From assembly GCA_021793215.1 (NCBI GenBank), contig JAJYTE010000006.1, positions 1-64,000 on the forward strand: a stretch of 64,000 bases of DNA, in the 5' to 3' direction. The notes under the pieces were generated by a model. It did no database searches and had not been told where the DNA came from. It worked only from the letters and a program-made list of their open reading frames with translations. Each line of letters begins with the position of its first letter. The first letter of the stretch is position 1. Of this stretch, positions 1-64,000 are shown piece by piece. Made by a program: the position numbers and the translations under genes. Source of the DNA: Bacillota bacterium. Its GTDB lineage: Bacteria; Bacillota; Sulfobacillia; JAJZYS01; JAJYTV01.

Positions 1-2
1 CT

Positions 3-512
3 CTGGCTGCGCTCGCACGCGTTCGCGCGCAGCACCCACAGGCGACGCATCACTGCAGCGCGTGGCGGCTTGGGCCCGGCCAGGAACGCCAAAGCGACGA
101 CGGGGAACCGCAGGGCACGGCGGGCGTCCCGCTCCTCGAGACGCTGCGCCGCCGGGGCGTCGACTACGGTATCCTGATCGTCGTGCGCTACTATGGTGGC
201 AGGAAGCTCGGGCGCCCGGGACTTTTGCGCGCCTACCTCGGAGCTGGAGTCGCCGCGCTGGACGCCGCAGGCCTCGAGCGCAGGGTGCCGGGCACCCGCT
301 ACGCAGCCGACGTGGCGCACCAGGAGCGGGTGCCACTTCTGCGCGCGATCGAGGCAGTGGGCGGGGAAGTGCTCTCCGTCGCGTTCGCCTCCCGCGTGCG
401 GGTCGAGTTCTGGCTGCCGGAGGAGGCACCGCTCTCCGAAGTCGCGGGTCGCTGCGACGCGGTGGGATGCGCAGAGCCCCTTGGCTCCCAGGTGCGGGGG
501 GCGCCTATCTAG
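3..512 (+). CDS. YigZ/IMPACT (UPF0029) family protein, 5'-truncated
   Basis: The frame is open from base 3 to a TAG at 510-512, so the N-terminus lies outside the window and 169 residues are visible. Visible family motifs are an A-T-H-H-C-x-A-W block followed by DDGEPQGTAG near residues 14-44, then VVRYYGGRKLGRPGL. These are the signature of the YigZ/IMPACT N-terminal domain. The second, ferredoxin-like domain is also present. Family members are small cytosolic proteins of unclear biochemical role linked to translation control in eukaryotes; the bacterial function is not established. It is followed after 33 nt by a dehydrogenase gene on the same strand. Confidence 0.85.
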   Translation: MAALARVRAQHPQATHHCSAWRLGPGQERQSDDGEPQGTAGVPLLETLRRRGVDYGILIVVRYYGGRKLGRPGLLRAYLGAGVAALDAAGLERRVPGTRYAADVAHQERVPLLRAIEAVGGEVLSVAFASRVRVEFWLPEEAPLSEVAGRCDAVGCAEPLGSQVRGAPI

Positions 513-545
513 GTTGAGGAGGTGTGCCGGCAGAAGCCGGCGGTC

Positions 546-1406
546 ATGCGTCTTGGCTTCATCGGACTCGGCGTGATGGGACGCTTCATGGCGGAGAATC
601 TTCTGCGGGCAGGACACGAACTGACGGTCTACAACCGTACCGCGGAGCGGGCAGAGCCCTTCCGGGCGCTGGGCGGCCGCATCGCATCTACCGCGGGCGA
701 CGCGGCGCGCGGGCAGGACGCTGTGATCACGATCGTCACGGCCGACGCGGCCGTCGAGGAGGTCTGCCTCGGAGCGCAGGGTGTGATCGCCGCCGCGTCG
801 CCGGGGACGCTGCTGATCGACATGTCGACGATCGCGCCGGGCACCTCGCGCAAGATAGCCGCCGCTGCGCAGGCGCGCGGTCTTCGGTTCCTCGACGCGC
901 CGGTGACGGGTGGCGACGTGGGTGCGCGAGAGGGCAGCCTGACGATCATGGTCGGCGGGGACGAGGCGGACTTCCAGGTGGCGATGCCGCTCTTCCAAGC
1001 CATGGGACGGCGCATCGTGCACGTCGGACGGACGGGCCTCGGGGAGACCCTGAAGCTCGCAGGCAACCTCATCTCCGGCCTGACGCTGATGGTGGCGGCG
1101 GAGGGCATTCGCCTCGCGCTGCGCGAAGGCGTGCCACAGGAGAAGATCGAGGAGGTTCTGCCGCACAGTTCCGCGGCCTCGACGGAACTCGCGAATCTGC
1201 TCAACCGCTTGCGCCAGGACGCGTGGGAGCCCGGCTTCTCCGTGGCGAACCGCCTGAAGGACCTTCGCCTCGCCGTGGAGATGGCCAAGGCCGACGGCAT
1301 CGGCTTGCCCATCGCTCCCGAGGCGCTGCGGCTTCTGACAGAGCACGATGCGCAGGGCGGCGCGACGCTCGACGAGTCGAGCTACCTGCGCGCCTTGCTC
1401 GCGTAG
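546..1406 (+). CDS. NAD(P)-dependent beta-hydroxyacid dehydrogenase (3-hydroxyisobutyrate dehydrogenase family)
   Basis: This 286-residue protein has an N-terminal Rossmann fold with the dinucleotide motif GLGVMG at residues 7-12, the family substrate-binding segment DAPVTGGDVGAREG, and the catalytic lysine in the GLGETLKLAGN segment. Such enzymes oxidise 3-hydroxyisobutyrate or reduce tartronate or succinic semialdehydes; the substrate cannot be read from sequence. I chose the ATG at 546 because the fold starts directly there; an in-frame GTG at 522 lies inside the gagg-type ribosome site, and the true spacing is unusual. A PfkB kinase gene follows after 2 nt, so the pair is probably one operon handling a sugar acid or similar hydroxyacid. 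Confidence 0.85.
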   Translation: MRLGFIGLGVMGRFMAENLLRAGHELTVYNRTAERAEPFRALGGRIASTAGDAARGQDAVITIVTADAAVEEVCLGAQGVIAAASPGTLLIDMSTIAPGTSRKIAAAAQARGLRFLDAPVTGGDVGAREGSLTIMVGGDEADFQVAMPLFQAMGRRIVHVGRTGLGETLKLAGNLISGLTLMVAAEGIRLALREGVPQEKIEEVLPHSSAASTELANLLNRLRQDAWEPGFSVANRLKDLRLAVEMAKADGIGLPIAPEALRLLTEHDAQGGATLDESSYLRALLA

Positions 1407-1408
1407 CG

Positions 1409-2299
1409 ATGGTCGGCGGGGCGGAACGAAAGGTGATCGTCGTCGGCGCGGCGCTGCTGCAGCTGCACCTCAGGGTGCCGCGGCTGCCGTCGTCCGGCGG
1501 CGACGTCCTGGCGGAGGCGCTGCAGGTCGGTCTGGGCGGCAGCGGGATCAACGTCGCGCGGGCGCTCTCGGAGCTCGGCGCGCCGCTCGAGTTCGTCCTG
1601 CGGCGCGGCGACGGCCCACTGGACCGGCTCGCCCAGGACGAACTGCACCGCCTCGGCATCTCCGTCTGCGGCGGACATAGCCAACGTCCAAGCGGCGTCA
1701 CGATGGCGCTCGTCGAACCGAGCGGGGAGCGCAGCCTTGTAAGCGCCGCCGGGGCCGAGGGCGAGGTCGGCGCGGTGGACCTCAGGCAGGCGGACCTCGC
1801 GCACGCAGGGTTCTTGTACGTCTCCGGATACGAGGCGATCTCGTCGCCCGACCTGGAGCCGACGGTCGCGCATCTGCCCAGCCGCATCGAGGTGCTGCTC
1901 GACCCGGGCCCGCGCGGCGTGCAAGGCACACTTCAGGCGGTCTGGGCCAGGGCGGACATCGTGCGTATGAACGCGGACGAGGCGCTGCTGCGAAGCGGCG
2001 CCAAGGATGCGCGCGACGCCGCGGCGCGCCTGAGCGGGGAGGGTCGCACGGTTGTCGTCAGCGTGCCGGACGGGGCCTACCTTGGACAGGGGGGAGACGT
2101 GCTGAAGATCGCGGGGCAGGGACCGGTGCAGGGCGACACGACTGGCGCCGGCGACGCGCAGGCCGCGGGCATCCTCGCTGGGAGAAGGCTGGGCATGCCC
2201 ATGGCGGATGCCATCGCGGCGGGCAACCGCGCCGCGCACGCCCGCGTCGCGGGCCAGCGTCTCACGCCCGCAGTGCTCTCCGGAATGGGGCAAGGGTAG
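1409..2299 (+). CDS. PfkB/ribokinase-family carbohydrate kinase
   Basis: This 296-residue protein has the N-terminal glycine-rich PfkB signature GLGGSGINVARALSELG and the C-terminal signature DTTGAGDAQAAG, whose last Asp is the catalytic base. The family phosphorylates sugars, nucleosides or deoxy-keto acids using ATP. The exact substrate is unknown, but coupling to the upstream hydroxyacid dehydrogenase (2 nt gap) suggests a small catabolic operon for a sugar or sugar acid. The DTTGAGDA version and overall length are ordinary for the family. The ATG at 1409 follows the upstream TAG immediately, so translational coupling is likely. Confidence 0.85.
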   Translation: MVGGAERKVIVVGAALLQLHLRVPRLPSSGGDVLAEALQVGLGGSGINVARALSELGAPLEFVLRRGDGPLDRLAQDELHRLGISVCGGHSQRPSGVTMALVEPSGERSLVSAAGAEGEVGAVDLRQADLAHAGFLYVSGYEAISSPDLEPTVAHLPSRIEVLLDPGPRGVQGTLQAVWARADIVRMNADEALLRSGAKDARDAAARLSGEGRTVVVSVPDGAYLGQGGDVLKIAGQGPVQGDTTGAGDAQAAGILAGRRLGMPMADAIAAGNRAAHARVAGQRLTPAVLSGMGQG

Positions 2300-2420
2300 G
2301 GACGCGTCGAGCTTCGCCGACCGACGAGGACTCCGGCTGCGGCCAGCACCTTGCCCTGTGCCACGAGCCACCCCTTTTGTGCCAGGATACGCGCGAGCGT
2401 CCGAAGGGGCACCGACGCGC

Positions 2421-2470
2421 GGGGCCCCGCGGCCCGTCCCCACACGCGTGGGTCGGTTCCGCGGGGCCCC
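2421..2470. terminator. GC-rich inverted repeat between convergent genes
   Basis: Twelve-base arms at 2421-2432 and 2459-2470 (ggggccccgcgg and its complement) flank a 26-base loop. It lies between the convergent PfkB and Crp/Fnr genes, where a bidirectional terminator would be expected. There is no T-tract on either side, so intrinsic termination is uncertain. Confidence 0.4.
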
Positions 2471-2483
2471 GGCACCGAAAGGA

Positions 2484-3170
2484 TTAGCCGGCGTAGGACT
2501 GCAGGCGCTGCGGATGGATGATGAGCTTGCCGTCAACCGTCTGCTCGACGCAGCGGTCCTCGCGGAACTCCCGCAGCACGCGGGTAACCGTTTCGCGCGA
2601 GCAGCCGACCAGTTGGGCCAGTTCGCGGTGGGTGAAGTGCAGGCCTCCGCGGCCTTCCTCTTCGCGCTCCGCGAGCCGCAGGAGCGTTGCCGCGATCTTC
2701 GAAGAGGCGTCGCGGCTCGTCAAATCGAGCATCTGGCGGGACTGCTCGCGCACCCGCTCTCCGAAGACTTGCACGAGCGCCCAGGCGACGTCCGGGCTGC
2801 GCTGGGCCAGCGCCCGCAGGGCTTCGTTGCGCAGGAATCCGATCCAGCTGTCCTCGACCGTCTGAGCTGTCGCCGGGTAGGCGTCGCGCGGGCGCAGGAC
2901 CCCCGTCAGCGCGAAGAGGTCTCCCGGACGCACGAGCTGCAGCGTCTGCTCGGCGCCCACGAGGCTCGTGCGGAACGTACGGACGGCGCCGTCGTAGAGC
3001 AGGCAGAGGAACTCGGCCTCGTCGCCTTCGATGAACACGTACGCGTCCTTGCGGTACCGTCGAAGGGAACTGATGCCGGCGAGCGCCTCGCGGGATGCGA
3101 GCGGCAAGTCGCCGAACGCGGAGGTGGACGAGATCGCGGACAGCGCCTGCGGAACGGTGTGAACGGCCAT
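2484..3170 (-). CDS. Crp/Fnr-family transcriptional regulator
   Basis: This 228-residue protein has a cyclic-nucleotide-binding-like beta roll in residues 20-130, a dimerisation helix, and a C-terminal Crp-type winged helix with the recognition segment HRELAQLVGCSRETVTRVLR near residues 180-200. There is no N-terminal Fnr cysteine cluster, so an oxygen-sensing Fe-S centre is unlikely. The beta roll lacks an obvious cAMP-binding RTAR-type motif, and the ligand is unknown. The ATG at 3170 has an aaggagg ribosome site about 10 nt upstream; an in-frame ATG at 3326 would place the upstream palindrome inside the gene and is rejected. Its targets are not visible here. Confidence 0.88.
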   Translation of the reverse strand: MAVHTVPQALSAISSTSAFGDLPLASREALAGISSLRRYRKDAYVFIEGDEAEFLCLLYDGAVRTFRTSLVGAEQTLQLVRPGDLFALTGVLRPRDAYPATAQTVEDSWIGFLRNEALRALAQRSPDVAWALVQVFGERVREQSRQMLDLTSRDASSKIAATLLRLAEREEEGRGGLHFTHRELAQLVGCSRETVTRVLREFREDRCVEQTVDGKLIIHPQRLQSYAG

Positions 3171-3250
3171 AGGGTCTCCGCCTCCTTCTTCCGGCCGCGC
3201 GCGCAGCCATCGCTCTACAATCCACAGTAGAGGGGTCAGGAAAGCGGTGC

Positions 3251-3292
3251 AATGGTCCATCTGGACGCGAACCGGCGTCCAGATGGACCATT
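3251..3292. repeat. Perfect 18-bp inverted repeat upstream of the Crp/Fnr gene
   Basis: Arms at 3251-3268 and 3275-3292 are perfectly complementary over 18 bp with a 6-base spacer. The repeat lies 43 nt downstream of the threonine-dehydratase stop and 80 nt upstream of the Crp/Fnr start, both on the minus strand. No T-run follows on either strand. It could be a terminator, an operator bound by a dimeric regulator, or a leader hairpin. Confidence 0.6.
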
Positions 3293-3334
3293 CTTGGGCC
3301 GAATGGCCATACTCCAGGCGCGCCAACCGGACGA

Positions 3335-4309
3335 TCAGGCCATCTTGACGACTTGGCCCAGTACGTCGTCGGCGCAGAAGCCGCCGGACAGCACGGCGAT
3401 GGGTCGGCGCCCGAAGCGCGCTGCACCGTAGCGCATGAGCGCGGCCAGCGTGGCTGCACCGGAGGGCTCCACGACGAGGTGCTCCTCGTAGAGCAGGAGG
3501 CGGAGGGCTGCGAAGAGGTCCTGGTCGTCGATCACGACCACGTCGTCAACGTAGCGCTGGGCGAGCCGGAGCGTCGCGGTCGAGGGACTGCGCGGCGCAA
3601 GCCCGTCGGCGATCGTGTGGACGGCCTCAAGCGCGACGACCTCGCCCGCCGCGAGCGAGCGGGCCATCGAGTCGGCGCCGGACATCGCGATCCCGAACAC
3701 CTTCGTGCGCGGCATGCGCTCCTTGATCGCGAGCGCGGCACCGCCCAGAAGCCCACCGCCGCCGATCGGTATGAGGACGGCGTCGAAGTCGCCGCCCTGC
3801 TGCGTCAGCTCCAGACCGAGCGTACCCTGGCCGGCGATCACGTCCGGGTCGTCGTAGGCGTGGATGAAGGTGAGGCCCTCGGCCTGCTGGATTCGGCGAG
3901 CGTTCTCGACGGCCGCCTGGAAGTCTTCGCCCTCCTCGATGATCCGGGCGCCGAGGCGACCGATCGCGCGCACTTTCGCCTGGTTGCCGCCGCGCGGCAC
4001 GCAGATCGTCGCCTGAAGGTCGAAGCGGTTCGCCGAGTAGGCGACGGCGAGGCCGTGGTTGCCCGCGGACGCCGTGATCACCCCAGGCGCGAGGCCCGCA
4101 GCGCGCATGCGCAGGACGCGGTTGAGGGCGCCGCGGATCTTGAAGACGCGGATCGGTTGGAACATCTCGAGCTTCAGCAGCACGCCGCCACCGACGGCTT
4201 CGGACGCGGCCGTCGACTCCTGCAGCGGCGTCGGGGCGAGGAAGCGGGAAAGTCTCTCCTGGGCGGCCATCACGTCCGCCAGGGAAACATCGGTGGTCTC
4301 TTCCTGCAA
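3335..4309 (-). CDS. Threonine/serine dehydratase-like PLP enzyme
   Basis: This 324-residue fold-type II PLP enzyme carries the lysine motif FKIRGA (Lys57), the substrate loop SAGNHG and the glycine-rich phosphate loop GGGGLLGG. Family members deaminate threonine to 2-oxobutyrate or serine to pyruvate. The residues before the lysine (IRVFK) differ from the common TGSFK, so substrate preference may differ. There is no C-terminal ACT-like regulatory domain, so it resembles the catabolic type. The start is a TTG at 4309 with a gggag ribosome site 6-7 nt upstream; the internal ATG at 4270 would remove the conserved N-terminal SLADV helix. It is divergent from a paralogue at 4491. Confidence 0.85.
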   Translation of the reverse strand: MQEETTDVSLADVMAAQERLSRFLAPTPLQESTAASEAVGGGVLLKLEMFQPIRVFKIRGALNRVLRMRAAGLAPGVITASAGNHGLAVAYSANRFDLQATICVPRGGNQAKVRAIGRLGARIIEEGEDFQAAVENARRIQQAEGLTFIHAYDDPDVIAGQGTLGLELTQQGGDFDAVLIPIGGGGLLGGAALAIKERMPRTKVFGIAMSGADSMARSLAAGEVVALEAVHTIADGLAPRSPSTATLRLAQRYVDDVVVIDDQDLFAALRLLLYEEHLVVEPSGAATLAALMRYGAARFGRRPIAVLSGGFCADDVLGQVVKMA

Positions 4310-4345
4310 AGGAACTCCCCCTCGAACCGGTTCATGACGGGCTTG

Positions 4346-4380
4346 GCGCGGCCCCGCACCTCGGCGGTGCGGGGCCGCGC
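4346..4380. repeat. 15-bp perfect hairpin between divergent dehydratase genes
   Basis: Arms at 4346-4360 and 4366-4380 (gcgcggccccgcacc and its complement) flank a 5-base loop, in the 181-nt space between two divergently transcribed dehydratase genes. Its position suggests an operator or mRNA leader structure; a terminator makes little sense between two gene starts. No T-tract follows. Confidence 0.5.
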
Positions 4381-4490
4381 GCGAAATCTCCTTGCATCCT
4401 ATTTCCGTCGAAGTGCGCTGTCTCCTGCCGACGGAGGGGATCGGGCGCGCGCGCAGAACTGCAAGATGGCAGGCGAGGGGAGGTGGCCAT

Positions 4491-5453
4491 ATGGAGATCG
4501 AGATGCGCGACGTCGTTCGCGCCAGGGCGCGCATCCGCGGCCATATCTTTGCGACGCCGCTCGTCGAGGACTTCGTTCTTTCCGCGCAGCGCGGAGCGCT
4601 GGTCCAGCTGAAGATGGAGTGTTGGCAGCGAACCGGTTCGTTCAAGGTGCGGGGCGCCTTCCACCGCATGCTGAACCTGACCCTGGACGAACGGCAGCGC
4701 GGCGTCGTCGCAGTCTCAGCGGGAAACCACGCGCTGGGCGTCGCGCTTGCGGCGCGCGAACTCGGGGTGGAGGCGCTGATCGTCATGCCAGAGACCGCCT
4801 CACGCGTCAAAATAGAGGGGGTCCGCCAGTTCGGAGCCGAGGTGCTGCTGCGCGGCGAGGACTACGACGCTGCCGAACGAGCGCTGCCGCAGATCGTCGA
4901 GGAGAGCGGGCGCACGCTCGTTCACCCCTTCGAGGATCCGCTCGTCATCGCTGGTCAGGGAACGGTCGGCCTCGAGATCGCCCTCTCCGGCGCCGACATC
5001 GACATCGTGCTCGTACCGGCAGGCGGTGGCGGCCTCGCCGTCGGATCGGCGATCGCACTGAAGACGCTTCGGCCCGGCGTGCGCGTGTACGGAGTGCAGT
5101 CCGAGGCGTCTGCGCCGCTCGTCGCCGCGTTCGGTGCTGGACACCGCGTACCCGTAACCTTCGGCCCATCGCTCGCGGACGGTCTGCACGGCGACACGAC
5201 GGATCCGATGATCGAACTCGCGCTCGCGCACCTCGACGGCGTCCTGGAGGTCTCGGAGGCTGGCATCGCCCGCGCGATGCGCTACCTGTACGAGCAGCAG
5301 CGCGTCGTCGTGGAGGGCTCCGCTGCGGCGTCTGTCGCGGCAATCCTCGAGGGGGTCGCCCCGAAGGGTGCAGCGGTCGCGGTGCTGACGGGTCGCAACG
5401 TGGCGCCGGAGCTGTTCTCCCGCATCGTGGCGGGTGACGAGGCCGCGCAGTGA
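4491..5453 (+). CDS. Threonine dehydratase-like PLP enzyme (second copy)
   Basis: This 320-residue fold-type II PLP enzyme has the canonical TGSFKVRGA motif (PLP lysine Lys52), SAGNHA, and the phosphate loop AGGGGL. No C-terminal regulatory domain is present, so it looks like a catabolic threonine or serine ammonia-lyase. It is only distantly related to the divergent neighbour at 3335-4309, whose lysine motif differs, so the two probably prefer different substrates. The ATG at 4491 is preceded by gaggggagg. Its stop overlaps the start of the RDD gene by 4 nt, so the two are translationally coupled. Confidence 0.85.
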   Translation: MEIEMRDVVRARARIRGHIFATPLVEDFVLSAQRGALVQLKMECWQRTGSFKVRGAFHRMLNLTLDERQRGVVAVSAGNHALGVALAARELGVEALIVMPETASRVKIEGVRQFGAEVLLRGEDYDAAERALPQIVEESGRTLVHPFEDPLVIAGQGTVGLEIALSGADIDIVLVPAGGGGLAVGSAIALKTLRPGVRVYGVQSEASAPLVAAFGAGHRVPVTFGPSLADGLHGDTTDPMIELALAHLDGVLEVSEAGIARAMRYLYEQQRVVVEGSAAASVAAILEGVAPKGAAVAVLTGRNVAPELFSRIVAGDEAAQ

Positions 5454-5875
5454 GGCCGGCGGGTTTTCGCGAGCGCGCCCTCGCCTACGTGCTCGACGCG
5501 GCCGTCGTGGGCGCGATCGGCTGGGCCCTCGGCCTGCCGGTGGGCCTTTGGGCCGTGCTGCTCTTCGCCTACACCGCGCTTTCGCTCTGGGCGTTCTCGG
5601 GCCGCACGCCCGCCAAGATCCTGCTGCGTCTCAAGGTCGTCGGCAAACGCAGCGACAGCCTCTCCTTCTGGCAGTACGGCCTGCGCCCGCTCGTCTCGCT
5701 GCTCGAGGTCGTGCTGCTTTGCGGCGGCTTCGTCTTCGCGCTGTTCTCGCCGGAGCGGCTCGCGGTCCATGACCTGGTGCTCGGTACGCGCGTCGTGAAG
5801 GCGGGCGACGGGCGACGGCCGAGGGCACCCGCACGCAGGCGGCGTCCCGCCAAGGGGCGTTCCCGGCGCAAGTAA
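5450..5875 (+). CDS. RDD-family membrane protein
   Basis: This 141-residue protein has an N-terminal Arg-rich start followed by the family A-x-x-x-D pattern (residues 8-16) and about three hydrophobic segments (roughly 12-28, 30-47 and 76-95), ending in a strongly basic tail. RDD proteins are small integral membrane proteins of mostly unknown role; some are proposed ion transporters. The GTG start at 5450 overlaps the upstream TGA (GTGA). Co-transcription with the dehydratase gene is likely but does not explain its function. Confidence 0.75.
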   Translation: MRPAGFRERALAYVLDAAVVGAIGWALGLPVGLWAVLLFAYTALSLWAFSGRTPAKILLRLKVVGKRSDSLSFWQYGLRPLVSLLEVVLLCGGFVFALFSPERLAVHDLVLGTRVVKAGDGRRPRAPARRRRPAKGRSRRK

Positions 5876-5876
5876 T

Positions 5877-5906
5877 TTGGGCTGCCGGGCTCGGGTCACC
5901 TATCAT
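5877..5906 (+). promoter_or_regulatory. Candidate promoter for the SelW-type selenoprotein gene
   Basis: A -35-like TTGGGC at 5877-5882 and a -10-like TATCAT at 5901-5906 are separated by 18 bp. A start point near 5913 would give a leader of about 29 nt carrying the AAGGAGG site at 5927-5933. The -35 match is partial. Confidence 0.4.
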
Positions 5907-5941
5907 GGAGACGAGCCGGCGGCCCGAAGGAGGCGCCTTTC

Positions 5942-6190
5942 TTGGAAAGACCGACCCTGATCATCACGTTCTGCACCGAATGAACGTACGCATCTGATGC
6001 CGCCCGTGTGGCGGAGGAGGTGGGACTCAGGTACGGGGAGGCGCTCGCGGCGATCACGCTGGTGCCGTCGCACGGCGGCGTCTTCCGCGTCACGCTTGCA
6101 GGCGAGGCGGTCTTCGACAAGGCGAAGGCCGGCCGCTTCCCCGAGGCAGGGGAGATCGTCCACCTGCTCGAACCGCGCGTCGCGGGCTAG
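5942..6190 (+). CDS. SelW/SelT/SelH (Rdx) family selenoprotein with Sec at in-frame TGA 5981-5983
   Basis: This 82-residue thioredoxin-fold protein starts at a TTG (5942) with AAGGAGG 8 nt upstream. Codon 14 is TGA, giving the motif F-C-T-E-U (Cys11, Sec14), which is the CxxU redox motif of the Rdx family. Downstream the frame keeps the family pattern: helix ARVAEEVG, then LVPSHGGVFRVTLAGEAVFDK and GRFPEAGEIV. Without Sec readthrough the reading frame would yield only 13 residues. A hairpin at 6000-6014 (5-bp stem, loop CGUGU) sits 22-26 nt past the TGA and could be the SECIS. Rdx proteins are putative thiol/selenol oxidoreductases. A thiol peroxidase gene lies close downstream on the same strand. 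Confidence 0.9.
6000..6014 (+). promoter_or_regulatory. Candidate bacterial SECIS hairpin (SelW-type gene)
   Basis: CCGCC pairs with GGCGG around the loop CGUGU. The stem starts 17 nt after the UGA and lies inside the coding sequence, as known for bacterial SECIS elements. The stem is short, so this is a proposal from position and pairing only. Confidence 0.4.
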
Positions 6191-6426
6191 ATGCCCAGAA
6201 CGTCGCGCAGCGTTCGATCGTCGAAGCCCTCGACGGCGACCCCGTTCACGACGATCGTGGGGAGGCGCGTGGCGCCCATGAACTCGAGATGGCGCCAGAG
6301 GTCAGGGTCGGCGCGCACGTCCTGAACGCGGCAACCGACGCCGTGGTCGCGGAGGAAGCGAACCGCCGCTTGGCTCGCGGCGTCCTCGGGATCGAGGTAG
6401 ATGACGACTTCCTGCAGGTACTCCAG
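6187..6426 (-). CDS. Glutaredoxin-like protein lacking active-site cysteines
   Basis: The minus-strand frame encodes about 79 residues with a thioredoxin-fold layout: beta strand VVIYLDP, helix SQAAVRFLRDHGV, strand CRVQDV, the cis-proline region RLPTIVVNG, and the closing helix DDRTLRDVLG. Where glutaredoxins have P-x-C-x-x-C this protein has P-E-D-A-A-S, so no redox dithiol is present; one Cys remains after the first helix. No ATG, GTG or TTG is well placed. A CTG at 6426 with aaggggga about 7 nt upstream is the best start, and the frame is closed by a TGA at 6445-6447. It converges on and overlaps the selenoprotein stop by 4 nt. Function unknown; the start is uncertain. Confidence 0.6.
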   Translation of the reverse strand: MEYLQEVVIYLDPEDAASQAAVRFLRDHGVGCRVQDVRADPDLWRHLEFMGATRLPTIVVNGVAVEGFDDRTLRDVLGI

Positions 6427-6521
6427 GGCGATGTCCCCCTTCAGTCATCGTCGGACAAGATACGCGGCAGCCAATGCGCGAAGGGGACGCGCCGAGCGCC
6501 GATACGAGGAGGGTATGCAAC

Positions 6522-7040
6522 ATGCCGGAACTGCGCAAGGGTGTCCACACCCTGAAGGGCAACCCCCTGACCCTGGTCGGACCAAAGGTTCGTCCCGGAC
6601 AGGCGGCGCCGGATTTCACGCTGATCGACCGAGACTTCCATACGGTGACGCTGAAGGACACGCCGGCCAAGGTCCGCGTGTTCTCCGTTGTGCCGTCGCT
6701 CGACACGGGCGTCTGCGACACGCAGAGCCGCCGCTTCGAGCAGGAGGCAAAGACGTTCGGCGACAAGGCTACGTTTTACACCGTCAGCCGCGACCTGCCG
6801 TACGCCCAGCGGCGCTGGTGCGGCGCTGCCGACGCGGAGGCGATGCAGGTTCTCTCGGACAGCCGCGACCACTCCTTCGGTCCCGCGTGGGGCGTTGAGA
6901 TCGAAGAGATGGGCCTTCTCAGCCGCTCGATCTTCGTCGTCGACGGGCAGGGGATCGTGCGCTACGCGCAGTACGTGCCGGAGTTCGCCGACCTGCCGGA
7001 CTTCGACGAGGCGATTGCGGCGGTGCGCGCGCTCGTCTGA
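6522..7040 (+). CDS. tpx: Thiol peroxidase (atypical 2-Cys peroxiredoxin)
   Basis: This 172-residue protein matches Tpx: the peroxidatic cysteine is Cys65 in the segment SLDTGVCDTQSRRF and the resolving cysteine is Cys100 in RRWCGA. It reduces hydrogen peroxide and alkyl hydroperoxides in the cytosol, normally with thioredoxin as donor. The ATG at 6522 has a gaggaggg site 8 nt upstream; an in-frame start at 6474 adds residues not expected in the family. The clustering with a SelW-like selenoprotein and a glutaredoxin-like gene suggests a small redox-defence locus (inference). Confidence 0.93.
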   Translation: MPELRKGVHTLKGNPLTLVGPKVRPGQAAPDFTLIDRDFHTVTLKDTPAKVRVFSVVPSLDTGVCDTQSRRFEQEAKTFGDKATFYTVSRDLPYAQRRWCGAADAEAMQVLSDSRDHSFGPAWGVEIEEMGLLSRSIFVVDGQGIVRYAQYVPEFADLPDFDEAIAAVRALV

Positions 7041-7052
7041 TCGCTCAAGTCG

Positions 7053-7095
7053 CGAACGGAGGCGCCCGGGGTGACCCGGGCGCCTCCGTTCGTTT
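7053..7095 (+). terminator. Rho-independent terminator after tpx
   Basis: An 18-bp perfect stem (arms 7053-7070 and 7075-7092) with a GTGA loop is followed by a short T-run (ttt). It lies 13 nt past the tpx stop and just beyond the end of the convergent small membrane protein gene at 7105, so it may serve both strands. Confidence 0.75.
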
Positions 7096-7104
7096 GGGGC
7101 TTGC

Positions 7105-7311
7105 TCAGGAGCCGGCGCCGGTCGCCTTCGGCTGCACCTTCTCGGGGCGAGGCCCCGAGTGCGCGACGAGGGCCAAGACGGCGCCGCACACCGCGAGCGC
7201 GACGTGCTGGGCGTTGTGCGTCAGGGCGCTTCGCTCTGCCCATGCGGCGACGCCGGGGTCCAGTAGGGCGAGCGCGAGAAGGCCGAGTACGGCGAGCCAA
7301 AGCGTCCTCAT
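7105..7311 (-). CDS. Small membrane protein, unknown function
   Basis: This 68-residue protein has two hydrophobic segments (about residues 4-24 and 34-50) and a polar basic tail. Its ATG overlaps the stop of the upstream 69-residue gene (ATGA). I do not recognise a family. The second segment has an H-x-x-x-H-type spacing (HNAQH) similar to the HYALH of its neighbour, hinting that the two are related or work together. Confidence 0.55.
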   Translation of the reverse strand: MRTLWLAVLGLLALALLDPGVAAWAERSALTHNAQHVALAVCGAVLALVAHSGPRPEKVQPKATGAGS

Positions 7312-7517
7312 CGCGACTCCACCTGCGGCGCCTTGGCGCGCGGCACGCCGCGACCGAGTCGCCAGAGTCCATCACCGATCACGATACCTCCCGCGAGCCA
7401 TAGCACGTGCAGTGCGTAGTGCCACGTGGGGTGGGGGTCTGCGACCGTCGCGAGCCGGTTCCAATCGGCCGCGGCAAGCATCAGCGCCCCGAGGGCGATG
7501 CGCAGGATCGCCGCCAT
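7308..7517 (-). CDS. Small membrane protein, unknown function
   Basis: This 69-residue protein starts at the ATG at 7517 behind an aggaggg site with 8-nt spacing. It has two predicted membrane segments (about 3-18 and 32-50) and a basic C-terminus. Its final codons overlap the next gene by 4 nt, so the two are translationally coupled. The segment WHYALHVLW carries two histidines, as does the neighbour. No family recognised. The pair is divergent from the germination operon, with a 214-nt space between. Confidence 0.6.
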   Translation of the reverse strand: MAAILRIALGALMLAAADWNRLATVADPHPTWHYALHVLWLAGGIVIGDGLWRLGRGVPRAKAPQVESR

Positions 7518-7731
7518 GGATGCATCCCTCCTGTGGCGCAAGGATTGCCAGAGATCACCCGCGACATGCAGACGTTGCCAATGTGCGGGCAGGCGTGCCC
7601 CGCACGCGAGGCGGCCGCGCGATGTTGGCAAGAAGGTCCATGCGGGCAGGCGAGAGTTCCCGCGCCGTCCAGGAGATGCTCAAGGCGTAGGGCGCCGCGG
7701 CGCCTGGCGCGCGGCGCATAGAAGGTGCCCG

Positions 7732-9339
7732 GTGCTCGCAAGTCTACATCTGGGGGTGCGGGCCACGAGCAAGCTGGAGGCGATCGGCGACATCGAGCAG
7801 CGCGGCAGCCGACTCGCGGGTCTGCTCGACGCCATGGTGGACCCTGTGGGCGACGAGATCTCTTCGGACATCCAGAAGGTGCAGGAGCGCCTCGCAGCCC
7901 TGTACCTCGACTCGTTCCCGACGGTCACGCGCCAACTGAAGGCGTTCGGCCGGAGCGCGTTGATGCTGTTCGAGGGCGGCGTCGTCCAGCGCGGCCAAGT
8001 GGACCGCGACATCATCAGGCCGCTGCAGCGCGGAGGCGGGACGCCACCGCAGGGTATGCAGGAGATCGCGCAGAGGGTGCTTCCGACGCTCGTCGCGAAG
8101 CCGATCACGAAGTGGAGTGAGGTGGAGTCGCACTACGAGGACGGCCACCTGATCCTCTTCGTCGACGGCATCGCGGGCGCGATCGCAATCGACCAGAAGA
8201 AGATCCCGGTGCGCACGCCGAGCGCGCCGAAGTCCGAGAACGCAGTGCGCGGACCGCAGATCGGGTTCATCGAGGACCTCAAGAGCAACCTCGCGCTGCT
8301 GCGCGACCGCGTGCGCACGCACCGGATGAAGGTGCAGAATTTCCAGGTCGGGGCGCTCACCCGCACGCACGTGGCGGTCATGTACATCGACGGCATGGCG
8401 AAACCAAAGGACGTCGCGACCGTGATGGACACGGTCCAGTCCGCCCAGCCGCAGGACCTGCAGCTGATCTCCTCGATCACGGGGCTGCTGGAGCAGCGCC
8501 CGTTCTCGATCTTCCCGCAGGTCCGCATGACGGAGCGGGTCGACGAGGCTGCGCGTGCCGTGCTGCAGGGACGCCTTCTGATCATGATGCACGGCGACCC
8601 GACCTGCGCCATCTACCCTTCGACGCTCGGCGACTTCTACCGCACCATGCAGGACTACATGATGACCTTCTGGGAGTCGAGCTACATCCGGCTCATCCGG
8701 TCGATCGCCGTGCTCGTCTCCCTCTTCCTGCCGGCACTCTACGTCGCCCTCACCACCATCAACCCCGACCTTCTGCCGACGCGGCTCATGATCGTCGTCG
8801 CCGGCTCACGCGAGGGCGTGCCGTTCTCGCCGCTCGTCGAGGTCATCATCATGTTCCTGATCATCGAGTTCCTGCGCGAGGCGGCGCTGCGCATGCCTGC
8901 GCAGATGACCTCGACGCTCGGCACCGTCGGCGCCATCGTCGTCGGCACGGCGCTCGTGAAGGCGGGGATCGTCTCGGATCTGATGATCGTCATCGCGACC
9001 GTGACTGCCGTCGCCGCCTTCACCGCGCCGTCCTTCGAGATCACGTCGGTCTGGCGCATCCTGATGTGGCCGATGGCCATGATCGGCGCGGTCTACGGAG
9101 TCGTCGGCATCGTCGTGCTCGCCTTCATCGTGCTTGCGTCGCTCGCGTCCCTGGAGGTGGGCGGAAGGCCGTACCTCGATCCGCTGGTGCCGGCGAGCGG
9201 AAGTTCCGTGCGCGATACCATCCTTCGGCTGCCGATGCGCGCGCTGAGCCCCGCGGATCAAGGTCATGGCCCGCTCCCGCTGATCACGCGCTTCTTCCGG
9301 CGCGCGATGACGCGTCACCCGCGCGGTGGACTTCGGTGA
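7732..9339 (+). CDS. gerA: Spore germination protein, GerA family (A subunit)
   Basis: This 535-residue protein has a soluble N-terminal domain of roughly 250-300 residues, followed by about five to six membrane segments between about 315 and 485. Characteristic GerA-family blocks are visible, including HGDPTC, LRLIRSIAVLVSLFLPALYVA-like wording and the REAALRMP segment. GerA-type proteins form the inner-membrane germinant receptor with GerB and GerC and likely make an oligomeric ion channel. The GTG at 7732 follows gaaggtg; a GTG at 7756 is an alternative. It is the first gene of a gerA-gerC-gerB operon with 4-nt overlaps, which is strong evidence of an endospore former. Confidence 0.92.
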   Translation: MLASLHLGVRATSKLEAIGDIEQRGSRLAGLLDAMVDPVGDEISSDIQKVQERLAALYLDSFPTVTRQLKAFGRSALMLFEGGVVQRGQVDRDIIRPLQRGGGTPPQGMQEIAQRVLPTLVAKPITKWSEVESHYEDGHLILFVDGIAGAIAIDQKKIPVRTPSAPKSENAVRGPQIGFIEDLKSNLALLRDRVRTHRMKVQNFQVGALTRTHVAVMYIDGMAKPKDVATVMDTVQSAQPQDLQLISSITGLLEQRPFSIFPQVRMTERVDEAARAVLQGRLLIMMHGDPTCAIYPSTLGDFYRTMQDYMMTFWESSYIRLIRSIAVLVSLFLPALYVALTTINPDLLPTRLMIVVAGSREGVPFSPLVEVIIMFLIIEFLREAALRMPAQMTSTLGTVGAIVVGTALVKAGIVSDLMIVIATVTAVAAFTAPSFEITSVWRILMWPMAMIGAVYGVVGIVVLAFIVLASLASLEVGGRPYLDPLVPASGSSVRDTILRLPMRALSPADQGHGPLPLITRFFRRAMTRHPRGGLR

Positions 9340-10448
9340 GGCGCGTCCTCGCCGCCGCGCTCGCCATCCTGCCGCTTCTCACGGGATGCGGCAACGCCAC
9401 GTCGATCGACACGCGCGCCCTCGTCGTGGGCATCGCAGTAGACAAGGGGCAAAAGGCGGGGGAACTGCGCTACACATTCCAGGTCCCGAGCCCGCAGGCC
9501 CTCGGCGGGGGCGGGGGCGGCAGCGGCAGCGGCGGCAACAAGTTCTACTACCCGACCGCCGAGGCGCCGAGCCTCGCGTCGGCGATCTCCCTCGTCGAGG
9601 ACCGCACGAGCCGCGACATCTACCTCGGCCAGCTGAAGATCGTTCTGCTCGCGCTGGACCTGCCCCCGGCGCAACGCGACGAGTTCCTGCGCGAGGAGCA
9701 GCGCCTCGGCGAGGTCGACCACACCGAGTGGTTCGCCTTCACGAAACCCAGCGCGGCGACGGTGCTCTCGCCGCCGCCCAACCAGGAGCAACTGCCCTCG
9801 CTCTACTACTCCGTCCACTTCAACTGCAGAGCATGCCAGTCGACGTCGATGGGCGTCGAGGCGTGGAAGCTCGATCGCGACCAGATGGAACCCGGACACT
9901 CGGCATCCCTTCCGATCATCGACATCACGGACGGGCAGTACAGCATCGCCACGCTCGGCACCTACAATCCGGGTCAGGCCACCGTCGTCTTCAACGTGTC
10001 CGAGTCGGCGTACATCATGCTGGCGCTGGGCGAGATGCACAAGGGCGTCATCGAGCCCACGACGCCCCTCGGCCTCGCGGTCGTGCGCAGCCTGGGCGCC
10101 AGGACGAACCGCCGGGGGCGGGTGGACAGCCAGGGCAGGGTGCACCTCACGCTCAAGGTGAAGATGGGCGGCACGATCGCCGAGGCCCCGCACCAGGCGG
10201 ACCGCATCACGCCGGAGATCAGCCAGATGGTTTCCCAGGCGACGTCGGATGTGATCCGCACCGGGCTGGAGGAGGTCGTGCGCAAGGCGCAGGTGCACGG
10301 CGTCGATCCCTTCCGCTTCGGCCAGGCGATGTACCGGCAGAATCCGGCGGCGGTCTCGCGCCTCGGCAGTTGGCCCCAGGCGTTCTCGAAGGCCGTCGTG
10401 GAGGTCAGCGTACAGGTCGGCACCCTGCGCCAGGGCATCACCGTATGA
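9336..10448 (+). CDS. gerC: Spore germination lipoprotein, Ger(x)C family
   Basis: This 370-residue protein starts at a GTG overlapping the gerA stop. The signal peptide ends in the lipobox LLTGC, so Cys19 or so would be lipidated and the protein anchored outside the inner membrane of the spore. The Ger(x)C fold follows, with blocks such as TRALVVGIAVDKG and the C-terminal SWPQAFSKAVVEVSV. A glycine/serine-rich run at about residues 61-70 is an unusual flexible insertion. It overlaps gerB by 4 nt. Confidence 0.92.
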   Translation: MRRVLAAALAILPLLTGCGNATSIDTRALVVGIAVDKGQKAGELRYTFQVPSPQALGGGGGGSGSGGNKFYYPTAEAPSLASAISLVEDRTSRDIYLGQLKIVLLALDLPPAQRDEFLREEQRLGEVDHTEWFAFTKPSAATVLSPPPNQEQLPSLYYSVHFNCRACQSTSMGVEAWKLDRDQMEPGHSASLPIIDITDGQYSIATLGTYNPGQATVVFNVSESAYIMLALGEMHKGVIEPTTPLGLAVVRSLGARTNRRGRVDSQGRVHLTLKVKMGGTIAEAPHQADRITPEISQMVSQATSDVIRTGLEEVVRKAQVHGVDPFRFGQAMYRQNPAAVSRLGSWPQAFSKAVVEVSVQVGTLRQGITV

Positions 10449-11551
10449 TCCGCGACCGTGGTCGGCGCGTCTCCCCCCTGGAGTCGGTCGTCTTCACGAC
10501 GGCGGCCACCTTCGCGGCGGGCATCTTCATCGCACCGCGCATCCTGGTGGCCGATGCCGGCCGGTCGGCGGGCATCGCACTCGTCACGCTGTACGTTCTG
10601 GCGGTAGTCTGGGCGACGGTGTTGGCACGCTCGGCAGCGCACCTTCCGAACCGTGCGCCCGGGGTCACGCTGGTGCAGCGCCTGCCGATCCTCGGGTACC
10701 CCTGGCTCGCCGCGGTCGCGATCGCGGAGCTCGTGATAGCGAGTGGCGGTCTCGCGGCCTACCAGGACATGATCACCGCGGTGGAGCTGCCCAACTTCTC
10801 GATTCTCTCTGTGACCGTGCTGTTCGCCGTGGGGGCATGGACGGCCGCGCGCCACCGCATGCAAGGGCTCTCGCGCGTCGTTCTGGTGTTCTTCACGTTC
10901 TTCACGGCGCTGGTGCTGCTCAGCCTCCTCCTCCTCCTGACGCGAGCCGAGGAGATGCACACACTCCTTCCGACCACCCATCTTTCCCTCTCCGGCATCG
11001 CGACGGCGGACGTGGATACCCTCTTCCTCTTCAGCGGCTTGGGCACGCTGGCGCTCACCCTTCCGTACCATGTGCGCAGCGAGTCCGGCCTGCCGCACAT
11101 CGCGACCGGCGTCGCCGTGACGGGCGCTCTCACGCTGCTCGCCTTCGTCGCGACGGTCGCCACGATCGGTCCGGACTTCGTGCTCGCCAACACCTGGCCG
11201 CTCGTCACCGCGCTCCGCACGCTGGTGCTGCGCAACTTCTTCCTCGACCGCTTCGGCCTCGTCGTGGTCTTCTCTTGGAGCGCGATCACGCTTTGCTTCC
11301 TCGCGATCCATGTCTGGGCGGCCGGCGAGGCGATCTGCCAGATGGTCGCCGACGAGCGCGGGCGCGGCTGGTGGACGCTCGGCGGCATGATCATCGTCGT
11401 GGGCGTCGTCGTGGTGGGGATGGGTCCGGTGCACGAGGAGACGATAGCGCGCTCCGTCGAGGGACCGGCCGCGCTGGGGCTCGCACTCGGCTGGCTTCTG
11501 GTGACGATGGGCCTCGCGTGGGGCCGCAAGCTCCACGCGGCGCCGCAGTGA
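10445..11551 (+). CDS. gerB: Spore germination permease, GerB/endospore permease family
   Basis: This 368-residue integral membrane protein has about ten hydrophobic segments, related to amino-acid/polyamine/organocation transporters. In the germinant receptor this subunit binds the small-molecule germinant. The ATG at 10445 overlaps the gerC stop (ATGA). Gene order A-C-B is a common variant. The germinant cannot be predicted. Confidence 0.9.
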   Translation: MIRDRGRRVSPLESVVFTTAATFAAGIFIAPRILVADAGRSAGIALVTLYVLAVVWATVLARSAAHLPNRAPGVTLVQRLPILGYPWLAAVAIAELVIASGGLAAYQDMITAVELPNFSILSVTVLFAVGAWTAARHRMQGLSRVVLVFFTFFTALVLLSLLLLLTRAEEMHTLLPTTHLSLSGIATADVDTLFLFSGLGTLALTLPYHVRSESGLPHIATGVAVTGALTLLAFVATVATIGPDFVLANTWPLVTALRTLVLRNFFLDRFGLVVVFSWSAITLCFLAIHVWAAGEAICQMVADERGRGWWTLGGMIIVVGVVVVGMGPVHEETIARSVEGPAALGLALGWLLVTMGLAWGRKLHAAPQ

Positions 11552-11591
11552 GGTGCGCGTCCGCCCCCGCCGCGCTGCGCGGCGAGGTCTC

Positions 11592-12632
11592 GTGTCCGGT
11601 GGCGCGATGATCGTCTGGCGACCGCTGCGCGGCCTTGCGTGGCGCCTCCTGCCGCAGGCGAAAGCGGCCGTCGCGGCGGGTCTCTCCTGGTGGCTGTCGC
11701 AGCTGCTGTTCGGCAGCCGCCAGCCATACTTCGCGCCACTGGCCGCGATCCTGACGATGCAGGTGACCGTCTCGGACTCCGTCACGTTCGGCGGCCAGCG
11801 CATCCTCGGCGTGATCGGCGGTGTCGCGGTCAGCCTCGCCGCGGCGCACTGGCTTCATCCCAGCGCGCTCGGCGTCGCCCTCCTTGTGTTCGTAGGCATG
11901 GGGATCGCGTCGGTCGTCGGACTCGCAAACCTCGCGGTGGCGCAGGTCGGCATCTCCGGGCTCCTCGTGCTCGCGCTGGGCAACCGGCCGGAGTACGCCG
12001 CGGCGCGGCTCGTCGAGACGGTGCTCGGCGCGCTGATCGCCGTGCTCGTGCAGGCGTTCCTGGTGCCGCAGGACCCGATCCCGGCCGCCCGAAACGCTGT
12101 CGCCGGACTCGCTGCGGAGATCGCGGCAACGCTGCGCCACCTCTCGGACCACCAGAAGGCGGTCGACCCAGCGCAGCTCGGCCGCCGCGCCGAGGCGGCG
12201 CAAGCGGCCGTGGGACTCGCGCGGCGCAGCCTTCGCTACAGCCCGCTCCTGCGCAGGCGGCGCCGCGACGCATCCGATCTGCGCGCGGCGATCGATGCGC
12301 TCGAGGTGGCTGCGGACGCCGCGCGGGGCATCGCCGCGAGCCTCGGCGCTCTGCGCGAGCAGGGCGGCGCGAGCGCGGCGGTGCCTTTGCTGACGTCGGC
12401 CGCCGATGCGGTCGGGGCACTCGGCGAGTACGTGGAGCGCCCGAGCGCGCAGGGGGCCGCGCGCTTCGCCGCTGCGGGGCACAAGCTGCTTCGCGCCGGC
12501 CAGCTCGGGCTGCGCCTGCTCTCCGCGCCGCGGCGGGCCGAAGTGCGCAGGCAGATCGGCGCCGTACTGTGGGAGATCGAGCGGCTGCGGCGCGGCCTCG
12601 GACGCGCCAGGCGGCGGCTGGGACGCGCGTAG
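11592..12632 (+). CDS. FUSC/aromatic acid exporter-like membrane protein
   Basis: The protein has an N-terminal membrane domain with about five to six segments (first 150 residues), including the family-like phrase QPYFAPLAAILTMQV, followed by a long Ala/Arg-rich helical cytosolic domain. This matches FUSC/DUF939-type proteins, which are proposed exporters of aromatic or other small acids. The GTG at 11592 has cgaggt just upstream; an in-frame GTG at 11553 and ATG at 11607 are alternatives. It follows gerB by about 40 nt but need not be functionally linked to germination. Confidence 0.75.
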   Translation: MSGGAMIVWRPLRGLAWRLLPQAKAAVAAGLSWWLSQLLFGSRQPYFAPLAAILTMQVTVSDSVTFGGQRILGVIGGVAVSLAAAHWLHPSALGVALLVFVGMGIASVVGLANLAVAQVGISGLLVLALGNRPEYAAARLVETVLGALIAVLVQAFLVPQDPIPAARNAVAGLAAEIAATLRHLSDHQKAVDPAQLGRRAEAAQAAVGLARRSLRYSPLLRRRRRDASDLRAAIDALEVAADAARGIAASLGALREQGGASAAVPLLTSAADAVGALGEYVERPSAQGAARFAAAGHKLLRAGQLGLRLLSAPRRAEVRRQIGAVLWEIERLRRGLGRARRRLGRA

Positions 12633-12694
12633 GCTGGTCGCTGCGGCGAAGATGCCCATTGCCTCCCGCTGCGCTGCGCGCTATCGTAGAGTCA

Positions 12695-12708
12695 ACCGAC
12701 TGGTCGGT
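12695..12708. promoter_or_regulatory. TetR-type operator palindrome
   Basis: The 14-bp perfect palindrome ACCGAC-TG-GTCGGT ends 17 nt before the TetR-gene ATG. It resembles operators of TetR-family regulators of acyl-CoA metabolism in other GC-rich bacteria. Its place suggests autoregulation and control of the whole downstream beta-oxidation operon. Confidence 0.7.
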
Positions 12709-12725
12709 CGAAGGGGTGGCAGCCG

Positions 12726-13313
12726 ATGGAACGGCCGCAGGAGATCCTCAACGCCGCAGCGGACCTCTTCCATCACCGCGGCTACCACGCGACGACGGTC
12801 GAGGACATCGCGGCTGCCGTGGGACTCAAGAAAGGCAGTCTGTACCACTACATCACGGGGAAGGAGCTCCTGCTGAAGACGCTGGCCGAGCAGACGATCC
12901 AAGGCTACCTCGAGGATGCCGAGCGGATCGCGAAGGGCGAAGGCACGGCGTCGGAACGCCTCGCGCGCGTCATCGAAGCGCATGTGCGCAGGCTTTGCGC
13001 CGAACCGGAGCGCGTCACCGTGCTCGTTCGCGAATCGCACTACGTGCCCGAGTCGCTGGCGAGCGACGTGCGGGGGCGCACGCGCCGCTACTCGCACCTG
13101 CTTTCCGACCTGATCGCGCAGGGCATACGCGCTGGCGAGTTCGAGGACGCCGATCCCGGCGTCGCGGGCCTGATGCTGCTCGGCGCGCTCAACTGGGCCC
13201 ATCGCTGGTACCAGCCCGACGGAAGGTTCAGCCCGGAGGAGATCGGCAAACAGTTCTCGCAGCTATTCCTGCGCGGACTGCGAAGGAGGGTCCGGGACGA
13301 TGTATCGCTTTGA
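12726..13313 (+). CDS. TetR-family regulator of the beta-oxidation operon
   Basis: This 195-residue protein has an N-terminal TetR helix-turn-helix (residues 5-50, with TVEDIAAAVGLKKGSLYHYI) and an all-helical ligand domain. It is first in an 11-kb fatty-acid degradation gene run and overlaps the next gene by 14 nt. By position it resembles FadR/PsrA-type TetR regulators that release DNA on binding long-chain acyl-CoA; the ligand is inferred. A palindromic operator at 12695-12708 lies between promoter and start. Confidence 0.88.
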   Translation: MERPQEILNAAADLFHHRGYHATTVEDIAAAVGLKKGSLYHYITGKELLLKTLAEQTIQGYLEDAERIAKGEGTASERLARVIEAHVRRLCAEPERVTVLVRESHYVPESLASDVRGRTRRYSHLLSDLIAQGIRAGEFEDADPGVAGLMLLGALNWAHRWYQPDGRFSPEEIGKQFSQLFLRGLRRRVRDDVSL

Positions 13314-14337
13314 CTGGGATGACGACAGTCGCGCGGTCGCGGAACTGGCGCGCGACTTCGGCCGCAGCGCGGCCGCGGCGGAGCGCGAGGCGGCCGACGC
13401 CGGTGCGGTGCCTGAAACGCTTTCGCGCCAGGCGGAGGAATTGGGACTTTTGGATTTGATTCGCAGCGCGGACGACGGCGGACTCGGGCTCGGCGCACTC
13501 GCGGCGGGCCATGCGGTCTCGGCGCTCGTCGCCGAGGCGCCGACGATCGGCACGAGCCTGCTGCTCCCGGGCGTCGGGTCCGTCTTCGGCGCGCCGCGCG
13601 GCGCTCTCTTCGCCGACGGCGGCGCTGGCGCGGGGGGCTATCGCCGTCCCGAGGGCGTGCGCTTTTCGAACGGCACCGCGACGGGCCGCATCGGCTTCGC
13701 CGCATCGCCGACGAGCCCGCAGGAGGGCTTCCTGGTCGCGGCCTCAGACGCCGGCGACCGCCTCGTAAGGGTGGCGGGCGCCGCGCTTGAACTCCAGGAC
13801 GCGCCATCGATGGGACTCACGGCGATGCGCCGGGTGGGCGGACCTGTCGACGGCGCGGCGGAGGACCTTCAGGCCTTCGACGCTCGTGCGCGCCAGGCGC
13901 TATTCCTTGCGTTCGCGCCCTTCTTCCACGGCTACGGCCGAGCGGCGCTGAACTACGCCCGCACGTACGCGGCCGGCCGCAAGGCGTTCGGCAAGGTGAT
14001 CGGCGGATTCCAGGCAATCGGATTCCTGCTCGCCGACGTCGTGATGGAGGTCGAGGCGGCCGAACTGCTCTGGCAGGAGGCCGCATGGCGCGCGGAGCAG
14101 GGCGAGGAAGCGTTCCGCTTCGCGGCGGAGGCGCTGCGCGCCGCGAAGGACGCCGCGTACTTCGCCGCCAACAGCTGCGTCGGGGTACTCGGTGGCCACG
14201 GCTTCGTGGACGACCACCCGGCGGAGCGCTGGCTGCGCGACGTCGAGACGCTCTCTGCGCTGACGGGCAATCGCGCCGCGCTCGGCCAGAGCACTCTAGA
14301 CCCTTCGCACTCCGAGGAGGCGCACGGCGTTGCCTGA
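13300..14337 (+). CDS. Acyl-CoA dehydrogenase-like subunit lacking the catalytic Glu
   Basis: This 345-residue protein has an ACAD-like helical N-terminus, a degenerate middle beta domain, and a C-terminal domain with the FAD-contact motifs RKAFGKVIGGFQAIGF and GVLGGHGF. Where ACADs have the catalytic EGT motif it reads L-T-G-N, so the usual base is absent. Its partner gene at 14330 has the opposite set of motifs. Heteromeric acyl-CoA dehydrogenases with complementary subunits are known from mycobacterial FadE/ChsE enzymes, and I infer the same here. The ATG at 13300 has gaaggagg upstream and overlaps the regulator gene. Confidence 0.82.
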   Translation: MYRFDWDDDSRAVAELARDFGRSAAAAEREAADAGAVPETLSRQAEELGLLDLIRSADDGGLGLGALAAGHAVSALVAEAPTIGTSLLLPGVGSVFGAPRGALFADGGAGAGGYRRPEGVRFSNGTATGRIGFAASPTSPQEGFLVAASDAGDRLVRVAGAALELQDAPSMGLTAMRRVGGPVDGAAEDLQAFDARARQALFLAFAPFFHGYGRAALNYARTYAAGRKAFGKVIGGFQAIGFLLADVVMEVEAAELLWQEAAWRAEQGEEAFRFAAEALRAAKDAAYFAANSCVGVLGGHGFVDDHPAERWLRDVETLSALTGNRAALGQSTLDPSHSEEAHGVA

Positions 14338-15541
14338 CTTTCACGAGACGGACCAGGAGAAGACGGTCCGGGCGTACCTCAACTACTTCGCCCGCAGCGA
14401 GATCCGGCCCCGGTCGCTCGAGGCCGACCGGATCGAGGACATCCAGCCGGAGTTCTACCAGGCGGTGCAGCGCAGCGGCATCTCGATGGAGATGATGCCG
14501 CGGAGTCCTGGCGGTTCGCGCGATGGCGCCGGGGCGCACGAGCGCACGACGCTGCGCCTCTCGGTGCTCGCGTCGGAGGAGCTCTCGTGGGGTGACGCGT
14601 CGTTCCTGCTCTCGCTGCCCGGACCGGGGCTCGGCGGACCCCCGGTGAGCTTCATCGGCACGAAGGAGCAGCGCGATCGCTTCTTCGCCGTGTTCAAGGA
14701 CACCGAGCGGCCGCACTTCGGTGCATACGCGCTCACCGAGCCCGAGGCGGGATCCGACGTCGCGGCGATCCGCACGAGCTGTGAGGAGGTGCCTGGAGGG
14801 TACCGCCTGAACGGCACGAAGACATTCATCACGAACGGCGGGCGCGCCGACTGGGTCGTCGTGTTCGCGACGATCGACCCGTCGCTCGGGCGTGCGGGCC
14901 ACCGCACCTTCGTCGTCGAGCGCGGCACGCCCGGATTCAGCGTCGGGCGGCACCACAAGAAGCTCGGACTGCGGGCGAACGACACCTCGGAGCTCGTCTT
15001 CGCCGATTGTTTCGTTCCGGAGGAGAACCTGCTCGGGGGGCGCGCCCACTACGAGCAGAGCAAGGAAGGCTTCAAGGTCGCGATGCAGACCTTCGATGCG
15101 ACGCGGCCGCTCGTCGCGGCGATGGCGGTGGGAATCGCGCGCGCCGCTGCGGAGCGGGCCCGCGAGCTGGTCGAGGAGCGTTACGTGCTGGCGCGGCCCC
15201 TGCCGCGCTACCGCGCGCTGCGGGAGGCCCTCGACGACATGGACCGACGCGTTCGGGCGGCGCGCCTTCTGACCTGGAAGTCCGCCTTCCTCGCGGACGT
15301 TCGCGAGCCGCAGAGCCGCGCTGCGTCGATGGCCAAGGCGTACACCGGCAAAGAAGCCGTGCTGATCTGCCGCGAGGCCCTGGAACTGACGGCGGAGTCC
15401 GGCGAGGCGCCGGACCCGTTCCTGGAGAAATGGTTCCGTGACATCCGCGTCTTCGACATCTTCGAGGGGACGGCGCAGGTGCAAAGGCTCGTGATCGCGC
15501 GCCGGCTCTTCGAGGAAATCGGTGCCAAGGTGGGACTCTGA
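14330..15541 (+). CDS. Acyl-CoA dehydrogenase, catalytic subunit
   Basis: This 403-residue protein has a full middle beta domain (LTEPEAGSDVAAIRT, KTFITNGGRADWVVVFA) and the C-terminal FEGTAQVQRL block with the catalytic Glu. It lacks the R-x-x-FG-x-x-x-x-FQ and Q-x-x-GG-x-G motifs of the FAD-binding dimer partner, which are present in the protein encoded just upstream. The TTG start at 14330 overlaps the upstream stop by 8 nt and has gaggagg 9 nt upstream. It catalyses the first oxidation of beta-oxidation, passing electrons to ETF encoded directly downstream. Confidence 0.88.
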   Translation: MPDFHETDQEKTVRAYLNYFARSEIRPRSLEADRIEDIQPEFYQAVQRSGISMEMMPRSPGGSRDGAGAHERTTLRLSVLASEELSWGDASFLLSLPGPGLGGPPVSFIGTKEQRDRFFAVFKDTERPHFGAYALTEPEAGSDVAAIRTSCEEVPGGYRLNGTKTFITNGGRADWVVVFATIDPSLGRAGHRTFVVERGTPGFSVGRHHKKLGLRANDTSELVFADCFVPEENLLGGRAHYEQSKEGFKVAMQTFDATRPLVAAMAVGIARAAAERARELVEERYVLARPLPRYRALREALDDMDRRVRAARLLTWKSAFLADVREPQSRAASMAKAYTGKEAVLICREALELTAESGEAPDPFLEKWFRDIRVFDIFEGTAQVQRLVIARRLFEEIGAKVGL

Positions 15542-16311
15542 TGCGCGTGATCGCGTTCGTGAAGTCGATCCTCGACCCGGAGGCGCCGCCTGGCGCCATC
15601 CGGTTCGATTCCGGTCGGGCGCAGGGAGACGTCGGCCAGGTGCTCGGCCCCTACGAGGGCAACGCGCTCGAACTCGCGGCGCAGATCGCCGAGGGGTCCG
15701 GCGGCGCGTTCGTGGCCATCGCGCTGGGCGGCAAGGAGCAGGAGACGGCGCTGCGGAAGGCGCTCGCCCTGGGCGCGACGTCGGCGGTTCGCGTGGAGCG
15801 CGAGGAGGGCTTCCACGACCCCCTCGCGACGGCCCGCGAGATGCAGGCGGCCGCCGAGGCTGCAGGAGGCGCAGACGTCTACGTCTTCGGCCGGCAGGCG
15901 GGCGACTGGGACCAGGCCGTGACAGCGGGGCTGTTCGCGGGTCTTGCGGGCCTGCCGCTCGTTCCGATCGTACAGGGCGCCGAGGTGCGCGGCGCGGCGC
16001 TTTCGGTGCGCCGCGAGATCCAGGGCGGCTACGAGGAGGGCGAGATCTCGCCTCCTTGCGTTCTTTCCGCCTCGAACGGCCCCGGAACGCTCCTGCGCCT
16101 GCCGAAGGTGAAGGACGTGATGATGGCCAACCGCAAGCCGATCGAGGTGCGCCCCGCGATCTCGCCAAGCGGCGGGTTCAAGGTTTCAGACCTGCGCGCC
16201 AACGCGGCGAGCCGGGCCGGCAGGCGCATCGAGGGAGATCTCAAGTCCCAGGCCGAGGCGTTGGCGCAGGACCTGCGCCGCGTCATCCCGGGCATCGGAG
16301 GTGGTGCGTGA
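15541..16311 (+). CDS. etfB: Electron transfer flavoprotein, beta subunit
   Basis: This 256-residue protein has the ETF beta fold: MRVIAFVKSILDP at the start, the nucleotide-binding region DVYVFGRQAGDWDQ, and the recognition-loop region near LRLPKVKDVMMANRKPIE, which contacts acyl-CoA dehydrogenases. It accepts electrons from the ACAD pair and, with EtfA, delivers them to the membrane oxidoreductase at 17223. Start ATG overlaps the upstream TGA by one base. Confidence 0.92.
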   Translation: MRVIAFVKSILDPEAPPGAIRFDSGRAQGDVGQVLGPYEGNALELAAQIAEGSGGAFVAIALGGKEQETALRKALALGATSAVRVEREEGFHDPLATAREMQAAAEAAGGADVYVFGRQAGDWDQAVTAGLFAGLAGLPLVPIVQGAEVRGAALSVRREIQGGYEEGEISPPCVLSASNGPGTLLRLPKVKDVMMANRKPIEVRPAISPSGGFKVSDLRANAASRAGRRIEGDLKSQAEALAQDLRRVIPGIGGGA

Positions 16312-17219
16312 TGCGGGTCGGAGCGATCGTGCGTGCGGATGACCAGCACGCGCGCGAAGTGATCTCGCTCGCGAAGACGCTGGGCGGCGCGGATGCCGCG
16401 ACGTTCGCGCTGCTCGCGGAACCGGCCCAGACCCGCGCAGGCGTCGGCGCGGTGCGCGGCGCCGTCGTGTCACCGGACGCGGACCTCGCGGAGCTGGCGG
16501 CGGCGGTGGGAGCGCTCCTGGGAGACTCCGCGCCGGACGTCATCCTGATCCCGGACGGACCGCTCTTCGAGGCGGTCGGCGCGCGGCTCGCAGGATCCCT
16601 CGGGCGCACGGCGGCACGCGACGTCGCGTCGGTCGAGATCGAAGGCGAGACGCTGCGCGTTGTGAAGGGCGCCTTCGGCGGCAAGGCTGCGGTTGCGCTC
16701 GAGGCGACGGGCTGCGCCGTGCTTGGGGTGCGGCAGGGGGCTTCAGAGGCTCAGGAGCTTTCGGAGCTGCCCGTCGCGATGGTCGACGTGCCGCACACAG
16801 AACCGCTGCTGGTGCAGCGACGCGCGGTGCGCGACAGCGCCGGCGACGACCTCGGGGCGGCCAAGGTGATCGTCTCGGGTGGGCGGGGGCTCGGCAGCAA
16901 AGACGCGTACGAGTCGCTGCGCGAGGTCGCGACGCTCCTCGGTGCGTCGCTCGGAGCATCGCGCGCCGCCGTCGACGAGGGCTGGGCGACGCCCAGCCAG
17001 CAGGTGGGCATCACGGGGCAGAAGGTTGCGCCGGACGTCTACTTCGCGATCGGCATCTCGGGCGCGAGCCAGCACCTCGGAGGCATGTCGGGCGCGCGCT
17101 ACGTCGTCGCCGTGAACCGGGACGAGAAGGCGCCGATCTTCGTGGCAGCCGACGTCGGCGTCGTCGCCGACTGGCACGCCCTGTGGCCGGAGCTGCGCCG
17201 TGCACTCACGGGGGCGTAG
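16311..17219 (+). CDS. etfA: Electron transfer flavoprotein, alpha subunit
   Basis: This 302-residue protein carries the EtfA C-terminal FAD domain with IVSGGRGLGSKDAYE, PSQQVGITGQKVAPDVYFAIGISG-type wording split over residues 215-260, and the final AVNRDEKAPIF block. Its N-terminal domain is degenerate, as is typical. It binds FAD and shuttles electrons from the acyl-CoA dehydrogenase to the quinone pool. ATG overlaps the etfB stop. Confidence 0.93.
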   Translation: MRVGAIVRADDQHAREVISLAKTLGGADAATFALLAEPAQTRAGVGAVRGAVVSPDADLAELAAAVGALLGDSAPDVILIPDGPLFEAVGARLAGSLGRTAARDVASVEIEGETLRVVKGAFGGKAAVALEATGCAVLGVRQGASEAQELSELPVAMVDVPHTEPLLVQRRAVRDSAGDDLGAAKVIVSGGRGLGSKDAYESLREVATLLGASLGASRAAVDEGWATPSQQVGITGQKVAPDVYFAIGISGASQHLGGMSGARYVVAVNRDEKAPIFVAADVGVVADWHALWPELRRALTGA

Positions 17220-17222
17220 GCA

Positions 17223-19175
17223 GTGACGCCGCATCGCGTCGTCTACTGGAACATCCCGGACCACGCCTGGATGTACCTGCCGTTCGCCGTGCTCGTCGTG
17301 GTGTTCTGCTACGGCTTCTACCGCCGCTGGCGCATTTGGTCGAAGGGCCAGCGCCGCCCCATCGGCCCTTGGGGGCCGCGGCTGCGCCGACTCGGAAGAC
17401 ACGCCGGACTGCAGTCCGGCGTGGTGAAGCGCCGCCTCCAAGGCTACGCCCATGTGGCGCTGGCCGTGGCCTTCATCCTGCTGTTCATCGGCACGCTCGT
17501 CGTCATGCTGAAGTCCGACTTCGGACTGCCGGTGATGCAGGGCGCCTTCTACCTCTGGTTCGAATCGTTCACGCTGGACGCGGCGGGCCTCGCGGGCATC
17601 GTCGCGCTGGCGATCTTCCTCTGGCGGCGCTACGGTCTGCGCCCCCAGGCGCTCTCGCGGGAGGCCGCGGACTTCTTCGTCCCATTCTCGCTGCTGATCA
17701 TCCTGATCACGGGCTTCGTGCTGCAGTCCCTGCGCATCTACGCCACCCACGACCCCTGGGGAGGCTACTCCTTCGTCGGCTACGCGCTGGCGAGCCTTTG
17801 GGGCGCGCTGCATCTCGGCATCCCGGCGGCGCTTCTCATCCACCGTTCGCTCTGGTGGTTCCACCTGCTGCTCGCCTTCAGCTTCCTCGCCGCGATCCCC
17901 TACAGCAAGATGATGCATCTGTTCACAGGACCGCTCGCGATCTTCCTCTCCGAGCCGACGCGCGGCAGCGGCCTCGACTCCCCGAACCTCGAGACGGCCG
18001 AGCGGCTCGGCGTCAACTTCCTCAGCGACCTGACCGTGAAGGACCTCGTCGACCTCGACGCCTGCACGGAGTGCGGGCGCTGCCAGGACGCCTGCCCGGC
18101 ATTCGCCTCGGGCAAGCCGCTCTCCCCGAAGCAGGTGATCCTCGACCTGCGTGAGCACGCGCGAAGCCGCCCGAACGAGCCGCTCACCCTCGCGATCAAG
18201 GACGAGACACTCTTCGCTTGCACGACCTGCCGCGCATGCCAGGAGGCCTGCCCGGTCGACATCGAGCACGTGCCCAAGATCGTCGGCATGCGCCGTTTCC
18301 GCGCGATGGAGGAGGGCGAGATCCCGGCCGGGCTCTCCGACGCCGTGCAGGGGATCGAGGAGCGGGGCCACCCGTTCCGCGGCAGCCAGGCCAGCCGCAC
18401 CACCTGGATGGAGGGGCTCGACCTGCGCGTCTGGCAGGAGGGTACGCCCTGCGAGACGCTGCTCTGGGTCGGCTGCGCCGGCGCCTTCGACCCGAGGGCT
18501 CAGAAGGTGGCGCGCGCCTTGGCGCAGCTGCTGCTCGCCATGGGTGAGGACGTGAAGGTACTCGGCGGTCGCGAGAGCTGCACGGGCGATCCCGCGCGCC
18601 GCGCCGGCCAGGAGTACCTCTACCAGATCCAGGCCCAGCAGAACGTCGAACTTCTGCAGCAGGTCGCGCCGAAGCGCATCGTCACGATGTGCCCGCACTG
18701 CATGCAGCAGCTTCGAAACGAGTACCGGGACTTCGGCGCGAACTTCGAGGTTGTGCACCACAGCGAGTACCTCTCGATGGCCCTCGTCACGGGACGCATC
18801 TCGCACGCCGCCGGCGGCAAGCGCGTCACCTACCACGACCCCTGCTACCTCAGCCGCTACAACGGCATCGTCGACGCGCCGCGCGAGGTGCTGTCGGGCG
18901 CCGGGATGGAGCTCACCGAGATGCCGCGGCACGGAACGGACTCCTTCTGCTGCGGCGCCGGCGGCGGCTGGGCCTTCCGCGAGGAGGGCGCGCCGCGCGT
19001 GAACCGGCTACGGGCCAAGGAGGCGGTGGAGACCGGGGCGGAGGTCGTCGCGACGTCGTGCCCCTTCTGTCTCAACATGATGAGCGATGGCGTGCGCGCC
19101 GAGGGAGGTGGAGAGGTCCAGGACATCGCCGAGATCCTGTGGGAGCAGGTGGCCACGTCCCCAGTCGCGGACTGA
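17223..19175 (+). CDS. EtfD-like membrane Fe-S oxidoreductase (ETF:menaquinone reductase)
   Basis: This 650-residue protein has about six N-terminal membrane helices (NarI/cytochrome-b-like, with several His in helices), two 4Fe-4S ferredoxin motifs (CTECGRCQDACP near residue 281 and CTTCRACQEACP near 333), and two C-terminal CCG domains (HDPCYLSRYNG near 540, CCGAGGG near 577). This HdrD-like layout is that of EtfD/FadF, known to connect ETF to menaquinone in mycobacteria and some Bacillota. It lies immediately after etfA, so it is the likely exit for beta-oxidation electrons to the respiratory chain. GTG start at 17223. Confidence 0.9.
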   Translation: MTPHRVVYWNIPDHAWMYLPFAVLVVVFCYGFYRRWRIWSKGQRRPIGPWGPRLRRLGRHAGLQSGVVKRRLQGYAHVALAVAFILLFIGTLVVMLKSDFGLPVMQGAFYLWFESFTLDAAGLAGIVALAIFLWRRYGLRPQALSREAADFFVPFSLLIILITGFVLQSLRIYATHDPWGGYSFVGYALASLWGALHLGIPAALLIHRSLWWFHLLLAFSFLAAIPYSKMMHLFTGPLAIFLSEPTRGSGLDSPNLETAERLGVNFLSDLTVKDLVDLDACTECGRCQDACPAFASGKPLSPKQVILDLREHARSRPNEPLTLAIKDETLFACTTCRACQEACPVDIEHVPKIVGMRRFRAMEEGEIPAGLSDAVQGIEERGHPFRGSQASRTTWMEGLDLRVWQEGTPCETLLWVGCAGAFDPRAQKVARALAQLLLAMGEDVKVLGGRESCTGDPARRAGQEYLYQIQAQQNVELLQQVAPKRIVTMCPHCMQQLRNEYRDFGANFEVVHHSEYLSMALVTGRISHAAGGKRVTYHDPCYLSRYNGIVDAPREVLSGAGMELTEMPRHGTDSFCCGAGGGWAFREEGAPRVNRLRAKEAVETGAEVVATSCPFCLNMMSDGVRAEGGGEVQDIAEILWEQVATSPVAD

Positions 19176-19190
19176 AGGGAGGAACACGCC

Positions 19191-20834
19191 ATGGCGGCCG
19201 AAACCGAGGTCGTACCAGGCGGCGCCGAGCGGCATCTCGACTACCCGGACTGGACGATTCCCGAGATCCTGCGGCAGTCGGAGGCGAAGTACCCCGAGCG
19301 CAAGGCATTGCGCTTCATGGGCCGCACCGTCACCTACCGGCGTCTTCTGGAGGACGTCGAGGCATTCGCGCGCGGCCTGGTCGCCCTCGGAGTAAGGCCG
19401 GGCGACCGCGTGGCGCTCGTGCTGCCGAACGCGCCGCAGTTCTTGATCGCGTACTACGGGACCCTCGCCGCGGGAGCCATCGTCGTACCGACGAACCCCC
19501 TCTACACCCCGCGCGAGTTCGACGTTCAGTTCCAGGATGCGCAGCCGCGCGCCGTCGTCGCGCTGGACCTCGTGGCGGGCCGCCTGCAGGGTGCCCTCGG
19601 AGACGCGAAGCTCATCGTGACGCGCGTGGGCGACTACCTGCCGCCCGCACTCGCCATGGCGCAGCGCCTGACGCAGCACTCCCCGGAGGTGTCGGCCGGA
19701 GCGATCACCCTGCGCGCCCTGCTGCGCGAAGGGGCCTCGGGCCGCGCGTTGCCGGATGAGGACCTCCCCGACGCGGTAGCAGTCCTCCAGTACACGGGCG
19801 GAACGACGGGCACGCCGAAGGGCGCGATGCTCTCGCACCGCAACCTCGTCGCGAACGCCCTGCAGTGCCGCGCGTGGGTGCCGGAGTACTCCGGGCAACA
19901 GGAGCGCGTGCTGGCGGTGATCCCGTTCTTCCACGTGTTCGGCATGACGGTCGCGATGAACTTCGGCATCCTCGTCGGCGCCGAGATCGACCTCGTGCCG
20001 CGCTTCATCCCCTCCCGGATGGCGAGGGAGGTGCGGAGATTCCGGCCGACCTTCCTCCCTGGCGCCCCAGCGATCTACGAGTCGGTCGCGGCAGACCCCA
20101 GGGCGGCGAGCTGGGACATGCGCTCGATCCGGTACTGCATCTCAGGGTCGGCGCCACTCTCTCTCGCCCTGCAGGAGCGGTTCGAGAAGCTGACGGGCGG
20201 CGTCCTGGTCGAGGGGTACGGGCTGACGGAGGCATCGCCGGTGACGCACTGCAACCCGCTGACGGGCCAGCGCAAGATCGGCACGGTCGGCACGCCGTTC
20301 CCGGACACGGAGCAACGCATCCTCGACCCGGAGGACCCGACGCGCGAACTCGCGCCCGGCGAACCGGGAGAGCTCGCGGTGCGGGGCCCGCAGGTGATGC
20401 TCGGATACTACGGCCGGCCGGACGAGACGGCGCGCGTTCTGCGCGACGGCTGGCTCCTGACCGGGGACGTCGCTGTGATCGACGAGGACGGCTTCTGCCG
20501 CATCGTCGACCGCAAGAAGGACCTGATCATCGTCAGCGGGTTCAACGTCTACCCGCGTGAGGTGGAGGAAGTGCTCCTGCAGTACCCAGGCGTGCGCGAG
20601 GCCGCCGTGGTCGGCGTACCGGACCCGCACAGTGGTCAGGCGGTGCGGGCGGTGCTCGTCCCGGACCACGGCGAGGAGCTCGATACGGAGAAGCTGCGGG
20701 CGTTCTGCCGCGAGCGCCTCGCGGGCTACAAGACGCCCCGCCAGTGGGAGACGCGCGCGGAGTTGCCGCGCACCGTGATCGGGAAGGTGCTGCGGCGCGA
20801 TCTCGTGGAGCAGGCGAACAAGGAGGAATCTTGA
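19191..20834 (+). CDS. fadD: Long-chain acyl-CoA synthetase
   Basis: This 547-residue ANL-superfamily enzyme has the P-loop-like YTGGTTGTPKGAMLSHRN, the adenylate motif YGLTEASPVTH, TGDVAVID, and the hinge VDRKKDLIIVSGFNVYPREVEE; the catalytic C-terminal lysine is in GKVLRRDL. It activates fatty acids with ATP and CoA for entry into the pathway encoded around it. The ATG follows gaagggagg. Chain-length preference is not readable. Confidence 0.92.
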   Translation: MAAETEVVPGGAERHLDYPDWTIPEILRQSEAKYPERKALRFMGRTVTYRRLLEDVEAFARGLVALGVRPGDRVALVLPNAPQFLIAYYGTLAAGAIVVPTNPLYTPREFDVQFQDAQPRAVVALDLVAGRLQGALGDAKLIVTRVGDYLPPALAMAQRLTQHSPEVSAGAITLRALLREGASGRALPDEDLPDAVAVLQYTGGTTGTPKGAMLSHRNLVANALQCRAWVPEYSGQQERVLAVIPFFHVFGMTVAMNFGILVGAEIDLVPRFIPSRMAREVRRFRPTFLPGAPAIYESVAADPRAASWDMRSIRYCISGSAPLSLALQERFEKLTGGVLVEGYGLTEASPVTHCNPLTGQRKIGTVGTPFPDTEQRILDPEDPTRELAPGEPGELAVRGPQVMLGYYGRPDETARVLRDGWLLTGDVAVIDEDGFCRIVDRKKDLIIVSGFNVYPREVEEVLLQYPGVREAAVVGVPDPHSGQAVRAVLVPDHGEELDTEKLRAFCRERLAGYKTPRQWETRAELPRTVIGKVLRRDLVEQANKEES

Positions 20835-22012
20835 TGGGTGTCGTCATCCTCGGCGCGAAGCGGACGCCGGTGGGCAGCTTCGGCGGCGGATTGCGCGACG
20901 TGAAGGCGACGGAGCTCGGGCGGACCGCGGCTGCGGCCGCGCTGGAGGCCGCAGAGATCGAGAAATCCGACGTGGACCAGGTGGTGTTCGGCTCCGGCGG
21001 CATGCCGATCGCGGAGGCGAACCTGGCGCGGCAGGTGGGCCTGCACCTCGGACTGCCGTATGAGGTGCCGGCGTACACGGTGCAGCGCAACTGCGCATCG
21101 GGCATCCAAGCCATCGTCTCGGGCGCGCAGGAGATCCTGCTCGGGCAGGCGCAGGTCGTGTTGACGGGCGGCGCCGAGTCGATGTCGGGCGCACCGTACC
21201 TGACGTACGGCGCGCGCTGGGGCATCCGTCTGCGCCACGCGGAGCTGCGCGACAGCATCTGGGAGGGACTGACGGACCTCTACTCCGGCACGGTGATGGG
21301 GGAGACGGCCGAGATCCTCGCGGACGACTACGACATCTCCCGGCGCGAGATGGACGAACTGGCCGTGGAGAGCCACCAGAAGGCGTTCCGCGCGAGCCGT
21401 TCCGGGCGCTTCAAGGAGGAGATCGCCCCCGTGGAGATCCCGTCCCGGCGCGGAGAGCCCGAGGTGATCGCGCAGGACGAGGGCATCCTCGCCGGCCTCT
21501 CGCCGGAACGCCTCGCCACGGCCCCCGCGACGTTCCGAAAGGGCGGCCGCGTCACGCCGGGCAACTCCTCGCCCCTGAACGACGCCGGGGCGGCTGTCGT
21601 GCTCGCGGACGAGGAGTGGGCCAAGGCGCACGGCAAGAAGCCGCTCGCGCGCATCGTCAGCTACGCGTTCTCCGGCTGCGATCCGCGGCGCATGGGGCTG
21701 GGGCCCGTGCGGGCGACCGACATGGCGCTCACCCGCGCCGGGCTCTCGCTCGCCGACATCGGCCTCGTGGAGATCAACGAGGCGTTCGCGGCGCAGTACC
21801 TCGCGGTGGAGCGCGAGATGAAGTGGAACCGCGAGATCGTCAACGTGAACGGCGGTGCGCTGGCCCTTGGCCACCCGATCGGGGCCACGGGGGCGCGGCT
21901 CGTTACGACGCTCGTGCACGAGATGCCGCGTCGCGGCGTGCGCTACGGCCTCGCGACGCTCTGCGTCGGCGGAGGGCAGGGCGCCAGCCTGATCCTGGAG
22001 GTGCAGGGCTGA
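20834..22012 (+). CDS. Acetyl-CoA acyltransferase (thiolase)
   Basis: This 392-residue thiolase has the nucleophile Cys87 in QRNCASGIQA, the NEAFAA motif, the GGALALGHPIGATGARL block and the C-terminal acid/base cysteine in TLCVGGGQGAS. It performs the last thiolytic step of beta-oxidation. The start ATG overlaps the ligase stop by 1 base and follows an aggagg site. It could also work in the condensing direction (acetoacetyl-CoA synthesis). Confidence 0.93.
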   Translation: MGVVILGAKRTPVGSFGGGLRDVKATELGRTAAAAALEAAEIEKSDVDQVVFGSGGMPIAEANLARQVGLHLGLPYEVPAYTVQRNCASGIQAIVSGAQEILLGQAQVVLTGGAESMSGAPYLTYGARWGIRLRHAELRDSIWEGLTDLYSGTVMGETAEILADDYDISRREMDELAVESHQKAFRASRSGRFKEEIAPVEIPSRRGEPEVIAQDEGILAGLSPERLATAPATFRKGGRVTPGNSSPLNDAGAAVVLADEEWAKAHGKKPLARIVSYAFSGCDPRRMGLGPVRATDMALTRAGLSLADIGLVEINEAFAAQYLAVEREMKWNREIVNVNGGALALGHPIGATGARLVTTLVHEMPRRGVRYGLATLCVGGGQGASLILEVQG

Positions 22013-22863
22013 TGTACGTGTTCAAGGCGGCGGTACTGGGGGCAGGGACGATGGGGGCGGAGATCGCCCAGGTGATCTCGCTCTCGGGCCTGCCGGTGGT
22101 GCTGAAGGATGTGGACGAAGGTCAGCTCGGGCGCGGCATGGCCCACATCCGCGAGATCTACGGTCGGCGCGTCCAGCGCGGGCGCCTGACCGAGCACGAC
22201 GCGGAGGACCGCCTCGCACTCGTCCAGCCACAGCTCGACTACAAGGGGTTCTCCGACGTCGACCTCGTGATCGAGGCGGTGCCGGAGAAGCTCGCCCTGA
22301 AGCAGGCGGTGCTCGGAGAGGTGGAGGCCCAGGTCTCGATGACGGCGCTCCTCGCGACCAACACGTCGGCCCTGCCGGTCACGGAGATCGGGCAGAGCCT
22401 CGCGCGGCCGCAGCGCCTCGTGGGCATGCACTTCTTCTTCCCGGCCTCGGTGATGAAGCTCGTCGAGGTGATCGCCGGGGAGCGCACGGACGAGGAGTAC
22501 ATCGACTCCGCGATCGAGTTCGTCGAGAGCATCCGGCGCGTCGGCGTGCGCGTGCGCGAGTGCCCGGGCTTCCTCGTGAACCGCATCCTGATGGCCGGCC
22601 TCGCCGAGGTGCTGCGCGCCGAGCGGGACCTCTCCCTCGAGCCGAGGGAGATCGACGCCGTGGTCGCGGCGTCGAAGCTGGCGCCGATGGGTCCGTACGC
22701 CCTCGCCGACGCTCTGGGTCTCGACATCGCCCAGGACGTGGCGCAGACGCTTCAGGCGGCCTACGGCGAGCGCTTCGACCTCGGCGACCGCATCGCGAAC
22801 CTGATCGCCCAGGGCAAGCGCGGCGCGAAGACCGGCGAGGGCTTCTACACCTACACAGGCTGA
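22012..22863 (+). CDS. 3-hydroxyacyl-CoA dehydrogenase (HBD type)
   Basis: This 283-residue protein has an N-terminal NAD-binding Rossmann fold (GAGTMGAEIA at 11-20), the catalytic region with NTSALPVTEI and MHFFFPASVMKLVEVI, and one C-terminal 3HCDH helical domain with PGFLVNRIL. It oxidises 3-hydroxyacyl-CoA to 3-ketoacyl-CoA. The length is that of the clostridial single-domain type, but the following small gene supplies a second copy of the C-terminal domain. Confidence 0.93.
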   Translation: MYVFKAAVLGAGTMGAEIAQVISLSGLPVVLKDVDEGQLGRGMAHIREIYGRRVQRGRLTEHDAEDRLALVQPQLDYKGFSDVDLVIEAVPEKLALKQAVLGEVEAQVSMTALLATNTSALPVTEIGQSLARPQRLVGMHFFFPASVMKLVEVIAGERTDEEYIDSAIEFVESIRRVGVRVRECPGFLVNRILMAGLAEVLRAERDLSLEPREIDAVVAASKLAPMGPYALADALGLDIAQDVAQTLQAAYGERFDLGDRIANLIAQGKRGAKTGEGFYTYTG

Positions 22864-22875
22864 GGGGGCTGCGCG

Positions 22876-23184
22876 ATGACGAAGGATCAGGAAACCGAAC
22901 TGCTCGACCGCTTCAACCTCGCGGTCTTCCTCGAGGCGGTGCGCTGCCTCGACGAGAACGTTTCGACCGCACGGGAGATCGACATCGCGATGCGTGCCGG
23001 TGCTGGGCTCTCCGAGGGCCCGCTCGGGCGCGCGGACAAGGTCGGTCTCGACAAGGTGCTCGCGCGCCTCGAGGAGCTCGAGGCGCGCTGGGGAGATCGC
23101 TTCCACCCGCCCGAGCGGCTGCGCGCGCTCGTCGCTTCAGGACGCACTGGCGTCGCGGCGGGGAGGGGCTTCCTTGAGTACTAG
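22876..23184 (+). CDS. Stand-alone 3-hydroxyacyl-CoA dehydrogenase C-terminal domain
   Basis: This 102-residue protein resembles the second 3HCDH C-terminal helical domain of FadB/FadN-type proteins: a helix starting DRFNLAVFLEAVRCLDE, the GPLGRADKVGLDKVL segment and a terminal G-R-G-F. It has no NAD-binding domain. Coming 12 nt after the dehydrogenase gene, it probably complements it to a FadB-like two-C-domain arrangement in trans. The 3' end overlaps the enoyl-CoA hydratase start. Confidence 0.75.
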   Translation: MTKDQETELLDRFNLAVFLEAVRCLDENVSTAREIDIAMRAGAGLSEGPLGRADKVGLDKVLARLEELEARWGDRFHPPERLRALVASGRTGVAAGRGFLEY

Positions 23185-23947
23185 CGGGGAGCTCCTGCGC
23201 GAGCAGCGCGAGGGCTTCGTCACGACGCTCACCATCACCCATCCGCCGGTGAACGCGATGTCCGTAGAGCTCCTGGACGCGCTCGACGAGGCGTTTTCGC
23301 GCCTTGCGGGCGACGAAGGAGTGCGCGTCGTCGTTCTGACGGGGGAAGGTATGTTCTTCAGCGCCGGTGCGGATCTCAAGTCGGTGATGTCGACGGGTCC
23401 GCAGGCGCTCGTGGCGCGCGGCCGGGAGGTCTACCCCCGGATCGCGGCCTTCCCGAAGCCGCTGATCGCGGCGGTGAATGGGCTCTGCCTCGGTGGAGGA
23501 CTGGAACTCGCGCTCTGCGCCGACATCCGGCTCTGCGCCGAGTCTGCGAAGTTCGGCCAGCCGGAGATCAATCTGGGGATCATCCCGGGCTGGGGCGGAA
23601 CCCAGCGACTGCCGGCCGCGATCGGGGCGCAGCGTGCCGCGGAACTCATCTACAGCGGGCGCCAGATGCGCGCCAAGGAGGCCGCGGAGGCGGGGCTCGT
23701 CCTGCGCGCATACCCCGACGATGAGTTGCGCGACCAGGTGCGCAACCTGGCGCGGGGACTCGCGGAGAAACCGCCCTTGGCGCTCGCCGCAGCGAAGCAG
23801 GCGATCGCGGAGGGGCTCGCGAGCGGGCCCGGAGAGGGCTACCGCGCCGAGGGCGAGGCGATGGAACGTCTTTCGCAGACCCGCGACGCGCAGGAGGGCA
23901 TCATGGCCATGTTCGAGAAGCGCCGGCCGCGCTTCGAGGGGCGGTGA
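23174..23947 (+). CDS. Enoyl-CoA hydratase
   Basis: This 257-residue crotonase-fold protein has the oxyanion-hole segments SAGADLK and NGLCLGGGLELAL, and both catalytic-type acidic positions: a Glu in FGQPEINLGIIPGWGGTQRL and the following G-W-G-G-T block. It hydrates trans-2-enoyl-CoA. The start is a TTG at 23174 behind a ggagggg site, overlapping the preceding gene. It is the last gene of the operon; 100 nt with no gene or clear terminator follow. Confidence 0.92.
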   Translation: MSTSGELLREQREGFVTTLTITHPPVNAMSVELLDALDEAFSRLAGDEGVRVVVLTGEGMFFSAGADLKSVMSTGPQALVARGREVYPRIAAFPKPLIAAVNGLCLGGGLELALCADIRLCAESAKFGQPEINLGIIPGWGGTQRLPAAIGAQRAAELIYSGRQMRAKEAAEAGLVLRAYPDDELRDQVRNLARGLAEKPPLALAAAKQAIAEGLASGPGEGYRAEGEAMERLSQTRDAQEGIMAMFEKRRPRFEGR

Positions 23948-24047
23948 GAGGACACTTTTCTTCCTGAGTACCGCAGGTCGTCTTACCAGGAGTTTCCGTA
24001 TCGGGCGCAGAATCGTCCGTGCAGGAGTTCCCGAAGGAGGCGTACCT

Positions 24048-25394
24048 GTGAGAAGACCCATCCGGTTGGTGCAGTCATCCCTCGCAGCCCTGGGGATCGC
24101 GGCGCTCGGCGCGTTTGCCGGCACAGGTGGCATCGTCCAGGCTGCCGGCGGCAACAGCGGCTCGATCACCTACGTCGCGAATCCGCCGGAGCACTTCGCG
24201 TTCGCGGATGTACCGGCTTCCGGATTCCCGTCCCCCTCGGCCTGCGTCGCCGCGTTCGGCTTCGCGTGCTACACGCCGCAGGAGATCCGCACGGCGTACG
24301 ATGTGCCGGCGACCCTCACGGGCGCCGGCCAGACGATCGTGATCGTCGACGCCTACGGCAGCCCGACGATCAGCCAGGACCTTCAGACCTTCGATGCGAC
24401 CTTCGGCCTGCCGGACCCGCAGTTGAACATCATCTACCCGGACGGCAAGCCGCAGGTCTTCCAGTCGCACGGCAAGGCTGGCGCCACCGCCATCGGTTGG
24501 GCGCAGGAGACCTCCCTGGATGTTGAGTGGTCGCACGCGATCGCGCCGGGCGCGACGATCGATCTGGTGGTCGCTCCGACCTCCAACGGCAACGCGCTGA
24601 ACGTCGCAGAGGAGTACGCGGTCCAAAACCACCTCGGGAACGTCATGTCGATGAGCTTCGGCGCGCCGGAGGCGGCGATCGCGGGAGGCGGCAACAACCT
24701 GCAGCTGCAGCAGGCCGACGGCATCTACCGCGACGCGGCGGCGGCCGGCATCAGCGTCTTCGCCTCGTCGGGCGACAACGGCGCCGGGAACGGCTACAGC
24801 GCGCCGAACGCGCTCTTCCCGGCATCCGACCCCTACGTCACGTCTGTGGGCGGCACGAACCTCTACATGAGCGACAGCGGCCAGTACCAGAGCGAGACGG
24901 TCTGGAACGACTCCGACCCGTCCCTTTGCGCCTTCGGCTGCACTGCGGGACCGTTCGGCGCCACGGGCGGCGCACCGAGCGCCGTCTTCCAGGCGCCAGC
25001 GTTCCAGGCCGGGGTCACGGGGCAGTCGATGCGCACGACGTCCGACGTCTCCTACAACGCGTCGGTGTACACCTCGGTGCTGGTCTACCTCGGCTTCCTC
25101 GGGCAGAACAGCGGATTCTACTTCTTCGGCGGAACGAGCGAGGGAGCCCCGCAGTGGGCTGCGATCACCGCCCTCGCCGACGAGTCCGCCGGCCACGCGC
25201 TCGGCGACCTCAACCCGCTGCTCTACCAGATCGGTCAGAACCCGACGGAGTACGCGGCCGACTTCCACGACGTGACCGTGGGCCAGAACGGCTTCGGCAG
25301 CCCAGGGTTCAACGCCGGTACGGGCTACGACCTGCCGACGGGCCTCGGATCGCCGGACGTTGCGAACCTCATCGGAACGCTCTCCGGGCACTAG
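24048..25394 (+). CDS. Secreted S53 sedolisin-type serine-carboxyl peptidase without propeptide domain
   Basis: This 448-residue protein starts at a GTG behind gaaggagg. A signal peptide spans about residues 1-33 (hydrophobic core, then AAGG). The sedolisin domain begins near CYTPQEIRTAYDVP (residue 74). The catalytic triad is visible as Glu154 and Asp158 in ETSLD and Ser364 in GGTSEGAPQW; the oxyanion Asp243 is in SSGDNG. Calcium-site-like HDVTVGQNG and GYDLPTGLGSP segments end it. Only about 40 residues separate signal peptide and catalytic domain, so the usual 150-200 residue prodomain is absent. Sedolisins are active at acidic pH, hinting at an acidic habitat (inference). Confidence 0.88.
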   Translation: MRRPIRLVQSSLAALGIAALGAFAGTGGIVQAAGGNSGSITYVANPPEHFAFADVPASGFPSPSACVAAFGFACYTPQEIRTAYDVPATLTGAGQTIVIVDAYGSPTISQDLQTFDATFGLPDPQLNIIYPDGKPQVFQSHGKAGATAIGWAQETSLDVEWSHAIAPGATIDLVVAPTSNGNALNVAEEYAVQNHLGNVMSMSFGAPEAAIAGGGNNLQLQQADGIYRDAAAAGISVFASSGDNGAGNGYSAPNALFPASDPYVTSVGGTNLYMSDSGQYQSETVWNDSDPSLCAFGCTAGPFGATGGAPSAVFQAPAFQAGVTGQSMRTTSDVSYNASVYTSVLVYLGFLGQNSGFYFFGGTSEGAPQWAAITALADESAGHALGDLNPLLYQIGQNPTEYAADFHDVTVGQNGFGSPGFNAGTGYDLPTGLGSPDVANLIGTLSGH

Positions 25395-25420
25395 AGAGAC
25401 CCAAACCGGAGGAACCAAGC

Positions 25421-25456
25421 GAAGGACGGGCACCGCACGCGCGGTGCCCGTCCTTC
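25421..25456. terminator. Bidirectional terminator-like hairpin
   Basis: A 16-bp perfect stem (25421-25436 and 25441-25456) with loop ACGC lies between the convergent sedolisin and uppP genes. No T-tract follows on the plus strand, so its strength as an intrinsic terminator is uncertain. Confidence 0.55.
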
Positions 25457-25519
25457 GGCGCCTCGATGGCGGGAACCATCGCAGGGCCGACCGGGAGGAG
25501 TGCGACGGGGGCGCGAGGA

Positions 25520-26335
25520 TCAGAAGTGGAGCATGGCCCCCAGGACGCCCACGATCCCGAGCGCCCAGCAGTAGTAGGCGAAGGGACGCAGCGCGTCGCC
25601 CTCGCGGTGGCGGAAGTAGCGGGTGAGGAACGCGACGGAGAGGTAGGCGACCACGGCGGCCACGAGGCCGCCCACGATCGCGAGCGGCAGCGTCCCGGGA
25701 GTCACGGCCGCACCCGTCAGCTTCGGCACCTCGAGGACGCCGGCTCCTAGGATCACGGGGAAGCCCAGGAGGAAGGCGTAGTGCGCAGCCTCCGACGTCT
25801 TCAACCCGTAGCCCATGCCGGCGACCATCGTGGCCCCGGAGCGCGAGATGCCGGGGATGAGGGCCGTGGACTCGGCGAGCCCGACGACGAGCGCCTCCTT
25901 CCAGCCGATGTCGGCGAGCGTCTTGCCCTCGGTGCGGCGCAGCCGCTCGCCGATCACGAGGCCCACCCCGTTCACGATCAGCATCACGGAAGCGACCGCA
26001 AGCGACGCGAACAGCGACTTCAGGTAGTTTTGCAGGAAGAAGCCGAGGAAGACGGCCGGCAGCGTGCCCACAAGCAAGATGTCAAAGAGGTGGCGATTGC
26101 GCTCGACGTCTTCGCCGCGGCCCAGGATGCCGCGCACGACATCGACCCAGTCCTTCCAGAAGAAGATCAGGAGGGCGAGGGCGGTGCCGAGGTGAAGGAC
26201 GACGACGAAGGGAAGGAACGCCGGACCCGCTTGGTTGAGGTGCCACTGGAGCAGCCTGGGCACGATCACGTTGTGGCCGACGGAACTGATCGGGAAGAGT
26301 TCTGTTACGCCCTGAATCAGCGCGAGGATGATCAC
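25520..26335 (-). CDS. uppP: Undecaprenyl-diphosphatase
   Basis: This protein of about 271 residues is hydrophobic throughout, with the BacA/UppP signatures QGVTELFPISSVGH near the start and PGISRSGATM in the middle. It recycles undecaprenyl diphosphate to the monophosphate carrier for peptidoglycan and wall polymers, and confers bacitracin tolerance. The GTG at 26335 starts very close to the first motif. A CTG at 26350 with agggagg 9 nt upstream would add five residues and fits the family better. It is divergent from pcrA with 193 nt between. Confidence 0.9.
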   Translation of the reverse strand: MIILALIQGVTELFPISSVGHNVIVPRLLQWHLNQAGPAFLPFVVVLHLGTALALLIFFWKDWVDVVRGILGRGEDVERNRHLFDILLVGTLPAVFLGFFLQNYLKSLFASLAVASVMLIVNGVGLVIGERLRRTEGKTLADIGWKEALVVGLAESTALIPGISRSGATMVAGMGYGLKTSEAAHYAFLLGFPVILGAGVLEVPKLTGAAVTPGTLPLAIVGGLVAAVVAYLSVAFLTRYFRHREGDALRPFAYYCWALGIVGVLGAMLHF

Positions 26336-26516
26336 CTGTAGCGTATGCAGCGACTGCAGCCTCCCTAAGCGCGCGTGTTTGACGAATATCTGCCAGCGAT
26401 GGCGGTTGGCATACTGCGAATTCGCCCGGTCCCGTCCGCATCCTGCCCCCTCAAAAAATCTTAACCGCTTCCCGATTGAATTCACGACAACTCGTCCGCC
26501 GCGGTGCGGGGACATC

Positions 26517-26528
26517 TATACTAGAGTC

Positions 26529-26529
<1 letters not shown>
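26517..26529 (+). promoter_or_regulatory. -10 box directly before pcrA (leaderless start)
   Basis: TATACT at 26517-26522 is a 5/6 match to the -10 consensus and ends 6 nt before the pcrA ATG (26529), so transcription would start at or next to the start codon. No ribosome-binding site is present. The -35 region is not clear. Confidence 0.45.
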
Positions 26530-30661
<4,132 letters not shown>

Positions 30662-30741
30662 AGTGAGAGGAATTAAGAGCGGAGAATCGAATACCAGCGT
30701 GTTGAGGAGTTCGCAGCGGCCGATTTGAAGGGGGAACAGGT

Positions 30742-31731
30742 TTGGCGGACCTCCTGCGGGTCACAGATCTCCACACCGAATTCCCGACGGACGAGGGGCT
30801 TGTCAAGGCGGTAGACGGCGTCTCGTTCCACGTCGAAGAAGGCGAGACGCTCGGCATCGTCGGAGAGTCGGGCTGCGGGAAGAGTGTAACGGCACTCTCC
30901 GTGATGCGTCTCATCAGTTCACCTGGCCGGATCGCCAAGGGGCAGATCGCCTTCCGCGGCAAGGACCTCGCCACGGCCAGCGACGCGGAGATGCGGCAGA
31001 TCCGCGGCGATGACATTTCGATGATCTTTCAGGAACCGATGACCTCACTGAACCCCGTGTACACCGTCGGAGCGCAGATCTCGGAATCGCTGATCCTCCA
31101 CCAGCATCTCTCTCGCAAGGACGCCATGGACAAGTCGATCGAAATGCTGCGGCTCGTCGGCATTCCTCTGCCGGACCGGAGGGCGCACGACTACCCGCAC
31201 CAGATGTCCGGCGGCATGCGGCAGCGCGTGATGATCGCGATGGCACTGGCTTGCAACCCGAAGCTCCTGATCGCGGACGAGCCGACGACAGCGCTCGACG
31301 TGACGATCCAGGCCCAGATTCTCGAACTTATGAAGGATCTCAAGGACCGCTACGGCATGTCGATCATCATCATCACCCACGACCTGGGCGTCGTCGCGGA
31401 GATGGCGCAGCGGGTCGTTGTCATGTACGCCGGTCAGGTCGTGGAGCAGGCGGACGTCAAGACGCTGTTCAGCCGGCCGTACCACCCGTACACCGAGGGA
31501 CTTTTGGAATCGATCCCGCGGCTCGACCAGCCGTCGGGACGGTTGCACGTGATCCCTGGCATCGTGCCGAACCTGCTGAACCTACCGGGAGGCTGCCGCT
31601 TCGCGCCGCGCTGCCCATACGCCGAGCCGCGGTGCCAGCAGGTGGAGCCGCCGCTGGTCGACGTTGGCGAGGGCGCACTCGCGCGCTGCATCATCCCGCC
31701 ATCCGAGCGCAAGGAGGCGGAGGCATCGTGA
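30742..31731 (+). CDS. oppD: Oligopeptide/dipeptide ABC transporter ATPase (OppD/DppD)
   Basis: This 329-residue ATPase has Walker [10 protein letters not shown]-loop [11 protein letters not shown], signature MSGGMRQR, Walker [13 protein letters not shown], an intact HD in THDLGVV, and the OppD C-terminal Fe-S/cysteine-containing tail [18 protein letters not shown]. It energises peptide or nickel uptake. The TTG start has aaggggga upstream. Only the two ATPase genes are here; permeases and binding protein must be elsewhere. Confidence 0.9.
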
Positions 31732-32732
31732 GTGCGACCCAACCGCTCGTAGAGGTCCGCAACCTCAAGAAGTACTTCCCGCTCCGCGGCGGCATGTTCT
31801 CCCGTCAGCACTCTTTCGTGCACGCGATCGACGACGTCAGTTTCGAAGTGCTGCCCGGCGAGACGTTCGGCCTCGTCGGCGAGTCCGGATGCGGCAAGAC
31901 GACGACGGGCCGAGTGATGCTCCGCCTCGAGGAGCGCACGAGCGGAGACGTCCTGTTCGAAGGCAAGTCGATCTTCGAGCTCAAGGGCGAGGCGATGCGG
32001 CGCCAGCGTCGCGACATGCAGATCATCTTCCAGGACCCGTACTCCTCGTTGAACCCGCGCATGACGGTCGGCGAGATCGTCGGGGAGCCGCTCAGCGTCC
32101 ACCACATCGCGAGCGGCAAGGAGCGCGACGGCCAGGTGCGCGAGCTCCTGGAGACCGTCGGGCTCTCGGGGTACCACCTCAAGCGTTACCCACACGAGTT
32201 CTCCGGCGGACAGCGCCAGCGCATCGGCATCGCCCGCGCCCTCGCGCTGCACCCGAAGCTGATCGTCTGCGACGAGCCCGTGTCGGCCCTCGACGTGTCG
32301 ATCCAGTCGCAGGTTCTGAACCTCTTGAACGATCTGCAACAGAAGTTCGGGCTCACGTACGTGTTCATCGCGCACGGCCTGAACGTCGTGAAGCACATGT
32401 CGAACCGCGTCGGCGTCATGTACGTGGGCAAGCTAGTCGAACTGGCGGACTCGAAGGACCTCTTTGCGAGCCCGCAGCATCCGTACACCGAGGCGCTGAT
32501 GTCCGCGATCCCGGTGCCGAACCCGGACCTCCACCGCCAGCGCATCGTGCTGCAAGGAGACGTGCCGAGCCCGGTCACCCCGCCTTCCGGATGCCGCTTC
32601 CATACCCGGTGTCCCTACGCCCAGGAGATCTGCCACCAGGAGGAGCCGCCCCTCATCGACCTCGGCGGGGGCCACATGGTGGCTTGCCACTTCCGCAAGG
32701 TGATGGACGCACCGCTGCAGAAGACGCTCTAG
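31728..32732 (+). CDS. oppF: Oligopeptide/dipeptide ABC transporter ATPase (OppF/DppF)
   Basis: This 334-residue ATPase has Walker [24 protein letters not shown], signature FSGGQRQR, Walker [13 protein letters not shown], and the cysteine-rich tail [19 protein letters not shown]. After the conserved switch histidine it reads A-H-G-L-N, where the family usually has S-H-D-L; the His is kept. The GTG overlaps the oppD stop by 4 nt. It forms the heterodimeric ATPase with OppD. Confidence 0.9.
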
Positions 32733-32753
32733 CAGAGCGCCCGACGGCAAGGG

Positions 32754-32779
32754 AAGGGCACCGCCCGTGCGGTGCCCTT
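32754..32779 (+). terminator. Terminator-like hairpin after oppF
   Basis: An 11-bp stem (32754-32764 and 32769-32779) with loop CCGT follows the oppF stop by 21 nt. No T-run follows, and the gatC ribosome site lies just beyond. Confidence 0.5.
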
Positions 32780-32805
32780 GCTACGTAAAAAGGAGGGGAC
32801 GTTGG

Positions 32806-33096
32806 GTGGCCGAGGACAGGATCGTACCCAAGCTCGCCGCGCTGGCGCGGCTCCGGCTGGAGCCCGGAGAGGCCGACCGCCTGGAGCGGGACCTCTCATC
32901 CATCCTGCACCACGTTGAACGACTGCAGTCGCTCGACATGCAGGGGGTCGACGCAGCGCTCTGGACCGCAGGCGGCGAGGAGCGGCTGCGTCCCGACGAA
33001 CCGGGCGAGAGCCTCGCGGTGGAGGACGGCCTCGGGTGCGCGGCCGCCCGCGATGGCAGGTACCTGATCGTCCCCGGCATGCGGGAGGAGGCCTGA
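32806..33096 (+). CDS. gatC: Asp-tRNA(Asn)/Glu-tRNA(Gln) amidotransferase subunit C
   Basis: This 96-residue protein has the GatC pattern: KLAALARLRLEPGEAD at the N-terminus, the helix with ILHHVERLQSLD, and the conserved DEPGESL segment. It stabilises GatA-GatB. The GTG start at 32806 has aaggagggg upstream. gatC-gatA-gatB are joined by 3-nt TGATG overlaps. Confidence 0.9.
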   Translation: MAEDRIVPKLAALARLRLEPGEADRLERDLSSILHHVERLQSLDMQGVDAALWTAGGEERLRPDEPGESLAVEDGLGCAAARDGRYLIVPGMREEA

Positions 33097-34505
33097 TGGA
33101 GACCCTGCGCGACGCCGCGTCGCGCCTTCGCCGCGCGGAGGCGACGAGCGGGTCGCTCGTCGAGGCGGCGTTCTCGGCGATCGAGGCGCGCGAGGCCGAT
33201 CTCCACAGTTTCCTGACCCTGCTGCCGGATGCCCGGGAGGCGGCGGAGGAACTTGACCGCGCGCGCCCAGAGGGTGCCGGGCCGCTCTACGGCATCCCCT
33301 ACGCGGCGAAGGACAACCTGATGACCGAAGGGGTTCGCACGACGGCCGCATCGCGCATCCTCGCGGAGTACGTGCCGCCGTACTCCGCGACGGCGATCGA
33401 GCGGCTCACGGCGCAGGGCGCCCTACTGCTGGGCAAGACGAACCTCGACGAGTTCGCGATGGGATCTTCGACGGAGCACTCCGCGTTCGGCCCGTCGCGC
33501 AACCCGATCGACCCGACGCGCGTTCCGGGCGGAAGCTCCGGGGGGTCGGCCGTTGCGGTCGCGGCGGGGTTCACGCACTACGCGCTCGGATCGGAGACGG
33601 GCGGGTCGGTGCGCCAGCCGGCCGCCTTCTGCGGCTGCGTCGGACTGAAGCCGAGCTACGGGCGCGTCAGCCGCTACGGCCTGATCGCGTTCGCCTCCTC
33701 GCTCGACCAGATTGGCACGCTGACGCGCGACGTGCGCGACGCGGCGGTCGTGCTCGCGGCGATCGCCGGACGCGATGCGCACGACCAGACCTCGGTCCAG
33801 GACGCGGTTCCCGATTACCTCGGTGCGATCTCCCTCGGCGCGAAGGGCCTGCGCTTCGGCGTGCCGCAGGAGTACATCGGGGAGGGCGTCGCCCCGGCGA
33901 TACGCGACGAGGTGCTGCGCGCGGCGGATCTCCTCGAGGCGCAGGGTCTCACGCGTCGCGACGTTCGGCTGCCGCACACGCCGTACGCGCTCGACGCCTA
34001 CTACATCATCGCGCCGGCCGAGGCATCGTCGAACCTCGCGCGCTTCGATGGAATGCGCTACGGCCCGCGGGCTGAAGGCGACGACCTGCTGGAGAGTTAC
34101 AAGAGCTCACGCGGCGAGGGCTTCGGCGCGGAGGTGAAGCGCAGGATCCTTCTCGGGACCTACGTGCTTTCCGCCGGGTACTACGACACCTACTACCTGC
34201 GCGCGCAGCGCCTGCGGGCGCTGCTGCGCCAGGAGTTCTCCGCGGCCTTCGCCGACGTCGACGTGCTCCTGACGCCGACGACACCGACGACGGCGTTCGA
34301 GATCGGGGCACGGGTGGACGACCCGCTCGCGATGTACATGGCCGACGCGCTCACAATCCCCGCGAACCTGGCGGGCCTGTGCGCGATCTCCGTACCGGGC
34401 AGGCCCTCGGAAGGTCTGCCGGTTGGCCTGCAGCTGATGGCGGCGCCGATGCGAGAGGACGTGCTGCTGCGCGCCGCCGCGGCGCTCGAGGAGGTGGTGC
34501 GCTGA
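33096..34505 (+). CDS. gatA: Asp-tRNA(Asn)/Glu-tRNA(Gln) amidotransferase subunit A
   Basis: This 469-residue amidase-signature enzyme has the Ser-cisSer-Lys triad: Lys in IPYAAKDN, and the serines in PGGSSGGSA and GSETGGSVRQPA. It releases ammonia from glutamine for GatB. Its presence implies that this organism makes Gln-tRNA and/or Asn-tRNA by the indirect route. Confidence 0.95.
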   Translation: METLRDAASRLRRAEATSGSLVEAAFSAIEAREADLHSFLTLLPDAREAAEELDRARPEGAGPLYGIPYAAKDNLMTEGVRTTAASRILAEYVPPYSATAIERLTAQGALLLGKTNLDEFAMGSSTEHSAFGPSRNPIDPTRVPGGSSGGSAVAVAAGFTHYALGSETGGSVRQPAAFCGCVGLKPSYGRVSRYGLIAFASSLDQIGTLTRDVRDAAVVLAAIAGRDAHDQTSVQDAVPDYLGAISLGAKGLRFGVPQEYIGEGVAPAIRDEVLRAADLLEAQGLTRRDVRLPHTPYALDAYYIIAPAEASSNLARFDGMRYGPRAEGDDLLESYKSSRGEGFGAEVKRRILLGTYVLSAGYYDTYYLRAQRLRALLRQEFSAAFADVDVLLTPTTPTTAFEIGARVDDPLAMYMADALTIPANLAGLCAISVPGRPSEGLPVGLQLMAAPMREDVLLRAAAALEEVVR

Positions 34506-35917
34506 TGGAGTTCGAAACGGTGATCGGGCTCGAGGTGCACATCGAGCTCAAGACCCGCACGAAGATGTTCTGCTCGTGCCGCAACGAGTTCGGCGCGCCG
34601 CCGAACTCGCACATCTGCCCAGTGTGCCTCGGCCTGCCGGGCGCCCTGCCAGCCCCGAACGGCGCCGCGATCGAGGCGGCGATCCGCATGGCACTCGGGC
34701 TCGGCTGCGAGATCTCCGAGCGTACGCGCTTCGATCGCAAGAACTACTTCTACCCGGATCTGCCGAAGGGCTACCAGATCTCGCAGCTCGACGAACCGAT
34801 CGGACTGGACGGGCGAGTCCTGCTGCCGGGCGGCGGGGAGGTGCGCATCTCGCGCGTGCAGCTCGAGGAGGACGCGGGCAAGCTGCAGCACGAGGCGGGA
34901 CGCGCCGTCGTCGACTTCAACCGGGCGGGCGTGCCGCTGCTGGAGATCGTGTCGCAGCCGGACCTCTCGTCACCGCAGGAGGCTCGCGCCTACTGGGAGG
35001 AGATCCGGCGCATCGCCCTCTACCTCGGCGTCACGGACGCGCGCATGGAGGAAGGTTCGGTGCGCGCCGACGCCAACATCTCCCTGCGCCCGCGGGGCAC
35101 CAACGCACTGAACCCCCGCGTGGAGATCAAGAACATGAACTCGTTCCGTTTCCTGGAGCGGGCGCTCACCTACGAGGCGGATCGCCAGGCCGAGATCTAC
35201 CGGACGAGCGGCCGTGTGGCGCAGGAGACGCGAGGCTGGGATGACCCGCGGGGCGTCACGGTCCCGCAGCGATCGAAGGAGGAGTCGCAGGACTACCGCT
35301 ACTTCCCGGAGCCGGACCTCCTGCCGCTCGCGCTCTCCCGTGCGAGGGTCGACGCGCTGCGTGACGCCCTGCCCAAACTGCCCGCCGACCGCCGCACCGC
35401 CTTGGCCGCGGCCGGCATCGCCGAGGAGCAGGTGCGCCTGATCGCGGAGAGCCGCCCGCGCGCGGAGTACTTCGACGCCGCCGTGGCCGCCGGCGCGGCG
35501 CCCCTCGAGGCGGCGAAGTGGATCACTGGGGAACTCGCGCGCCTCGAGAACGAGGGGGCGTTCGACGTATCCGCGCCGAAGGCCGAGCCCGCAGAGCTGG
35601 CCGAGCTTCTGCGGCAGGTGGATGGCGGCGCACTGACCCAGGCGTCGGCGAAGCAGGTGCTCGCCGAGCTCGTCGCCGAAGGCGGCACGGTGGCGGCGAC
35701 GGCGGAGCGTCTCGGCCTCGTCCGACTGGACGACCGCGACGCGGTGCGCGCCGAGGTGCGTGCGGCGATCCAGGAGAACGAGAAGGCGGCGCAGGACCTG
35801 CGCGACGGCAAGGAGAAGGCGATGAGCTTCCTCGTCGGCCAGGTGATGCGGCGCACGAGGGGCCGCGTCGCACCAGACCTCGCGAAGAGCCTGATCGAGG
35901 AGGAGATTGGTCGCTAG
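34505..35917 (+). CDS. gatB: Asp-tRNA(Asn)/Glu-tRNA(Gln) amidotransferase subunit B
   Basis: This 470-residue protein has the GatB kinase-like cradle (GLEVHIELKT at the N-terminus, the zinc-site cysteines in CSCRNEFG and CPVCLGLPG, KNYFYPDLPKGYQISQ) and the C-terminal YqeY-like tail ending near GQVMRRTRGRV. It activates the mischarged tRNA by phosphorylation and transfers ammonia. Confidence 0.96.
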   Translation: MEFETVIGLEVHIELKTRTKMFCSCRNEFGAPPNSHICPVCLGLPGALPAPNGAAIEAAIRMALGLGCEISERTRFDRKNYFYPDLPKGYQISQLDEPIGLDGRVLLPGGGEVRISRVQLEEDAGKLQHEAGRAVVDFNRAGVPLLEIVSQPDLSSPQEARAYWEEIRRIALYLGVTDARMEEGSVRADANISLRPRGTNALNPRVEIKNMNSFRFLERALTYEADRQAEIYRTSGRVAQETRGWDDPRGVTVPQRSKEESQDYRYFPEPDLLPLALSRARVDALRDALPKLPADRRTALAAAGIAEEQVRLIAESRPRAEYFDAAVAAGAAPLEAAKWITGELARLENEGAFDVSAPKAEPAELAELLRQVDGGALTQASAKQVLAELVAEGGTVAATAERLGLVRLDDRDAVRAEVRAAIQENEKAAQDLRDGKEKAMSFLVGQVMRRTRGRVAPDLAKSLIEEEIGR

Positions 35918-37215
35918 TGCGGGCGGAGATCGAGATCACGGGGCTCGGCCGCGGCGGTGAAGGCGTAGGGCGACACCAGGGCCTCGTCGTGTTCGTGCCG
36001 GGCGCCGTGGTCGGGGACCGCTGCCTCGTCTCCTACGAGCAGGACCGTCAGCGCATGGCGCAGGGCCGGCTCCTTGAGGTGGTGCGCCCTTCGGAGGATC
36101 GCGTCACGCCCGTATGCCCGGCGTTCGGCATGTGCGGCGGTTGCCAGTTGCAGGCGATCAGCTACGCCGCGGAACTGCGGGAGAAGCGCCGCATCGTCGC
36201 CGACGCGCTCGGTCGCATCGGGGGCCTCGACGTTCCCGTCGAGCCGTGCCTCGGCAACGAGCCCTACGGGTACCGGGCCAAGGTCAGCTGGCCAGTCCGC
36301 CAGGAGGATGGCGAGACGCGCGTCGGTCTCTACGCCCCGAAGAGCCACCGCATCGTCGAGGAGGACACCTGCGCCGTCGCAGAGCCCGCGCTGCGCGCGC
36401 TACCGTCCAGGTTGCGCCGGGCGATGGCGGAACTCGGGATCTCCGCCTACGACGGCCACGGCGGCACGCTGCGGCACGCGGTCGCGCGGCGGACACGCGG
36501 CGGTGAGATCGTTCTCACGCTCGTCGCGACGCGCGAGGAGGCGCTCCTGCGGCTGCTTGGGGAGCGCCTGATGGTCGAGGTCGAGGGACTCGTCGGCGTT
36601 GCGCTCAGCTTGAACGCTTCGCCCGGCAACAGGATCTTCGGCGAGGGCCCGGCGCGCATGCTGGCGGGACAGGTCGACCTGGAGGAGGAGATCCTCGGGC
36701 TGCGGCTACTGGTCGGACCAACGAGCTTCTTCCAGGTAAACCCCGGGGCGGCGGAGCTCCTCTTCGCGACGGTAGAGGCGTTCGCGGGCGAAGGTTCCGG
36801 ACGGGCCGTCGACCTCTACACCGGCGTCGGCGTGATGGCTCTCGTGCTCGCGCGCCTCGGCTACGACGTCTTCGGCGTCGAGTACGCCGAAGAGGCTGTG
36901 GCGCTCGCGCGGCGCAACGCTGCGCGCAACGGCCTTCAAGCGAACTTCTCCGTTGGTGATGCGCAGGCGGCCATCCTCTCTCGGGGTGATGCGCTCTGGA
37001 CGCTCGACCCGCCGCGCGGGGGTGCACCTGAACTCGCGCGCCGCCTGGCGGAGGAAGGACCGCCGCGGATCATCTACGTCTCGTGCGATCCCGCGACGCT
37101 CGCCCGGGATGCAAAGACGCTCGCGCAAGGCGGCTACCGGCCCCTGCGCGTGCAGCCCGTCGACCTCTTTCCACGAACGATCCATGTGGAAACGGTCGTC
37201 GAGTTCACGCGCTGA
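35917..37215 (+). CDS. 23S rRNA (uracil-C5)-methyltransferase RumA/RlmD-like
   Basis: This 432-residue protein has an N-terminal TRAM domain, a 4Fe-4S-type cysteine set (CPAFGMCGGCQ and a fourth Cys in EEDTCAV), and the TrmA-family SAM methyltransferase domain: FFQVNPGAAE, DLYTGVGVMAL, LDPPRGG, and the catalytic cysteine in YVSCDPATLARD. It methylates a uridine C5 in 23S rRNA, or possibly tRNA. The GTG overlaps the gatB stop by one base. The fine target (RlmCD or TrmA-like) is not readable. Confidence 0.9.
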   Translation: MRAEIEITGLGRGGEGVGRHQGLVVFVPGAVVGDRCLVSYEQDRQRMAQGRLLEVVRPSEDRVTPVCPAFGMCGGCQLQAISYAAELREKRRIVADALGRIGGLDVPVEPCLGNEPYGYRAKVSWPVRQEDGETRVGLYAPKSHRIVEEDTCAVAEPALRALPSRLRRAMAELGISAYDGHGGTLRHAVARRTRGGEIVLTLVATREEALLRLLGERLMVEVEGLVGVALSLNASPGNRIFGEGPARMLAGQVDLEEEILGLRLLVGPTSFFQVNPGAAELLFATVEAFAGEGSGRAVDLYTGVGVMALVLARLGYDVFGVEYAEEAVALARRNAARNGLQANFSVGDAQAAILSRGDALWTLDPPRGGAPELARRLAEEGPPRIIYVSCDPATLARDAKTLAQGGYRPLRVQPVDLFPRTIHVETVVEFTR

Positions 37216-37293
37216 CACGAGTGGCCGGCGCGGTGTTCTTGGATTTGCGACGTTTGGCTGCGAGTGAAGGATCTCTCGATGGAGGTGTCTGCC

Positions 37294-38436
37294 GTGCGCG
37301 CAAGATGGCTTCTCGCTCTCGCGCTGACACCGGTGCTCGCCGCATGCGGTGCCCAGCCGGCGCAGCCGACGAACCAACCGTCCGCGACCAGGTCGGGCCC
37401 TGGGACGCCGCCGATGCACGAGGAGCAGATCGGCGCGGATTACCTGCTGGTTTCGCCGTCGATGGACAAGGGCAAGAGCCCAAAGCTCCAGGTGGCCGGC
37501 ACGCAGTACGGTGTCGTCGTCGCGCTGCCGCCGGGTTACGAACACGCTCCGGGCGGCGGGGCGCCCGCGCCTATCGGCAGTTGGACAGTCTACCTCGCGC
37601 ATCCGACGGCCGGGAAGCAGAACCTCCTCGCGACCGCGCAGCGGATCGCCGCGCTGCCGACGGCTGAGGTAGACCTGACGATCATGGGCGTGACTGGCCG
37701 CTACGCCGTCTTCACCGCGAAGGCCGGATCGGACCGTCTGCTAGATCTTCTGACGATCGCCGGCAAGGGAGTCGGCACGGTGCGGAGCCTCGGGCAGGTG
37801 ACTGCGTCCTACGGCGGCGCCCTCGCCGTGCGCGACATGGTCATCTACCTCGATCCAGGCGGCACGGTGCATGCCCTGAACTTGTCCACGGGCGAAGCGA
37901 TCACGGGCCGAGCGGCGTCGCCGCCGCTCGCCTACATGGACGGCATCCTTTCCGGCGATGGAAAGACCATCGCGCTTCGGGGACTCCCGCCCCCGGCGCA
38001 GCCGTCTCTGCCGCAAGGGTTCCAGTGGCTCTCGATCGCTCAGGGCGGTGCTCCGGTGGCCGCGGTGCCGCAGGGGTACGCCGTGAAAGAGATCCCGGGC
38101 GGAAGCTCGCGCGGGGTGAGCGCTACGGATCCGGCCGACTCCTCCGTGCAGGTGACCGTGTTCGAGAACGCCTGCGCCGGCTGCTACAACCCCGGCTTCA
38201 TGGCGCAGGGGACCAATACGCTCTCCACGCCGATCTACGTGGGTTCGCAGCAGGGTGTGACGCCGCTCGGCGACCACGGGTTCATCTCCGTGACGAAGGG
38301 CAAGCACGGCGTCCTTGAGTACCAGTTGGTCGCGGACTACCTGAACGGCGGTGACCTCGGAGCGGACGTCAGCGTGCCAGCGTCCGACGGCGCCCTGGCC
38401 CAGGAGATCCTGCGTACGGTGCGCCTCCCCTGGTGA
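37294..38436 (+). CDS. Putative lipoprotein, unknown function
   Basis: The 380-residue product begins at a GTG with ggaggtg 6 nt upstream; GTG 37264 and ATG 37279 are in-frame alternatives. A lipoprotein signal ends with LAAC near residue 15, followed by a Pro/Thr/Gln-rich linker. The body has beta-rich repeats (for example GKGVGTVRSLGQV and DGILSGDGKTIALRG) reminiscent of a beta-propeller or TolB-like fold, and one C-A-G-C motif near residue 295 that could be a disulfide or metal site. Not recognised as a named family. Its last 68 nt overlap the convergent deacetylase gene. Confidence 0.7.
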   Translation: MRARWLLALALTPVLAACGAQPAQPTNQPSATRSGPGTPPMHEEQIGADYLLVSPSMDKGKSPKLQVAGTQYGVVVALPPGYEHAPGGGAPAPIGSWTVYLAHPTAGKQNLLATAQRIAALPTAEVDLTIMGVTGRYAVFTAKAGSDRLLDLLTIAGKGVGTVRSLGQVTASYGGALAVRDMVIYLDPGGTVHALNLSTGEAITGRAASPPLAYMDGILSGDGKTIALRGLPPPAQPSLPQGFQWLSIAQGGAPVAAVPQGYAVKEIPGGSSRGVSATDPADSSVQVTVFENACAGCYNPGFMAQGTNTLSTPIYVGSQQGVTPLGDHGFISVTKGKHGVLEYQLVADYLNGGDLGADVSVPASDGALAQEILRTVRLPW

Positions 38437-39214
38437 GGTCCCGGGCGTAGGTCCTGAGGACCCTCGGAAGCGGCCCCGAGGTCGCGTCGACGCGCGGGAC
38501 GAGGAAACGGCCCGGTAGCGCGAGCGCAGGGCGGGAGTCGAACAGGATGGGGTAGGCATCGTGCAGCAGCGCGAGGCTCGTCGCGTCGTGCCTGCCGTAG
38601 GGGAAGGCGAAGGCCAGCGGCGTCGGCAGGCCGGCTCGCCGGAAGGCGGCGGCCTCCAGGGCGATGTCGCGGCGGATCGCCGCTTCGTGCGACCGTAGGC
38701 CGTCCTGGGGGTTCACGAGCTGCGGCAGGTAGCCGTGGCTGCCGCGGACGTAGCGATGCAGGTCGTAGGTATGGGCCCCGACCTCCCACAGCCCGGTTCG
38801 GCGCATCTCGCGCAGCTGCGCCGCGCTGAGGTGGCCGGGGGCGCCGATACGGCTGCCGACGATGAAGGCGACGGCCGGAATGCGGTAGCGGCGCGTGAGC
38901 GGCAGTGCGTAGCGGTAGACGGACTCCACGCCGTCATCGAAGGTCACGAGCACGGGCATCGTCGGAAGGTGGGCTCCGCGCAGGGCGTAGTCCGAAAGCG
39001 CAGAGAGGCGCACGGGGTGGTAGCCATGGCGCCGGAGGTAGAGGAAGTCTGCCTCCAGCTGCTCAGGTGTGATCCAGTATGGCTTGTGCGGCCCGATGCC
39101 GTGGTAGACGAGCACCAGCGCGCGTTCGGGGGCCGCGGTCGCCTGCGCGGTCGCGGCGATCGGGGATAGGGTGAGACAGAATGCCGCAAGCAAGGAATAC
39201 ATCAGGCAGCGCAT
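38369..39214 (-). CDS. Secreted polysaccharide deacetylase
   Basis: This 281-residue protein has a signal peptide (residues 1-27, ending AAPERA) and a NodB-type domain: motif 1 TFDDG and motif 2 HTYDLH with the two metal-binding histidines. The region RALVLVYHGIG is typical of the PgaB/IcaB-like lineage. It would remove acetyl groups from a cell-wall or exopolysaccharide. The C-terminal 20 or so residues are encoded antisense to the lipoprotein gene end. ATG 39202 is an alternative start. Confidence 0.85.
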   Translation of the reverse strand: MRCLMYSLLAAFCLTLSPIAATAQATAAPERALVLVYHGIGPHKPYWITPEQLEADFLYLRRHGYHPVRLSALSDYALRGAHLPTMPVLVTFDDGVESVYRYALPLTRRYRIPAVAFIVGSRIGAPGHLSAAQLREMRRTGLWEVGAHTYDLHRYVRGSHGYLPQLVNPQDGLRSHEAAIRRDIALEAAAFRRAGLPTPLAFAFPYGRHDATSLALLHDAYPILFDSRPALALPGRFLVPRVDATSGPLPRVLRTYARDLTRGGAPYAGSPGPGRRRTLAR

Positions 39215-39281
39215 GGCCTAAGGATGGCCATCGCGCGCGTGCTACACGTTGGAGAAACCTGGCGGCGCTGCCGTCGCGCAG

Positions 39282-40196
39282 CTAGTCGACCGGGTCTTCG
39301 GGCGCTTCGGCGAAGCCCGCGCGCAGCTGGTCCCAGACCGCCTCGACGGGACCGACGAACGGCGTGTCCACGCGTCGCAGGATCGATGTCACGCGGTCCG
39401 GCAGGCTGAGTCCGCTGATCTCGAGTTGCTGCAGGCGGCCCTTCGCGAGGTCGTCCTGCACCGTCGAGGCGGGCAGCACGGCAAGGCCGAGGCCCGCCAG
39501 CGCCATCGCGTGCACCGCCTCCAGCGCGTCGAGCTCCATCGCGAGGTGGAGATCCGCCCCGGCCTGGCGCAGCGCGCCGTAGATCTGCGCCCAGTAGTCC
39601 GTTTGGCGCAGGTAGATCAGGAACGGCGCACCGCGCAGGTCGGCCGGTGAGAGGGGACCCTGGCGGCGCGAGAAGCGATGGGCCGCGGGTGCGACCAGGA
39701 GCACCGGTTCACGCAGCACGACCTGCGAGACGACACCCGGCTGGTGCACCTCCAGGCGGACTAGCGCGAGGTCTACCTGGCGCGCCAGCAGAAGATCCAG
39801 CACGTCGTGGGAGATCCCGGTGCGCACCCTCACGTCGACCTCGGGATGGTCGGCGACATAGCGGCGGAGGATCTGCGGCAGGATGTGGTTGGCCGTCGAG
39901 GTCGCGCAACCCAGCACAATGCTGCCGGAGCGTCCGAGCAGGTACTGCGAGACGGCGCGCCCGCCCTGCTCGAGGCTCTCGAGGCCCGCCTGCGCGTACT
40001 GCAGGTAGAGTGCGCCCGCAGGCGTCAGTTGCACCCCGCGCCCGGAGCGTACGAAGAGCTGGGCGCCCATGGCGTTCTCGAGCGCGGCCATGCGGTGGCT
40101 AACGGTTGGCTGGGCCAGGAAGAGACGCTCGGCGGCGCGGCTGAAGCTTCCGGTCTCGGCCACTTCGCGGAAGATGCGCAGGTCTGTGAGGTCCAT
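39282..40196 (-). CDS. LysR-family transcriptional regulator
   Basis: This 304-residue protein has the N-terminal LysR winged helix (FREVAETGSFSRAAERLFLAQPTVSHRM across residues 8-35) and a periplasmic-binding-like effector domain. The ATG at 40196 has aaggagg 8 nt upstream. LysR proteins usually regulate a divergent gene; here the divergent gene is trmL, 130 nt away, which is an unlikely metabolic target, so the regulated gene may be elsewhere. Confidence 0.9.
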   Translation of the reverse strand: MDLTDLRIFREVAETGSFSRAAERLFLAQPTVSHRMAALENAMGAQLFVRSGRGVQLTPAGALYLQYAQAGLESLEQGGRAVSQYLLGRSGSIVLGCATSTANHILPQILRRYVADHPEVDVRVRTGISHDVLDLLLARQVDLALVRLEVHQPGVVSQVVLREPVLLVAPAAHRFSRRQGPLSPADLRGAPFLIYLRQTDYWAQIYGALRQAGADLHLAMELDALEAVHAMALAGLGLAVLPASTVQDDLAKGRLQQLEISGLSLPDRVTSILRRVDTPFVGPVEAVWDQLRAGFAEAPEDPVD

Positions 40197-40326
40197 GCCT
40201 CACGCCTCCTTTCGGCGGCGCGGTGTCGCCTTGATTCTAGCGGGGCGGGCGATGGAGTCAACGCCGGAAGGTGGCGCGACCTCCGGCTGCGAATCCGCCA
40301 CTGAGAACTCTTGAGGGGGTCCTTGG

Positions 40327-40788
40327 TTGCATCTCGTCCTCGTCCATCCGGAGATCCACTCGAACACCGGCAACATCGCGCGCACCTCGGTGGCGCTCGG
40401 GGCCGACCTGCACCTTGTGAAGCCGCTCGGCTTCTCGCTGGAGGACCGCTACTTGAAGCGCGCGGGCCTCGATTACTGGCCGATGGTGCGACTGCATATC
40501 CACGACGACATCGCTGAGCTGCTGCCGACCAGCGAGGAGTACTGGCTCTTCTCCTCGCAGGGACGCTTCTACGGAGATGTGGAGTTCGGCGCGGACCCCT
40601 GGCTGTTCTTCGGCCGCGAGAGCCAGGGCCTCGAGCCGGAGATCCTTGCGGCACACCCGGACCGCCTCCTGCGCATCCCGATGCTCCCCGGCGTGAGGTC
40701 GCTGAACCTCGGCAACGCGGTCTCGATCGTCGCCTACGAGGCGATGCGCCAGCAGGGCTACCCTGGCATGCAGCGCGACGGGAGATGA
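40327..40788 (+). CDS. trmL: tRNA (cytidine(34)-2'-O)-methyltransferase
   Basis: This 153-residue SPOUT methyltransferase shows the TrmL pattern: HLVLVHPEIHSNTGNIART at the start, FFGRESQGLE, and the knot region IPMLPGVRSLNLGNAVSIVAYEA. It 2'-O-methylates the wobble base of leucine tRNAs. TTG start at 40327, with a gaggggg site upstream. It overlaps the phosphoesterase gene by 4 nt. Confidence 0.92.
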   Translation: MHLVLVHPEIHSNTGNIARTSVALGADLHLVKPLGFSLEDRYLKRAGLDYWPMVRLHIHDDIAELLPTSEEYWLFSSQGRFYGDVEFGADPWLFFGRESQGLEPEILAAHPDRLLRIPMLPGVRSLNLGNAVSIVAYEAMRQQGYPGMQRDGR

Positions 40789-41258
40789 CGCGCGTCCTGG
40801 TGACCGCCGACACCCACGCGCCGCGGCGCGTTCTGCCGGACTGGCTCCTAGACCGCGCCGCGCAGGCGGATCTCATCGTGCACGCGGGCGACCTCTGCGA
40901 TGGATCCGCGCTCTGGGCGCTCGCCGCGCTCGCGCCGACCTACGCGGTGCGCGGCAACAACGACGTGGTCCCGCTTCCGGAGCGCCTCACTCTTGACATC
41001 GACGGCGTGCGCATCGGCATCGTGCATGGCGACGCGGGGCCGGGCCGCACGACGCCCGAGCGGGCACGCCGGGCGTTCGACGACCCCCTCGACGTCGTCG
41101 TGTTCGGCCACTCCCACGAGCGGCTCTGGGAGCAGGTCGAAGGAGTTTGGCTGCTGAACCCGGGCTCTCCAACCAAGCCGCGCGGCGGCCCCGCCTCGGC
41201 CGCTTGGCTGACGTGCGTCGGCGGGGCGGTCGGCATCGCGTTCCTGGACGGAGACTAG
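40785..41258 (+). CDS. Metallophosphoesterase, YfcE/MJ0936 family
   Basis: This 157-residue calcineurin-like enzyme has the metal-site motifs TADTH (usually SDTH), HAGDLCDG, RGNND, VHGD and GHSHE. Such small proteins are phosphodiesterases with mostly unknown substrates. ATG overlaps the trmL stop. The stop overlaps the convergent AlaX gene by 4 nt. Confidence 0.88.
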   Translation: MTRVLVTADTHAPRRVLPDWLLDRAAQADLIVHAGDLCDGSALWALAALAPTYAVRGNNDVVPLPERLTLDIDGVRIGIVHGDAGPGRTTPERARRAFDDPLDVVVFGHSHERLWEQVEGVWLLNPGSPTKPRGGPASAAWLTCVGGAVGIAFLDGD

Positions 41259-42424
41259 CCAGGCAGGCGCAGGCGGGCGGCCTGCAGCAGCTCCTCCGCG
41301 GGCAAGGGCACGAGCGCCTGCGCCTGTGCTGCGGAGCCGCCGCCCCTGCCCCCGAGCGCGCTGCAGATCGCCTTCACGATCTCCCCGAGATGCGGGCCTT
41401 CTCCGGACGTGCGGCCGAGCACCAGAACGCCCTGGTCGTCGGCGGTTCCCGTCAGGGCGCAGAGGGTGACACCCCGGGCGGCCAGACGCGCCGCGAGATC
41501 GCGCAACTCCTGCGCCTCTCGGCCCGGGAAGGCCCGAAGCACGGGCATTCCCTGCGCCTGCTGTGCGATGTCGTCCGCCTCGCGGTCGAGCAACGCGCGC
41601 CGGTAGCGCTCGGCGCTGCGACGCACCTGCGAAAGCTCTCCGAGGCGCTGCACCGTCGAGGCCGCGACCTCTTCCGGCGCAACCCCGAGAGCCCCCGCCG
41701 CCCGCGACAGTTCGTCTGCGCGGGCTCGGTGGTCCCAGCCCGCGCGCAGGCCTGCGTAGAAGCGAATGCGGAAGCCGCCGTGCTCGGGCGCGCCGAGGTA
41801 GAGGTGGATCGGGCCGACCTCGCCGGTGCGCGCCGGGTGGGTGCCGCCGCACGGGTTTTGGTCGAAGTCCTCGATCTCGACGAGGCGGTAGGGCGGGCGA
41901 ACATTGTCCTTCGCGCGGAGGCCGAGGCGGGAGAGTTCGCCCTCATCGACCCAGCGGGCGACGACCGGCCGGTCTTCGAGCACGACCCGAAGCGCGAGTT
42001 CCTCCGCGCGGGCGAGGCCACCTGGGTCCGGCGCCTCGCGGCCCGCGATGTCGAACGTCGAGACGGTGTGGCCGGTGTGGAAGGAGATCGTCTCGCGGCC
42101 GAGCACCCTGCGGACCGCCTCGGAGGCGATGTGCTGCGCACAGTGCTGTCGCATGTGGTCAAGGCGGCGCTGTACATCCACCGCGCCCTCGAGCATGCCC
42201 TCGGCGGGAGAGGCCAGCAGGTGCCAGACGTCGCCCGCGTCGTCCGACTGCACGTCGAGCACCGGCTGACCCCCGAGCGTACCTCCGTCCGCAGGCTGGC
42301 CTCCAGACTCCGGGTAGAAGGCGGTGTCCTCCAGGCGTACCCAGGTCCCCCGGTCGTCCGTCCGCATTCCGTCGACCCGGCTGCGGAAGACGTAGAGGTA
42401 CGAATTGTCGTAATATAGGCGCAA
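41255..42424 (-). CDS. Alanyl-tRNA editing protein AlaX with DHHA1 domain
   Basis: This 389-residue protein has the AlaX N-terminal fold (LRLYYDNSYLYVF, then DTAFYPESGGQPADGG), the SAD-type zinc site (H-x3-H in RQHCAQH and C-x3-H in NPCGGTH), and a C-terminal DHHA1 domain with GVLVLGRTSGE and GGRGGGSAAQAQ. It hydrolyses mischarged Ser-tRNA(Ala) or Gly-tRNA(Ala). The TTG at 42424 has ggggag 10 nt upstream; the in-frame ATG at 42451 has a ribosome site only 2 nt away and is less likely. Confidence 0.88.
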   Translation of the reverse strand: MRLYYDNSYLYVFRSRVDGMRTDDRGTWVRLEDTAFYPESGGQPADGGTLGGQPVLDVQSDDAGDVWHLLASPAEGMLEGAVDVQRRLDHMRQHCAQHIASEAVRRVLGRETISFHTGHTVSTFDIAGREAPDPGGLARAEELALRVVLEDRPVVARWVDEGELSRLGLRAKDNVRPPYRLVEIEDFDQNPCGGTHPARTGEVGPIHLYLGAPEHGGFRIRFYAGLRAGWDHRARADELSRAAGALGVAPEEVAASTVQRLGELSQVRRSAERYRRALLDREADDIAQQAQGMPVLRAFPGREAQELRDLAARLAARGVTLCALTGTADDQGVLVLGRTSGEGPHLGEIVKAICSALGGRGGGSAAQAQALVPLPAEELLQAARLRLPG

Positions 42425-42511
42425 GTCCCGACGTCTCCCCTTCGGCTGCATTTCCCTATCAGTTTGGCGCAGCCGAGTGGGACACCTGCACCAACGGGGG
42501 GTTGAATCGGC

Positions 42512-42970
42512 GTGCGCTGCCCAGCGTGCGGCTACGCGGACAGCCGCGTTCTCGACTCGCGTCCGGCCCAGGACGGCGCCGCCATCCGGCGGCGCCGTGA
42601 GTGCCCGCGCTGCCAGCGCCGCTTCACGACCTACGAGCGGCTTGAGGAAGTCCCGCTCCTGGTGGTCAAGCAGGACGGTCGCCGCGAGAGCTTCGACCGC
42701 CAGAAGATCCTGCGCGGCCTGATGACGGCCTGCGAGAAGCGGCCCGTCTCCATCGCTCGCCTGAATGAACTGGTCGACGATGTCGCCCGGCAGGCCCACG
42801 ACGAGGCGGACGGCGAAGTGGCCAGCCGCTGGATCGGCGAGCGCGTGATGGACGGACTGCGCGACGTGGACGAGGTGGCGTACGTGCGCTTCGCCTCGGT
42901 GTACCGGGACTTCGCAGACGTCGAACGATTCCGCGAGGAGGTGGAGCGGCTGGGCCGCAAGCGTACTTGA
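42512..42970 (+). CDS. nrdR: Transcriptional repressor NrdR
   Basis: This 152-residue protein has the N-terminal zinc ribbon (MRCPACGYADSRVLDSR and CPRCQRRFTTYER) and the ATP-cone domain (VKQDGRRESFDRQKILRGL). It represses ribonucleotide reductase genes in response to dATP/ATP. No NrdR boxes were seen in this window. The GTG start at 42512 is family-typical; its stop overlaps the next gene by 4 nt. Confidence 0.95.
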   Translation: MRCPACGYADSRVLDSRPAQDGAAIRRRRECPRCQRRFTTYERLEEVPLLVVKQDGRRESFDRQKILRGLMTACEKRPVSIARLNELVDDVARQAHDEADGEVASRWIGERVMDGLRDVDEVAYVRFASVYRDFADVERFREEVERLGRKRT

Positions 42971-43596
42971 CGGCGGTGATCTTCGACCTTGATGGGACAC
43001 TCACGGACACTTTGCCGCTCGTGGTGGTAGCGCTGAATGCAGCGCTCGCGCCGGCGTGGGGTGGACCGAAGGACTTGGATGCGATGCGCAGCGTCTTCGG
43101 TCCCAGCGAGGAGCGCCTCATCGCGCAAGAGGCCCCGGGTGACCCGCACGCGGTCGATCGGTTCTACGAGGCTTACGGCCGCGAGCATGCGCGTCTCGCG
43201 CACCCCTTCGAGGGAGTGCCCGAGATGCTCGGGGAGCTCTTTCGGCGCGGCGTCCGCCTCGGGCTTGTGACGAACAAGGGCCGCAAGTCCTCGGTGATGA
43301 CGATCGAGGAGTTCGGCATCGCGAAGTACTTCTCGGCCATCGTCACGGGCGACGACCTGCCGGCACCGAAGCCGGATCCTTCGGGCATCCTCAAGGTGTT
43401 GGCGGCGCTGTCGGTACCGGTGACCGCCACGGCCTACGTCGGCGACACCCGGAACGACATGCGGGCTGCACACGCCGCAGGCGTTCGGGCGATCGGCGCG
43501 GGATGGCAGGCGGGCGACGTCCCGCTGGCGGACGAGGTCCTACGAACGCCAGAAGACGTCCTGAGGCTACCGGAGGCCAGGGGCACCAGCAGCTGA
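42967..43596 (+). CDS. HAD-superfamily phosphatase (PpaX/Gph-like)
   Basis: This 209-residue enzyme has HAD motif I DLDGTLTDTLP, motif II TNKG, and motif III/IV GDDLPAPKPDP and YVGDTRNDM. It resembles pyrophosphatase PpaX and phosphoglycolate phosphatase; the substrate is not certain. The TTG start overlaps the nrdR stop. The Sec-glutaredoxin gene follows after 17 nt, so all three genes are probably co-transcribed. Confidence 0.85.
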   Translation: MTAVIFDLDGTLTDTLPLVVVALNAALAPAWGGPKDLDAMRSVFGPSEERLIAQEAPGDPHAVDRFYEAYGREHARLAHPFEGVPEMLGELFRRGVRLGLVTNKGRKSSVMTIEEFGIAKYFSAIVTGDDLPAPKPDPSGILKVLAALSVPVTATAYVGDTRNDMRAAHAAGVRAIGAGWQAGDVPLADEVLRTPEDVLRLPEARGTSS

Positions 43597-43613
43597 CGAA
43601 GGGGGAACGGACC

Positions 43614-44087
43614 GTGGCGAACCTGACGCTCTACACGCTGCACGGCTGACCGTACTGCGCCGTCGTGCGCGACCGGCTCGGAGAGCTGGGACTGGAGTAC
43701 CGCTACATCGAGGTTCCGCCGCGCCGTGCGGACCGCCACGCGGTGCGCGAGGTGTCGCAGCAGGAGACGGTCCCGGTGCTCGTGATCGAGGAAGACGGAG
43801 AACGCACCGTCCTGTCGGACGAGAACGACATCCTCGCGTTCCTCGACGAGCGCTTCGCCGCGCGTTCGACCGACGACACGGCCGCACCGTGGGACGAAGC
43901 GGCCACTCGCCAGCTCGAGGAAGTCGTGGCGGGTGGCGATGCGCGGGCGCAGGCGCTCTTGGCGCTGGCGGAACGCGCGCGGGCCTCCGGCGAGATCGAT
44001 CGCGCGAACTGCCTGCATGCCGCCGCGTGGTACCTGCGGGACGGGCAGCACTGGGCGGCGAGGCAACTCGAGAGCCTTCGAGGGTAA
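43614..44087 (+). CDS. Glutaredoxin-like selenoprotein with helical C-terminal extension (Sec at TGA 43647-43649)
   Basis: A 157-residue frame starts at a GTG (43614) behind aaggggga. Codon 12 is TGA, giving the active site H-G-U-P-Y-C: Sec12 and Cys15 in place of the C-P-Y-C of glutaredoxins. The fold continues with strand EYRYIEVPP, the cis-proline strand TVPVLVIEEDG and the glutathione-site-like LSDENDILAFLDE. After residue 85 a charged helical region of about 70 residues follows, unusual for glutaredoxin and loosely GST-like. A hairpin at 43659-43677 lies downstream of the TGA as a SECIS candidate. Without readthrough the gene would be called from GTG 43665 and lose its active site. Confidence 0.88.
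43659..43677 (+). promoter_or_regulatory. Candidate bacterial SECIS hairpin (first Sec-glutaredoxin)
   Basis: GCCGTCG pairs with CGACCGGC as 7 bp with one bulged C around the loop UGCG; the loop lies 17-20 nt after the UGA. A bulge near the loop is also a feature of known bacterial SECIS elements. Confidence 0.45.
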
Positions 44088-44088
44088 C

Positions 44089-44129
44089 GCGAAGGCTCCC
44101 CGTGCTGGCGACGCACGGGGAGCCTTCGC
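44089..44129. terminator. Bidirectional terminator hairpin
   Basis: A 17-bp perfect stem (44089-44105 and 44113-44129) with a 7-nt loop starts 2 nt after the Sec-glutaredoxin stop, and lies between it and the convergent aldolase gene. The T-content after the stem is modest. Confidence 0.7.
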
Positions 44130-44162
44130 GCTTCCTGGGAAACGTCGCTCCTCGGACGATCT

Positions 44163-45056
44163 TTAGCGTGGATGCTGCAGCAGGAGATCGCGGATCCGCA
44201 GGGACACGGAGACTGCTTCGTCGAACGGGCGCTGCCAGATGTTCCGCCCGAAGATCAGGCCGGTCGCTCCAGCCTCCAGCACGGCGCTCGCCTTCGCGAC
44301 GACCTCGTCCGCCGTGCCCCGCTCTCCCCCTGCGAAGATGACGAGCGTTCGTCCAGCCGACTGCACGACGTGACGCAGCATCTCTCCCTCGTTGAGTGCG
44401 AGGTCGGAGTAGGGCTTCGGGGAGAGCTTGGCCCTCTCTGGATCGGGCCGTGGGACGTTCAGCTTGACCACGTCCGCGCCGAGCTCCTGGGCGACGCGCG
44501 CCGCGTAGTCGATGGCGTAGAAGCTGTCCTTGCCGCCGCGCGCCTCGACCGCCGTGCCGCGCGGGTAGGACCAGACGATCACCGGCATGCCGTAGCGCTC
44601 CGCCTCGCGGCGTACCTCGGAGAATTGCAGGAAGTCCTCGTCCTGACGCGCGGACCCGACGTAGAGTGTGTAACCGACCGCATCGGCGCCGAGCCGCACG
44701 GCGTCCTCGACGCTCGCGTTCAGCGGCGAGAGCGGCGCCTCGTCGCTTGGGATCTCGGTCTTGCCGTTGAGCTTCAGCACGAGCGGCACGCGTCCGGCGT
44801 AGTCGGGGAAGTACTTCTCGGCGAGGCCGACCTGCATCGCGATCCCCGAGTAGCCGCCGGCCGCGGCGACGCGCAGCTGGAAGTCCGCATCGGCGGACGG
44901 AGGGTTCGGGAAGAAGTCGCGCGGGCCGTGTTCAAGCCCCTGGTCGATCGGCAGCAGGAGGAGCGTGCCGTTCGCCGGGCCGCCTTGGTAGAGCAGCCGG
45001 TGCAGCCGCGCCTTCTTGCCGGCGGGAAGCGTGAGGTCCGTGAGGCGGATGGGCAA
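44163..45056 (-). CDS. Class I fructose-bisphosphate aldolase (DhnA/archaeal type)
   Basis: This 297-residue TIM-barrel enzyme matches the archaeal-type FbaB/DhnA class: LLLPIDQGLEHGPRDF, PLVLKLNGKTEIPSD, VIVWSYPRG with the surrounding barrel strands, ADVVKLNVPR (region of the Schiff-base lysine), and FAGGERGTADEV. It makes or cleaves fructose 1,6-bisphosphate. The TTG at 45056 has gaaggag 8 nt upstream. The in-frame ATG at 45089 lies inside a likely -10 box and is rejected. Confidence 0.88.
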   Translation of the reverse strand: MPIRLTDLTLPAGKKARLHRLLYQGGPANGTLLLLPIDQGLEHGPRDFFPNPPSADADFQLRVAAAGGYSGIAMQVGLAEKYFPDYAGRVPLVLKLNGKTEIPSDEAPLSPLNASVEDAVRLGADAVGYTLYVGSARQDEDFLQFSEVRREAERYGMPVIVWSYPRGTAVEARGGKDSFYAIDYAARVAQELGADVVKLNVPRPDPERAKLSPKPYSDLALNEGEMLRHVVQSAGRTLVIFAGGERGTADEVVAKASAVLEAGATGLIFGRNIWQRPFDEAVSVSLRIRDLLLQHPR

Positions 45057-45087
45057 CCTGATCGCTCCTTCGAGATCATCTGGTTTC

Positions 45088-45138
45088 ACTATAGTTGAAC
45101 GGAAGGATTCGGGAAAGGCGAGCGGCGTGTGGTAGAAT
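45088..45138. promoter_or_regulatory. Divergent promoter region (aldolase and 45174 operon)
   Basis: A minus-strand -10 box TATAGT at 45088-45093 precedes the aldolase TTG, and a plus-strand -10-like TAGAAT at 45133-45138 precedes the 45174 gene. The -35 boxes are weak for both. Both boxes lie inside frames that would be coding under the longer start choices, supporting the shorter starts. Confidence 0.4.
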
Positions 45139-45173
45139 CGGCTGAAGAAGCGCCGACGGAGGGGGGATACGCG

Positions 45174-45674
45174 TTGCCGAGGCTCAACAGGGATCTCAAG
45201 GCGGAACTGAAGACGACGCTGCCGCTGGCCTTCGCACGTCCCGAGGATCCCCTGCTCGGAGCTACGCTACTGGGCATCGTGGTGCGAGATGGGGAAGCGA
45301 AGGTGGACGATGCGGTCCTGCATGGCCGCAGCGACCTGGAGCGCGGTATCCGGTTCACGGCCCAGCGGCCCGAGGAGGTCACGCCGACCGAGCGCTGGGG
45401 CGTGGTGTTCATCGCGATGAAGAGCAGTCCGGCGGGCCTCTACTACCAGGGCGCCACGGCGGTGGAACTGTTGATCGACCGCCCCGGGCGGCGCGGCTTC
45501 CGCGACATCGTGCGATCTGTGAACCGGATGTCCGATGCGGTCTCCGGGGAAGTGGCGCTCGACGCGCTATCCGCAGCGGATCGTCAGGCGGTCGTGCGCC
45601 TTCTGGAGGAGCGGGGGCGCGACGTCTGGGAGCGGACGCCGCTCGAGCGGCGCCAAGCGATGGTGGGCGCGTGA
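45174..45674 (+). CDS. Hypothetical protein coupled to a Sec-glutaredoxin
   Basis: This 166-residue protein has no recognised domain. It is soluble and charged, with an N-terminal basic helix (LPRLNRDLKAELK), a central beta-rich part (ATLLGIVVRDGE, WGVVFIAMKSS, GATAVELLIDRPG) and a helical C-terminus. The TTG at 45174 has ggagggggg 7 nt upstream and is preferred over the GTG at 45129. Its TGA overlaps the GTG of the Sec-glutaredoxin (GTGA), so the two are translationally coupled and may act together. Function unknown. Confidence 0.7.
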   Translation: MPRLNRDLKAELKTTLPLAFARPEDPLLGATLLGIVVRDGEAKVDDAVLHGRSDLERGIRFTAQRPEEVTPTERWGVVFIAMKSSPAGLYYQGATAVELLIDRPGRRGFRDIVRSVNRMSDAVSGEVALDALSAADRQAVVRLLEERGRDVWERTPLERRQAMVGA

Positions 45675-45919
45675 CGCACGAGGTCACCGTCTACACGAGC
45701 GGCCCCGGCTGACACGAGTGCCAGACGGCGAAGGAGTTCCTTCGCGCGAACCGCATCGCCTTCACGGAGAAGCTGATCACCGAACCTGTCAACCGGGCGG
45801 AACTCGAGGCGCTCGGCTCGCGGGCTGTGCCGACGCTCGTGATCGACGGCAGGACCTACATCGGATTCGGCATCCATGAGGCGATGGTCAGAAAAGCGCT
45901 CGGCGTGGCGAACGACTGA
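45671..45919 (+). CDS. Small glutaredoxin-like selenoprotein (Sec at TGA 45710-45712)
   Basis: This 82-residue protein starts at a GTG overlapping the upstream stop. Codon 14 is TGA, giving S-G-P-G-U-H-E-C-Q-T-A-K: Sec14 and Cys17 occupy the C-x-x-C positions of a glutaredoxin/NrdH fold. Then follow helix KEFLRANRIAF, strand TEKLIT, the cis-proline strand AVPTLVIDGRTYIGF and a final helix. Bacterial SECIS logic fits: a perfect 7-bp hairpin at 45728-45745 has its loop AGUU 23-26 nt past the UGA. It is probably a thiol/selenol oxidoreductase. A conventional gene finder would miss it, because no start follows the TGA without losing the active site. Confidence 0.9.
45728..45745 (+). promoter_or_regulatory. 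Candidate bacterial SECIS hairpin (small Sec-glutaredoxin)
   Basis: GCGAAGG pairs perfectly with CCTTCGC around the tetraloop AGUU. It starts 15 nt after the UGA and lies in the coding region. This is the strongest of the three SECIS candidates. Confidence 0.55.
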
Positions 45920-45945
45920 TCGTAGGGCCAGCCGCATGGTAGGAT

Positions 45946-45967
45946 GGCGGGGAGACGACTCCCCGCC
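45946..45967 (+). terminator. Terminator-like hairpin after the Sec-glutaredoxin
   Basis: A 9-bp GC-rich stem (45946-45954 and 45959-45967) with loop ACGA lies 26 nt after the stop. No T-run follows. Confidence 0.4.
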
Positions 45968-45996
45968 CCTTCGTTCGCCTGTGAGGAGCTTGCGCA

Positions 45997-47199
45997 TTGC
46001 GTGCCACAGAGCTTCACCCGCGCCAGGCCGTCGTCGCGCCATCGACCTCGCGCGACCCGGCTCCGCGCAACGTGGGAATCCTGTCCGCCACCACGGCGAT
46101 GATCGTCGTGGCGCTGTACACATGGTACCCAGTACTGCCGGTGGTGCTGCAGCGTCGCGGCGCCGACCGGTTCGAGGTCAGTGCGATCTACACGCTGATG
46201 GGCTTCGCCTCCTCCGCGCTGCAGATCTACGGCGGTCGTTTGGCAGACCGCCACGGCCGAAAACCGGTACTGGCTGTACCTACGTTCGTCGCGGCGGCGC
46301 TCTACGGCGTCGCCTTCCTCAGCACGTCGTGGCCGGTGCTCGCGGCCGCCCTCGTCATCCTGAACCTCACAAGCGCCATTCAGAGCCCGTCGTTCGTCGC
46401 GATCACCGCCGAGTCCGTGCGGGCCGAACGGCGCGCGCAGGCATTCTCGACATTTCAGTTCGCCTCCAGCTTCGCGACGCTCCTCGGTCCAGCCCTTGGG
46501 GCCGCCCTCCTGCCGTCGGTGGACGTCAAGTGGCTGATCGCCCTCACGGCGATCGCGAGCCTTGGGGCCGCCTGCCTGCGCCTTCTGGCGCTGCGGGAGG
46601 TGCACGTCGGCGAGGTACCGCGCCAGCGCATGCCCATCAAGGAGGCGTTCTCCGGGCGGATGCGCCACCTGACGCTTGCCTCTACCGCCTTCCTGCTCGT
46701 CGCCTCGCTGACGGTGAACGGCCCATTCATCGCGCTCTACGCCCACAACAGCGGTGGCCTTCCGACGGCGCAGGTCAACCTGCTGTACGCTGTCGCATGG
46801 CTGCCCGCCGTGATGCTCTCGTTCTGGCTCGGGCGGCGCATCTCCGCCCTGGGCTCGTCTCGCGCCCTCGCGGTCGGCGTGGCTGGCCACCTCGCAGTCC
46901 TCGGCGTATGGCTTGCGCTGCGCGGCTTCGTGCCGATGGCGCTCCCGCTGATGGCCTCGTTCCTCTTCTACCAGCTGGCGGTGATCGCGTTCGGCACGCT
47001 GCGCATCGAGACGGTCGCTCCGGAGAAGGCGGGCGCGGCGCTCGGCGTGATCGGGACGGTCTCGGGGCTGGCGGCGGCGCTGGGTCCTGTGGTCGCGGGG
47101 GCGGTGGCCGGCGTGCTCGGCCCGCTGGCGGCCTTCGGCCTCGCGGGCGTGGCTGGCGTCTGGACGATTCTCTCTCTGCGCAACCTCAGACGCGCATGA
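45997..47199 (+). CDS. Major facilitator superfamily transporter
   Basis: This 400-residue protein has about twelve hydrophobic segments in two halves and the MFS loop motif GGRLADRHGRKPVL between segments 2 and 3. The TTG start has gaggag upstream. It is a drug/metabolite exporter-like MFS protein; the substrate is unknown. Its stop overlaps the glycosylase ATG. Confidence 0.88.
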   Translation: MRATELHPRQAVVAPSTSRDPAPRNVGILSATTAMIVVALYTWYPVLPVVLQRRGADRFEVSAIYTLMGFASSALQIYGGRLADRHGRKPVLAVPTFVAAALYGVAFLSTSWPVLAAALVILNLTSAIQSPSFVAITAESVRAERRAQAFSTFQFASSFATLLGPALGAALLPSVDVKWLIALTAIASLGAACLRLLALREVHVGEVPRQRMPIKEAFSGRMRHLTLASTAFLLVASLTVNGPFIALYAHNSGGLPTAQVNLLYAVAWLPAVMLSFWLGRRISALGSSRALAVGVAGHLAVLGVWLALRGFVPMALPLMASFLFYQLAVIAFGTLRIETVAPEKAGAALGVIGTVSGLAAALGPVVAGAVAGVLGPLAAFGLAGVAGVWTILSLRNLRRA

Positions 47200-47912
47200 C
47201 GGCGCGGGATCTCCTCGCGCGCCTCGCGCCCCTCTACCCGTCCGAGGGCTGGTGGCCAAGCGCCTCGCCCTTTGAGACGGCCATTGGCGCGATCCTCGTG
47301 CAGGGAGTCGCGTGGCGAGGCGCCGCGAACGCGGTGGCGGGCCTGCGTGACGCGGGACTCCTGAGCGCGGCAGCCCTCGCGGCAGCCGATCCCTCGCAGA
47401 TCTCTGAGGCCATCCGTCCCGCGCTCTACCACCACCAGAAGAGCGGTTACCTGCGGTCCTTCGCGACGTTCGCCTTGTCCATCGGCGCGGTCGAACGCCT
47501 CGCGGGCATGCCGCCGAAGCAGCAGATGGAAGCGCTCCTCGGCGTGCGAGGGATCGGGCCGGAGACGGCCCAGGCGATCATCGTCTACGCCCTCGGCGGC
47601 GCCGAACCGGTCGTAGACGCCTACGCCCGGCGCCTCTTCGTACGGACGGGCGCGTCGCCAAACAGCACACCCGCGGCAGTCGAGGAGGCCATGCGCACCG
47701 CGATCGGCGTCGATCCGGCGCGCGCAAGGGCGCTTCACGCCGCGGTGGTGGAGCACGCCCGCACCGTCTGCCGCAGGGCACCGCGCTGCTCGGCCTGCCC
47801 CCTCGCGATGGGATGTCCCAAGACTCTTGGAGAAACTGGTGTAGGTAGGGGGTGGCGCGTTGTCTCTCGCGCAGGGAGTGCGGCCGAAGAAGGCGAAGCA
47901 GGAGACGGATGA
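47196..47912 (+). CDS. HhH-GPD DNA glycosylase (COG2231/MagIII-like)
   Basis: This 238-residue protein has the helix-hairpin-helix LLGVRGIGPETAQAII, the catalytic aspartate in PVVDAYARRLF, and a C-terminal Fe-S-type cysteine loop C-x5-C-x2-C-x5-C (CRRAPRCSACPLAMGC). The lysine of true endonuclease III (GVGRKTA) is a glutamate here, so it should be a monofunctional glycosylase, closest in pattern to 3-methyladenine glycosylase III. Its last 53 nt overlap the next gene. Confidence 0.8.
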   Translation: MTARDLLARLAPLYPSEGWWPSASPFETAIGAILVQGVAWRGAANAVAGLRDAGLLSAAALAAADPSQISEAIRPALYHHQKSGYLRSFATFALSIGAVERLAGMPPKQQMEALLGVRGIGPETAQAIIVYALGGAEPVVDAYARRLFVRTGASPNSTPAAVEEAMRTAIGVDPARARALHAAVVEHARTVCRRAPRCSACPLAMGCPKTLGETGVGRGWRVVSRAGSAAEEGEAGDG

Positions 47913-48333
47913 GGAGCGTCGCCTGCGCCTTCTGAAGGAGCAGGTGGTGCGCGAACTCGGCCTCTGGGATAGACTGCTCGCGGAGGGTTGGGGCGGCCTC
48001 AGCGCCAAGGAGTCCGGCAGAGTCGGGGGGATCGTCGCCCGGCGGCTGCGCGAGGGGGGAGACGTCGCGGATCCAGGGGTGAAGGGCGTGCACGCGATCC
48101 TGCGCACCAAGCCCGATTGCAGCCTCTGCGAGAAGGCGCAGGCAGCGCTCGAGCGCATCGCGCGGGACGTCGCCCTGAAGGTGCAGCGCGTAGAGGTGGA
48201 CGCGAGCGATCCCGATGCGATGCGCGTTCCGATCGTCGAGATCGAGGGCGTGGAGGTGCAGACGGGCAAGGTATCCGAGTTTCGGCTGCGCAACTGGCTC
48301 AAGGAAAGGGGCTTCTTGGATGCGACTCGCTGA
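47860..48333 (+). CDS. Glutaredoxin-like (DUF836-type) protein with N-terminal helical extension
   Basis: The 157-residue product has about 70 charged helical residues at the N-terminus, then a thioredoxin-fold domain with the dithiol CSLCEKAQAALERI and the cis-proline strand MRVPIVEIEGVEV. This resembles DUF836 glutaredoxin-like proteins. The TTG start has aggggg upstream. It uses ordinary cysteines, unlike the two Sec-glutaredoxins nearby. Role unknown. Confidence 0.8.
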   Translation: MSLAQGVRPKKAKQETDEERRLRLLKEQVVRELGLWDRLLAEGWGGLSAKESGRVGGIVARRLREGGDVADPGVKGVHAILRTKPDCSLCEKAQAALERIARDVALKVQRVEVDASDPDAMRVPIVEIEGVEVQTGKVSEFRLRNWLKERGFLDATR

Positions 48334-49510
48334 TCGTGTTGGGCTCCTCAGACCCTCCCCGACCATGGCGCTCGACGCGAAGGCGAAGGAACTTGCGCGC
48401 ACCGGTCGATCGGTGATCTCCTTCGGAGTCGGAGAGCCGGACTTCGACACGCCCGACGTGATCAAGCAGGCCGCGATCGCGGCGCTCGAGGCGGGCAGGA
48501 CGAAGTACACGCCGGTCGCCGGCGTGCCGGAACTGCGCGAGGCCATCGCGCAGCGCTTTCTGCGGGAGCAGGGGACGGAGTACCCGGCGCAGGGCGTCGT
48601 GGTGACCGTGGGCGCCAAGCAGGCACTCTACCAGATCTTCCAAGTGCTGATCGACCCGGGCGACGAGGTGATCGTCCCGGCGCCCTACTGGGTTACCTAC
48701 CCGGACCAGATCACGCTCGCCGGCGGCAAGCCGGTGATCCTTCCCGCCGGGATCGAGCGCGGCTTCGCCCTGACGCTCGAGGACCTCGTGGGCGCCGCGA
48801 CCGAGAGGACGCGGGCGATCGTGCTCAACTCGCCCCAGAACCCCGCCGGCTCGGTGCTCGACCCGAAGGAGGTCGTGCGGATCGCCGAGTGGGCGGCGCA
48901 GCGGGGCATCGCCATCATCTCCGATGAAGTCTATGGCAAGCTGCTCTACGATGGCGCGCAGCACCGCTCTCCCGCCAGCGCCAGCGCTGCCGCCCGCGAG
49001 GCGACGATCGTCGTCGACGCCGTCTCGAAGACCTACGCGATGACCGGTTGGCGGATCGGCTGGCTGCTCACCTCGGACGTGAAGCTCGCCTCCGCCGTCG
49101 CGAACCTCCAGAGCCAGTCGACCTCGAACGCGAACTCGATCGCGCAGTACGCGGCGATCGCCGCGCTCACGGGCCACGACGCGGCCCTGCCGGCGATGGT
49201 CAAGGCGTTCTCCGCGCGGCGCGACATGATGGTTGAGGCGCTTCGTCGGATCCCGGGGTTCGAGGTGGACGTGCCGCGGGGCGCATTCTACTGCTTCCCG
49301 CGCGTTCGCGAACTGCTGGCGTCGCCGCCGCGCGGCTTGCGCTTCGCCGACGCGGACGCGCTCGCCGCCTACCTTCTGGAGGAGACCGGCGTGGCGCTGG
49401 TGCCGGGCAGCGGCTTCGGCATGCCCGAGTACGTGCGCCTCTCCTACGCGACCAGTGAAGACAACATCCGCGAGGGCCTCTCCCGCGTCGCGAAGGCGCT
49501 CGGCGCCTGA
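48320..49510 (+). CDS. Aspartate/aromatic aminotransferase, class I/II
   Basis: This 396-residue fold-type I PLP enzyme has FGVGEPDFDTPD, the PLP lysine in VSKTYAMTGWRIGW, NSPQNPAGSV, SDEVYGKLLYDG and the C-terminal substrate arginine in YVRLSYATS. Typical of the thermophilic Bacillus/Thermus aspartate aminotransferase subgroup (Ib). The ATG overlaps the upstream gene by 14 nt; its stop overlaps murD (TGATG). Confidence 0.9.
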   Translation: MRLADRVGLLRPSPTMALDAKAKELARTGRSVISFGVGEPDFDTPDVIKQAAIAALEAGRTKYTPVAGVPELREAIAQRFLREQGTEYPAQGVVVTVGAKQALYQIFQVLIDPGDEVIVPAPYWVTYPDQITLAGGKPVILPAGIERGFALTLEDLVGAATERTRAIVLNSPQNPAGSVLDPKEVVRIAEWAAQRGIAIISDEVYGKLLYDGAQHRSPASASAAAREATIVVDAVSKTYAMTGWRIGWLLTSDVKLASAVANLQSQSTSNANSIAQYAAIAALTGHDAALPAMVKAFSARRDMMVEALRRIPGFEVDVPRGAFYCFPRVRELLASPPRGLRFADADALAAYLLEETGVALVPGSGFGMPEYVRLSYATSEDNIREGLSRVAKALGA

Positions 49511-50835
49511 TGCTGCCCTCAAGCCTCTCGGGCGCCGTTTCGGCGCTCGTAGGCTACGGGCGCGCCCACCGTTCGCTCGCCGCACGCCTGCGCCTCGAAG
49601 GCGCGGAGGTGTACGCGTTCGACCGCAGCGAGGATGCCAGGGCCCTTGCGGAACAGGATGGCGTGCCCGGCGAGTTCGGCGAGGGTTACCTCGAGGCGCT
49701 GGGTGCGCTGCGCCCGGCGTACGCCTTCATCACGCCGGGAATGCGCAAGGACCTGTCGGCCTTCGCCGACCTGGCCGCCCGCGGCACCCAGCTGACCTCC
49801 GAGACGGCCTTCTTCTTCGCGCGCCGCCGTCGGCCTGTGCTGGCCATCACGGGATCTGCGGGCAAGACGACGACGACGACGCTCTGCGGCCGCATCCTGG
49901 CGCGGCAGGGCATCGCCGCCGCCGTATGCGGGAACATCGGACGTCCGCTCTCGCAGGCGCTCTGGGACGAAGAGGAGATCGCGCTCTACGTCGCGGAGCT
50001 CTCCTCCTTCCAGCTGCAGAACCTCACCGCGAGCCCGGAGATCGCGGGCCTTCTCAACATCCGACCGAACCACCTCGACATCCACCCGACGTTCGAGGAC
50101 TACGCAGACAGCAAGTGGCGCATCGCGCGCTACCAGGACGCCTCTGGCGTCGTCGTCCTCCCGGTGGACCTGCTCCATTCCGCGCGTGATCTCCCTGGCG
50201 AGGTCCGCTCTTTCAGCGCGCGCGAGGACGCGGACGCGACCCTGCGCGGCGACCTTCTCACCCTGCACGGACGGCCACTCGCAGAGCGCGCGAGCCTCCT
50301 CCTGCCTGGCCGCCACAACGTGGAGAACGCCCTTGCCGCCGCGCTCCTGTCGGAGGCCGCCGGCGCGGAGGATGCGGCCATCGCGCGAGAGATCCAGGTG
50401 TTCGGCGGCGTGCCGCACCGGCTCGAACTGGTGGCCCTGCGCGCGGGGGTGCGCTTCGTCAACGACTCGATCGCGACGGCTCCCGACCGAACGATGGCCG
50501 CCTTCGACGCCCTCGAAGGTCCGTTCGTCTGGCTGGCTGGCGGATACGACAAGCACCTCGACTACCGGGGCCTTGTGCAGCAGCTTCATGGAGTGAAGCT
50601 CGCGTGCCTCTTTGGGCCCGTCGGCATGACGCTGCTCGGTCTCCTCCGGGGGGTGGGCGTCGCGGCCGAGCACTACCCGGCGTTCGACGACGCGGTACGC
50701 CACGCGCTGTCGGCGGCGGTCCCCGGCGACACGGTCCTGCTCTCACCGGCCGCCGCCTCGTACGATTCCTTCCGCAGCTATGAGGAGCGCGGCGAGCGCT
50801 TCCGTCAGCTCGTCGCAGAGAACGCCCCGCAGTAG
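49510..50835 (+). CDS. murD: UDP-N-acetylmuramoylalanine-D-glutamate ligase
   Basis: This 441-residue Mur ligase has the ATP loop ITGSAGKTTTT (usually GTNGKTTT), AELSSFQLQ, the metal/substrate segment IRPNHLDIHPTFEDYADSK and WLAGGYDKHLDY in the C-terminal domain. The N-terminal UMA-binding domain is GYGRAHRSLAARLR-like. It adds D-Glu to the peptidoglycan precursor. It is not in a dcw cluster here, so it could be the only copy in a dispersed location or a second one. Confidence 0.88.
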   Translation: MLPSSLSGAVSALVGYGRAHRSLAARLRLEGAEVYAFDRSEDARALAEQDGVPGEFGEGYLEALGALRPAYAFITPGMRKDLSAFADLAARGTQLTSETAFFFARRRRPVLAITGSAGKTTTTTLCGRILARQGIAAAVCGNIGRPLSQALWDEEEIALYVAELSSFQLQNLTASPEIAGLLNIRPNHLDIHPTFEDYADSKWRIARYQDASGVVVLPVDLLHSARDLPGEVRSFSAREDADATLRGDLLTLHGRPLAERASLLLPGRHNVENALAAALLSEAAGAEDAAIAREIQVFGGVPHRLELVALRAGVRFVNDSIATAPDRTMAAFDALEGPFVWLAGGYDKHLDYRGLVQQLHGVKLACLFGPVGMTLLGLLRGVGVAAEHYPAFDDAVRHALSAAVPGDTVLLSPAAASYDSFRSYEERGERFRQLVAENAPQ

Positions 50836-50886
50836 CCGGGGCGCGTGCACTGCCGCATGCGTCAGAACCAGGACATGGTACACTTA

Positions 50887-50931
50887 GATTCTGGGTCCGC
50901 CTCCCGCCCCTTGCGGGGGCCGCCCAGAATC
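50887..50931 (+). promoter_or_regulatory. Hairpin in the typA leader
   Basis: Arms gattctggg (50887-50895) and cccagaatc (50923-50931) enclose a nested GC-rich hairpin. It lies 39 nt before the typA start. It could be a leader regulatory structure or the murD terminator; a -10-like TACACT lies at its 5' edge. Confidence 0.4.
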
Positions 50932-50969
50932 GCCGCGGAACCGAACGGCCTACGACTGGAGGACGAACC

Positions 50970-52844
50970 CTGAGCCAGACATCCGCGCAGGGCCTGCCGC
51001 AAGGCGGAGCCCGCAGGGACGACATCCGCAACATCGCAATCATCGCGCATGTGGACCACGGAAAGACGACGCTCGTCGACGCGATGCTGCGTCAGAGCGG
51101 GGTCTTCCGCGAGAACCAGCAGGTTTCCGAGCGCATCCTCGACCGCAATGAGCTCGAGCGCGAGCGCGGGATCACCATCCTCGCGAAGAACACCGCGGTC
51201 GTCTTCCGTCAGCACACGATCAACATCGTAGACACACCGGGCCACGCCGACTTCAGCGGCGAGGTGGAGCGCATCCTCAGCATGGTCGACGGCGCCCTGC
51301 TCGTGGTGGACGCCGTCGAGGGGCCCATGCCACAGACGCGGTACGTACTGCGCAAGGCGCTTGAGGTGGGCCTAAGGCCGATCGTCTTCGTGAACAAGAT
51401 CGACCGCGCCGAGGCCGACCCCGAGCATGCCCTTGACGGCGTGATCGACCTCTTCATCGCGCTCGGCGCGGGCGAGGACCAGTTGGACTTCCCGGTCCTT
51501 TACGGCTCCGGGCGCGCCGGTACGGCGACCCGGGACTGGCGGGAACCGGGTCAGGACCTCCTGCCGCTCTTCGAGACGATCCTCGGCACCGTTCCGCCGC
51601 CCGAGGCGTTGCAAGGCGATCTGCAGATGATGGTCTCGTCGCTCGACTACGACGACTACCTCGGCCGCATCGCGCTTGGGCGCATCCGGAGGGGTGAGGT
51701 GACGATCGGGCAGTCGGTCACCTGCATCCACCGCGACGGCTCGCGCACGCAAGGCCGCATCGCGAAGCTGTTCGTCTACCAGGGCCTCGAGCGCGCGGCA
51801 GTCGAGTCGGTGGGCGCCGGCCAGATCGCGGCCGTCTCCGGCCTCGCGAACATCTTCGTCGGGGAGACGATCGCCGGAGGCGAAGAGCCCGAGGCGCTGC
51901 CGGTGATGACAGTCGACGAGCCCACGCTGACGATGACCTTCCGCGTCAACGACTCACCTTTCTCCGGGCGCGAGGGCAAGTTCGTCACCTCCCGCCACCT
52001 GCGGGAGCGGCTCGCGCGCGAACTGGAGCGCAACGTCGCGCTCCGCGTCGAGGACACGGACAGCCCCGACGCCTTCGTCGTCGCGGGGCGCGGCGAGCTG
52101 CACCTCTCGATCCTGATCGAGACGATGCGGCGCGAGGGGTTCGAGTTGGCCGTTTCCCGACCGGAGGTGATCCTCCGCGGCGCGGGCGCCGCCATGGAGG
52201 AACCCTTTGAGGAACTGCTCGTCGACGTACCAGAGGCGCACATCGGCGCCGTGATGGAAGGCGTCGGCCGGCGCCGCGGCGAGCTTCTGGACATGGAGAA
52301 CGTGGGTGGGGAGGGGCGCAGGCTGCGCTTCCGCATCCCGTCGCGCGGCCTGATCGGCTACCGAGGCGAGTTCCTCACCGCCACCAAGGGCTACGGCACG
52401 ATGCACCACGTGTTCGCCGGCTACGGCCCGGCCGAGCCGCCGCCACCCGGACGCAACCGCGGCAGCCTGGTGGCGTCCGAGACAGGAGAGGCGACCGCCT
52501 ACGCCCTCGACCAGCTCGCGGACCGCGGTACGTTCTTCATCGGTCCGAGCGCACCCGTCTACCACGGCATGGTGGTCGGGGAACACACGCGCGAGCGCGA
52601 CCTCGACCTGAACGTGTGCAAGCGCAAGCACGTCACGAACGTGCGCAACGCGACGGCGGAGGAGGCCATCCGGCTGCAGTCGCCGCGGGTTTTGAGCCTC
52701 GAGGACGCCCTCGAGTACCTGGGGGACGACGAACTGCTCGAAGTGACGCCGCACTCGCTGCGCATCCGCAAGGCAGTGCTGGACTACGAGGAGCGTAAGA
52801 AGATCCAGAAGGTGAAGTCCAAGGCGGAGGAAGCAGGCCGCTAG
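50970..52844 (+). CDS. typA: Ribosome-associated GTPase TypA/BipA
   Basis: This 624-residue translational GTPase has G1 AHVDHGKTT, the switch I RGITI, G3 DTPGHADF, G4 NKIDR, and the EF-G-like and BipA-specific C-terminal domains ([36 protein letters not shown]). It acts in ribosome assembly and stress. No ATG, GTG or TTG can start it before the G1 motif: the first in-frame one, GTG 51051, is inside G1. A CTG at 50970 with ggagga 6 nt upstream gives the normal N-terminus and is taken as start. Confidence 0.92.
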
Positions 52845-52901
52845 CCCTTCCACAATATGCCAATATCTGCTATCCTTCGACGACAGGGGAGGGTAGCAGA
52901 T

Positions 52902-53717
52902 TTGCTATACCAAGATGCCGTCGAGTTGGCGCTTGCCGACCTCGGAGCGCGCAGCCGAAGAACGCAGACACTCGCTGCGTACCGCGCCGATCTTCGCCTG
53001 TACGGCACGTTCTGCAGCGAGTGTTGCGGCGCGCCACGGGATGGCCTGACCCTGAGGGAGTGCGCCGACATCGGAGTCTCGCGGTACCTCAGGTACCTGC
53101 GCGCCGAGCGGCGAAACGCGCCGGCTACGATTGCGCGCCGCCTCGCCGCCGTCCGGGCGCTCTACCGCGCCGTCTGGCATGCGGCGGGGCTCTCACGCGA
53201 CCCCTCGCGCGAAGTGGAGTACCCGGGCGGTCCACGCCGCTGCATCACCGGCCTGCGCCTGCAGGAGGCGCAGCGCCTGGTGCGCGCAGCGACCGCCGCC
53301 AGCCGAACTCCGCGGAGGGACGCCCTGATGCTTCTGCTCCTCGTCTCGAACGGCCTGACGCTCGCAGAGCTCACCGCCCTCGACTGCGGCGACGTCGATG
53401 GCCAACGCCGCCTGCTGCACGTCCGCGGGCGGCCCCAGGCTGAGCGCACTGTGCCGCTCTCGCGTGACGCGGCGCGGCTTCTGCGCCCCCAGATCACCGG
53501 CAGAGCAGCGGGGGCGCCACTATGGTGCAACCGCAGGGGCGGCCGCCTCTCACCCCGGGGCGTGCAGTACGTCTGCGCGCGGGCCGCTCGGCGCGCCCGG
53601 CTGGACCGGGCCGTCTCCGTGCAGGCGCTGCGCGTGACGGCCCTGCAGTTGATGCGATCGGCCGGCGCGTCGGACGAGACAATCCGTGAACTCCTCGGTC
53701 TACGCCGCTCCGGCTGA
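52902..53717 (+). CDS. Degenerate tyrosine-recombinase-like protein
   Basis: The 271-residue product has a SAM-like N-terminal core-binding domain and a phage-integrase-like C-terminal domain, but catalytic residues are changed: GLRxSEL reads GLTLAEL (Arg I lost), HxLRH reads QALRV, LLGH reads LLGL, and the protein ends before the tyrosine box. The remaining Arg in ALRV is kept. It is therefore either a truncated recombinase or one repurposed for DNA binding. TTG start with ggggaggg upstream. No att sites or repeats are visible. Confidence 0.7.
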   Translation: MLYQDAVELALADLGARSRRTQTLAAYRADLRLYGTFCSECCGAPRDGLTLRECADIGVSRYLRYLRAERRNAPATIARRLAAVRALYRAVWHAAGLSRDPSREVEYPGGPRRCITGLRLQEAQRLVRAATAASRTPRRDALMLLLLVSNGLTLAELTALDCGDVDGQRRLLHVRGRPQAERTVPLSRDAARLLRPQITGRAAGAPLWCNRRGGRLSPRGVQYVCARAARRARLDRAVSVQALRVTALQLMRSAGASDETIRELLGLRRSG

Positions 53718-53754
53718 ACGCCATTGTGGGCATGCTCTGCCGTGGAGGTGTCGC

Positions 53755-54585
53755 ATGCTCGCGGTCGCCCTACTCATCGCGCAGGCGGCGGCCCCCGCGC
53801 CGCCGCCCGCATGTTCCGGTCTCGCAGTGCTGCTCGGGCTGGACGCGGACCGGGCGGACGTGCCGCTCGGCGACGTGAAGATATCGGACGTGCGGCGAGC
53901 AGCCGACACGATCATCCTGGTGCGCAGTTGCAAGGGCGGGGTGCACGCGCTATGGATCCCGCGCGAGACTGTGCTCCACCTGCCCGGGGGGCGTCCTGTG
54001 GAAGCGGGCCGCGCGCTCCAGCAAGACGGGGTCGAGGGCCTGGACGCGGCGCTCGCCGCGACGCTCGGCGCGCGCCCAGACTTCCACGCGCTCCTGGACC
54101 TTCGCGGGTTCGCAACGCTCGTCGACGCGGTCGGTGGCGTGGCATGGCCAGGGGGTGGCGCGCAGGGGCTGCCGCGGTGCGCGCGGCGCATCGATGGGCG
54201 GGAGATCACGCGCTACGTGCGCGCCCGCCCAGGGGACACCGCGTCAGACCTGCGGCGCATCCGCCGCCAGATGCTCCTCGTGCAGGCGTTCGCCGACAGC
54301 TTGCCGCGCACGGGCGTCACCCGCATGGCGCGCGCTACCGTCGCGCTGCCAAAGGTGGGGAAGACCGACCTCGGGGTGGTCTCCAGCGCCCGCATGACCC
54401 TGCGCATCGCGCGCGAACCCCTGCAGTGCGCGACGCTGCCCGGGCGGGCGGGCGGCCGCGACTACCGTCCGGCGCCCGGGGCTCTCTCGTTCGCCCGGCA
54501 CTTCCTCGGCATCTCAGCGTGGAAGCCGGATCGCGGCCGTCGTGCCGCGGCCGGGCTCCGAGGAGAGTTCAAGGCCACCGCCTAG
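53755..54585 (+). CDS. LytR-CpsA-Psr-like (LCP) domain protein
   Basis: This 276-residue protein has a short hydrophobic N-terminal signal (residues 1-20) and an LCP-like core: RRAADTIILV, the WIPRETVLHLPGG block, LVDAVGGVAWP, and RYVRARPGD...DLRRIRRQMLLVQAF, which carry the conserved Arg/Asp residues. LCP enzymes attach wall teichoic acids or polysaccharides to peptidoglycan. It is short and lacks the usual longer membrane anchor. ATG with ggaggtg 5 nt upstream. Its 3' end overlaps the convergent sensor kinase by 72 nt. Confidence 0.78.
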   Translation: MLAVALLIAQAAAPAPPPACSGLAVLLGLDADRADVPLGDVKISDVRRAADTIILVRSCKGGVHALWIPRETVLHLPGGRPVEAGRALQQDGVEGLDAALAATLGARPDFHALLDLRGFATLVDAVGGVAWPGGGAQGLPRCARRIDGREITRYVRARPGDTASDLRRIRRQMLLVQAFADSLPRTGVTRMARATVALPKVGKTDLGVVSSARMTLRIAREPLQCATLPGRAGGRDYRPAPGALSFARHFLGISAWKPDRGRRAAAGLRGEFKATA

Positions 54586-55851
54586 CGCCTCGGCAAGCGT
54601 CTTCGCGATGGCCAAGCCGAGGCCCGAACCGGACTTGCCTCGCCCGGCGCGACCGCGGAAGAAGCGGCTCGTGACGTACGGGAGTTCGTCCGCTGCGATG
54701 CCCGGCCCGCTGTCGCTGACGTAGAGCTGCAAGGAGGCGGCGTCGGCGACGCATCCCAAGGCGACGCGTCCGCCACTCGGGGTGTAGTGCAAGGCGTTCT
54801 CCAGTACAGCCCAGAAGGCCCTCTCCAGGAGCTGCGGGTCGGTCGAGACAGTCTTCGCCTGGATCTCCTCGACGTCGATCTCCAGACCTGGGGCGAGGGC
54901 TCGCGCGTCCTCGACCATCTGCTCGAGCCAAGGGCCGAGCGCAAGCGGTCGGCCGGCAGGGCGCTCGCTCCTCGCCGACTCGAGGGCGAGCAGATCGTTC
55001 GTCAGGCGCGTCATGCCGCCGATCGCCTGCTGGATCGCGCGCACGGACTCTCCGGCCTCCGCAGTGTCTAGCCGGCCCTGCTCCGCGAGCAGGTTCGCGT
55101 TGCCCTGCACGATCTGCAGGGGAGTGCGCAGCTGGTGCGCCGCTTCCGCCAGCATCGCGCGGTCGCGCTGACGCTGGGCCTCGAGGTCTCCGATCAGGCC
55201 GTTCAGCACGCGCCCGAGGCGGCTGATCTCGTCGTCCGCCGCCGAGAGTTCCGGCAGGCGCGCGCCTGCGGCGGCGCTCCGCAGTTCGGACGCGGCGCGC
55301 GTGAGCCGCTGGACCGGCGAGAGCATGCGGCGCGCCGAGCGATAGCCGAACAGGCCGCCGGCGGCGGCCGCCGCCAGACCGATCGTCAGGGCTCCGGCCA
55401 GTAGGTCGCGCAGAAGAACGAGGTACGGGGTCAGCGGGAGGTCGAGCACAACGGTGAGGTTCAGGTGCGTGCGCTCCACGCGCAGGCGCGGATTCGCGCC
55501 GAGGAAGAACGTGGCGCTGCGCGGGCCGGACGGCGCGCGCTGCTCCGTGTTCGGCGACTGCTGGATCAGCTCGCCGTTGCGGTAGATCCAGATCCTCGGA
55601 TCGCTGGGCGAGCGGTCGGCGGCGAGCGTCAGGTCGGTCACATTGGTAGGCCCGACGGAACTGAGGGTGTCGAGGATCAGACCGGCGGTCGAGCGCGCCG
55701 TCGCGACCGTCGCCGTGAACTGGTGGACAGCCGTGTAGACGGTCAGCAGCAGTGCCGCGGCGATGACGAGTCCTGCGGTGGTGAGCCCCGCCTGCGTCGC
55801 GAGGCGCCGGCTCAGGCTGACGGGTGGGCGCGTCCGCCGGGGGCGGCGCAT
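54514..55851 (-). CDS. Two-component sensor histidine kinase
   Basis: This 445-residue protein has two membrane segments (about 25-50 and 165-185) flanking an extracytoplasmic sensor domain of about 110 residues, a HAMP-like linker, the H box EAAHQLRTPLQIV and the HATPase domain (N box ENALHYTPSGG, G1 DSGPGIAADE, G2 GSGLGLAI). The ATG overlaps the regulator stop (ATGA). Signal unknown. It converges on the LCP gene with a 72-nt overlap. Confidence 0.9.
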   Translation of the reverse strand: MRRPRRTRPPVSLSRRLATQAGLTTAGLVIAAALLLTVYTAVHQFTATVATARSTAGLILDTLSSVGPTNVTDLTLAADRSPSDPRIWIYRNGELIQQSPNTEQRAPSGPRSATFFLGANPRLRVERTHLNLTVVLDLPLTPYLVLLRDLLAGALTIGLAAAAAGGLFGYRSARRMLSPVQRLTRAASELRSAAAGARLPELSAADDEISRLGRVLNGLIGDLEAQRQRDRAMLAEAAHQLRTPLQIVQGNANLLAEQGRLDTAEAGESVRAIQQAIGGMTRLTNDLLALESARSERPAGRPLALGPWLEQMVEDARALAPGLEIDVEEIQAKTVSTDPQLLERAFWAVLENALHYTPSGGRVALGCVADAASLQLYVSDSGPGIAADELPYVTSRFFRGRAGRGKSGSGLGLAIAKTLAEALGGGLELSSEPGRGTTAAIRLPR

Positions 55852-56579
55852 CACTCCCCGTGGACCGCCTCGCCGCTCGCGTCGCACTCCGCCGCGCGCA
55901 GGCGGTAGCCGACGCCGCGCACTGTCTCGATCATTCGCGGAGCGCCGGCGGCCGTGAGTTTCTGGCGAAGGTAGCCGATGTACACGTCGACGATGTTGCT
56001 CTGTCCGCCGTAGTGGAAGCCCCAGACGCGCTCGAGCAGCATGTCGCGCGTCAGCGCCGTGTCCTGGTTCAGCGCAAGGCAGCGCAGGAGCTCGAACTCG
56101 CGCCGGGTGAGGGTGAGCATTGTGCCACCGTACGAAGCCTCCCAGCGCAGCGCGTCGACGTGCAGGCCCGCGACGTCCACGACCGCCTGTTGGGGCACGT
56201 CCGTGGCATGGCTGCGACGCAGCAGCGCCCGAAGTCGAGCGACGAGTTCGGCGATGGCGAACGGTTTTACGAGGTAGTCGTCGGCGCCCGCGTCGAGCCC
56301 CTCCACGCGCTCCGGCAAGCTGCCGCGGGCGGTCAGGATGAGGATCGGCACGGGCGAGAGTGAACGCAGGGCCCGACAGACCTCAATGCCATCGATGTCC
56401 GGCAGCGAGAGGTCGAGGATGACGGCTTCAAAGCCGCCGTTGGCCGCGGCGCTCAGGCCGCCGTGTCCGGTGGGCTGGGTTTCAAGTGTGAATCCTGCGT
56501 GCCGCAGTTCGATGTCGACGAGGCGCGCTACGGCGGCGTCGTCCTCGACCAGGAGGATGCGGGAGGTCGGTGCTGACAT
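55851..56579 (-). CDS. OmpR/PhoB-family response regulator
   Basis: This 242-residue protein has a receiver domain with the phospho-acceptor Asp in VILDLSLPDIDG, the acidic pair VEDD and Lys in LVKPF, then an OmpR-type winged helix (LTRREFELLRCLA, NIVDVYIGYLRQKL). It is the cognate partner of the kinase encoded downstream with 1-nt overlap. ATG at 56579 with a gagg site. Confidence 0.92.
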   Translation of the reverse strand: MSAPTSRILLVEDDAAVARLVDIELRHAGFTLETQPTGHGGLSAAANGGFEAVILDLSLPDIDGIEVCRALRSLSPVPILILTARGSLPERVEGLDAGADDYLVKPFAIAELVARLRALLRRSHATDVPQQAVVDVAGLHVDALRWEASYGGTMLTLTRREFELLRCLALNQDTALTRDMLLERVWGFHYGGQSNIVDVYIGYLRQKLTAAGAPRMIETVRGVGYRLRAAECDASGEAVHGE

Positions 56580-56707
56580 AGAGGGACCTCGCTTCGCGGC
56601 GCCGCGGGGCGCGAAAGATTGTGCGGAGGTCTTCTCTTTCGGGCCCCTGCATCCCTGCCCGTCCCGTATGGGAGGCTTCGGAAAGGAGGAGTGCGAATAG
56701 ACGCTGC

Positions 56708-57241
56708 ATGGCAAGGAATGACCCTGGCGGCCGTAGCCGCCTGCGCCAGATGCTCTGGATCGTGCTGGCCGTCGGGCTGTTCTCGGTGCTCTTCCTCCAT
56801 CACCAGGGGGGAAGAATGCAGCGCGCCTTCTCGGCCTTCGGGCAGCCCGGATACGTCGTGCCGCGCGCCCAGGTGGCATCACTGCGCCAGGGCGCACCGT
56901 ACCTGCGCGTGCCGCGCAGCCTCGGCGGATTGCCGCTCAACGAGGCCCTGACGCATCCGGCAGGTATCGCGGGACACTCGAGCTTCATCGAGATCCTCTA
57001 CGGCAGCGCCTCGGGAGCCTACCTCGACCTGGCGCAATCTGACATCGCGTTGGAGATCGGGCAACGCGGTCACGCGGCCACCGTGTCTTCACTGCGCGTC
57101 CGCGAGGGAGTGGCGCAGCTCGGCGGGAAGCGCCGCAGGTTCGCCGCCGGAAGAGTCGGTTCAACCTACTTCCTTCTGGTCGGACCAGTGGGCAGCCACC
57201 AATTCGCGCCGGCCCTCGGCGAACTCTCCCGCCTTCGCTAA
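56708..57241 (+). CDS. Membrane-anchored protein of unknown function
   Basis: The 177-residue product begins at an ATG at 56708; the ggaggag site upstream is rather far (about 17 nt), so the start is uncertain. One N-terminal membrane segment (residues 14-31) precedes an extracytoplasmic domain with repeated short beta-like stretches (SFIEILYGS, YFLLVGPVGS). No family recognised. It diverges from the two-component genes across 128 nt, so it could be a target of that regulator. Its stop overlaps the convergent kinase gene by 4 nt. Confidence 0.65.
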   Translation: MARNDPGGRSRLRQMLWIVLAVGLFSVLFLHHQGGRMQRAFSAFGQPGYVVPRAQVASLRQGAPYLRVPRSLGGLPLNEALTHPAGIAGHSSFIEILYGSASGAYLDLAQSDIALEIGQRGHAATVSSLRVREGVAQLGGKRRRFAAGRVGSTYFLLVGPVGSHQFAPALGELSRLR

Positions 57242-58131
57242 CGCGCGTGTGCGCGGGCGTAGTAGGCAGCGCCCACCAAGGGCGCAGGGCCGCCAAGCTT
57301 CGCCTGCACGATCGGCAGCGGAAGGTTCGCCTTCCACGCCCTGCGGTGCAGCGTGCGCTCGAGCGAGGGAAGCAGGAGATCCATCGACTGCGAGAGGGAC
57401 CCGCCCGTGATCACCGCCTGCGGGTTCGCGACCTGCGCCCAGGCGGCGCAAGCCACACCGAGCGCGCTGCCCGCGCGGCTGAAGACGCGACGGGCCGCGC
57501 GCTCTCCGCTGCGGGCCCGCTGTGCGATCTCGGCGCCGTGGATCTCCTCGCCTGTTTCGGCGGCGTAGATGCGCGCGATCGCAGTGCCCGACGCGATCGC
57601 CTCGACGCAGCCGCGTCGGCCGCATCCGCACCTCGGGCCGCGCACGTCGACGGTCAGGTGGCCAATCTCGCCCGCGGCGCCGTCCGTGCCCGTCAATGGC
57701 TCCCCGTCGATGATCAAACCACCGCCGACGCCCGTCCCCAGCGTCAGGTAAGCGAAGGAGTCGAGTCCCTGCCCGGCGCCCGCGGCGAATTCCCCGAGGC
57801 CGCCCAACAGCGCGTCGCGCTGCGCGACGCCCGGTACCGCGAGCGCCAGGAGACCCAAAAGTTCGTCGATGCGGCGCCCGGCCCACGCGGGATGAAGGTT
57901 CGGCGCGTGCAGGAGTACGCCGTGCGCGATCGGGCCGGGCAACGACAGACCAACCGCGCGCACGTCGCGCATGCTCTCCCGTGCGACGGTGCGCAGCGCT
58001 TCGCCGACCTTCGGCAGACTCTCCTCCGGCGACTTCCCATCGGTTGCGATCGAGTCCTCTGCGATGATCCGCGTCCCGTCCACGATGGCGTAAGCGATCT
58101 TGGTGCCGCCCACGTCGATGGCGTACTCCAA
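57238..58131 (-). CDS. ROK-family sugar kinase (glucokinase-like)
   Basis: This 297-residue protein has the ATP motif AIDVGGTKIAYAIV, the LGTGVGGGLIIDG phosphate loop, the E-x-G-H segment AAGEIGHLTVD, and the ROK zinc signature CGCGRRGCVEAIASG. It phosphorylates glucose or an N-acetylated hexosamine. The TTG at 58131 has gaggagg upstream. Confidence 0.9.
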   Translation of the reverse strand: MEYAIDVGGTKIAYAIVDGTRIIAEDSIATDGKSPEESLPKVGEALRTVARESMRDVRAVGLSLPGPIAHGVLLHAPNLHPAWAGRRIDELLGLLALAVPGVAQRDALLGGLGEFAAGAGQGLDSFAYLTLGTGVGGGLIIDGEPLTGTDGAAGEIGHLTVDVRGPRCGCGRRGCVEAIASGTAIARIYAAETGEEIHGAEIAQRARSGERAARRVFSRAGSALGVACAAWAQVANPQAVITGGSLSQSMDLLLPSLERTLHRRAWKANLPLPIVQAKLGGPAPLVGAAYYARAHAR

Positions 58132-58233
58132 GTGTAAAACCTCCTCGGCGATGGGTGCCTTCGCGCACTTGGCGCCGCATCCCTGCCCGCAACGCGTAGG
58201 CGCGGATTGGAGAGCCTAGCTCTCGAGGAGGGG

Positions 58234-58464
58234 ATGGACCTGCAGCAGGTGACGGTCCGATGCACGGTCGACAACTGCTACTACTGGCGCGACGGCAACG
58301 TCTGCTCTGCGAACGAGATCCTGGTGACGAGTGACTCCGTCGGCAAGCGTTACCCGGAGGACGTGGACGTGCAGCATCTCTCGACAGTCCTGCGCGACGT
58401 CGGGGAGACCCCGGCGCAGACCTGCCAGGAGACGTGCTGCAAGACGTTCCGCGCCTGGAAGTAG
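58234..58464 (+). CDS. DUF1540 domain protein
   Basis: This 76-residue protein has the DUF1540 pattern C-T-V-D-N-C-x-Y-W-x5-C-x-A-x-x-I near residues 9-28 and further cysteines (QTCQETCCKTF) at the end, probably metal ligands. DUF1540 proteins are common in spore-forming Bacillota and of unknown role. Start ATG 58234 (ribosome site close by) or TTG 58207. Confidence 0.8.
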   Translation: MDLQQVTVRCTVDNCYYWRDGNVCSANEILVTSDSVGKRYPEDVDVQHLSTVLRDVGETPAQTCQETCCKTFRAWK

Positions 58465-58483
58465 TCTTCCCAGCCGATGACCG

Positions 58484-59509
58484 TCAGAGGGCGCGCGCCG
58501 CGCGAGGACGCGCGCCCTCGGCGCGCCCGAGCAGGGACGAGAGGAGGGTGCCCATGGCGTCCTGCTCCGCGAGGAAGGCGTCGTGCCCCATCCGCGTCTT
58601 GAGCGTAAGGTGCTCGCCGGGCACACTTTGCGCGCGCAAGGCGCCGTCGAGCAGGGCGACGTCGTCGGCCGGGAAGAGCCAGTCGTCGCTGATGCTGATG
58701 AGATCGACGCGCGCGCCGTCGCGGACGTGCCGATCCCAGTGGAACCGGGCCATCGCCCGCGACAGAACGAGGTAGCTCCAGGCCGAGAAGCGCTCGGCGA
58801 GGCGGTTCCCATGGTGGTCGAGCCACGTCTCGAGGGCGAAGGCGCGCGGCTTTGCTTCCTCTTGCGCCTTCTGTCGGCCAAACCGCTCCCCGAAGTGACG
58901 GTCGGAGCGGTACGTGCTCATGGCGACGGCGCGGGCGGCGCGCAGGCCACCAGCCGGATCGCCGTGCGAGATCCCGAGTTCAAGCGCGAGGTGCTGCGCG
59001 TGACAGAGCGCGATCTGCAGCGGGGGCAGGCGGTCGCTTGCACCGATCGCGACGACCTGGCGGGCGGGGATGTCGCGCTCCTTCGCCCAGCAGAGCGCCT
59101 GCAGGCCGCCAAGCGACCCGCCGACGACGAGACGCAGGCGCCGCACGCCGAGCGACTGCAGGAGCCGTTCCTGGGCCCTGACCATATCCTCCACGGTGAC
59201 CTGCGGGAACGGAGTGCCGTCGGGGGCATTTCCCTCGTCGTCGGGACCCGTGCTGCCGTAGCAGCCCCCGAGTACGTTGCTCGCGATCACGAATTGCTGC
59301 GACGTGTCGATCGCCCGTCCGGGGCCGACGACGCCGTCCCACCAGCCCGCGCGGCCACCCGACGCGGCAGCGTGCGCGTCGCCCGTCAAGGCGTGGCAGA
59401 CGAGGATCGCCTCCTCGCTGGGCGTCCCCCAGGTTTCGTAGGCGATCTCCGTCGCGCGCAGGGCGCCTCCCCCCGAGAGGGGGAGGTCCCCGATGCGCAC
59501 GGTCGACAT
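58484..59509 (-). CDS. metX: Homoserine O-acetyltransferase
   Basis: This 341-residue alpha/beta hydrolase-fold enzyme has the nucleophile elbow GGSLGGLQAL, the substrate region NVLGGCYGSTGP, the acid residue in SDDWLFP and the catalytic His in MGHDAFL. It acetylates L-homoserine for direct sulfhydrylation by MetY, whose gene is just upstream in transcription. The ATG overlaps the metY stop; the pair is under the SAM riboswitch at 60849. Confidence 0.93.
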   Translation of the reverse strand: MSTVRIGDLPLSGGGALRATEIAYETWGTPSEEAILVCHALTGDAHAAASGGRAGWWDGVVGPGRAIDTSQQFVIASNVLGGCYGSTGPDDEGNAPDGTPFPQVTVEDMVRAQERLLQSLGVRRLRLVVGGSLGGLQALCWAKERDIPARQVVAIGASDRLPPLQIALCHAQHLALELGISHGDPAGGLRAARAVAMSTYRSDRHFGERFGRQKAQEEAKPRAFALETWLDHHGNRLAERFSAWSYLVLSRAMARFHWDRHVRDGARVDLISISDDWLFPADDVALLDGALRAQSVPGEHLTLKTRMGHDAFLAEQDAMGTLLSSLLGRAEGARPRAARAL

Positions 59510-60783
59510 CAGCGGGCTGCGGCGAGAGCCTGCCCCAGGTCCTCCTGCAGGTCCTCGGCGTCCTCCAGGCCGATCGAGAGGCGGACGAGGTCGTCGGGCG
59601 CGCCGGACGCGACCCGGGCCTCGGGCGACAGCTGGGCGTGGGTGGTGGTGGCGGGGTGGATGACGAGCGAGCGCGCGTCGCCGACGTTCGCGACGTGGGT
59701 GAAGAGCTTCAGGGCGTCGATGAACCGAGGTGCGGCCGTCGCACCGCCGCGCAGCCCGAATGTGATGATCGCGCCGAAGCCGTGCTCGAGGTACTGCTTC
59801 GCCTGGGCGTGCTGGGGGTGGGAGGAGAGGCCGGGGTAGTTGACCCACGCGACGTCCGGGTGCTGCGACAGCCAGGTGGCGACCGCAAGCGCGGTCGACG
59901 ATGCGCGCTCGATGCGCAGCGAGACGGTCTCAAGACCCGTGAGCAGGAGGTGCGCGTCGGCGGGACTGAGGCAGGCGCCGATGTCACGCAGGAGCTGCAC
60001 CCGAACCTTAAGGATGTACGCGAGGGCGCCGAACGACTGGGTGTAGCTGACGCCGTGGTAGGTCGGATCCGGCTCGGTCAGCTCGGGGAAGCGGCCATTC
60101 GTCCAATCGAACTTGCCGCCGTCGACGATCACGCCCGCGATGACCTGGCCGATGCCGCCGAGCCACTTCGTCGCGGAGTGGATCACGATGTCCGCGCCGT
60201 GCTCGATCGGGCGGCAAAGGTACGGAGTCGCGAAGGTGTTGTCGATCACGAACGGCACGCCGCGGCGGTGGGCAGCATCGGCGATCGCGCGGATGTCCGG
60301 GACGTCGAGCCGGGGGTTGCCGATCGTCTCGGCGTAGTAGGCGCGCGTCGTCTCGTCGAACTGCGCGTCCATCGCCTCCGCCGTGGCGTCGGCGGCGAGA
60401 CGCACCTCGATGCCGAACTTCTCGAAGGTCGCCTTCAGGAGGTTGTAGGTGCCGCCGTAGAGGTTCGGCGACGCGACGATCGACTGCCCTTGGCTGCAGA
60501 TGTTGAGGAGCGCCAGCGTGATCGCGGCCTGGCCGGAGGACGTCGCCAAGGCGCCGACGCCACCCTCGAGCGCCGCGATGCGCTCCTCGAAGGCCGCGTT
60601 CGTCGGGTTCATGATCCGGGTGTAGATGTTGCCGAACTCCTGCAGCGCGAACAGGCGTGCCGCGTGGGCGTGGTCGCGGAAGGCGTAGGCGGTCGTGCGG
60701 TAGAGGGGAACACCGACGGCACCCGTGGTCGGGTCGGGGGTCTGCCCCGCGTGGACGGCGAGCGAGTTGAAGCGAAGAGCCAT
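59509..60783 (-). CDS. metY: O-acetylhomoserine sulfhydrylase
   Basis: This 424-residue Cys/Met-metabolism PLP enzyme has the PLP lysine in IHSATKWLGG, the substrate Arg/Tyr segments YTRIMNPTNAAFEERIAALEGG, and SIGLEDAEDL. It makes homocysteine from O-acetylhomoserine and sulfide. The ATG at 60783 has aaggag upstream. It is the first gene of metY-metX, preceded by a SAM-I riboswitch and intrinsic terminator. Confidence 0.94.
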   Translation of the reverse strand: MALRFNSLAVHAGQTPDPTTGAVGVPLYRTTAYAFRDHAHAARLFALQEFGNIYTRIMNPTNAAFEERIAALEGGVGALATSSGQAAITLALLNICSQGQSIVASPNLYGGTYNLLKATFEKFGIEVRLAADATAEAMDAQFDETTRAYYAETIGNPRLDVPDIRAIADAAHRRGVPFVIDNTFATPYLCRPIEHGADIVIHSATKWLGGIGQVIAGVIVDGGKFDWTNGRFPELTEPDPTYHGVSYTQSFGALAYILKVRVQLLRDIGACLSPADAHLLLTGLETVSLRIERASSTALAVATWLSQHPDVAWVNYPGLSSHPQHAQAKQYLEHGFGAIITFGLRGGATAAPRFIDALKLFTHVANVGDARSLVIHPATTTHAQLSPEARVASGAPDDLVRLSIGLEDAEDLQEDLGQALAAAR

Positions 60784-60810
60784 CTCAGGAATCTCCTTTC
60801 GTGCTGGGAA

Positions 60811-60834
60811 CGAAAAAAACGCGCCCGAGGGCGC
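60811..60834 (-). terminator. Riboswitch-linked intrinsic terminator before metY
   Basis: On the minus strand a GC stem (gcgccc/gggcgc around a short loop, 60821-60834) is followed by a T6 run (complement of 60813-60819). It lies between the aptamer and the metY ribosome site, as the expression platform of a transcriptional off-switch. Confidence 0.85.
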
Positions 60835-60848
60835 ATTGTAGTTCGCTG

Positions 60849-60960
60849 ACCCTCTTATCTCTCAGCCCAGGGGGGCTGCAGGAATTGGCACCTTTGGCGC
60901 CGCAGCGCCGGGTTGCCGGGTTTCATCGGGCCAGTCCCTCCACCTCTCGCGATAACGGGA
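60849..60960 (-). ncRNA. SAM-I (S-box) riboswitch aptamer
   Basis: The minus-strand leader carries the S-box core in order: the P1 5' strand (GTTATC), GAGAGGTGGAGGGACTGGCC, CCCGATGAAACCCGGCAACC, GGTGCCAATTCCTGCAG and the P1 3' strand GATAAGAGGG. SAM binding favours the downstream terminator, so high methionine/SAM shuts off metY-metX. Typical of Bacillota methionine genes. Confidence 0.93.
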
Positions 60961-61199
60961 ATATGCGGTTTTGCGATCGTAGGGACGGTAACTTCAGCTC
61001 TCCCTCCCACGCGGCGTGTTGCGGTTAGTATGCAAGGCGGTGGGCGGTCCGTCAATAGTCTCCTGCCAAGGGGTCTCGGGCGCCAGGTGGACACCCTCGC
61101 GGCAGGGTTTCCTCCGCGCCACGCAGAAGGGCAGACTCAGAAGCCTTGCGCCGCAGGGAAGACTGCGGGCGCCAACATCCGATGAAATGAGGTGGACTC
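60961..61199. other. Intergenic region between metY leader and fRMsr gene
   Basis: No coding frame is supported here. It should hold the metY promoter on the minus strand (a weak CATATT -10-like box lies at about 60962-60967) and the promoter of the plus-strand reductase gene. A small GC-rich hairpin lies near 61149-61172. Nothing else is recognised. Confidence 0.4.
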
Positions 61200-61688
61200 G
61201 TGTACACCGACAGGATGGGCCCCGTCTCGCCGTCCGACATCCTGCAGGAGCTCGAGGCGCTTCTGGCTGGCGATCCGGACGGCATCGCGTGCCTTGCGAA
61301 CGCAGCTGCCCTCCTCTCCTTGCACGTGGAGGGGATCAACTGGCTCGGTTTCTACATCCAGCGCGGCGCGGACCTCGTTCTCGGCCCCTTCCAGGGGAAG
61401 CCCGCCTGCACGCGCATCGGCCCGGGGCGCGGGGTGTGCGGCAGAGCCTTCGCCGACGATGTGACCCTCGTCGTGGAGGACGTCCTCACGTTCCCGGACC
61501 ATATCGCCTGCGATGCCGCGTCGCGCTCCGAGATCGTCGTTCCGCTGCGCGTGGGGGGACGCCCGATCGGCGTACTCGACTGCGACGCCCCGACGCCCGG
61601 CCGCTTCGGACCGGAGGAGAAGGCGCTCTTCGAGGCCGCGGCGAGGATCGTCGGGGGCTGGCTCGAGTCGAGCGGGGCCGCCTTGTGA
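61200..61688 (+). CDS. Free methionine-(R)-sulfoxide reductase (GAF-type fRMsr)
   Basis: This 162-residue single-GAF protein has the fRMsr cysteines: one in GKPACTRIG, one in GRGVCGRAF and one in PDHIACDAASRSEIVVPL. It reduces free methionine-R-sulfoxide with thioredoxin. It starts at a GTG behind gaggtgg and lies beside the methionine operon, so both concern methionine supply and oxidative damage. Confidence 0.9.
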   Translation: MYTDRMGPVSPSDILQELEALLAGDPDGIACLANAAALLSLHVEGINWLGFYIQRGADLVLGPFQGKPACTRIGPGRGVCGRAFADDVTLVVEDVLTFPDHIACDAASRSEIVVPLRVGGRPIGVLDCDAPTPGRFGPEEKALFEAAARIVGGWLESSGAAL

Positions 61689-61692
61689 GCGC

Positions 61693-64000
61693 ATGAGTCG
61701 CACGATGGATGAGTTCGTCCACCTGCACCTGCACAGCGAGATGAGCCTCCTCGACGGGATGAGTCGCATCTCCGAGATCCCGGGCAGGATCCGCGAGCTC
61801 GGGATGGACGCCTGCGCGCTCACCGACCATGGAGTGCTCTACGGAGCCGTCGACTTCGACAAGGTCTGCCGGGACGAGGGAGTGCGCCCGATCCTCGGAG
61901 TCGAGGCCTACATGGCTCCGCGCGGACTTGGCGACAAGGAGGCGGGGCGCGACGACCGCAGCTACCACATGCTGCTGCTCGCCGAGACCGACGAGGGATG
62001 GAAGAACCTCGTCCGACTGATGAGCATCGCGTCCCTGGATGGGTTCTACCACCGTCCGCGCATCGACAAGGAGATCCTGGCGCGCCACAGCCGCGGACTC
62101 TACGGCTCGTCGGGCTGCCTGCAGGGGGAGATCCCGAGCCTCTTGCGCCAAGGACAGGTCGAGGCGGCGCGAGGCGCAATGGCGCAGTACGTGGAGATCT
62201 TCGGCCGAGACCACTTCCTCGTCGAGATCTGGGACCACGACCTGCCGGAGCAGGGACCGGTCGTGCGCCAGCTCCTCGCGCTCGCGAAGGAGTTCTCGGT
62301 GCGCGTCGTCGCGACGCAGGATGCCCATTACCTCCGGCGGGAGGACGCGGCCGCCCACGACGTGCTGCTCGCGATCCAGACGGGCAAGTCGATCGACGAC
62401 CCGGCGCGCCTTCGCTACCCGAACGACGAGTTCTACGTGAAGTCCCCGGCCGAGATGGCCCAGCGCTTCCGGGAGGTGCCCGAGGCGCTCAAGAACACGC
62501 TCGCCGTGCGCGACGCCTGCGCGGTCACGCTGCAGCGGGGCAAGACGCTCCTTCCGCAGTTCGAGGTCCCGGGAGGCGAGGACGTCGACCGCTACCTCGG
62601 ACGCCTGTGCCGGGAGCGCCTGGGCGGGCGTTACCCGGCTGCGGGTCCGGAGGTGCAGGCAAGGCTCGACTACGAGCTCTCTGTGATCGAGAAGATGGGC
62701 TACTCCAGCTACTTCCTGATCGTCTCGGACTTCGTCGACTTCGCGCGCGGCCAGGGCATCGCCGTGGGCCCGGGGCGTGGGTCGGCCGCCGGTTCGCTCG
62801 TGGCGTACACGCTCGGCATCACCGACGTGGATCCCTTGCGCTACAGCCTGCTGTTCGAGCGCTTCCTGAACCCCGAGCGCGTCACCATGCCCGACATGGA
62901 CATCGACTTCGACTACCAGCGCCGCCATGAGGTGATCGAGTACGTGCGGCGCCGCTACGGCGACGACCACGTGGCGCAGATCATCACCTTCGGCACGATG
63001 GCGGCGCGCGCAGCGATCCGCGATGTCGGGCGCGCCTTGAGCTGGCCGTACGCGGACGTCGACCGCCTCGCGAAGCTCGTGCCGGCAGAGCTTGGGATCA
63101 CGCTCGATCGCGCCCTCGCGTCCGACGAGCTCGGCGCCGTCTACCGCTCCGACCCGAAGGCGAAGGAGCTCCTCGACTTCGCCCGCCAGCTCGAGGGCGC
63201 GCCGCGGCATGCCTCGGTGCATGCTGCTGGCGTCGTGATCGCGCCCGAGCCCGTCGATCACCTCGTGCCCCTGCAGCGCATGGCCGACGGCTCGATCGTC
63301 ACGCAGTTCCCGATGACGACCCTCGAGGAACTCGGCCTGCTGAAGATGGACTTCCTCGGCCTACGCACGCTCACCGTCGTCGGGGAGGCCCGCCGACTCG
63401 CGGCGGAGGAGGGGGCGACGGTACCGGCGCTCTCGGCCCTGCCGCCGGAGGATCCCAAGACCTTCGCGATGCTGCAGGCGGCGGACACGTGGGGCGTCTT
63501 CCAGCTCGAGTCGGCCGGCATGCAGGACATGCTGCGCGAGTTGCGCCCGAGCCACGTCGAGGACATCATCGCCGCGGTGAGCCTCTACCGCCCGGGTCCG
63601 ATGGAGAACATCCCACTGTTCGTCGAGTCGAAGCAAAGCGGCGCCGTGCAGTACCTCCATCCCGACCTCGAACCGATCCTGCGAGACACCTACGGTGTGA
63701 TGGTGTACCAGGAGCAGGTCATGCAGGTGGCCGCGCGCATGGCGGGCTACAGCCTTGGCGAGGCGGACCTCCTGCGCCGCGCGATGGCCAAGAAGAAGAG
63801 CGAACTCCTGGAGGCGGAGCGCGAGCGGTTCGTCGCCGGCGTCGAGCGCCAGGGCTACACGCGCGAACTCGGAAGCGAGCTCTTCGAGCTGATCATGCGG
63901 TTCGCGAACTACGGCTTCAACCGCGCCCATGGTGCGGCGTACGGGCTCCTGGCCTACGAGACGGCGTACCTCAAGGCGCACCACCCGACCGCGTACGTCG
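61693..64000 (+). CDS. dnaE: DNA polymerase III alpha subunit, 3'-truncated by window end
   Basis: The first 769 residues are visible and the frame is open at base 64000. The N-terminal PHP domain (HLHLHSEMSLLDGM, TDHGVLYGAVDF) leads into the C-family polymerase palm with the catalytic aspartates in MPDMDIDFDYQRR near residue 400, GPGRGSAAGSLVAY, HAAGVVIAP and YRPGPMENIP, then MVYQEQVMQVA and NYGFNRAHGAAYG. It is the DnaE type, not PolC. Start ATG 61693 is 2 nt after the upstream stop region. Confidence 0.95.
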   Translation, partial: MSRTMDEFVHLHLHSEMSLLDGMSRISEIPGRIRELGMDACALTDHGVLYGAVDFDKVCRDEGVRPILGVEAYMAPRGLGDKEAGRDDRSYHMLLLAETDEGWKNLVRLMSIASLDGFYHRPRIDKEILARHSRGLYGSSGCLQGEIPSLLRQGQVEAARGAMAQYVEIFGRDHFLVEIWDHDLPEQGPVVRQLLALAKEFSVRVVATQDAHYLRREDAAAHDVLLAIQTGKSIDDPARLRYPNDEFYVKSPAEMAQRFREVPEALKNTLAVRDACAVTLQRGKTLLPQFEVPGGEDVDRYLGRLCRERLGGRYPAAGPEVQARLDYELSVIEKMGYSSYFLIVSDFVDFARGQGIAVGPGRGSAAGSLVAYTLGITDVDPLRYSLLFERFLNPERVTMPDMDIDFDYQRRHEVIEYVRRRYGDDHVAQIITFGTMAARAAIRDVGRALSWPYADVDRLAKLVPAELGITLDRALASDELGAVYRSDPKAKELLDFARQLEGAPRHASVHAAGVVIAPEPVDHLVPLQRMADGSIVTQFPMTTLEELGLLKMDFLGLRTLTVVGEARRLAAEEGATVPALSALPPEDPKTFAMLQAADTWGVFQLESAGMQDMLRELRPSHVEDIIAAVSLYRPGPMENIPLFVESKQSGAVQYLHPDLEPILRDTYGVMVYQEQVMQVAARMAGYSLGEADLLRRAMAKKKSELLEAERERFVAGVERQGYTRELGSELFELIMRFANYGFNRAHGAAYGLLAYETAYLKAHHPTAYV

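Follow-up and report, generated by a model that had tools for sequence, protein, structure and literature searches.

The forward-strand frame at positions 5942–6190 of the window (the whole stretch of 64,000 nucleotides of DNA that was analysed) is, in our assessment almost certainly, a SelW-like (Rdx family) selenoprotein gene, in which the UGA at 5981 is decoded as selenocysteine (Sec) through a SECIS hairpin at 6000–6014. The gene is very probably read straight through the UGA into a small selenium-containing redox protein. Ordinary gene finding would cut it at this codon, and its recognition adds a secure selenoprotein for an order of the Bacillota. We base this on the reading frame, the family of the product, conservation in relatives, selection on the hairpin and the presence of the Sec machinery, all of which the analysis supports. 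The gene and its signals are:

5927–5933, forward strand: Shine-Dalgarno-like AAGGAGG, read directly, 8 nt ahead of the start codon TTG (5942–5944)
5942–6190, forward strand: SelW-like (Rdx family) gene, 82 residues with the TGA read through, stop codon TAG at 6188–6190
5972–5983, forward strand: CxxU redox motif Cys11-Thr-Glu-Sec14, solved homologues aligning Cys to the TGA
5981–5983, forward strand: in-frame TGA, codon 14, predicted to be read as selenocysteine, at a position conserved in homologues
6000–6014, forward strand: bacterial SECIS apical stem-loop, from RNA folding, with stem 6000–6004/6010–6014 and loop CGUGU at 6005–6009

As read from the sequence, the frame contains one in-frame TGA and is otherwise open to its TAG, the read-through product of 82 residues being LERPTLIITFCTE-U-TYASDAARVAEEVGLRYGEALAAITLVPSHGGVFRVTLAGEAVFDKAKAGRFPEAGEIVHLLEPRVAG. 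Cys11 is encoded by TGC at 5972, and the single in-frame UGA occupies the second Cys position, as is expected of a CxxU protein. The original prediction had placed a TGA at codon 14, in the second position of a CxxC/CxxU motif, and its coordinates proved exact on re-reading; the family patterns PSHGGVFRV and GRFPEAGEI that it had named downstream of the TGA are found there, in a frame open to 6188, and the AAGGAGG-TTG start that it described exists. Relatives of the same family have ATG or GTG at the place where the window has TTG. When the window was searched for further read-through genes, five candidates passed the filters and only the SelW frame was convincing, as judged by eye; no match to anti-phage families was found.

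That the gene encodes a protein of the SelW/Rdx type, also part of the original prediction, was borne out by matches to family models and to solved SelW-related structures. With Cys in place of Sec, the read-through protein reaches 68.5 bits with Pfam Rdx (PF10262; cut-off 22.6), in a match covering residues 6–76, on either side of the TGA, and 49.5 bits with TIGR02174 (cut-off 34.2). With NF041051, the Campylobacter-type SelTWH equivalog, it scores 72.4 bits, which is under the cut-off of 88 of a lineage-specific model that is not defining for the whole Rdx family. An AlphaFold2 model of the read-through protein, made from an alignment of 26 rows, has a mean pLDDT of 96.2 and a pTM of 0.86 and predicts the compact thioredoxin-like SelW fold; its best PDB matches by Foldseek are 2obk, 2oka and 2fa8 (best chains), with TMq values of 0.91–0.93, and mouse SelW (2npb) follows with a TMq of 0.66. 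Fold and family are shared with the Rdx structures 2obk, 2oka, 2fa8, 2ojl, 2p0g and 3dex, and the two best homologues at the residue level, 2oka (E 5.1e-12) and 2obk (E 1.4e-11), both have Cys where the window has TGA.

Conservation of the TGA was followed through order, class and phylum. Rdx is present in 13 of the 15 genomes of the order, one copy per genome, and each of the 12 unbroken copies has exactly one TGA, located at the CxxU position. In genome G009 the SelW gene is divided between the ends of two contigs (L091 and L092), apparently by an inserted element, and its TGA and downstream frame are intact. In the class, 51 of 154 genomes contain Rdx, in 55 match rows, 50 of which have one TGA and one has two, the remaining four being one Cys-type copy, one fragment and the two halves of the split G009 gene; the TGA is at the motif in 51 of the 55 rows and additionally in the 5' half from G009. 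Among the sampled genomes of the phylum, Rdx was found in 31 of 398, with one TGA in 28 rows and none in three (one Cys-type, one with Arg at the position, one fragment).

Differences between same-family copies after the TGA fall mostly on third codon positions. Between the copies L012 and L018 there are 5, 0 and 25 differences at codon positions 1, 2 and 3 over 67 codons, and between the window and its nearest relative (L017) there are 13, 14 and 25 over 68 codons, a pattern which suggests that the region downstream of the TGA is under purifying selection. A true stop followed by decayed downstream sequence in close relatives had been named originally as an outcome that would refute a selenoprotein; what is found in the order is the TGA and the frame retained in 12 of 12 unbroken copies.

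The original prediction placed the loop of a hairpin 22–26 nt after the UGA, and RNA folding puts it at the same position, 6005–6009. Criteria for bacterial SECIS elements, as given in a review (PMC13188914), are an apical loop of 3–9 nt, a stem of 4–16 bp, a G in the first two loop positions, a distance of 16–37 nt from the UGA and an energy of −7.5 kcal/mol or lower. The hairpin of the window agrees with these, having a 5-nt loop, 5 bp, a G in second position, a spacing of 21 nt and an energy of −8.8 kcal/mol (21 nt) or −16.3 kcal/mol (45 nt). Folding of the single sequence was rejected as proof of a SECIS, with z values from −0.86 to −2.04 that are not significant alone, and comparative tests were used instead. 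All five pairs are retained in 362 of 2000 synonymous recodings of the window, and an Rfam search of the window gave a SAM riboswitch only and no match to a SECIS family. The hairpin is significant because of the relatives and not because of the window sequence alone.

For the class, removal of three duplicates from 52 left 49 distinct UGA-type segments, which had been found via protein similarity; their alignment is gapless, and RNAalifold, unaided, finds the same 5-bp hairpin in it. With 20 segments from other classes and phyla the set comprises 69 segments, where 96.8% of the cells are paired and 43 double-change cells were counted, against 8.5 after shuffling and no more than 11 in the slid controls. 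One column pair (21–33) is seen as CG, UA, GC and AU. The stem is perfect in 59 of the 69 segments; synonymous recoding predicts 10.3 (sd 2.9), and the observed number was reached in 0 of 2000 trials. In this null the stem codons were recoded according to local codon usage, for which the two longest open frames of each short locus served as the estimate. The duplicate L246 (among 19 new phylum segments), the Arg-bearing L242 (which has no CxxC) and the fragments L022, L090 and G324 were left out of the hairpin counts.

The full stem is present in 0 of 14 Cys-type genes (null 0.04), a control that is imperfectly matched, as the protein sequence differs too (AAWMA-like versus AARVA-like); these genes come from other records than the Rdx structures. 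The plasmid controls comprised 14 of 38 matches, 12 of them Cys-type and two UGA-type. In a tree test the two most variable base pairs gave 1 and 2 supported independent pairs, the changes going the expected way (1.9 of 2 on average for the second pair) and being too few for a sign test or p-value. From covariation and the synonymous-codon control we conclude that UGA-type SelW genes have, 21 nt after the UGA, a 5-bp hairpin that is selected as an RNA element, with few well-supported independent events behind the covariation; the 14 Cys-type genes examined lack it.

Absence of any Sec machinery from the genome had been named beforehand as fatal to the prediction, and the search for it turned up the full set. 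The source genome (G000), a 2.74-Mb draft from an uncultured member of the Bacillota with 97.66% completeness and 0.25% contamination, encodes tRNA-Sec with a UCA anticodon (69.3 bits; cut-off 47), SelA (446.5 bits), SelB (305 bits; cut-off 242.25) and SelD, the latter by two genes over the cut-off (L009, on G000:C69, and G000:C79:50489-51406) with one in-frame TGA each. One of these selD genes lies just downstream of selA and reads SG-U-GCK across its own TGA, which places another selenoprotein gene next to the machinery. All 17 SelD rows over the cut-off in the order have one TGA. Across the 15 genomes, SelA was found in 13, tRNA-Sec of at least 66 bits in 12, and SelD and SelB over their cut-offs in 14 each, the missing parts being mostly in incomplete assemblies. 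Exceptions are G009 (99% complete), which is without SelA, and G004 (95% complete), which has neither a strong tRNA-Sec nor a SelB of full score. A loss of Sec decoding in G009 alongside its broken SelW gene was considered and dropped, as only SelA is missing and tRNA-Sec, SelB and SelD are kept.

According to the mechanism that we propose, translation would begin at TTG 5942, and when the ribosome reaches the UGA at 5981, the SECIS hairpin would recruit SelB and Sec-tRNA(UCA). Sec would enter as residue 14 in place of termination, with translation going on to the TAG at 6188. Within the compact thioredoxin-like SelW fold, Cys11-x-x-Sec14 would constitute a selenenylsulfide/thiol-selenol redox pair. 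The actual insertion of Sec and a thiol oxidoreductase activity of the product are what we infer from the evidence above.

Several other explanations have to be weighed against this. If the UGA were a true stop, as the standard code has it by halting the frame at 5981, the gene would be a decaying pseudogene or encode only a 13-residue peptide, and the broken copy in G009, apparently due to an inserted element, might be seen as pointing the same way. Such a stop is at odds with the conservation of the downstream frame, where third positions account for most differences, with the same TGA in 12 of 12 unbroken copies of the order and in the 50 single-TGA rows of the class, and with a hairpin under selection. 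We consider it largely refuted and assign it a negligible probability. Another amino acid might be inserted at the UGA by suppression or a variant code, and the open frame would be compatible with this, nothing beyond it having been found in favour. The genome has tRNA-Sec(UCA), SelA, SelB and SelD, the redox motif is in every case the place where the UGA occurs, and neighbouring frames such as the PALP gene and the redoxin gene end at TGA (5451–5453 and 7038–7040, respectively), so that UGA is an ordinary stop elsewhere; this explanation is extremely improbable.

A start at GTG 6008, as automatic annotation would call it, would yield a 60-residue Rdx-like protein without CxxU. This kind of miscall had been foreseen in the original prediction: the open reading frame (6008–6190) exists, and in Thermomicrobium roseum the annotated Rdx gene likewise has its start after the UGA. 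The shortened protein would lose two features conserved in the family, its first strand and its redox motif. A start codon preceded by a strong ribosome-binding site is available at 5942, and initiation at 6008 would leave the conserved TGA and hairpin unexplained, so that we give it hardly any credence. Decoding of UGA 5981 as Sec is the explanation that we favour.

Descriptions of bacterial SelW-like CxxU proteins go back to 2005, and the gene in the window thus belongs to a known selenoprotein type. Such proteins with a bacterial SECIS have been reported in Sargasso Sea data (PMC1088965, 2005) and in complete genomes, that of Symbiobacterium thermophilum among them (PMC1794560, 2006), and are the most numerous family in a Global Ocean Sampling table (PMC2398784, 2008), while a review counts SELENOW-like PF10262 CxxU proteins among the high-confidence predictions of prokaryotic selenoproteins (PMC13188914, 2026). 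This literature places them in several phyla and ranks them with the most abundant selenoproteins of marine bacteria. For SelW of Campylobacter jejuni (CJnc60), full-length translation was shown by Ribo-seq and mass spectrometry (PMC11955535).

The protein of the window has in common with known bacterial members the domain, a single Sec in second position of CxxU, a SECIS immediately downstream and Sec machinery in the genome; it differs in that its own family has a conserved RDD/glutaredoxin-like/Tpx neighbourhood. Sec is followed by Thr in the window protein and by Gly in those relatives from the order that were read. C. jejuni SelW is likewise small with a UGA-encoded Sec but represents a distant lineage, and the window protein falls under the NF041051 cut-off. 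Minimal 5/6-bp SECIS elements of epsilon-proteobacteria, as described in PMC4607533, resemble the hairpin in having a 5-bp covarying stem and an invariant loop G shortly after the UGA, whereas the hairpin here was followed through several phyla within a single protein family, always 21 nt from the UGA.

The combination of UGA and hairpin has the specificity needed to pick out SelW genes from raw sequence. A scan of GTDB species genomes with the pattern TG[ACT]-x-x-TGA-Gly-Tyr plus hairpin yielded at least 118 stretches, and among the matches listed 118 of 118 match an Rdx model; since these hold the hairpin by construction, they are evidence of specificity only and none for the hairpin. The first 80 of the at least 118 record titles name Chloroflexi, Planctomycetes, Myxococcus and relatives, Armatimonadetes and Bacillota, and further Thermomicrobium, Egibacteraceae, Desulfuromonadales and others. 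On a plasmid of Cytobacillus spongiae (L251), whose gene table is known to be incomplete, an unlisted UGA-type SelW frame lies between selD and selA, and this arrangement is possibly a mobile Sec package.

Some variant copies were also encountered. In L242 (G296) an Arg replaces Sec (CVERGY) and there is no stop, a possible case of Sec loss, and UGA-type SelW genes form tandem pairs in L093 (G127) and L094 (G128). In genome G071, of the same class, a UxxU copy (Y-U-T-S-U-G) has TGA at both redox positions (L088:983-1210 region, minus strand; reverse-strand positions 992–1219; the contig is L155, of MAG TL1-3.bin6), and its sole hairpin would sit 30 nt from the first UGA. A diselenide SelW was considered here; UxxU is 1 of 118 among the matches listed and the contig title gives a coverage of 2.5, so that a base error is possible.

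The genes flanking SelW in the window point to a redox context:

5450–5875, forward strand: RDD-family protein, conserved upstream neighbour (PF06271, 53.2 bits)
6187–6426, reverse strand: glutaredoxin-like gene convergent with SelW, lacking CxxC and probably starting at CTG (PF00462, 23.0 bits, marginally above the cut-off of 22.9)
6522–7040, forward strand: thiol peroxidase/redoxin (Tpx-like) neighbour (PF08534, 76.4 bits)

SelW and the glutaredoxin-like gene terminate on a common CTAG (6187–6190). The latter probably starts with CTG where some relatives have GTG or TTG, and its product has lost CxxC, with one Cys retained in relatives and none there in the window copy (YLDPEDAAS). The conserved order is PALP, RDD, SelW facing the glutaredoxin-like gene, and thiol peroxidase; all four neighbours lie within 1.5 kb of SelW in the window and in L012, L013, L017, L018, L019 and L020. 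None of the four was found at five further loci of the order, L011, L014, L015 and L021 (flanks on both sides) and L016 (less flank). The CxxU motif, the fold and the neighbours argue for a thiol-redox role of SelW, and the conserved thiol peroxidase suggests a role in peroxide/thiol defence. In a more speculative reading, which we regard as rather unlikely, these genes would form a small redox cassette with SelW as its selenium-dependent member, passing electrons to its neighbours or being recycled through them; if true, this would provide a concrete function for bacterial SelW. The conserved neighbourhood is a testable lead on this function.

Two further features of the window were noted. 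The SAM riboswitch (60852–60958, reverse strand; 82.9 bits, Rfam) lies ahead of a minus-strand ORF at 59509–60783, which looks like a putative sulfhydrylase gene. At 7741–10445 on the forward strand, GerA and GerAC spore-germination proteins are encoded (PF03323, 429.6 bits; PF25198; PF05504), fitting a spore-forming member of the Bacillota.

Follow-up and report, generated by a model that had tools for sequence, protein, structure and literature searches.

Comparative genomic evidence for a selenocysteine glutaredoxin with a conserved, predicted two-helix C-terminal extension in a little-known order of Bacillota

On comparative evidence, the gene at positions 43614-44087 of the forward strand encodes a genuine selenoprotein, a glutaredoxin with a UPYC active site followed by a conserved helical extension. 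The window, that is, the whole 64,000-nt stretch of DNA analysed, belongs to a genome of 2.74 Mb in 87 contigs with an estimated completeness of 97.7%. The gene runs from GTG to TAA and encodes 157 residues with the in-frame TGA read as selenocysteine (Sec), and its orthologues were detected in 11 further genomes. As the first-pass annotation had proposed, the TGA at 43647-43649 occupies the first position of a C-P-Y-C site (Sec12), and the frame is open from the GTG at 43614. The good ribosome site described there was located by direct reading as a Shine-Dalgarno-like AGGGGG (43600-43605) eight bases 5' of the GTG. The stop codon at 44085-44087, previously given as TGA, was read as TAA.

With Cys placed at the in-frame stop, as had been suggested, the protein exceeded the Pfam cut-offs for GST_N_3 (52.8 bits, cut-off 22; the best Pfam match), Glutaredoxin (PF00462; 48.7 bits, cut-off 22.9), and GST_N_2 (PF13409; 39.9 bits, cut-off 25), all three matches lying inside residues 1-84. 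None of the NCBIfam models scored above cut-off; the nearest by E-value was Uxx_star (NF041212; 42.8 bits, cut-off 66), and the model for E. coli-type Grx2 (GrxB, NF007702) gave 22.7 bits against 133. A CxxC-type site and a TVP loop are the defining motifs of glutaredoxins. Among the invariant positions of the 12 long sequences were C/U12-P-Y-C15, T52-V53-P54, and D69-E70. The AlphaFold model of the whole protein had a pLDDT of 91.0 and a pTM of 0.67, and its glutaredoxin/GST-N-like core (residues 1-83; 43614-43862) matched GST N-domains with Z scores of about 12-14 and an rmsd of 1.4-2.2 Å over approximately 80 residues.

The machinery for Sec incorporation is encoded in full in the window's genome, including tRNA-Sec (69.3 bits; anticodon TCA according to ARAGORN), selA (524.8 bits), selB (305 bits, or 330.5 bits together with an adjoining piece), and two copies of selD, each with an in-frame TGA. 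The two selD copies are located at C79:50489-51406 and C69:9179-10102; two copies were also observed in the genomes G004 and G007. Among the 15 genomes of the order, the family cut-offs were exceeded by selA in 13, selB in 14, and selD in 14. The tRNA-Sec cut-off was passed in 13 of the 15 genomes, a count that takes in matches just over the threshold, one of which, in the window's genome (48.3 bits), was identified by ARAGORN as tRNA-Ser; among the matches listed, scores of at least 66 bits were obtained in 12 genomes.

The same 15 genomes were searched with the window protein; 13 were matched, and 12 contained the full-length form. No match was detected in G001 and G014, both more than 90% complete, and only a short paralogue was found in G002 (82% complete). 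The active-site codon is TGA in six full-length orthologues, three of them from the window's genus and three from a genus of another family, and TGC in the remaining six, all from the sister genus of the window's genus. Alignment with Cys homologues, advised in the first-pass annotation, placed Sec or Cys at this column in 12/12 full-length orthologues and 11/11 short paralogues; the latter, about 75-90 residues long, invariably have Cys there. Homologues with neither residue at this column, which that annotation had regarded as evidence against its reading, were not found among the sequences compared. The dN/dS values of the core ranged from 0.08 to 0.28 in nine pairwise comparisons; those of the nine codons preceding the TGA, from 0 to 0.83, come from too few codons to be judged.

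A SECIS-like hairpin, CCGGCUC-GGA-GAGCUGG, is located at 43673-43689, its loop lying 30 nt after the UGA. According to the available part of PMC13188914, the bacterial SECIS model calls for a loop of 3-9 nt with a G in the first two positions, a stem of 4-16 bp, 16-37 nt of spacing, and an MFE no higher than -7.5. The window gene conforms to it with a GGA loop, a stem of 7 bp, a spacing of 30, and -9.3 kcal/mol. These general rules are permissive, since 27-33% of the synonymous shuffles of the TGA genes also pass them. The Sec and Cys genes are distinguished by a 4-bp stem, GCUC/GAGC, around a GGN triloop, which is present in 6/6 TGA genes and 0/6 TGC genes. Its codons, CGG-CTC-GGN-GAG, are fixed across the TGA genes save for the third loop base, and the TGC genes have CGT/CGC/CGG, CTC/CTG, and CAG/GAA at the hairpin codons. 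A scan allowing no bulges recovered the hairpin in three of the six TGA genes, and the other three need one bulged base. For the local 22-nt hairpin, a stretch picked after the sequences had been viewed, 0.5-3.3% of synonymous shuffles folded as well; over the 60 nt that follow the UGA, folding was no better than in shuffles. Among 13 recovered selD contexts (17 selD copies), the GGN triloop was present in 12, of which 11 were closed by C-G, with a spacing of 17 or 20. By the stricter C-GGN-G criterion, 8 of the 1082 TGA triplets of the window passed. A conserved gene could be assigned only to that at 43647; the remaining seven were assessed by nothing more than their translated context. Three lines of evidence support Sec at the first active-site position: the complete machinery, the alternation of Sec with Cys, and a SECIS-like hairpin confined to the TGA genes.

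In the phylogenetic tree, the long form constituted a single clade (99/98 support) apart from the short paralogues, and one U/C change was needed within it. With the Cys paralogues placed outside, a gain of Sec followed by a loss costs the same as two gains, and parsimony cannot settle the ancestry. Since the position of the hairpin is common to both Sec clades, a Sec-containing ancestor with loss in the Cys genus is favoured.

The long helical C-terminal extension noticed in the first-pass annotation (residues 84-157; 43863-44084) was upheld by sequence conservation and by two AlphaFold models. Its 74 residues are kept in 12/12 full-length orthologues with six invariant columns (W93, L101, D129, L134, A137, and W147), and dN/dS values of 0.21-0.39 in nine pairwise comparisons indicate purifying selection. 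The whole-protein model contains two long helices, 95-124 and 128-156, and the extension modelled alone gave the same helix pair (pLDDT 91.5, pTM 0.73). Neither Pfam nor NCBIfam contained a family that it matched above cut-off, and a single-sequence search of PDB sequences returned no match. Most PDB sequences matched by a C-terminal profile were designed coiled coils or unrelated helices, and these matches were set aside. Among 398 sampled genomes of the phylum, nine matches were obtained at an E-value of 1e-12 or better: four in the order, with the long form, and five covering the core only. A scan of genome contigs returned two loci, matched over the core. In the plasmid search, core-only matches occurred in nine records (eight haloarchaeal by name), none over 80% of the query, and the extension gave zero matches. 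From the 398 sampled genomes of the phylum, the extended form appears to be confined to one little-known order.

The low-molecular-weight thiol background of the order is unusual. The glutamate-cysteine ligase families GCS2 and Glu_cys_ligase were each found in 0/15 genomes of the order, and both were matched in control genomes. BshC was present in two of the 15 genomes, G001 and G014, which are the two genomes above 90% completeness without the long glutaredoxin; this contrast carries little statistical weight because the comparison spans four families. As these genes were not found, reduction by bacillithiol, or by glutathione from a known ligase, is improbable; the electrons would then likely come by a thioredoxin-reductase-like route or from a thiol that is imported or unknown.

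The position of the gene after nrdR and a HAD phosphatase, stated in the first-pass annotation, agreed with the profile matches of both neighbours. The nrdR gene (42512-42970, forward strand; NCBIfam TIGR00244, 197.3 bits, cut-off 124.65) lies upstream in the same direction and overlaps by 4 nt a HAD-family phosphatase gene (42967-43596, forward strand; Pfam HAD_2, 143.7 bits), which stops 17 nt short of the Sec gene. At 8/8 loci fetched from the window's family, nrdR and the HAD gene were both found, with the Sec- or Cys-glutaredoxin gene following the latter. At three fetched loci of the other family, 0 of the 14 window query genes were detected, the glutaredoxin's own row being excluded; in G013 of that family, the flanking genes encode a methionine-synthase-like protein and a GH1 glycosidase. 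A ribonucleotide reductase large-chain match was obtained in 15/15 genomes. In the window's genome it is on contig C14 and not C35, and no reductase genes were found near the Sec-glutaredoxin gene; two large-chain matches, C14:75038-78013 and C14:80314-81756, lie about 2.3 kb apart. No clear NrdR box was recognised by eye in the alignment upstream of nrdR, and the conserved stretch there is probably the start of a divergent alaX-like gene. An AlaX-like alanyl-tRNA editing protein with a DHHA1 domain is encoded at 41255-42394 on the reverse strand, divergent from nrdR. Elsewhere in the window, a second glutaredoxin-like protein with a CSLC motif (47860-48333, forward strand; PF05768, 28.5 bits) is encoded in one frame with about 70 N-terminal residues. 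At the loci L070, L071, and L074, in three genomes of the sister genus, the two parts of this protein are in different frames at the same point, which might represent overlapping genes or a frameshift. A SAM riboswitch (RF00162, 82.9 bits) was located at 60852-60958 on the reverse strand.

If the TGA were a true stop arising from mutation or assembly error, the gene would be dead or would yield a shorter protein of 140 residues from the GTG at 43665, and a frame of that length does exist. Such a product would be without the whole active site, the TGA is common to six genomes of two families together with a fixed hairpin, six other genomes have TGC at the same codon, and dN/dS is below 0.4 in the core and extension in all nine pairs. 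The true-stop explanation was thus rejected as scarcely credible. A start at GTG 43665 alone is likewise disfavoured, because the Cys orthologues run as one open frame through the same residues. The proposal that the Sec-glutaredoxin serves class II ribonucleotide reductase as its dedicated electron donor, under shared control by NrdR, draws on the compact gene order kept in the window's family and on the reductase large-chain matches in all 15 genomes. The different neighbours in the other family, the location of the reductase on another contig, its occurrence also in the two nearly complete genomes without the long form, and the failure of any NrdR-box-like motif to stand out 5' of nrdR by eye make this dedicated role unlikely. 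Of the link to ribonucleotide reduction that the first-pass annotation had called conceivable, the nrdR-HAD-glutaredoxin linkage held in one family; it is gone in the other, and no reductase lies nearby. Because the gene follows nrdR and the HAD gene in only one of the two families, the link is possible but unproven.

That the protein is a reduced glutathione-transferase relative, whose extension would be left over from the GST C-terminal helical domain, is suggested by GST_N_3 being the top Pfam match and by the close superposition of the first 84 residues on GST N-domains. Neither the whole protein nor any of the 12 extensions matched GST_C families, structure alignments running through the extension onto GSTs had an rmsd of 10-11 Å, and the extension alone best resembles rubrerythrin-type halves in shape, so that such a remnant is improbable. 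That resemblance would fit a half ferritin/rubrerythrin-like unit, two of which would pair as a metal-binding four-helix bundle: the extension alone aligned with the first helix pair of sulerythrin/rubrerythrin with a Z score of 9.6 and an rmsd of 2.6-2.8 Å over 66-69 residues, and these proteins filled the top Foldseek ranks. However, the Foldseek E-values were 0.3 or worse, a Z score below about 13 may, among helical bundles, reflect a common arrangement, no sequence match was detected, and no Glu or His of the kind that serves as rubrerythrin/ferritin-like metal ligand is invariant in the 12 sequences; a metal-binding half-unit is very unlikely. Because the Foldseek values are this weak and conserved metal ligands were not found despite the rubrerythrin-like shape, the extension is better read as a generic helical hairpin that would suit dimerisation or docking.

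The explanation that we consider best, and on the whole quite probable, is a Sec-decoded UPYC redoxin with a dimerising or docking hairpin and a reductant other than glutathione or bacillithiol. The UGA at 43647 would be decoded as Sec by SelB and tRNA-Sec with the aid of the hairpin directly 3' of it, a step strongly supported by the comparative data. From the fold and motif, the product would have a glutaredoxin/GST-N fold in which the Sec12 selenolate attacks and the Cys15 thiol resolves, and would presumably act as a selenol/thiol-disulfide oxidoreductase. The C-terminal two-helix hairpin would most likely serve as a dimerisation or docking module, joining two copies or holding a partner; taken solely from the predicted shape, this is the weakest step of the explanation. 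Electrons would likely be supplied by the thioredoxin-reductase-like route or the imported or unknown thiol considered above. In one family, spacing and synteny suggest that the gene probably shares a transcript with nrdR and the HAD phosphatase gene. A bolder version, in which a dimeric selenol redoxin working without glutathione or bacillithiol partly replaces the bacillithiol system in two families, holds its partners by its own two-helix module, draws its electrons from an as yet unnamed reductase or thiol, and is tied to deoxynucleotide supply via the nrdR operon in one of the families, is doubtful as a whole.

The chemistry and decoding of Sec-glutaredoxins are already known; the new features are the conserved added module and the unusual thiol background. 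UxxC Sec-glutaredoxins were reported in the Sargasso Sea selenoproteome (PMC1088965), and cGrx1 of C. oremlandii is a native selenoprotein proposed as the reductant of MsrA (PMC7642778). In the accessible parts of both papers, these proteins share with ours the UxxC motif, the Grx fold, and a bacterial SECIS after the UGA, but no extension features in their descriptions there, whereas the window protein has the conserved 74-residue two-helix one. The UXX-star proteins (NF041212 and relatives) are the best NCBIfam match by E-value and match 12/12 orthologues, but the window protein scores below their cut-off and carries UPYC, compared with the UxxT of family 1 and GxGU of family 2 given in the available part of PMC13188914. 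GST_N_2 also links the window protein to the GST-like selenoprotein (PF13409) given in tables of PMC13188914 and PMC1088965; no GST C-terminal domain was found in the window protein. The short CPYC glutaredoxins that occur as paralogues in the same genomes have the same core (43-51% identity) but contain Cys only, are without the extension, and form a separate clade. Among the papers that the literature searches listed, none was recognised as describing a Sec-glutaredoxin combined with a helical-hairpin extension.

The protein adds a selenoprotein architecture that no tested NCBIfam model calls above cut-off; hence, automatic annotation may place the start of the gene downstream of the TGA, and the active site would be lost. 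Since the known glutathione and bacillithiol genes are apparently absent, what reduces a glutaredoxin in this order is a directly testable question. The order also offers a clean natural experiment: one and the same long protein uses Sec in two of its genera and Cys in another, the genomes for the most part retain the Sec machinery, and the SECIS-like hairpin is intact where the gene encodes Sec and disrupted where it encodes Cys.

Follow-up and report, generated by a model that had tools for sequence, protein, structure and literature searches.

The analyzed DNA (here called the window, a stretch of 64,000 nucleotides from a draft assembly with 87 contigs and a 2.74-Mb genome) carries a small glutaredoxin-like gene flanked by a ywhD-family gene and an MFS transporter gene (Table 1). 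A preliminary description had proposed an 82-residue frame with an in-frame TGA in a GUHEC motif, and the sequence agrees with it. The product reads VTHEVTVYTSGPGUHECQTAKEFLRANRIAFTEKLITEPVNRAELEALGSRAVPTLVIDGRTYIGFGIHEAMVRKALGVAND, and its homology to glutaredoxins continues past the in-frame TGA, at which standard gene calling halts. Besides, the TGA stop codon of ywhD (45672 to 45674) overlaps the GTG start codon of the redoxin gene, as GTGA.

Table 1. Features of the locus and related genes (positions are those of the window unless preceded by a contig handle)
Feature	Position	Strand	Details
First Sec protein of the window	43623-44087	+	Glutaredoxin/GST_N-like domain, LHGUPYC
ywhD-family gene, upstream	45129-45674	+	PF08741, 84.7 bits
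Predicted Sec-containing glutaredoxin-like gene	45671-45919	+	GTG start, 82 aa, TGA stop at 45917-45919
Predicted UGA selenocysteine codon	45710-45712	+	Residue 14, G-P-G-U-H-E-C; every aligned homologue has TGA or a Cys codon here
Resolving cysteine codon (C17 of UxxC)	45719-45721	+	Invariant across homologue alignments
Predicted SECIS-type hairpin	45728-45745	+	GCGAAGG-AGUU-CCUUCGC, encoding AKEFLR; conservation, covariation
cis-Proline codon (V-P54-T)	45830-45832	+	Homologue alignment and model
GC-rich hairpin, leader of the MFS gene	45947-45992	+	Guanidine-II-like, 19.7 bits (threshold 32)
MFS transporter gene, downstream (context)	45997-47199	+	PF07690
Thioredoxin-fold protein	47860-48333	+	Glutaredoxin-like domain at the C terminus (DUF836, PF05768), containing Cys
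Candidate SelB-binding segment of the window gene			GCGAAGGAGUUCCUUCGC (counterpart in Cys homologue: L081)
selD copies	C79:50489-51406 (L072); C69:9179-10102 (L073)		One adjoins selA

The predicted protein matched the Pfam glutaredoxin family (PF00462) with 45.1 bits, above the gathering cut-off of 22.9. After a single orthologue, the next best matches in genomes of the class and phylum were mostly 32 to 49% identical, and at least 23 genes of the phylum beyond the orthologue pair encode Sec (UxxC) homologues. Many of these homologues have a single TGA at the first position of UxxC, in motifs such as TSTUPWC, TPTUGSC, QPGUADC, QPGUHAC, QPGUGAC, TPTUPHC, APGUAGC, and TPAUPAC. The UGA of the window gene therefore aligns with Cys or Sec of its homologues and is followed by a conserved frame, the pattern by which bacterial selenoproteins are recognized. 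In a tree of 69 rows and 76 columns, many forks of which are open, the window protein and its orthologue grouped together (support 100/99) inside an xG[U/C]xxC branch (90/86), where Sec and Cys forms are mixed. The well-supported branches force at least five Sec/Cys switches, and PGUADC/PGCADC and PGUHAC/PGCHSC are close Sec/Cys pairs. The window pair alone has an additional residue separating strand 1 from Sec (Y-T-S-G-x-G-U), and in this pair Sec is followed by His or Asn, the residue being Pro, Gly, or Ala in most relatives.

An AlphaFold2 model made with a 32-row alignment (pLDDT 94.3, pTM 0.84) confidently predicts a thioredoxin fold with the order beta-alpha-beta-alpha-beta-beta-alpha, and Pro-54 and the helices are intact in it, as the preliminary description had anticipated. 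The best solved structure, both by sequence (E value of 7e-10) and by fold, was cGrx1 (TM scores of 0.83/0.91, rmsd of 1.3, and 43% identity in the structure alignment with PDB 7c10), the selenocysteine glutaredoxin-1 of Clostridium (Alkaliphilus) oremlandii. It is described as a native selenoprotein whose motif is U(or C)PXC (PDB 7c10/7c12; PMC7642778), and was solved with Cys in place of Sec (7c10). The window protein has the fold and the UxxC of such a Sec dithiol glutaredoxin, and shares with cGrx1 a Sec in the attacking position, a similar length, and the KEFL helix after the active site. On the other hand, U(C)PHC of cGrx1 is preceded by T-S-N-T, whereas the window protein reads S-G-P-G-U-H-E-C, so that Sec is preceded by an additional residue and followed by His where cGrx1 has Pro.

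The best NCBIfam match was YruB (TIGR02196; 44.8 bits, E value of 1e-11), a family that takes in the "Distant Grx-like protein 1" with UxxT (PMC9312934). The score was half of what is needed (cut-off 88.55), whereas three Sec homologues with the same predicted SECIS (L111, L112, and L118) passed the cut-off. The UXX-star model (NF041212) gave 35.2 bits against a cut-off of 66, and UXX-star family 2 (NF041211) gave 25.3 bits against a cut-off of 100, although the protein contains GxGU, which is listed as a motif of family 2 (PMC13188914). Besides, the selenoprotein glutaredoxins in selenoproteome lists (PF00462, UxxC; PMC13188914) agree with the window protein in Pfam family and UxxC, but not in the letters GUHEC/GUNEC. 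The suggestion of a distinct small selenoprotein family, new in kind, is thus not supported: the protein falls near YruB and UXX-star, many genes of the phylum encode UxxC Sec members, the GxGU motif had been described, and cGrx1 had been solved and studied. By sequence comparison, we place it as a predicted UxxC Sec-redoxin near the YruB/UXX-star glutaredoxins, under the cut-offs of those families, and its GUHEC/GUNEC site with the extra residue as a genus-level active-site variant, known so far from two genomes.

Classical glutathione-dependent glutaredoxins have TVP and a C-terminal GG motif as parts of the glutathione site. In the window protein, VPT is present and GF (G65-F66) replaces GG, as in nearly all homologues, which sets it apart from the classical type. 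We infer that the protein is likely a selenol/thiol disulfide reductase: Sec14 would attack a substrate disulfide or an oxidized thiol, and Cys17 would resolve the mixed selenenyl-sulfide. As electron donor, thioredoxin reductase or another thiol system would be likelier than glutathione, because GG is replaced by GF as in YruB/NrdH-like redoxins. Bacillithiol is an unlikely partner, since a search for BshC found none. The proposed partner of cGrx1 is a Sec-containing MsrA; the MsrA of the window's genome has no TGA and occurs also in same-genus genomes without the redoxin gene, which lends no support to it as a Sec partner. It is rather improbable that GxGUHEC belongs to a selenoprotein that binds a metal or metalloid and does not reduce disulfides. 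The Sec of UXX-star proteins has been suggested to be a metal ligand or to bind unknown substrates (PMC13188914), and the His beside Sec and the extra residue do alter the site of the window protein. However, all aligned homologues keep the resolving Cys of UxxC, the closest relative with a solved structure (cGrx1) acts as a thiol-disulfide oxidoreductase, and the neighboring genes (ywhD, MFS, and aldolase) give no clear sign of metal resistance.

A scan of genome contigs yielded one close orthologue, in the same-genus MAG Bacillota bacterium DX1.bin42 (L023, identical with G003/L025), and in 154 genomes from the class and 399 from the phylum, the GUHEC/GUNEC form occurred just in these two. 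The DX1.bin42 protein is 75 to 76% identical to the window protein and has the TGA at the same codon, in GAGUNEC; its gene overlaps the upstream ywhD as TAATG and is followed by the same MFS gene. Past the TGA, the two genes differ at 13, 6, and 26 sites at codon positions 1, 2, and 3, respectively, with a dN/dS of 0.17 (NG86). Absence of Cys or Sec homologues and loss of the downstream frame had been named as grounds for giving up the reading, and the opposite was found. The Sec-glutaredoxin of the preliminary description is now backed by the Pfam match, by relatives that keep the TGA, and by the frame downstream of it.

The window hairpin (7 bp, AGUU loop) stands exactly 15 nt past the TGA, with 22 nt between UGA and loop, and conforms to the bSECIS model (PMC13188914) in stem, loop, position of the G, spacing, and energy. 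For the 48 nt past the TGA, the folding energy is -18.7 kcal/mol (z of -3.7 versus synonymous recodings). An Rfam search of the window from 40 to 50 kb gave no SECIS match. When all 1,082 TGAs on both strands of the window were considered, 12 (about 1%) were followed by a hairpin placed as in a bSECIS, with 7 perfect base pairs and a G loop, 2 of them at exactly +16. By itself, the hairpin is within chance expectation in the window, and single-sequence folding alone is indecisive; it goes beyond chance because it is kept in relatives and because glutaredoxin homology runs across the TGA.

Covariation bears out the earlier reading of this perfect hairpin as a SECIS. In 21 aligned Sec genes, the stem starts from nt 16 past the TGA with 6 or 7 of 7 pairs kept and a loop of AGUU, AGUUU, AGUAU, or CGUGG, whereas none of 51 Cys homologues keeps the 7 pairs. 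Two-sided changes were found at stem positions 1 (GC/AU), 2 (CG/UA/AU), 4 (AU/GC), 5 (AU/GC/CG), 6 (AU/GC), and 7 (GC/AU). In a gap-free alignment of 16 sequences, 96% of the helix cells were paired and 5 of 8 pairs had two-sided changes, and the covariation score was 0.344, compared with 0.123 for shuffles (0 of 500 as high) and no more than 0.122 when the partners were slid. Sec and Cys genes also differed in stem length (Mann-Whitney P of 1e-6) and in z-score against synonymous recodings (P of 5e-5), both values being inflated by relatedness, as the pooled statistics draw on related sequences. The z-scores of Sec homologues spread widely, and the fold energy of the DX1.bin42 orthologue is unremarkable (z of -0.92). 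Some Sec homologues depart from the pattern: the stem is weaker in three (L035, L095, and L115), and four (L103, L104, L112, and L120) have a single U-C mismatch. Between the window gene and DX1.bin42, all six hairpin codons are identical (all 18 nt), compared with 26 of 45 other codons for the same residue. We thus regard the window hairpin as a well-supported predicted SECIS.

Phylum-wide (loci L024 to L122), the hairpin overlies the codons for [AV]KE[FY]L[RS] in two codon registers. An R after KEFL goes with an 18-nt hairpin with a tetraloop and an S with a 19-nt hairpin, so that the RNA structure is kept although in the 3' arm the codon register moves by one. RNA constraint therefore seems to mould the helix sequence of the Sec redoxins. 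A fixed-spacing SECIS hairpin of this kind is common to glutaredoxin-type Sec genes across much of the phylum and missing from their Cys counterparts; its presence is an easy mark by which to annotate these genes, which also offer a ready system for probing the covariation between SelB and hairpin.

These comparisons bear on whether the gene is a pseudogene or a sequencing error, that is, a Cys glutaredoxin in which TGC or TGT had turned into TGA and only a 13-residue peptide is made. The gene is patchy within the genus and the assembly is a draft, but a separately assembled genome of a different species has the same TGA and shows purifying selection past it, TGA occupies the same column in at least 23 further genes of the phylum, and the hairpin is kept by covariation in TGA genes only. 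The conserved frame and the predicted SECIS largely refute this possibility, to which we give very little credence.

The window's genome encodes a tRNA-Sec with a UCA anticodon, SelB (above cut-off), SelA, which the three remaining genomes of the genus have as well, and two SelD proteins above cut-off. Each selD gene has one in-frame TGA, in S-G-U-x-C-K, followed by a stem-loop. With SelA, SelB, SelD, and tRNA-Sec all predicted, the organism is taken to use selenocysteine. That the UGA encodes another amino acid (Cys or Trp), or is passed by general read-through, is most improbable even though Cys homologues exist at that position, given the full Sec machinery with its UCA anticodon, the use of UGA as an ordinary stop in neighboring genes such as ywhD, and the conserved bSECIS-type hairpin. 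The UGA most likely functions as a Sec codon.

From the computed reading frame, the conservation of the TGA, the covariation of the SECIS, the Sec machinery, and the predicted fold, we consider it highly probable that the product of the locus is a small redoxin belonging to the glutaredoxin superfamily, with a catalytic Sec at UGA-14, hairpin-directed insertion, and disulfide chemistry. From these data we infer that Sec is incorporated in the cell, as well as the coupling of translation, the chemistry, the donor, and the substrate. Translation of the redoxin is probably coupled to that of ywhD, because its start overlaps the upstream stop codon, and the AGUU hairpin (bSECIS) would hold SelB with Sec-tRNA-Sec at UGA-14, leading to insertion of Sec. 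The window gene is thus very probably a genuine Sec-glutaredoxin-like gene among the known UxxC Sec-redoxins, with a predicted SECIS. It seems unlikely that GxGU[HN]EC marks a genus-specific subfamily whose redox potential has changed or whose substrate is new; a link with YwhD is conceivable in that case because of the apparent translational coupling.

The order ywhD-redoxin-MFS was found in two genomes of the genus, and ywhD-MFS without the redoxin in the two others (G001 and G002) and in genomes of the sister genus. Since G001 and G002 still have SelA, the redoxin gene is dispensable in SelA-bearing relatives, and either one lineage acquired it or others have lost it. Between ywhD and MFS, an 18-nt stretch of G002 has 16 matches to the 3' part of the redoxin gene (P of about 0.003 by shuffling), a hint of gene loss that is no more than suggestive, and no such remnant was found in G001. 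Viral contigs contained no relative of the window protein, and plasmids only glutaredoxins about 40% identical to it.

Elsewhere in the window, the GC-rich hairpin of the MFS leader is probably not a Guanidine-II riboswitch, as its score is under the threshold and G001 does not preserve its ACGA loop. The preliminary description had counted the redoxin as the second Sec-glutaredoxin of the window, and this agrees with our data: the first also has a TGA kept in relatives. That one in-frame TGA is found in G001 and G003 of the same genus and in three order-level relatives (G012 to G014), and orthologues in the sister genus mostly have no internal stop, likely making a Sec/Cys pair across genera. 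A 7-bp hairpin with a GGA loop begins 24 nt past the TGA of this gene.
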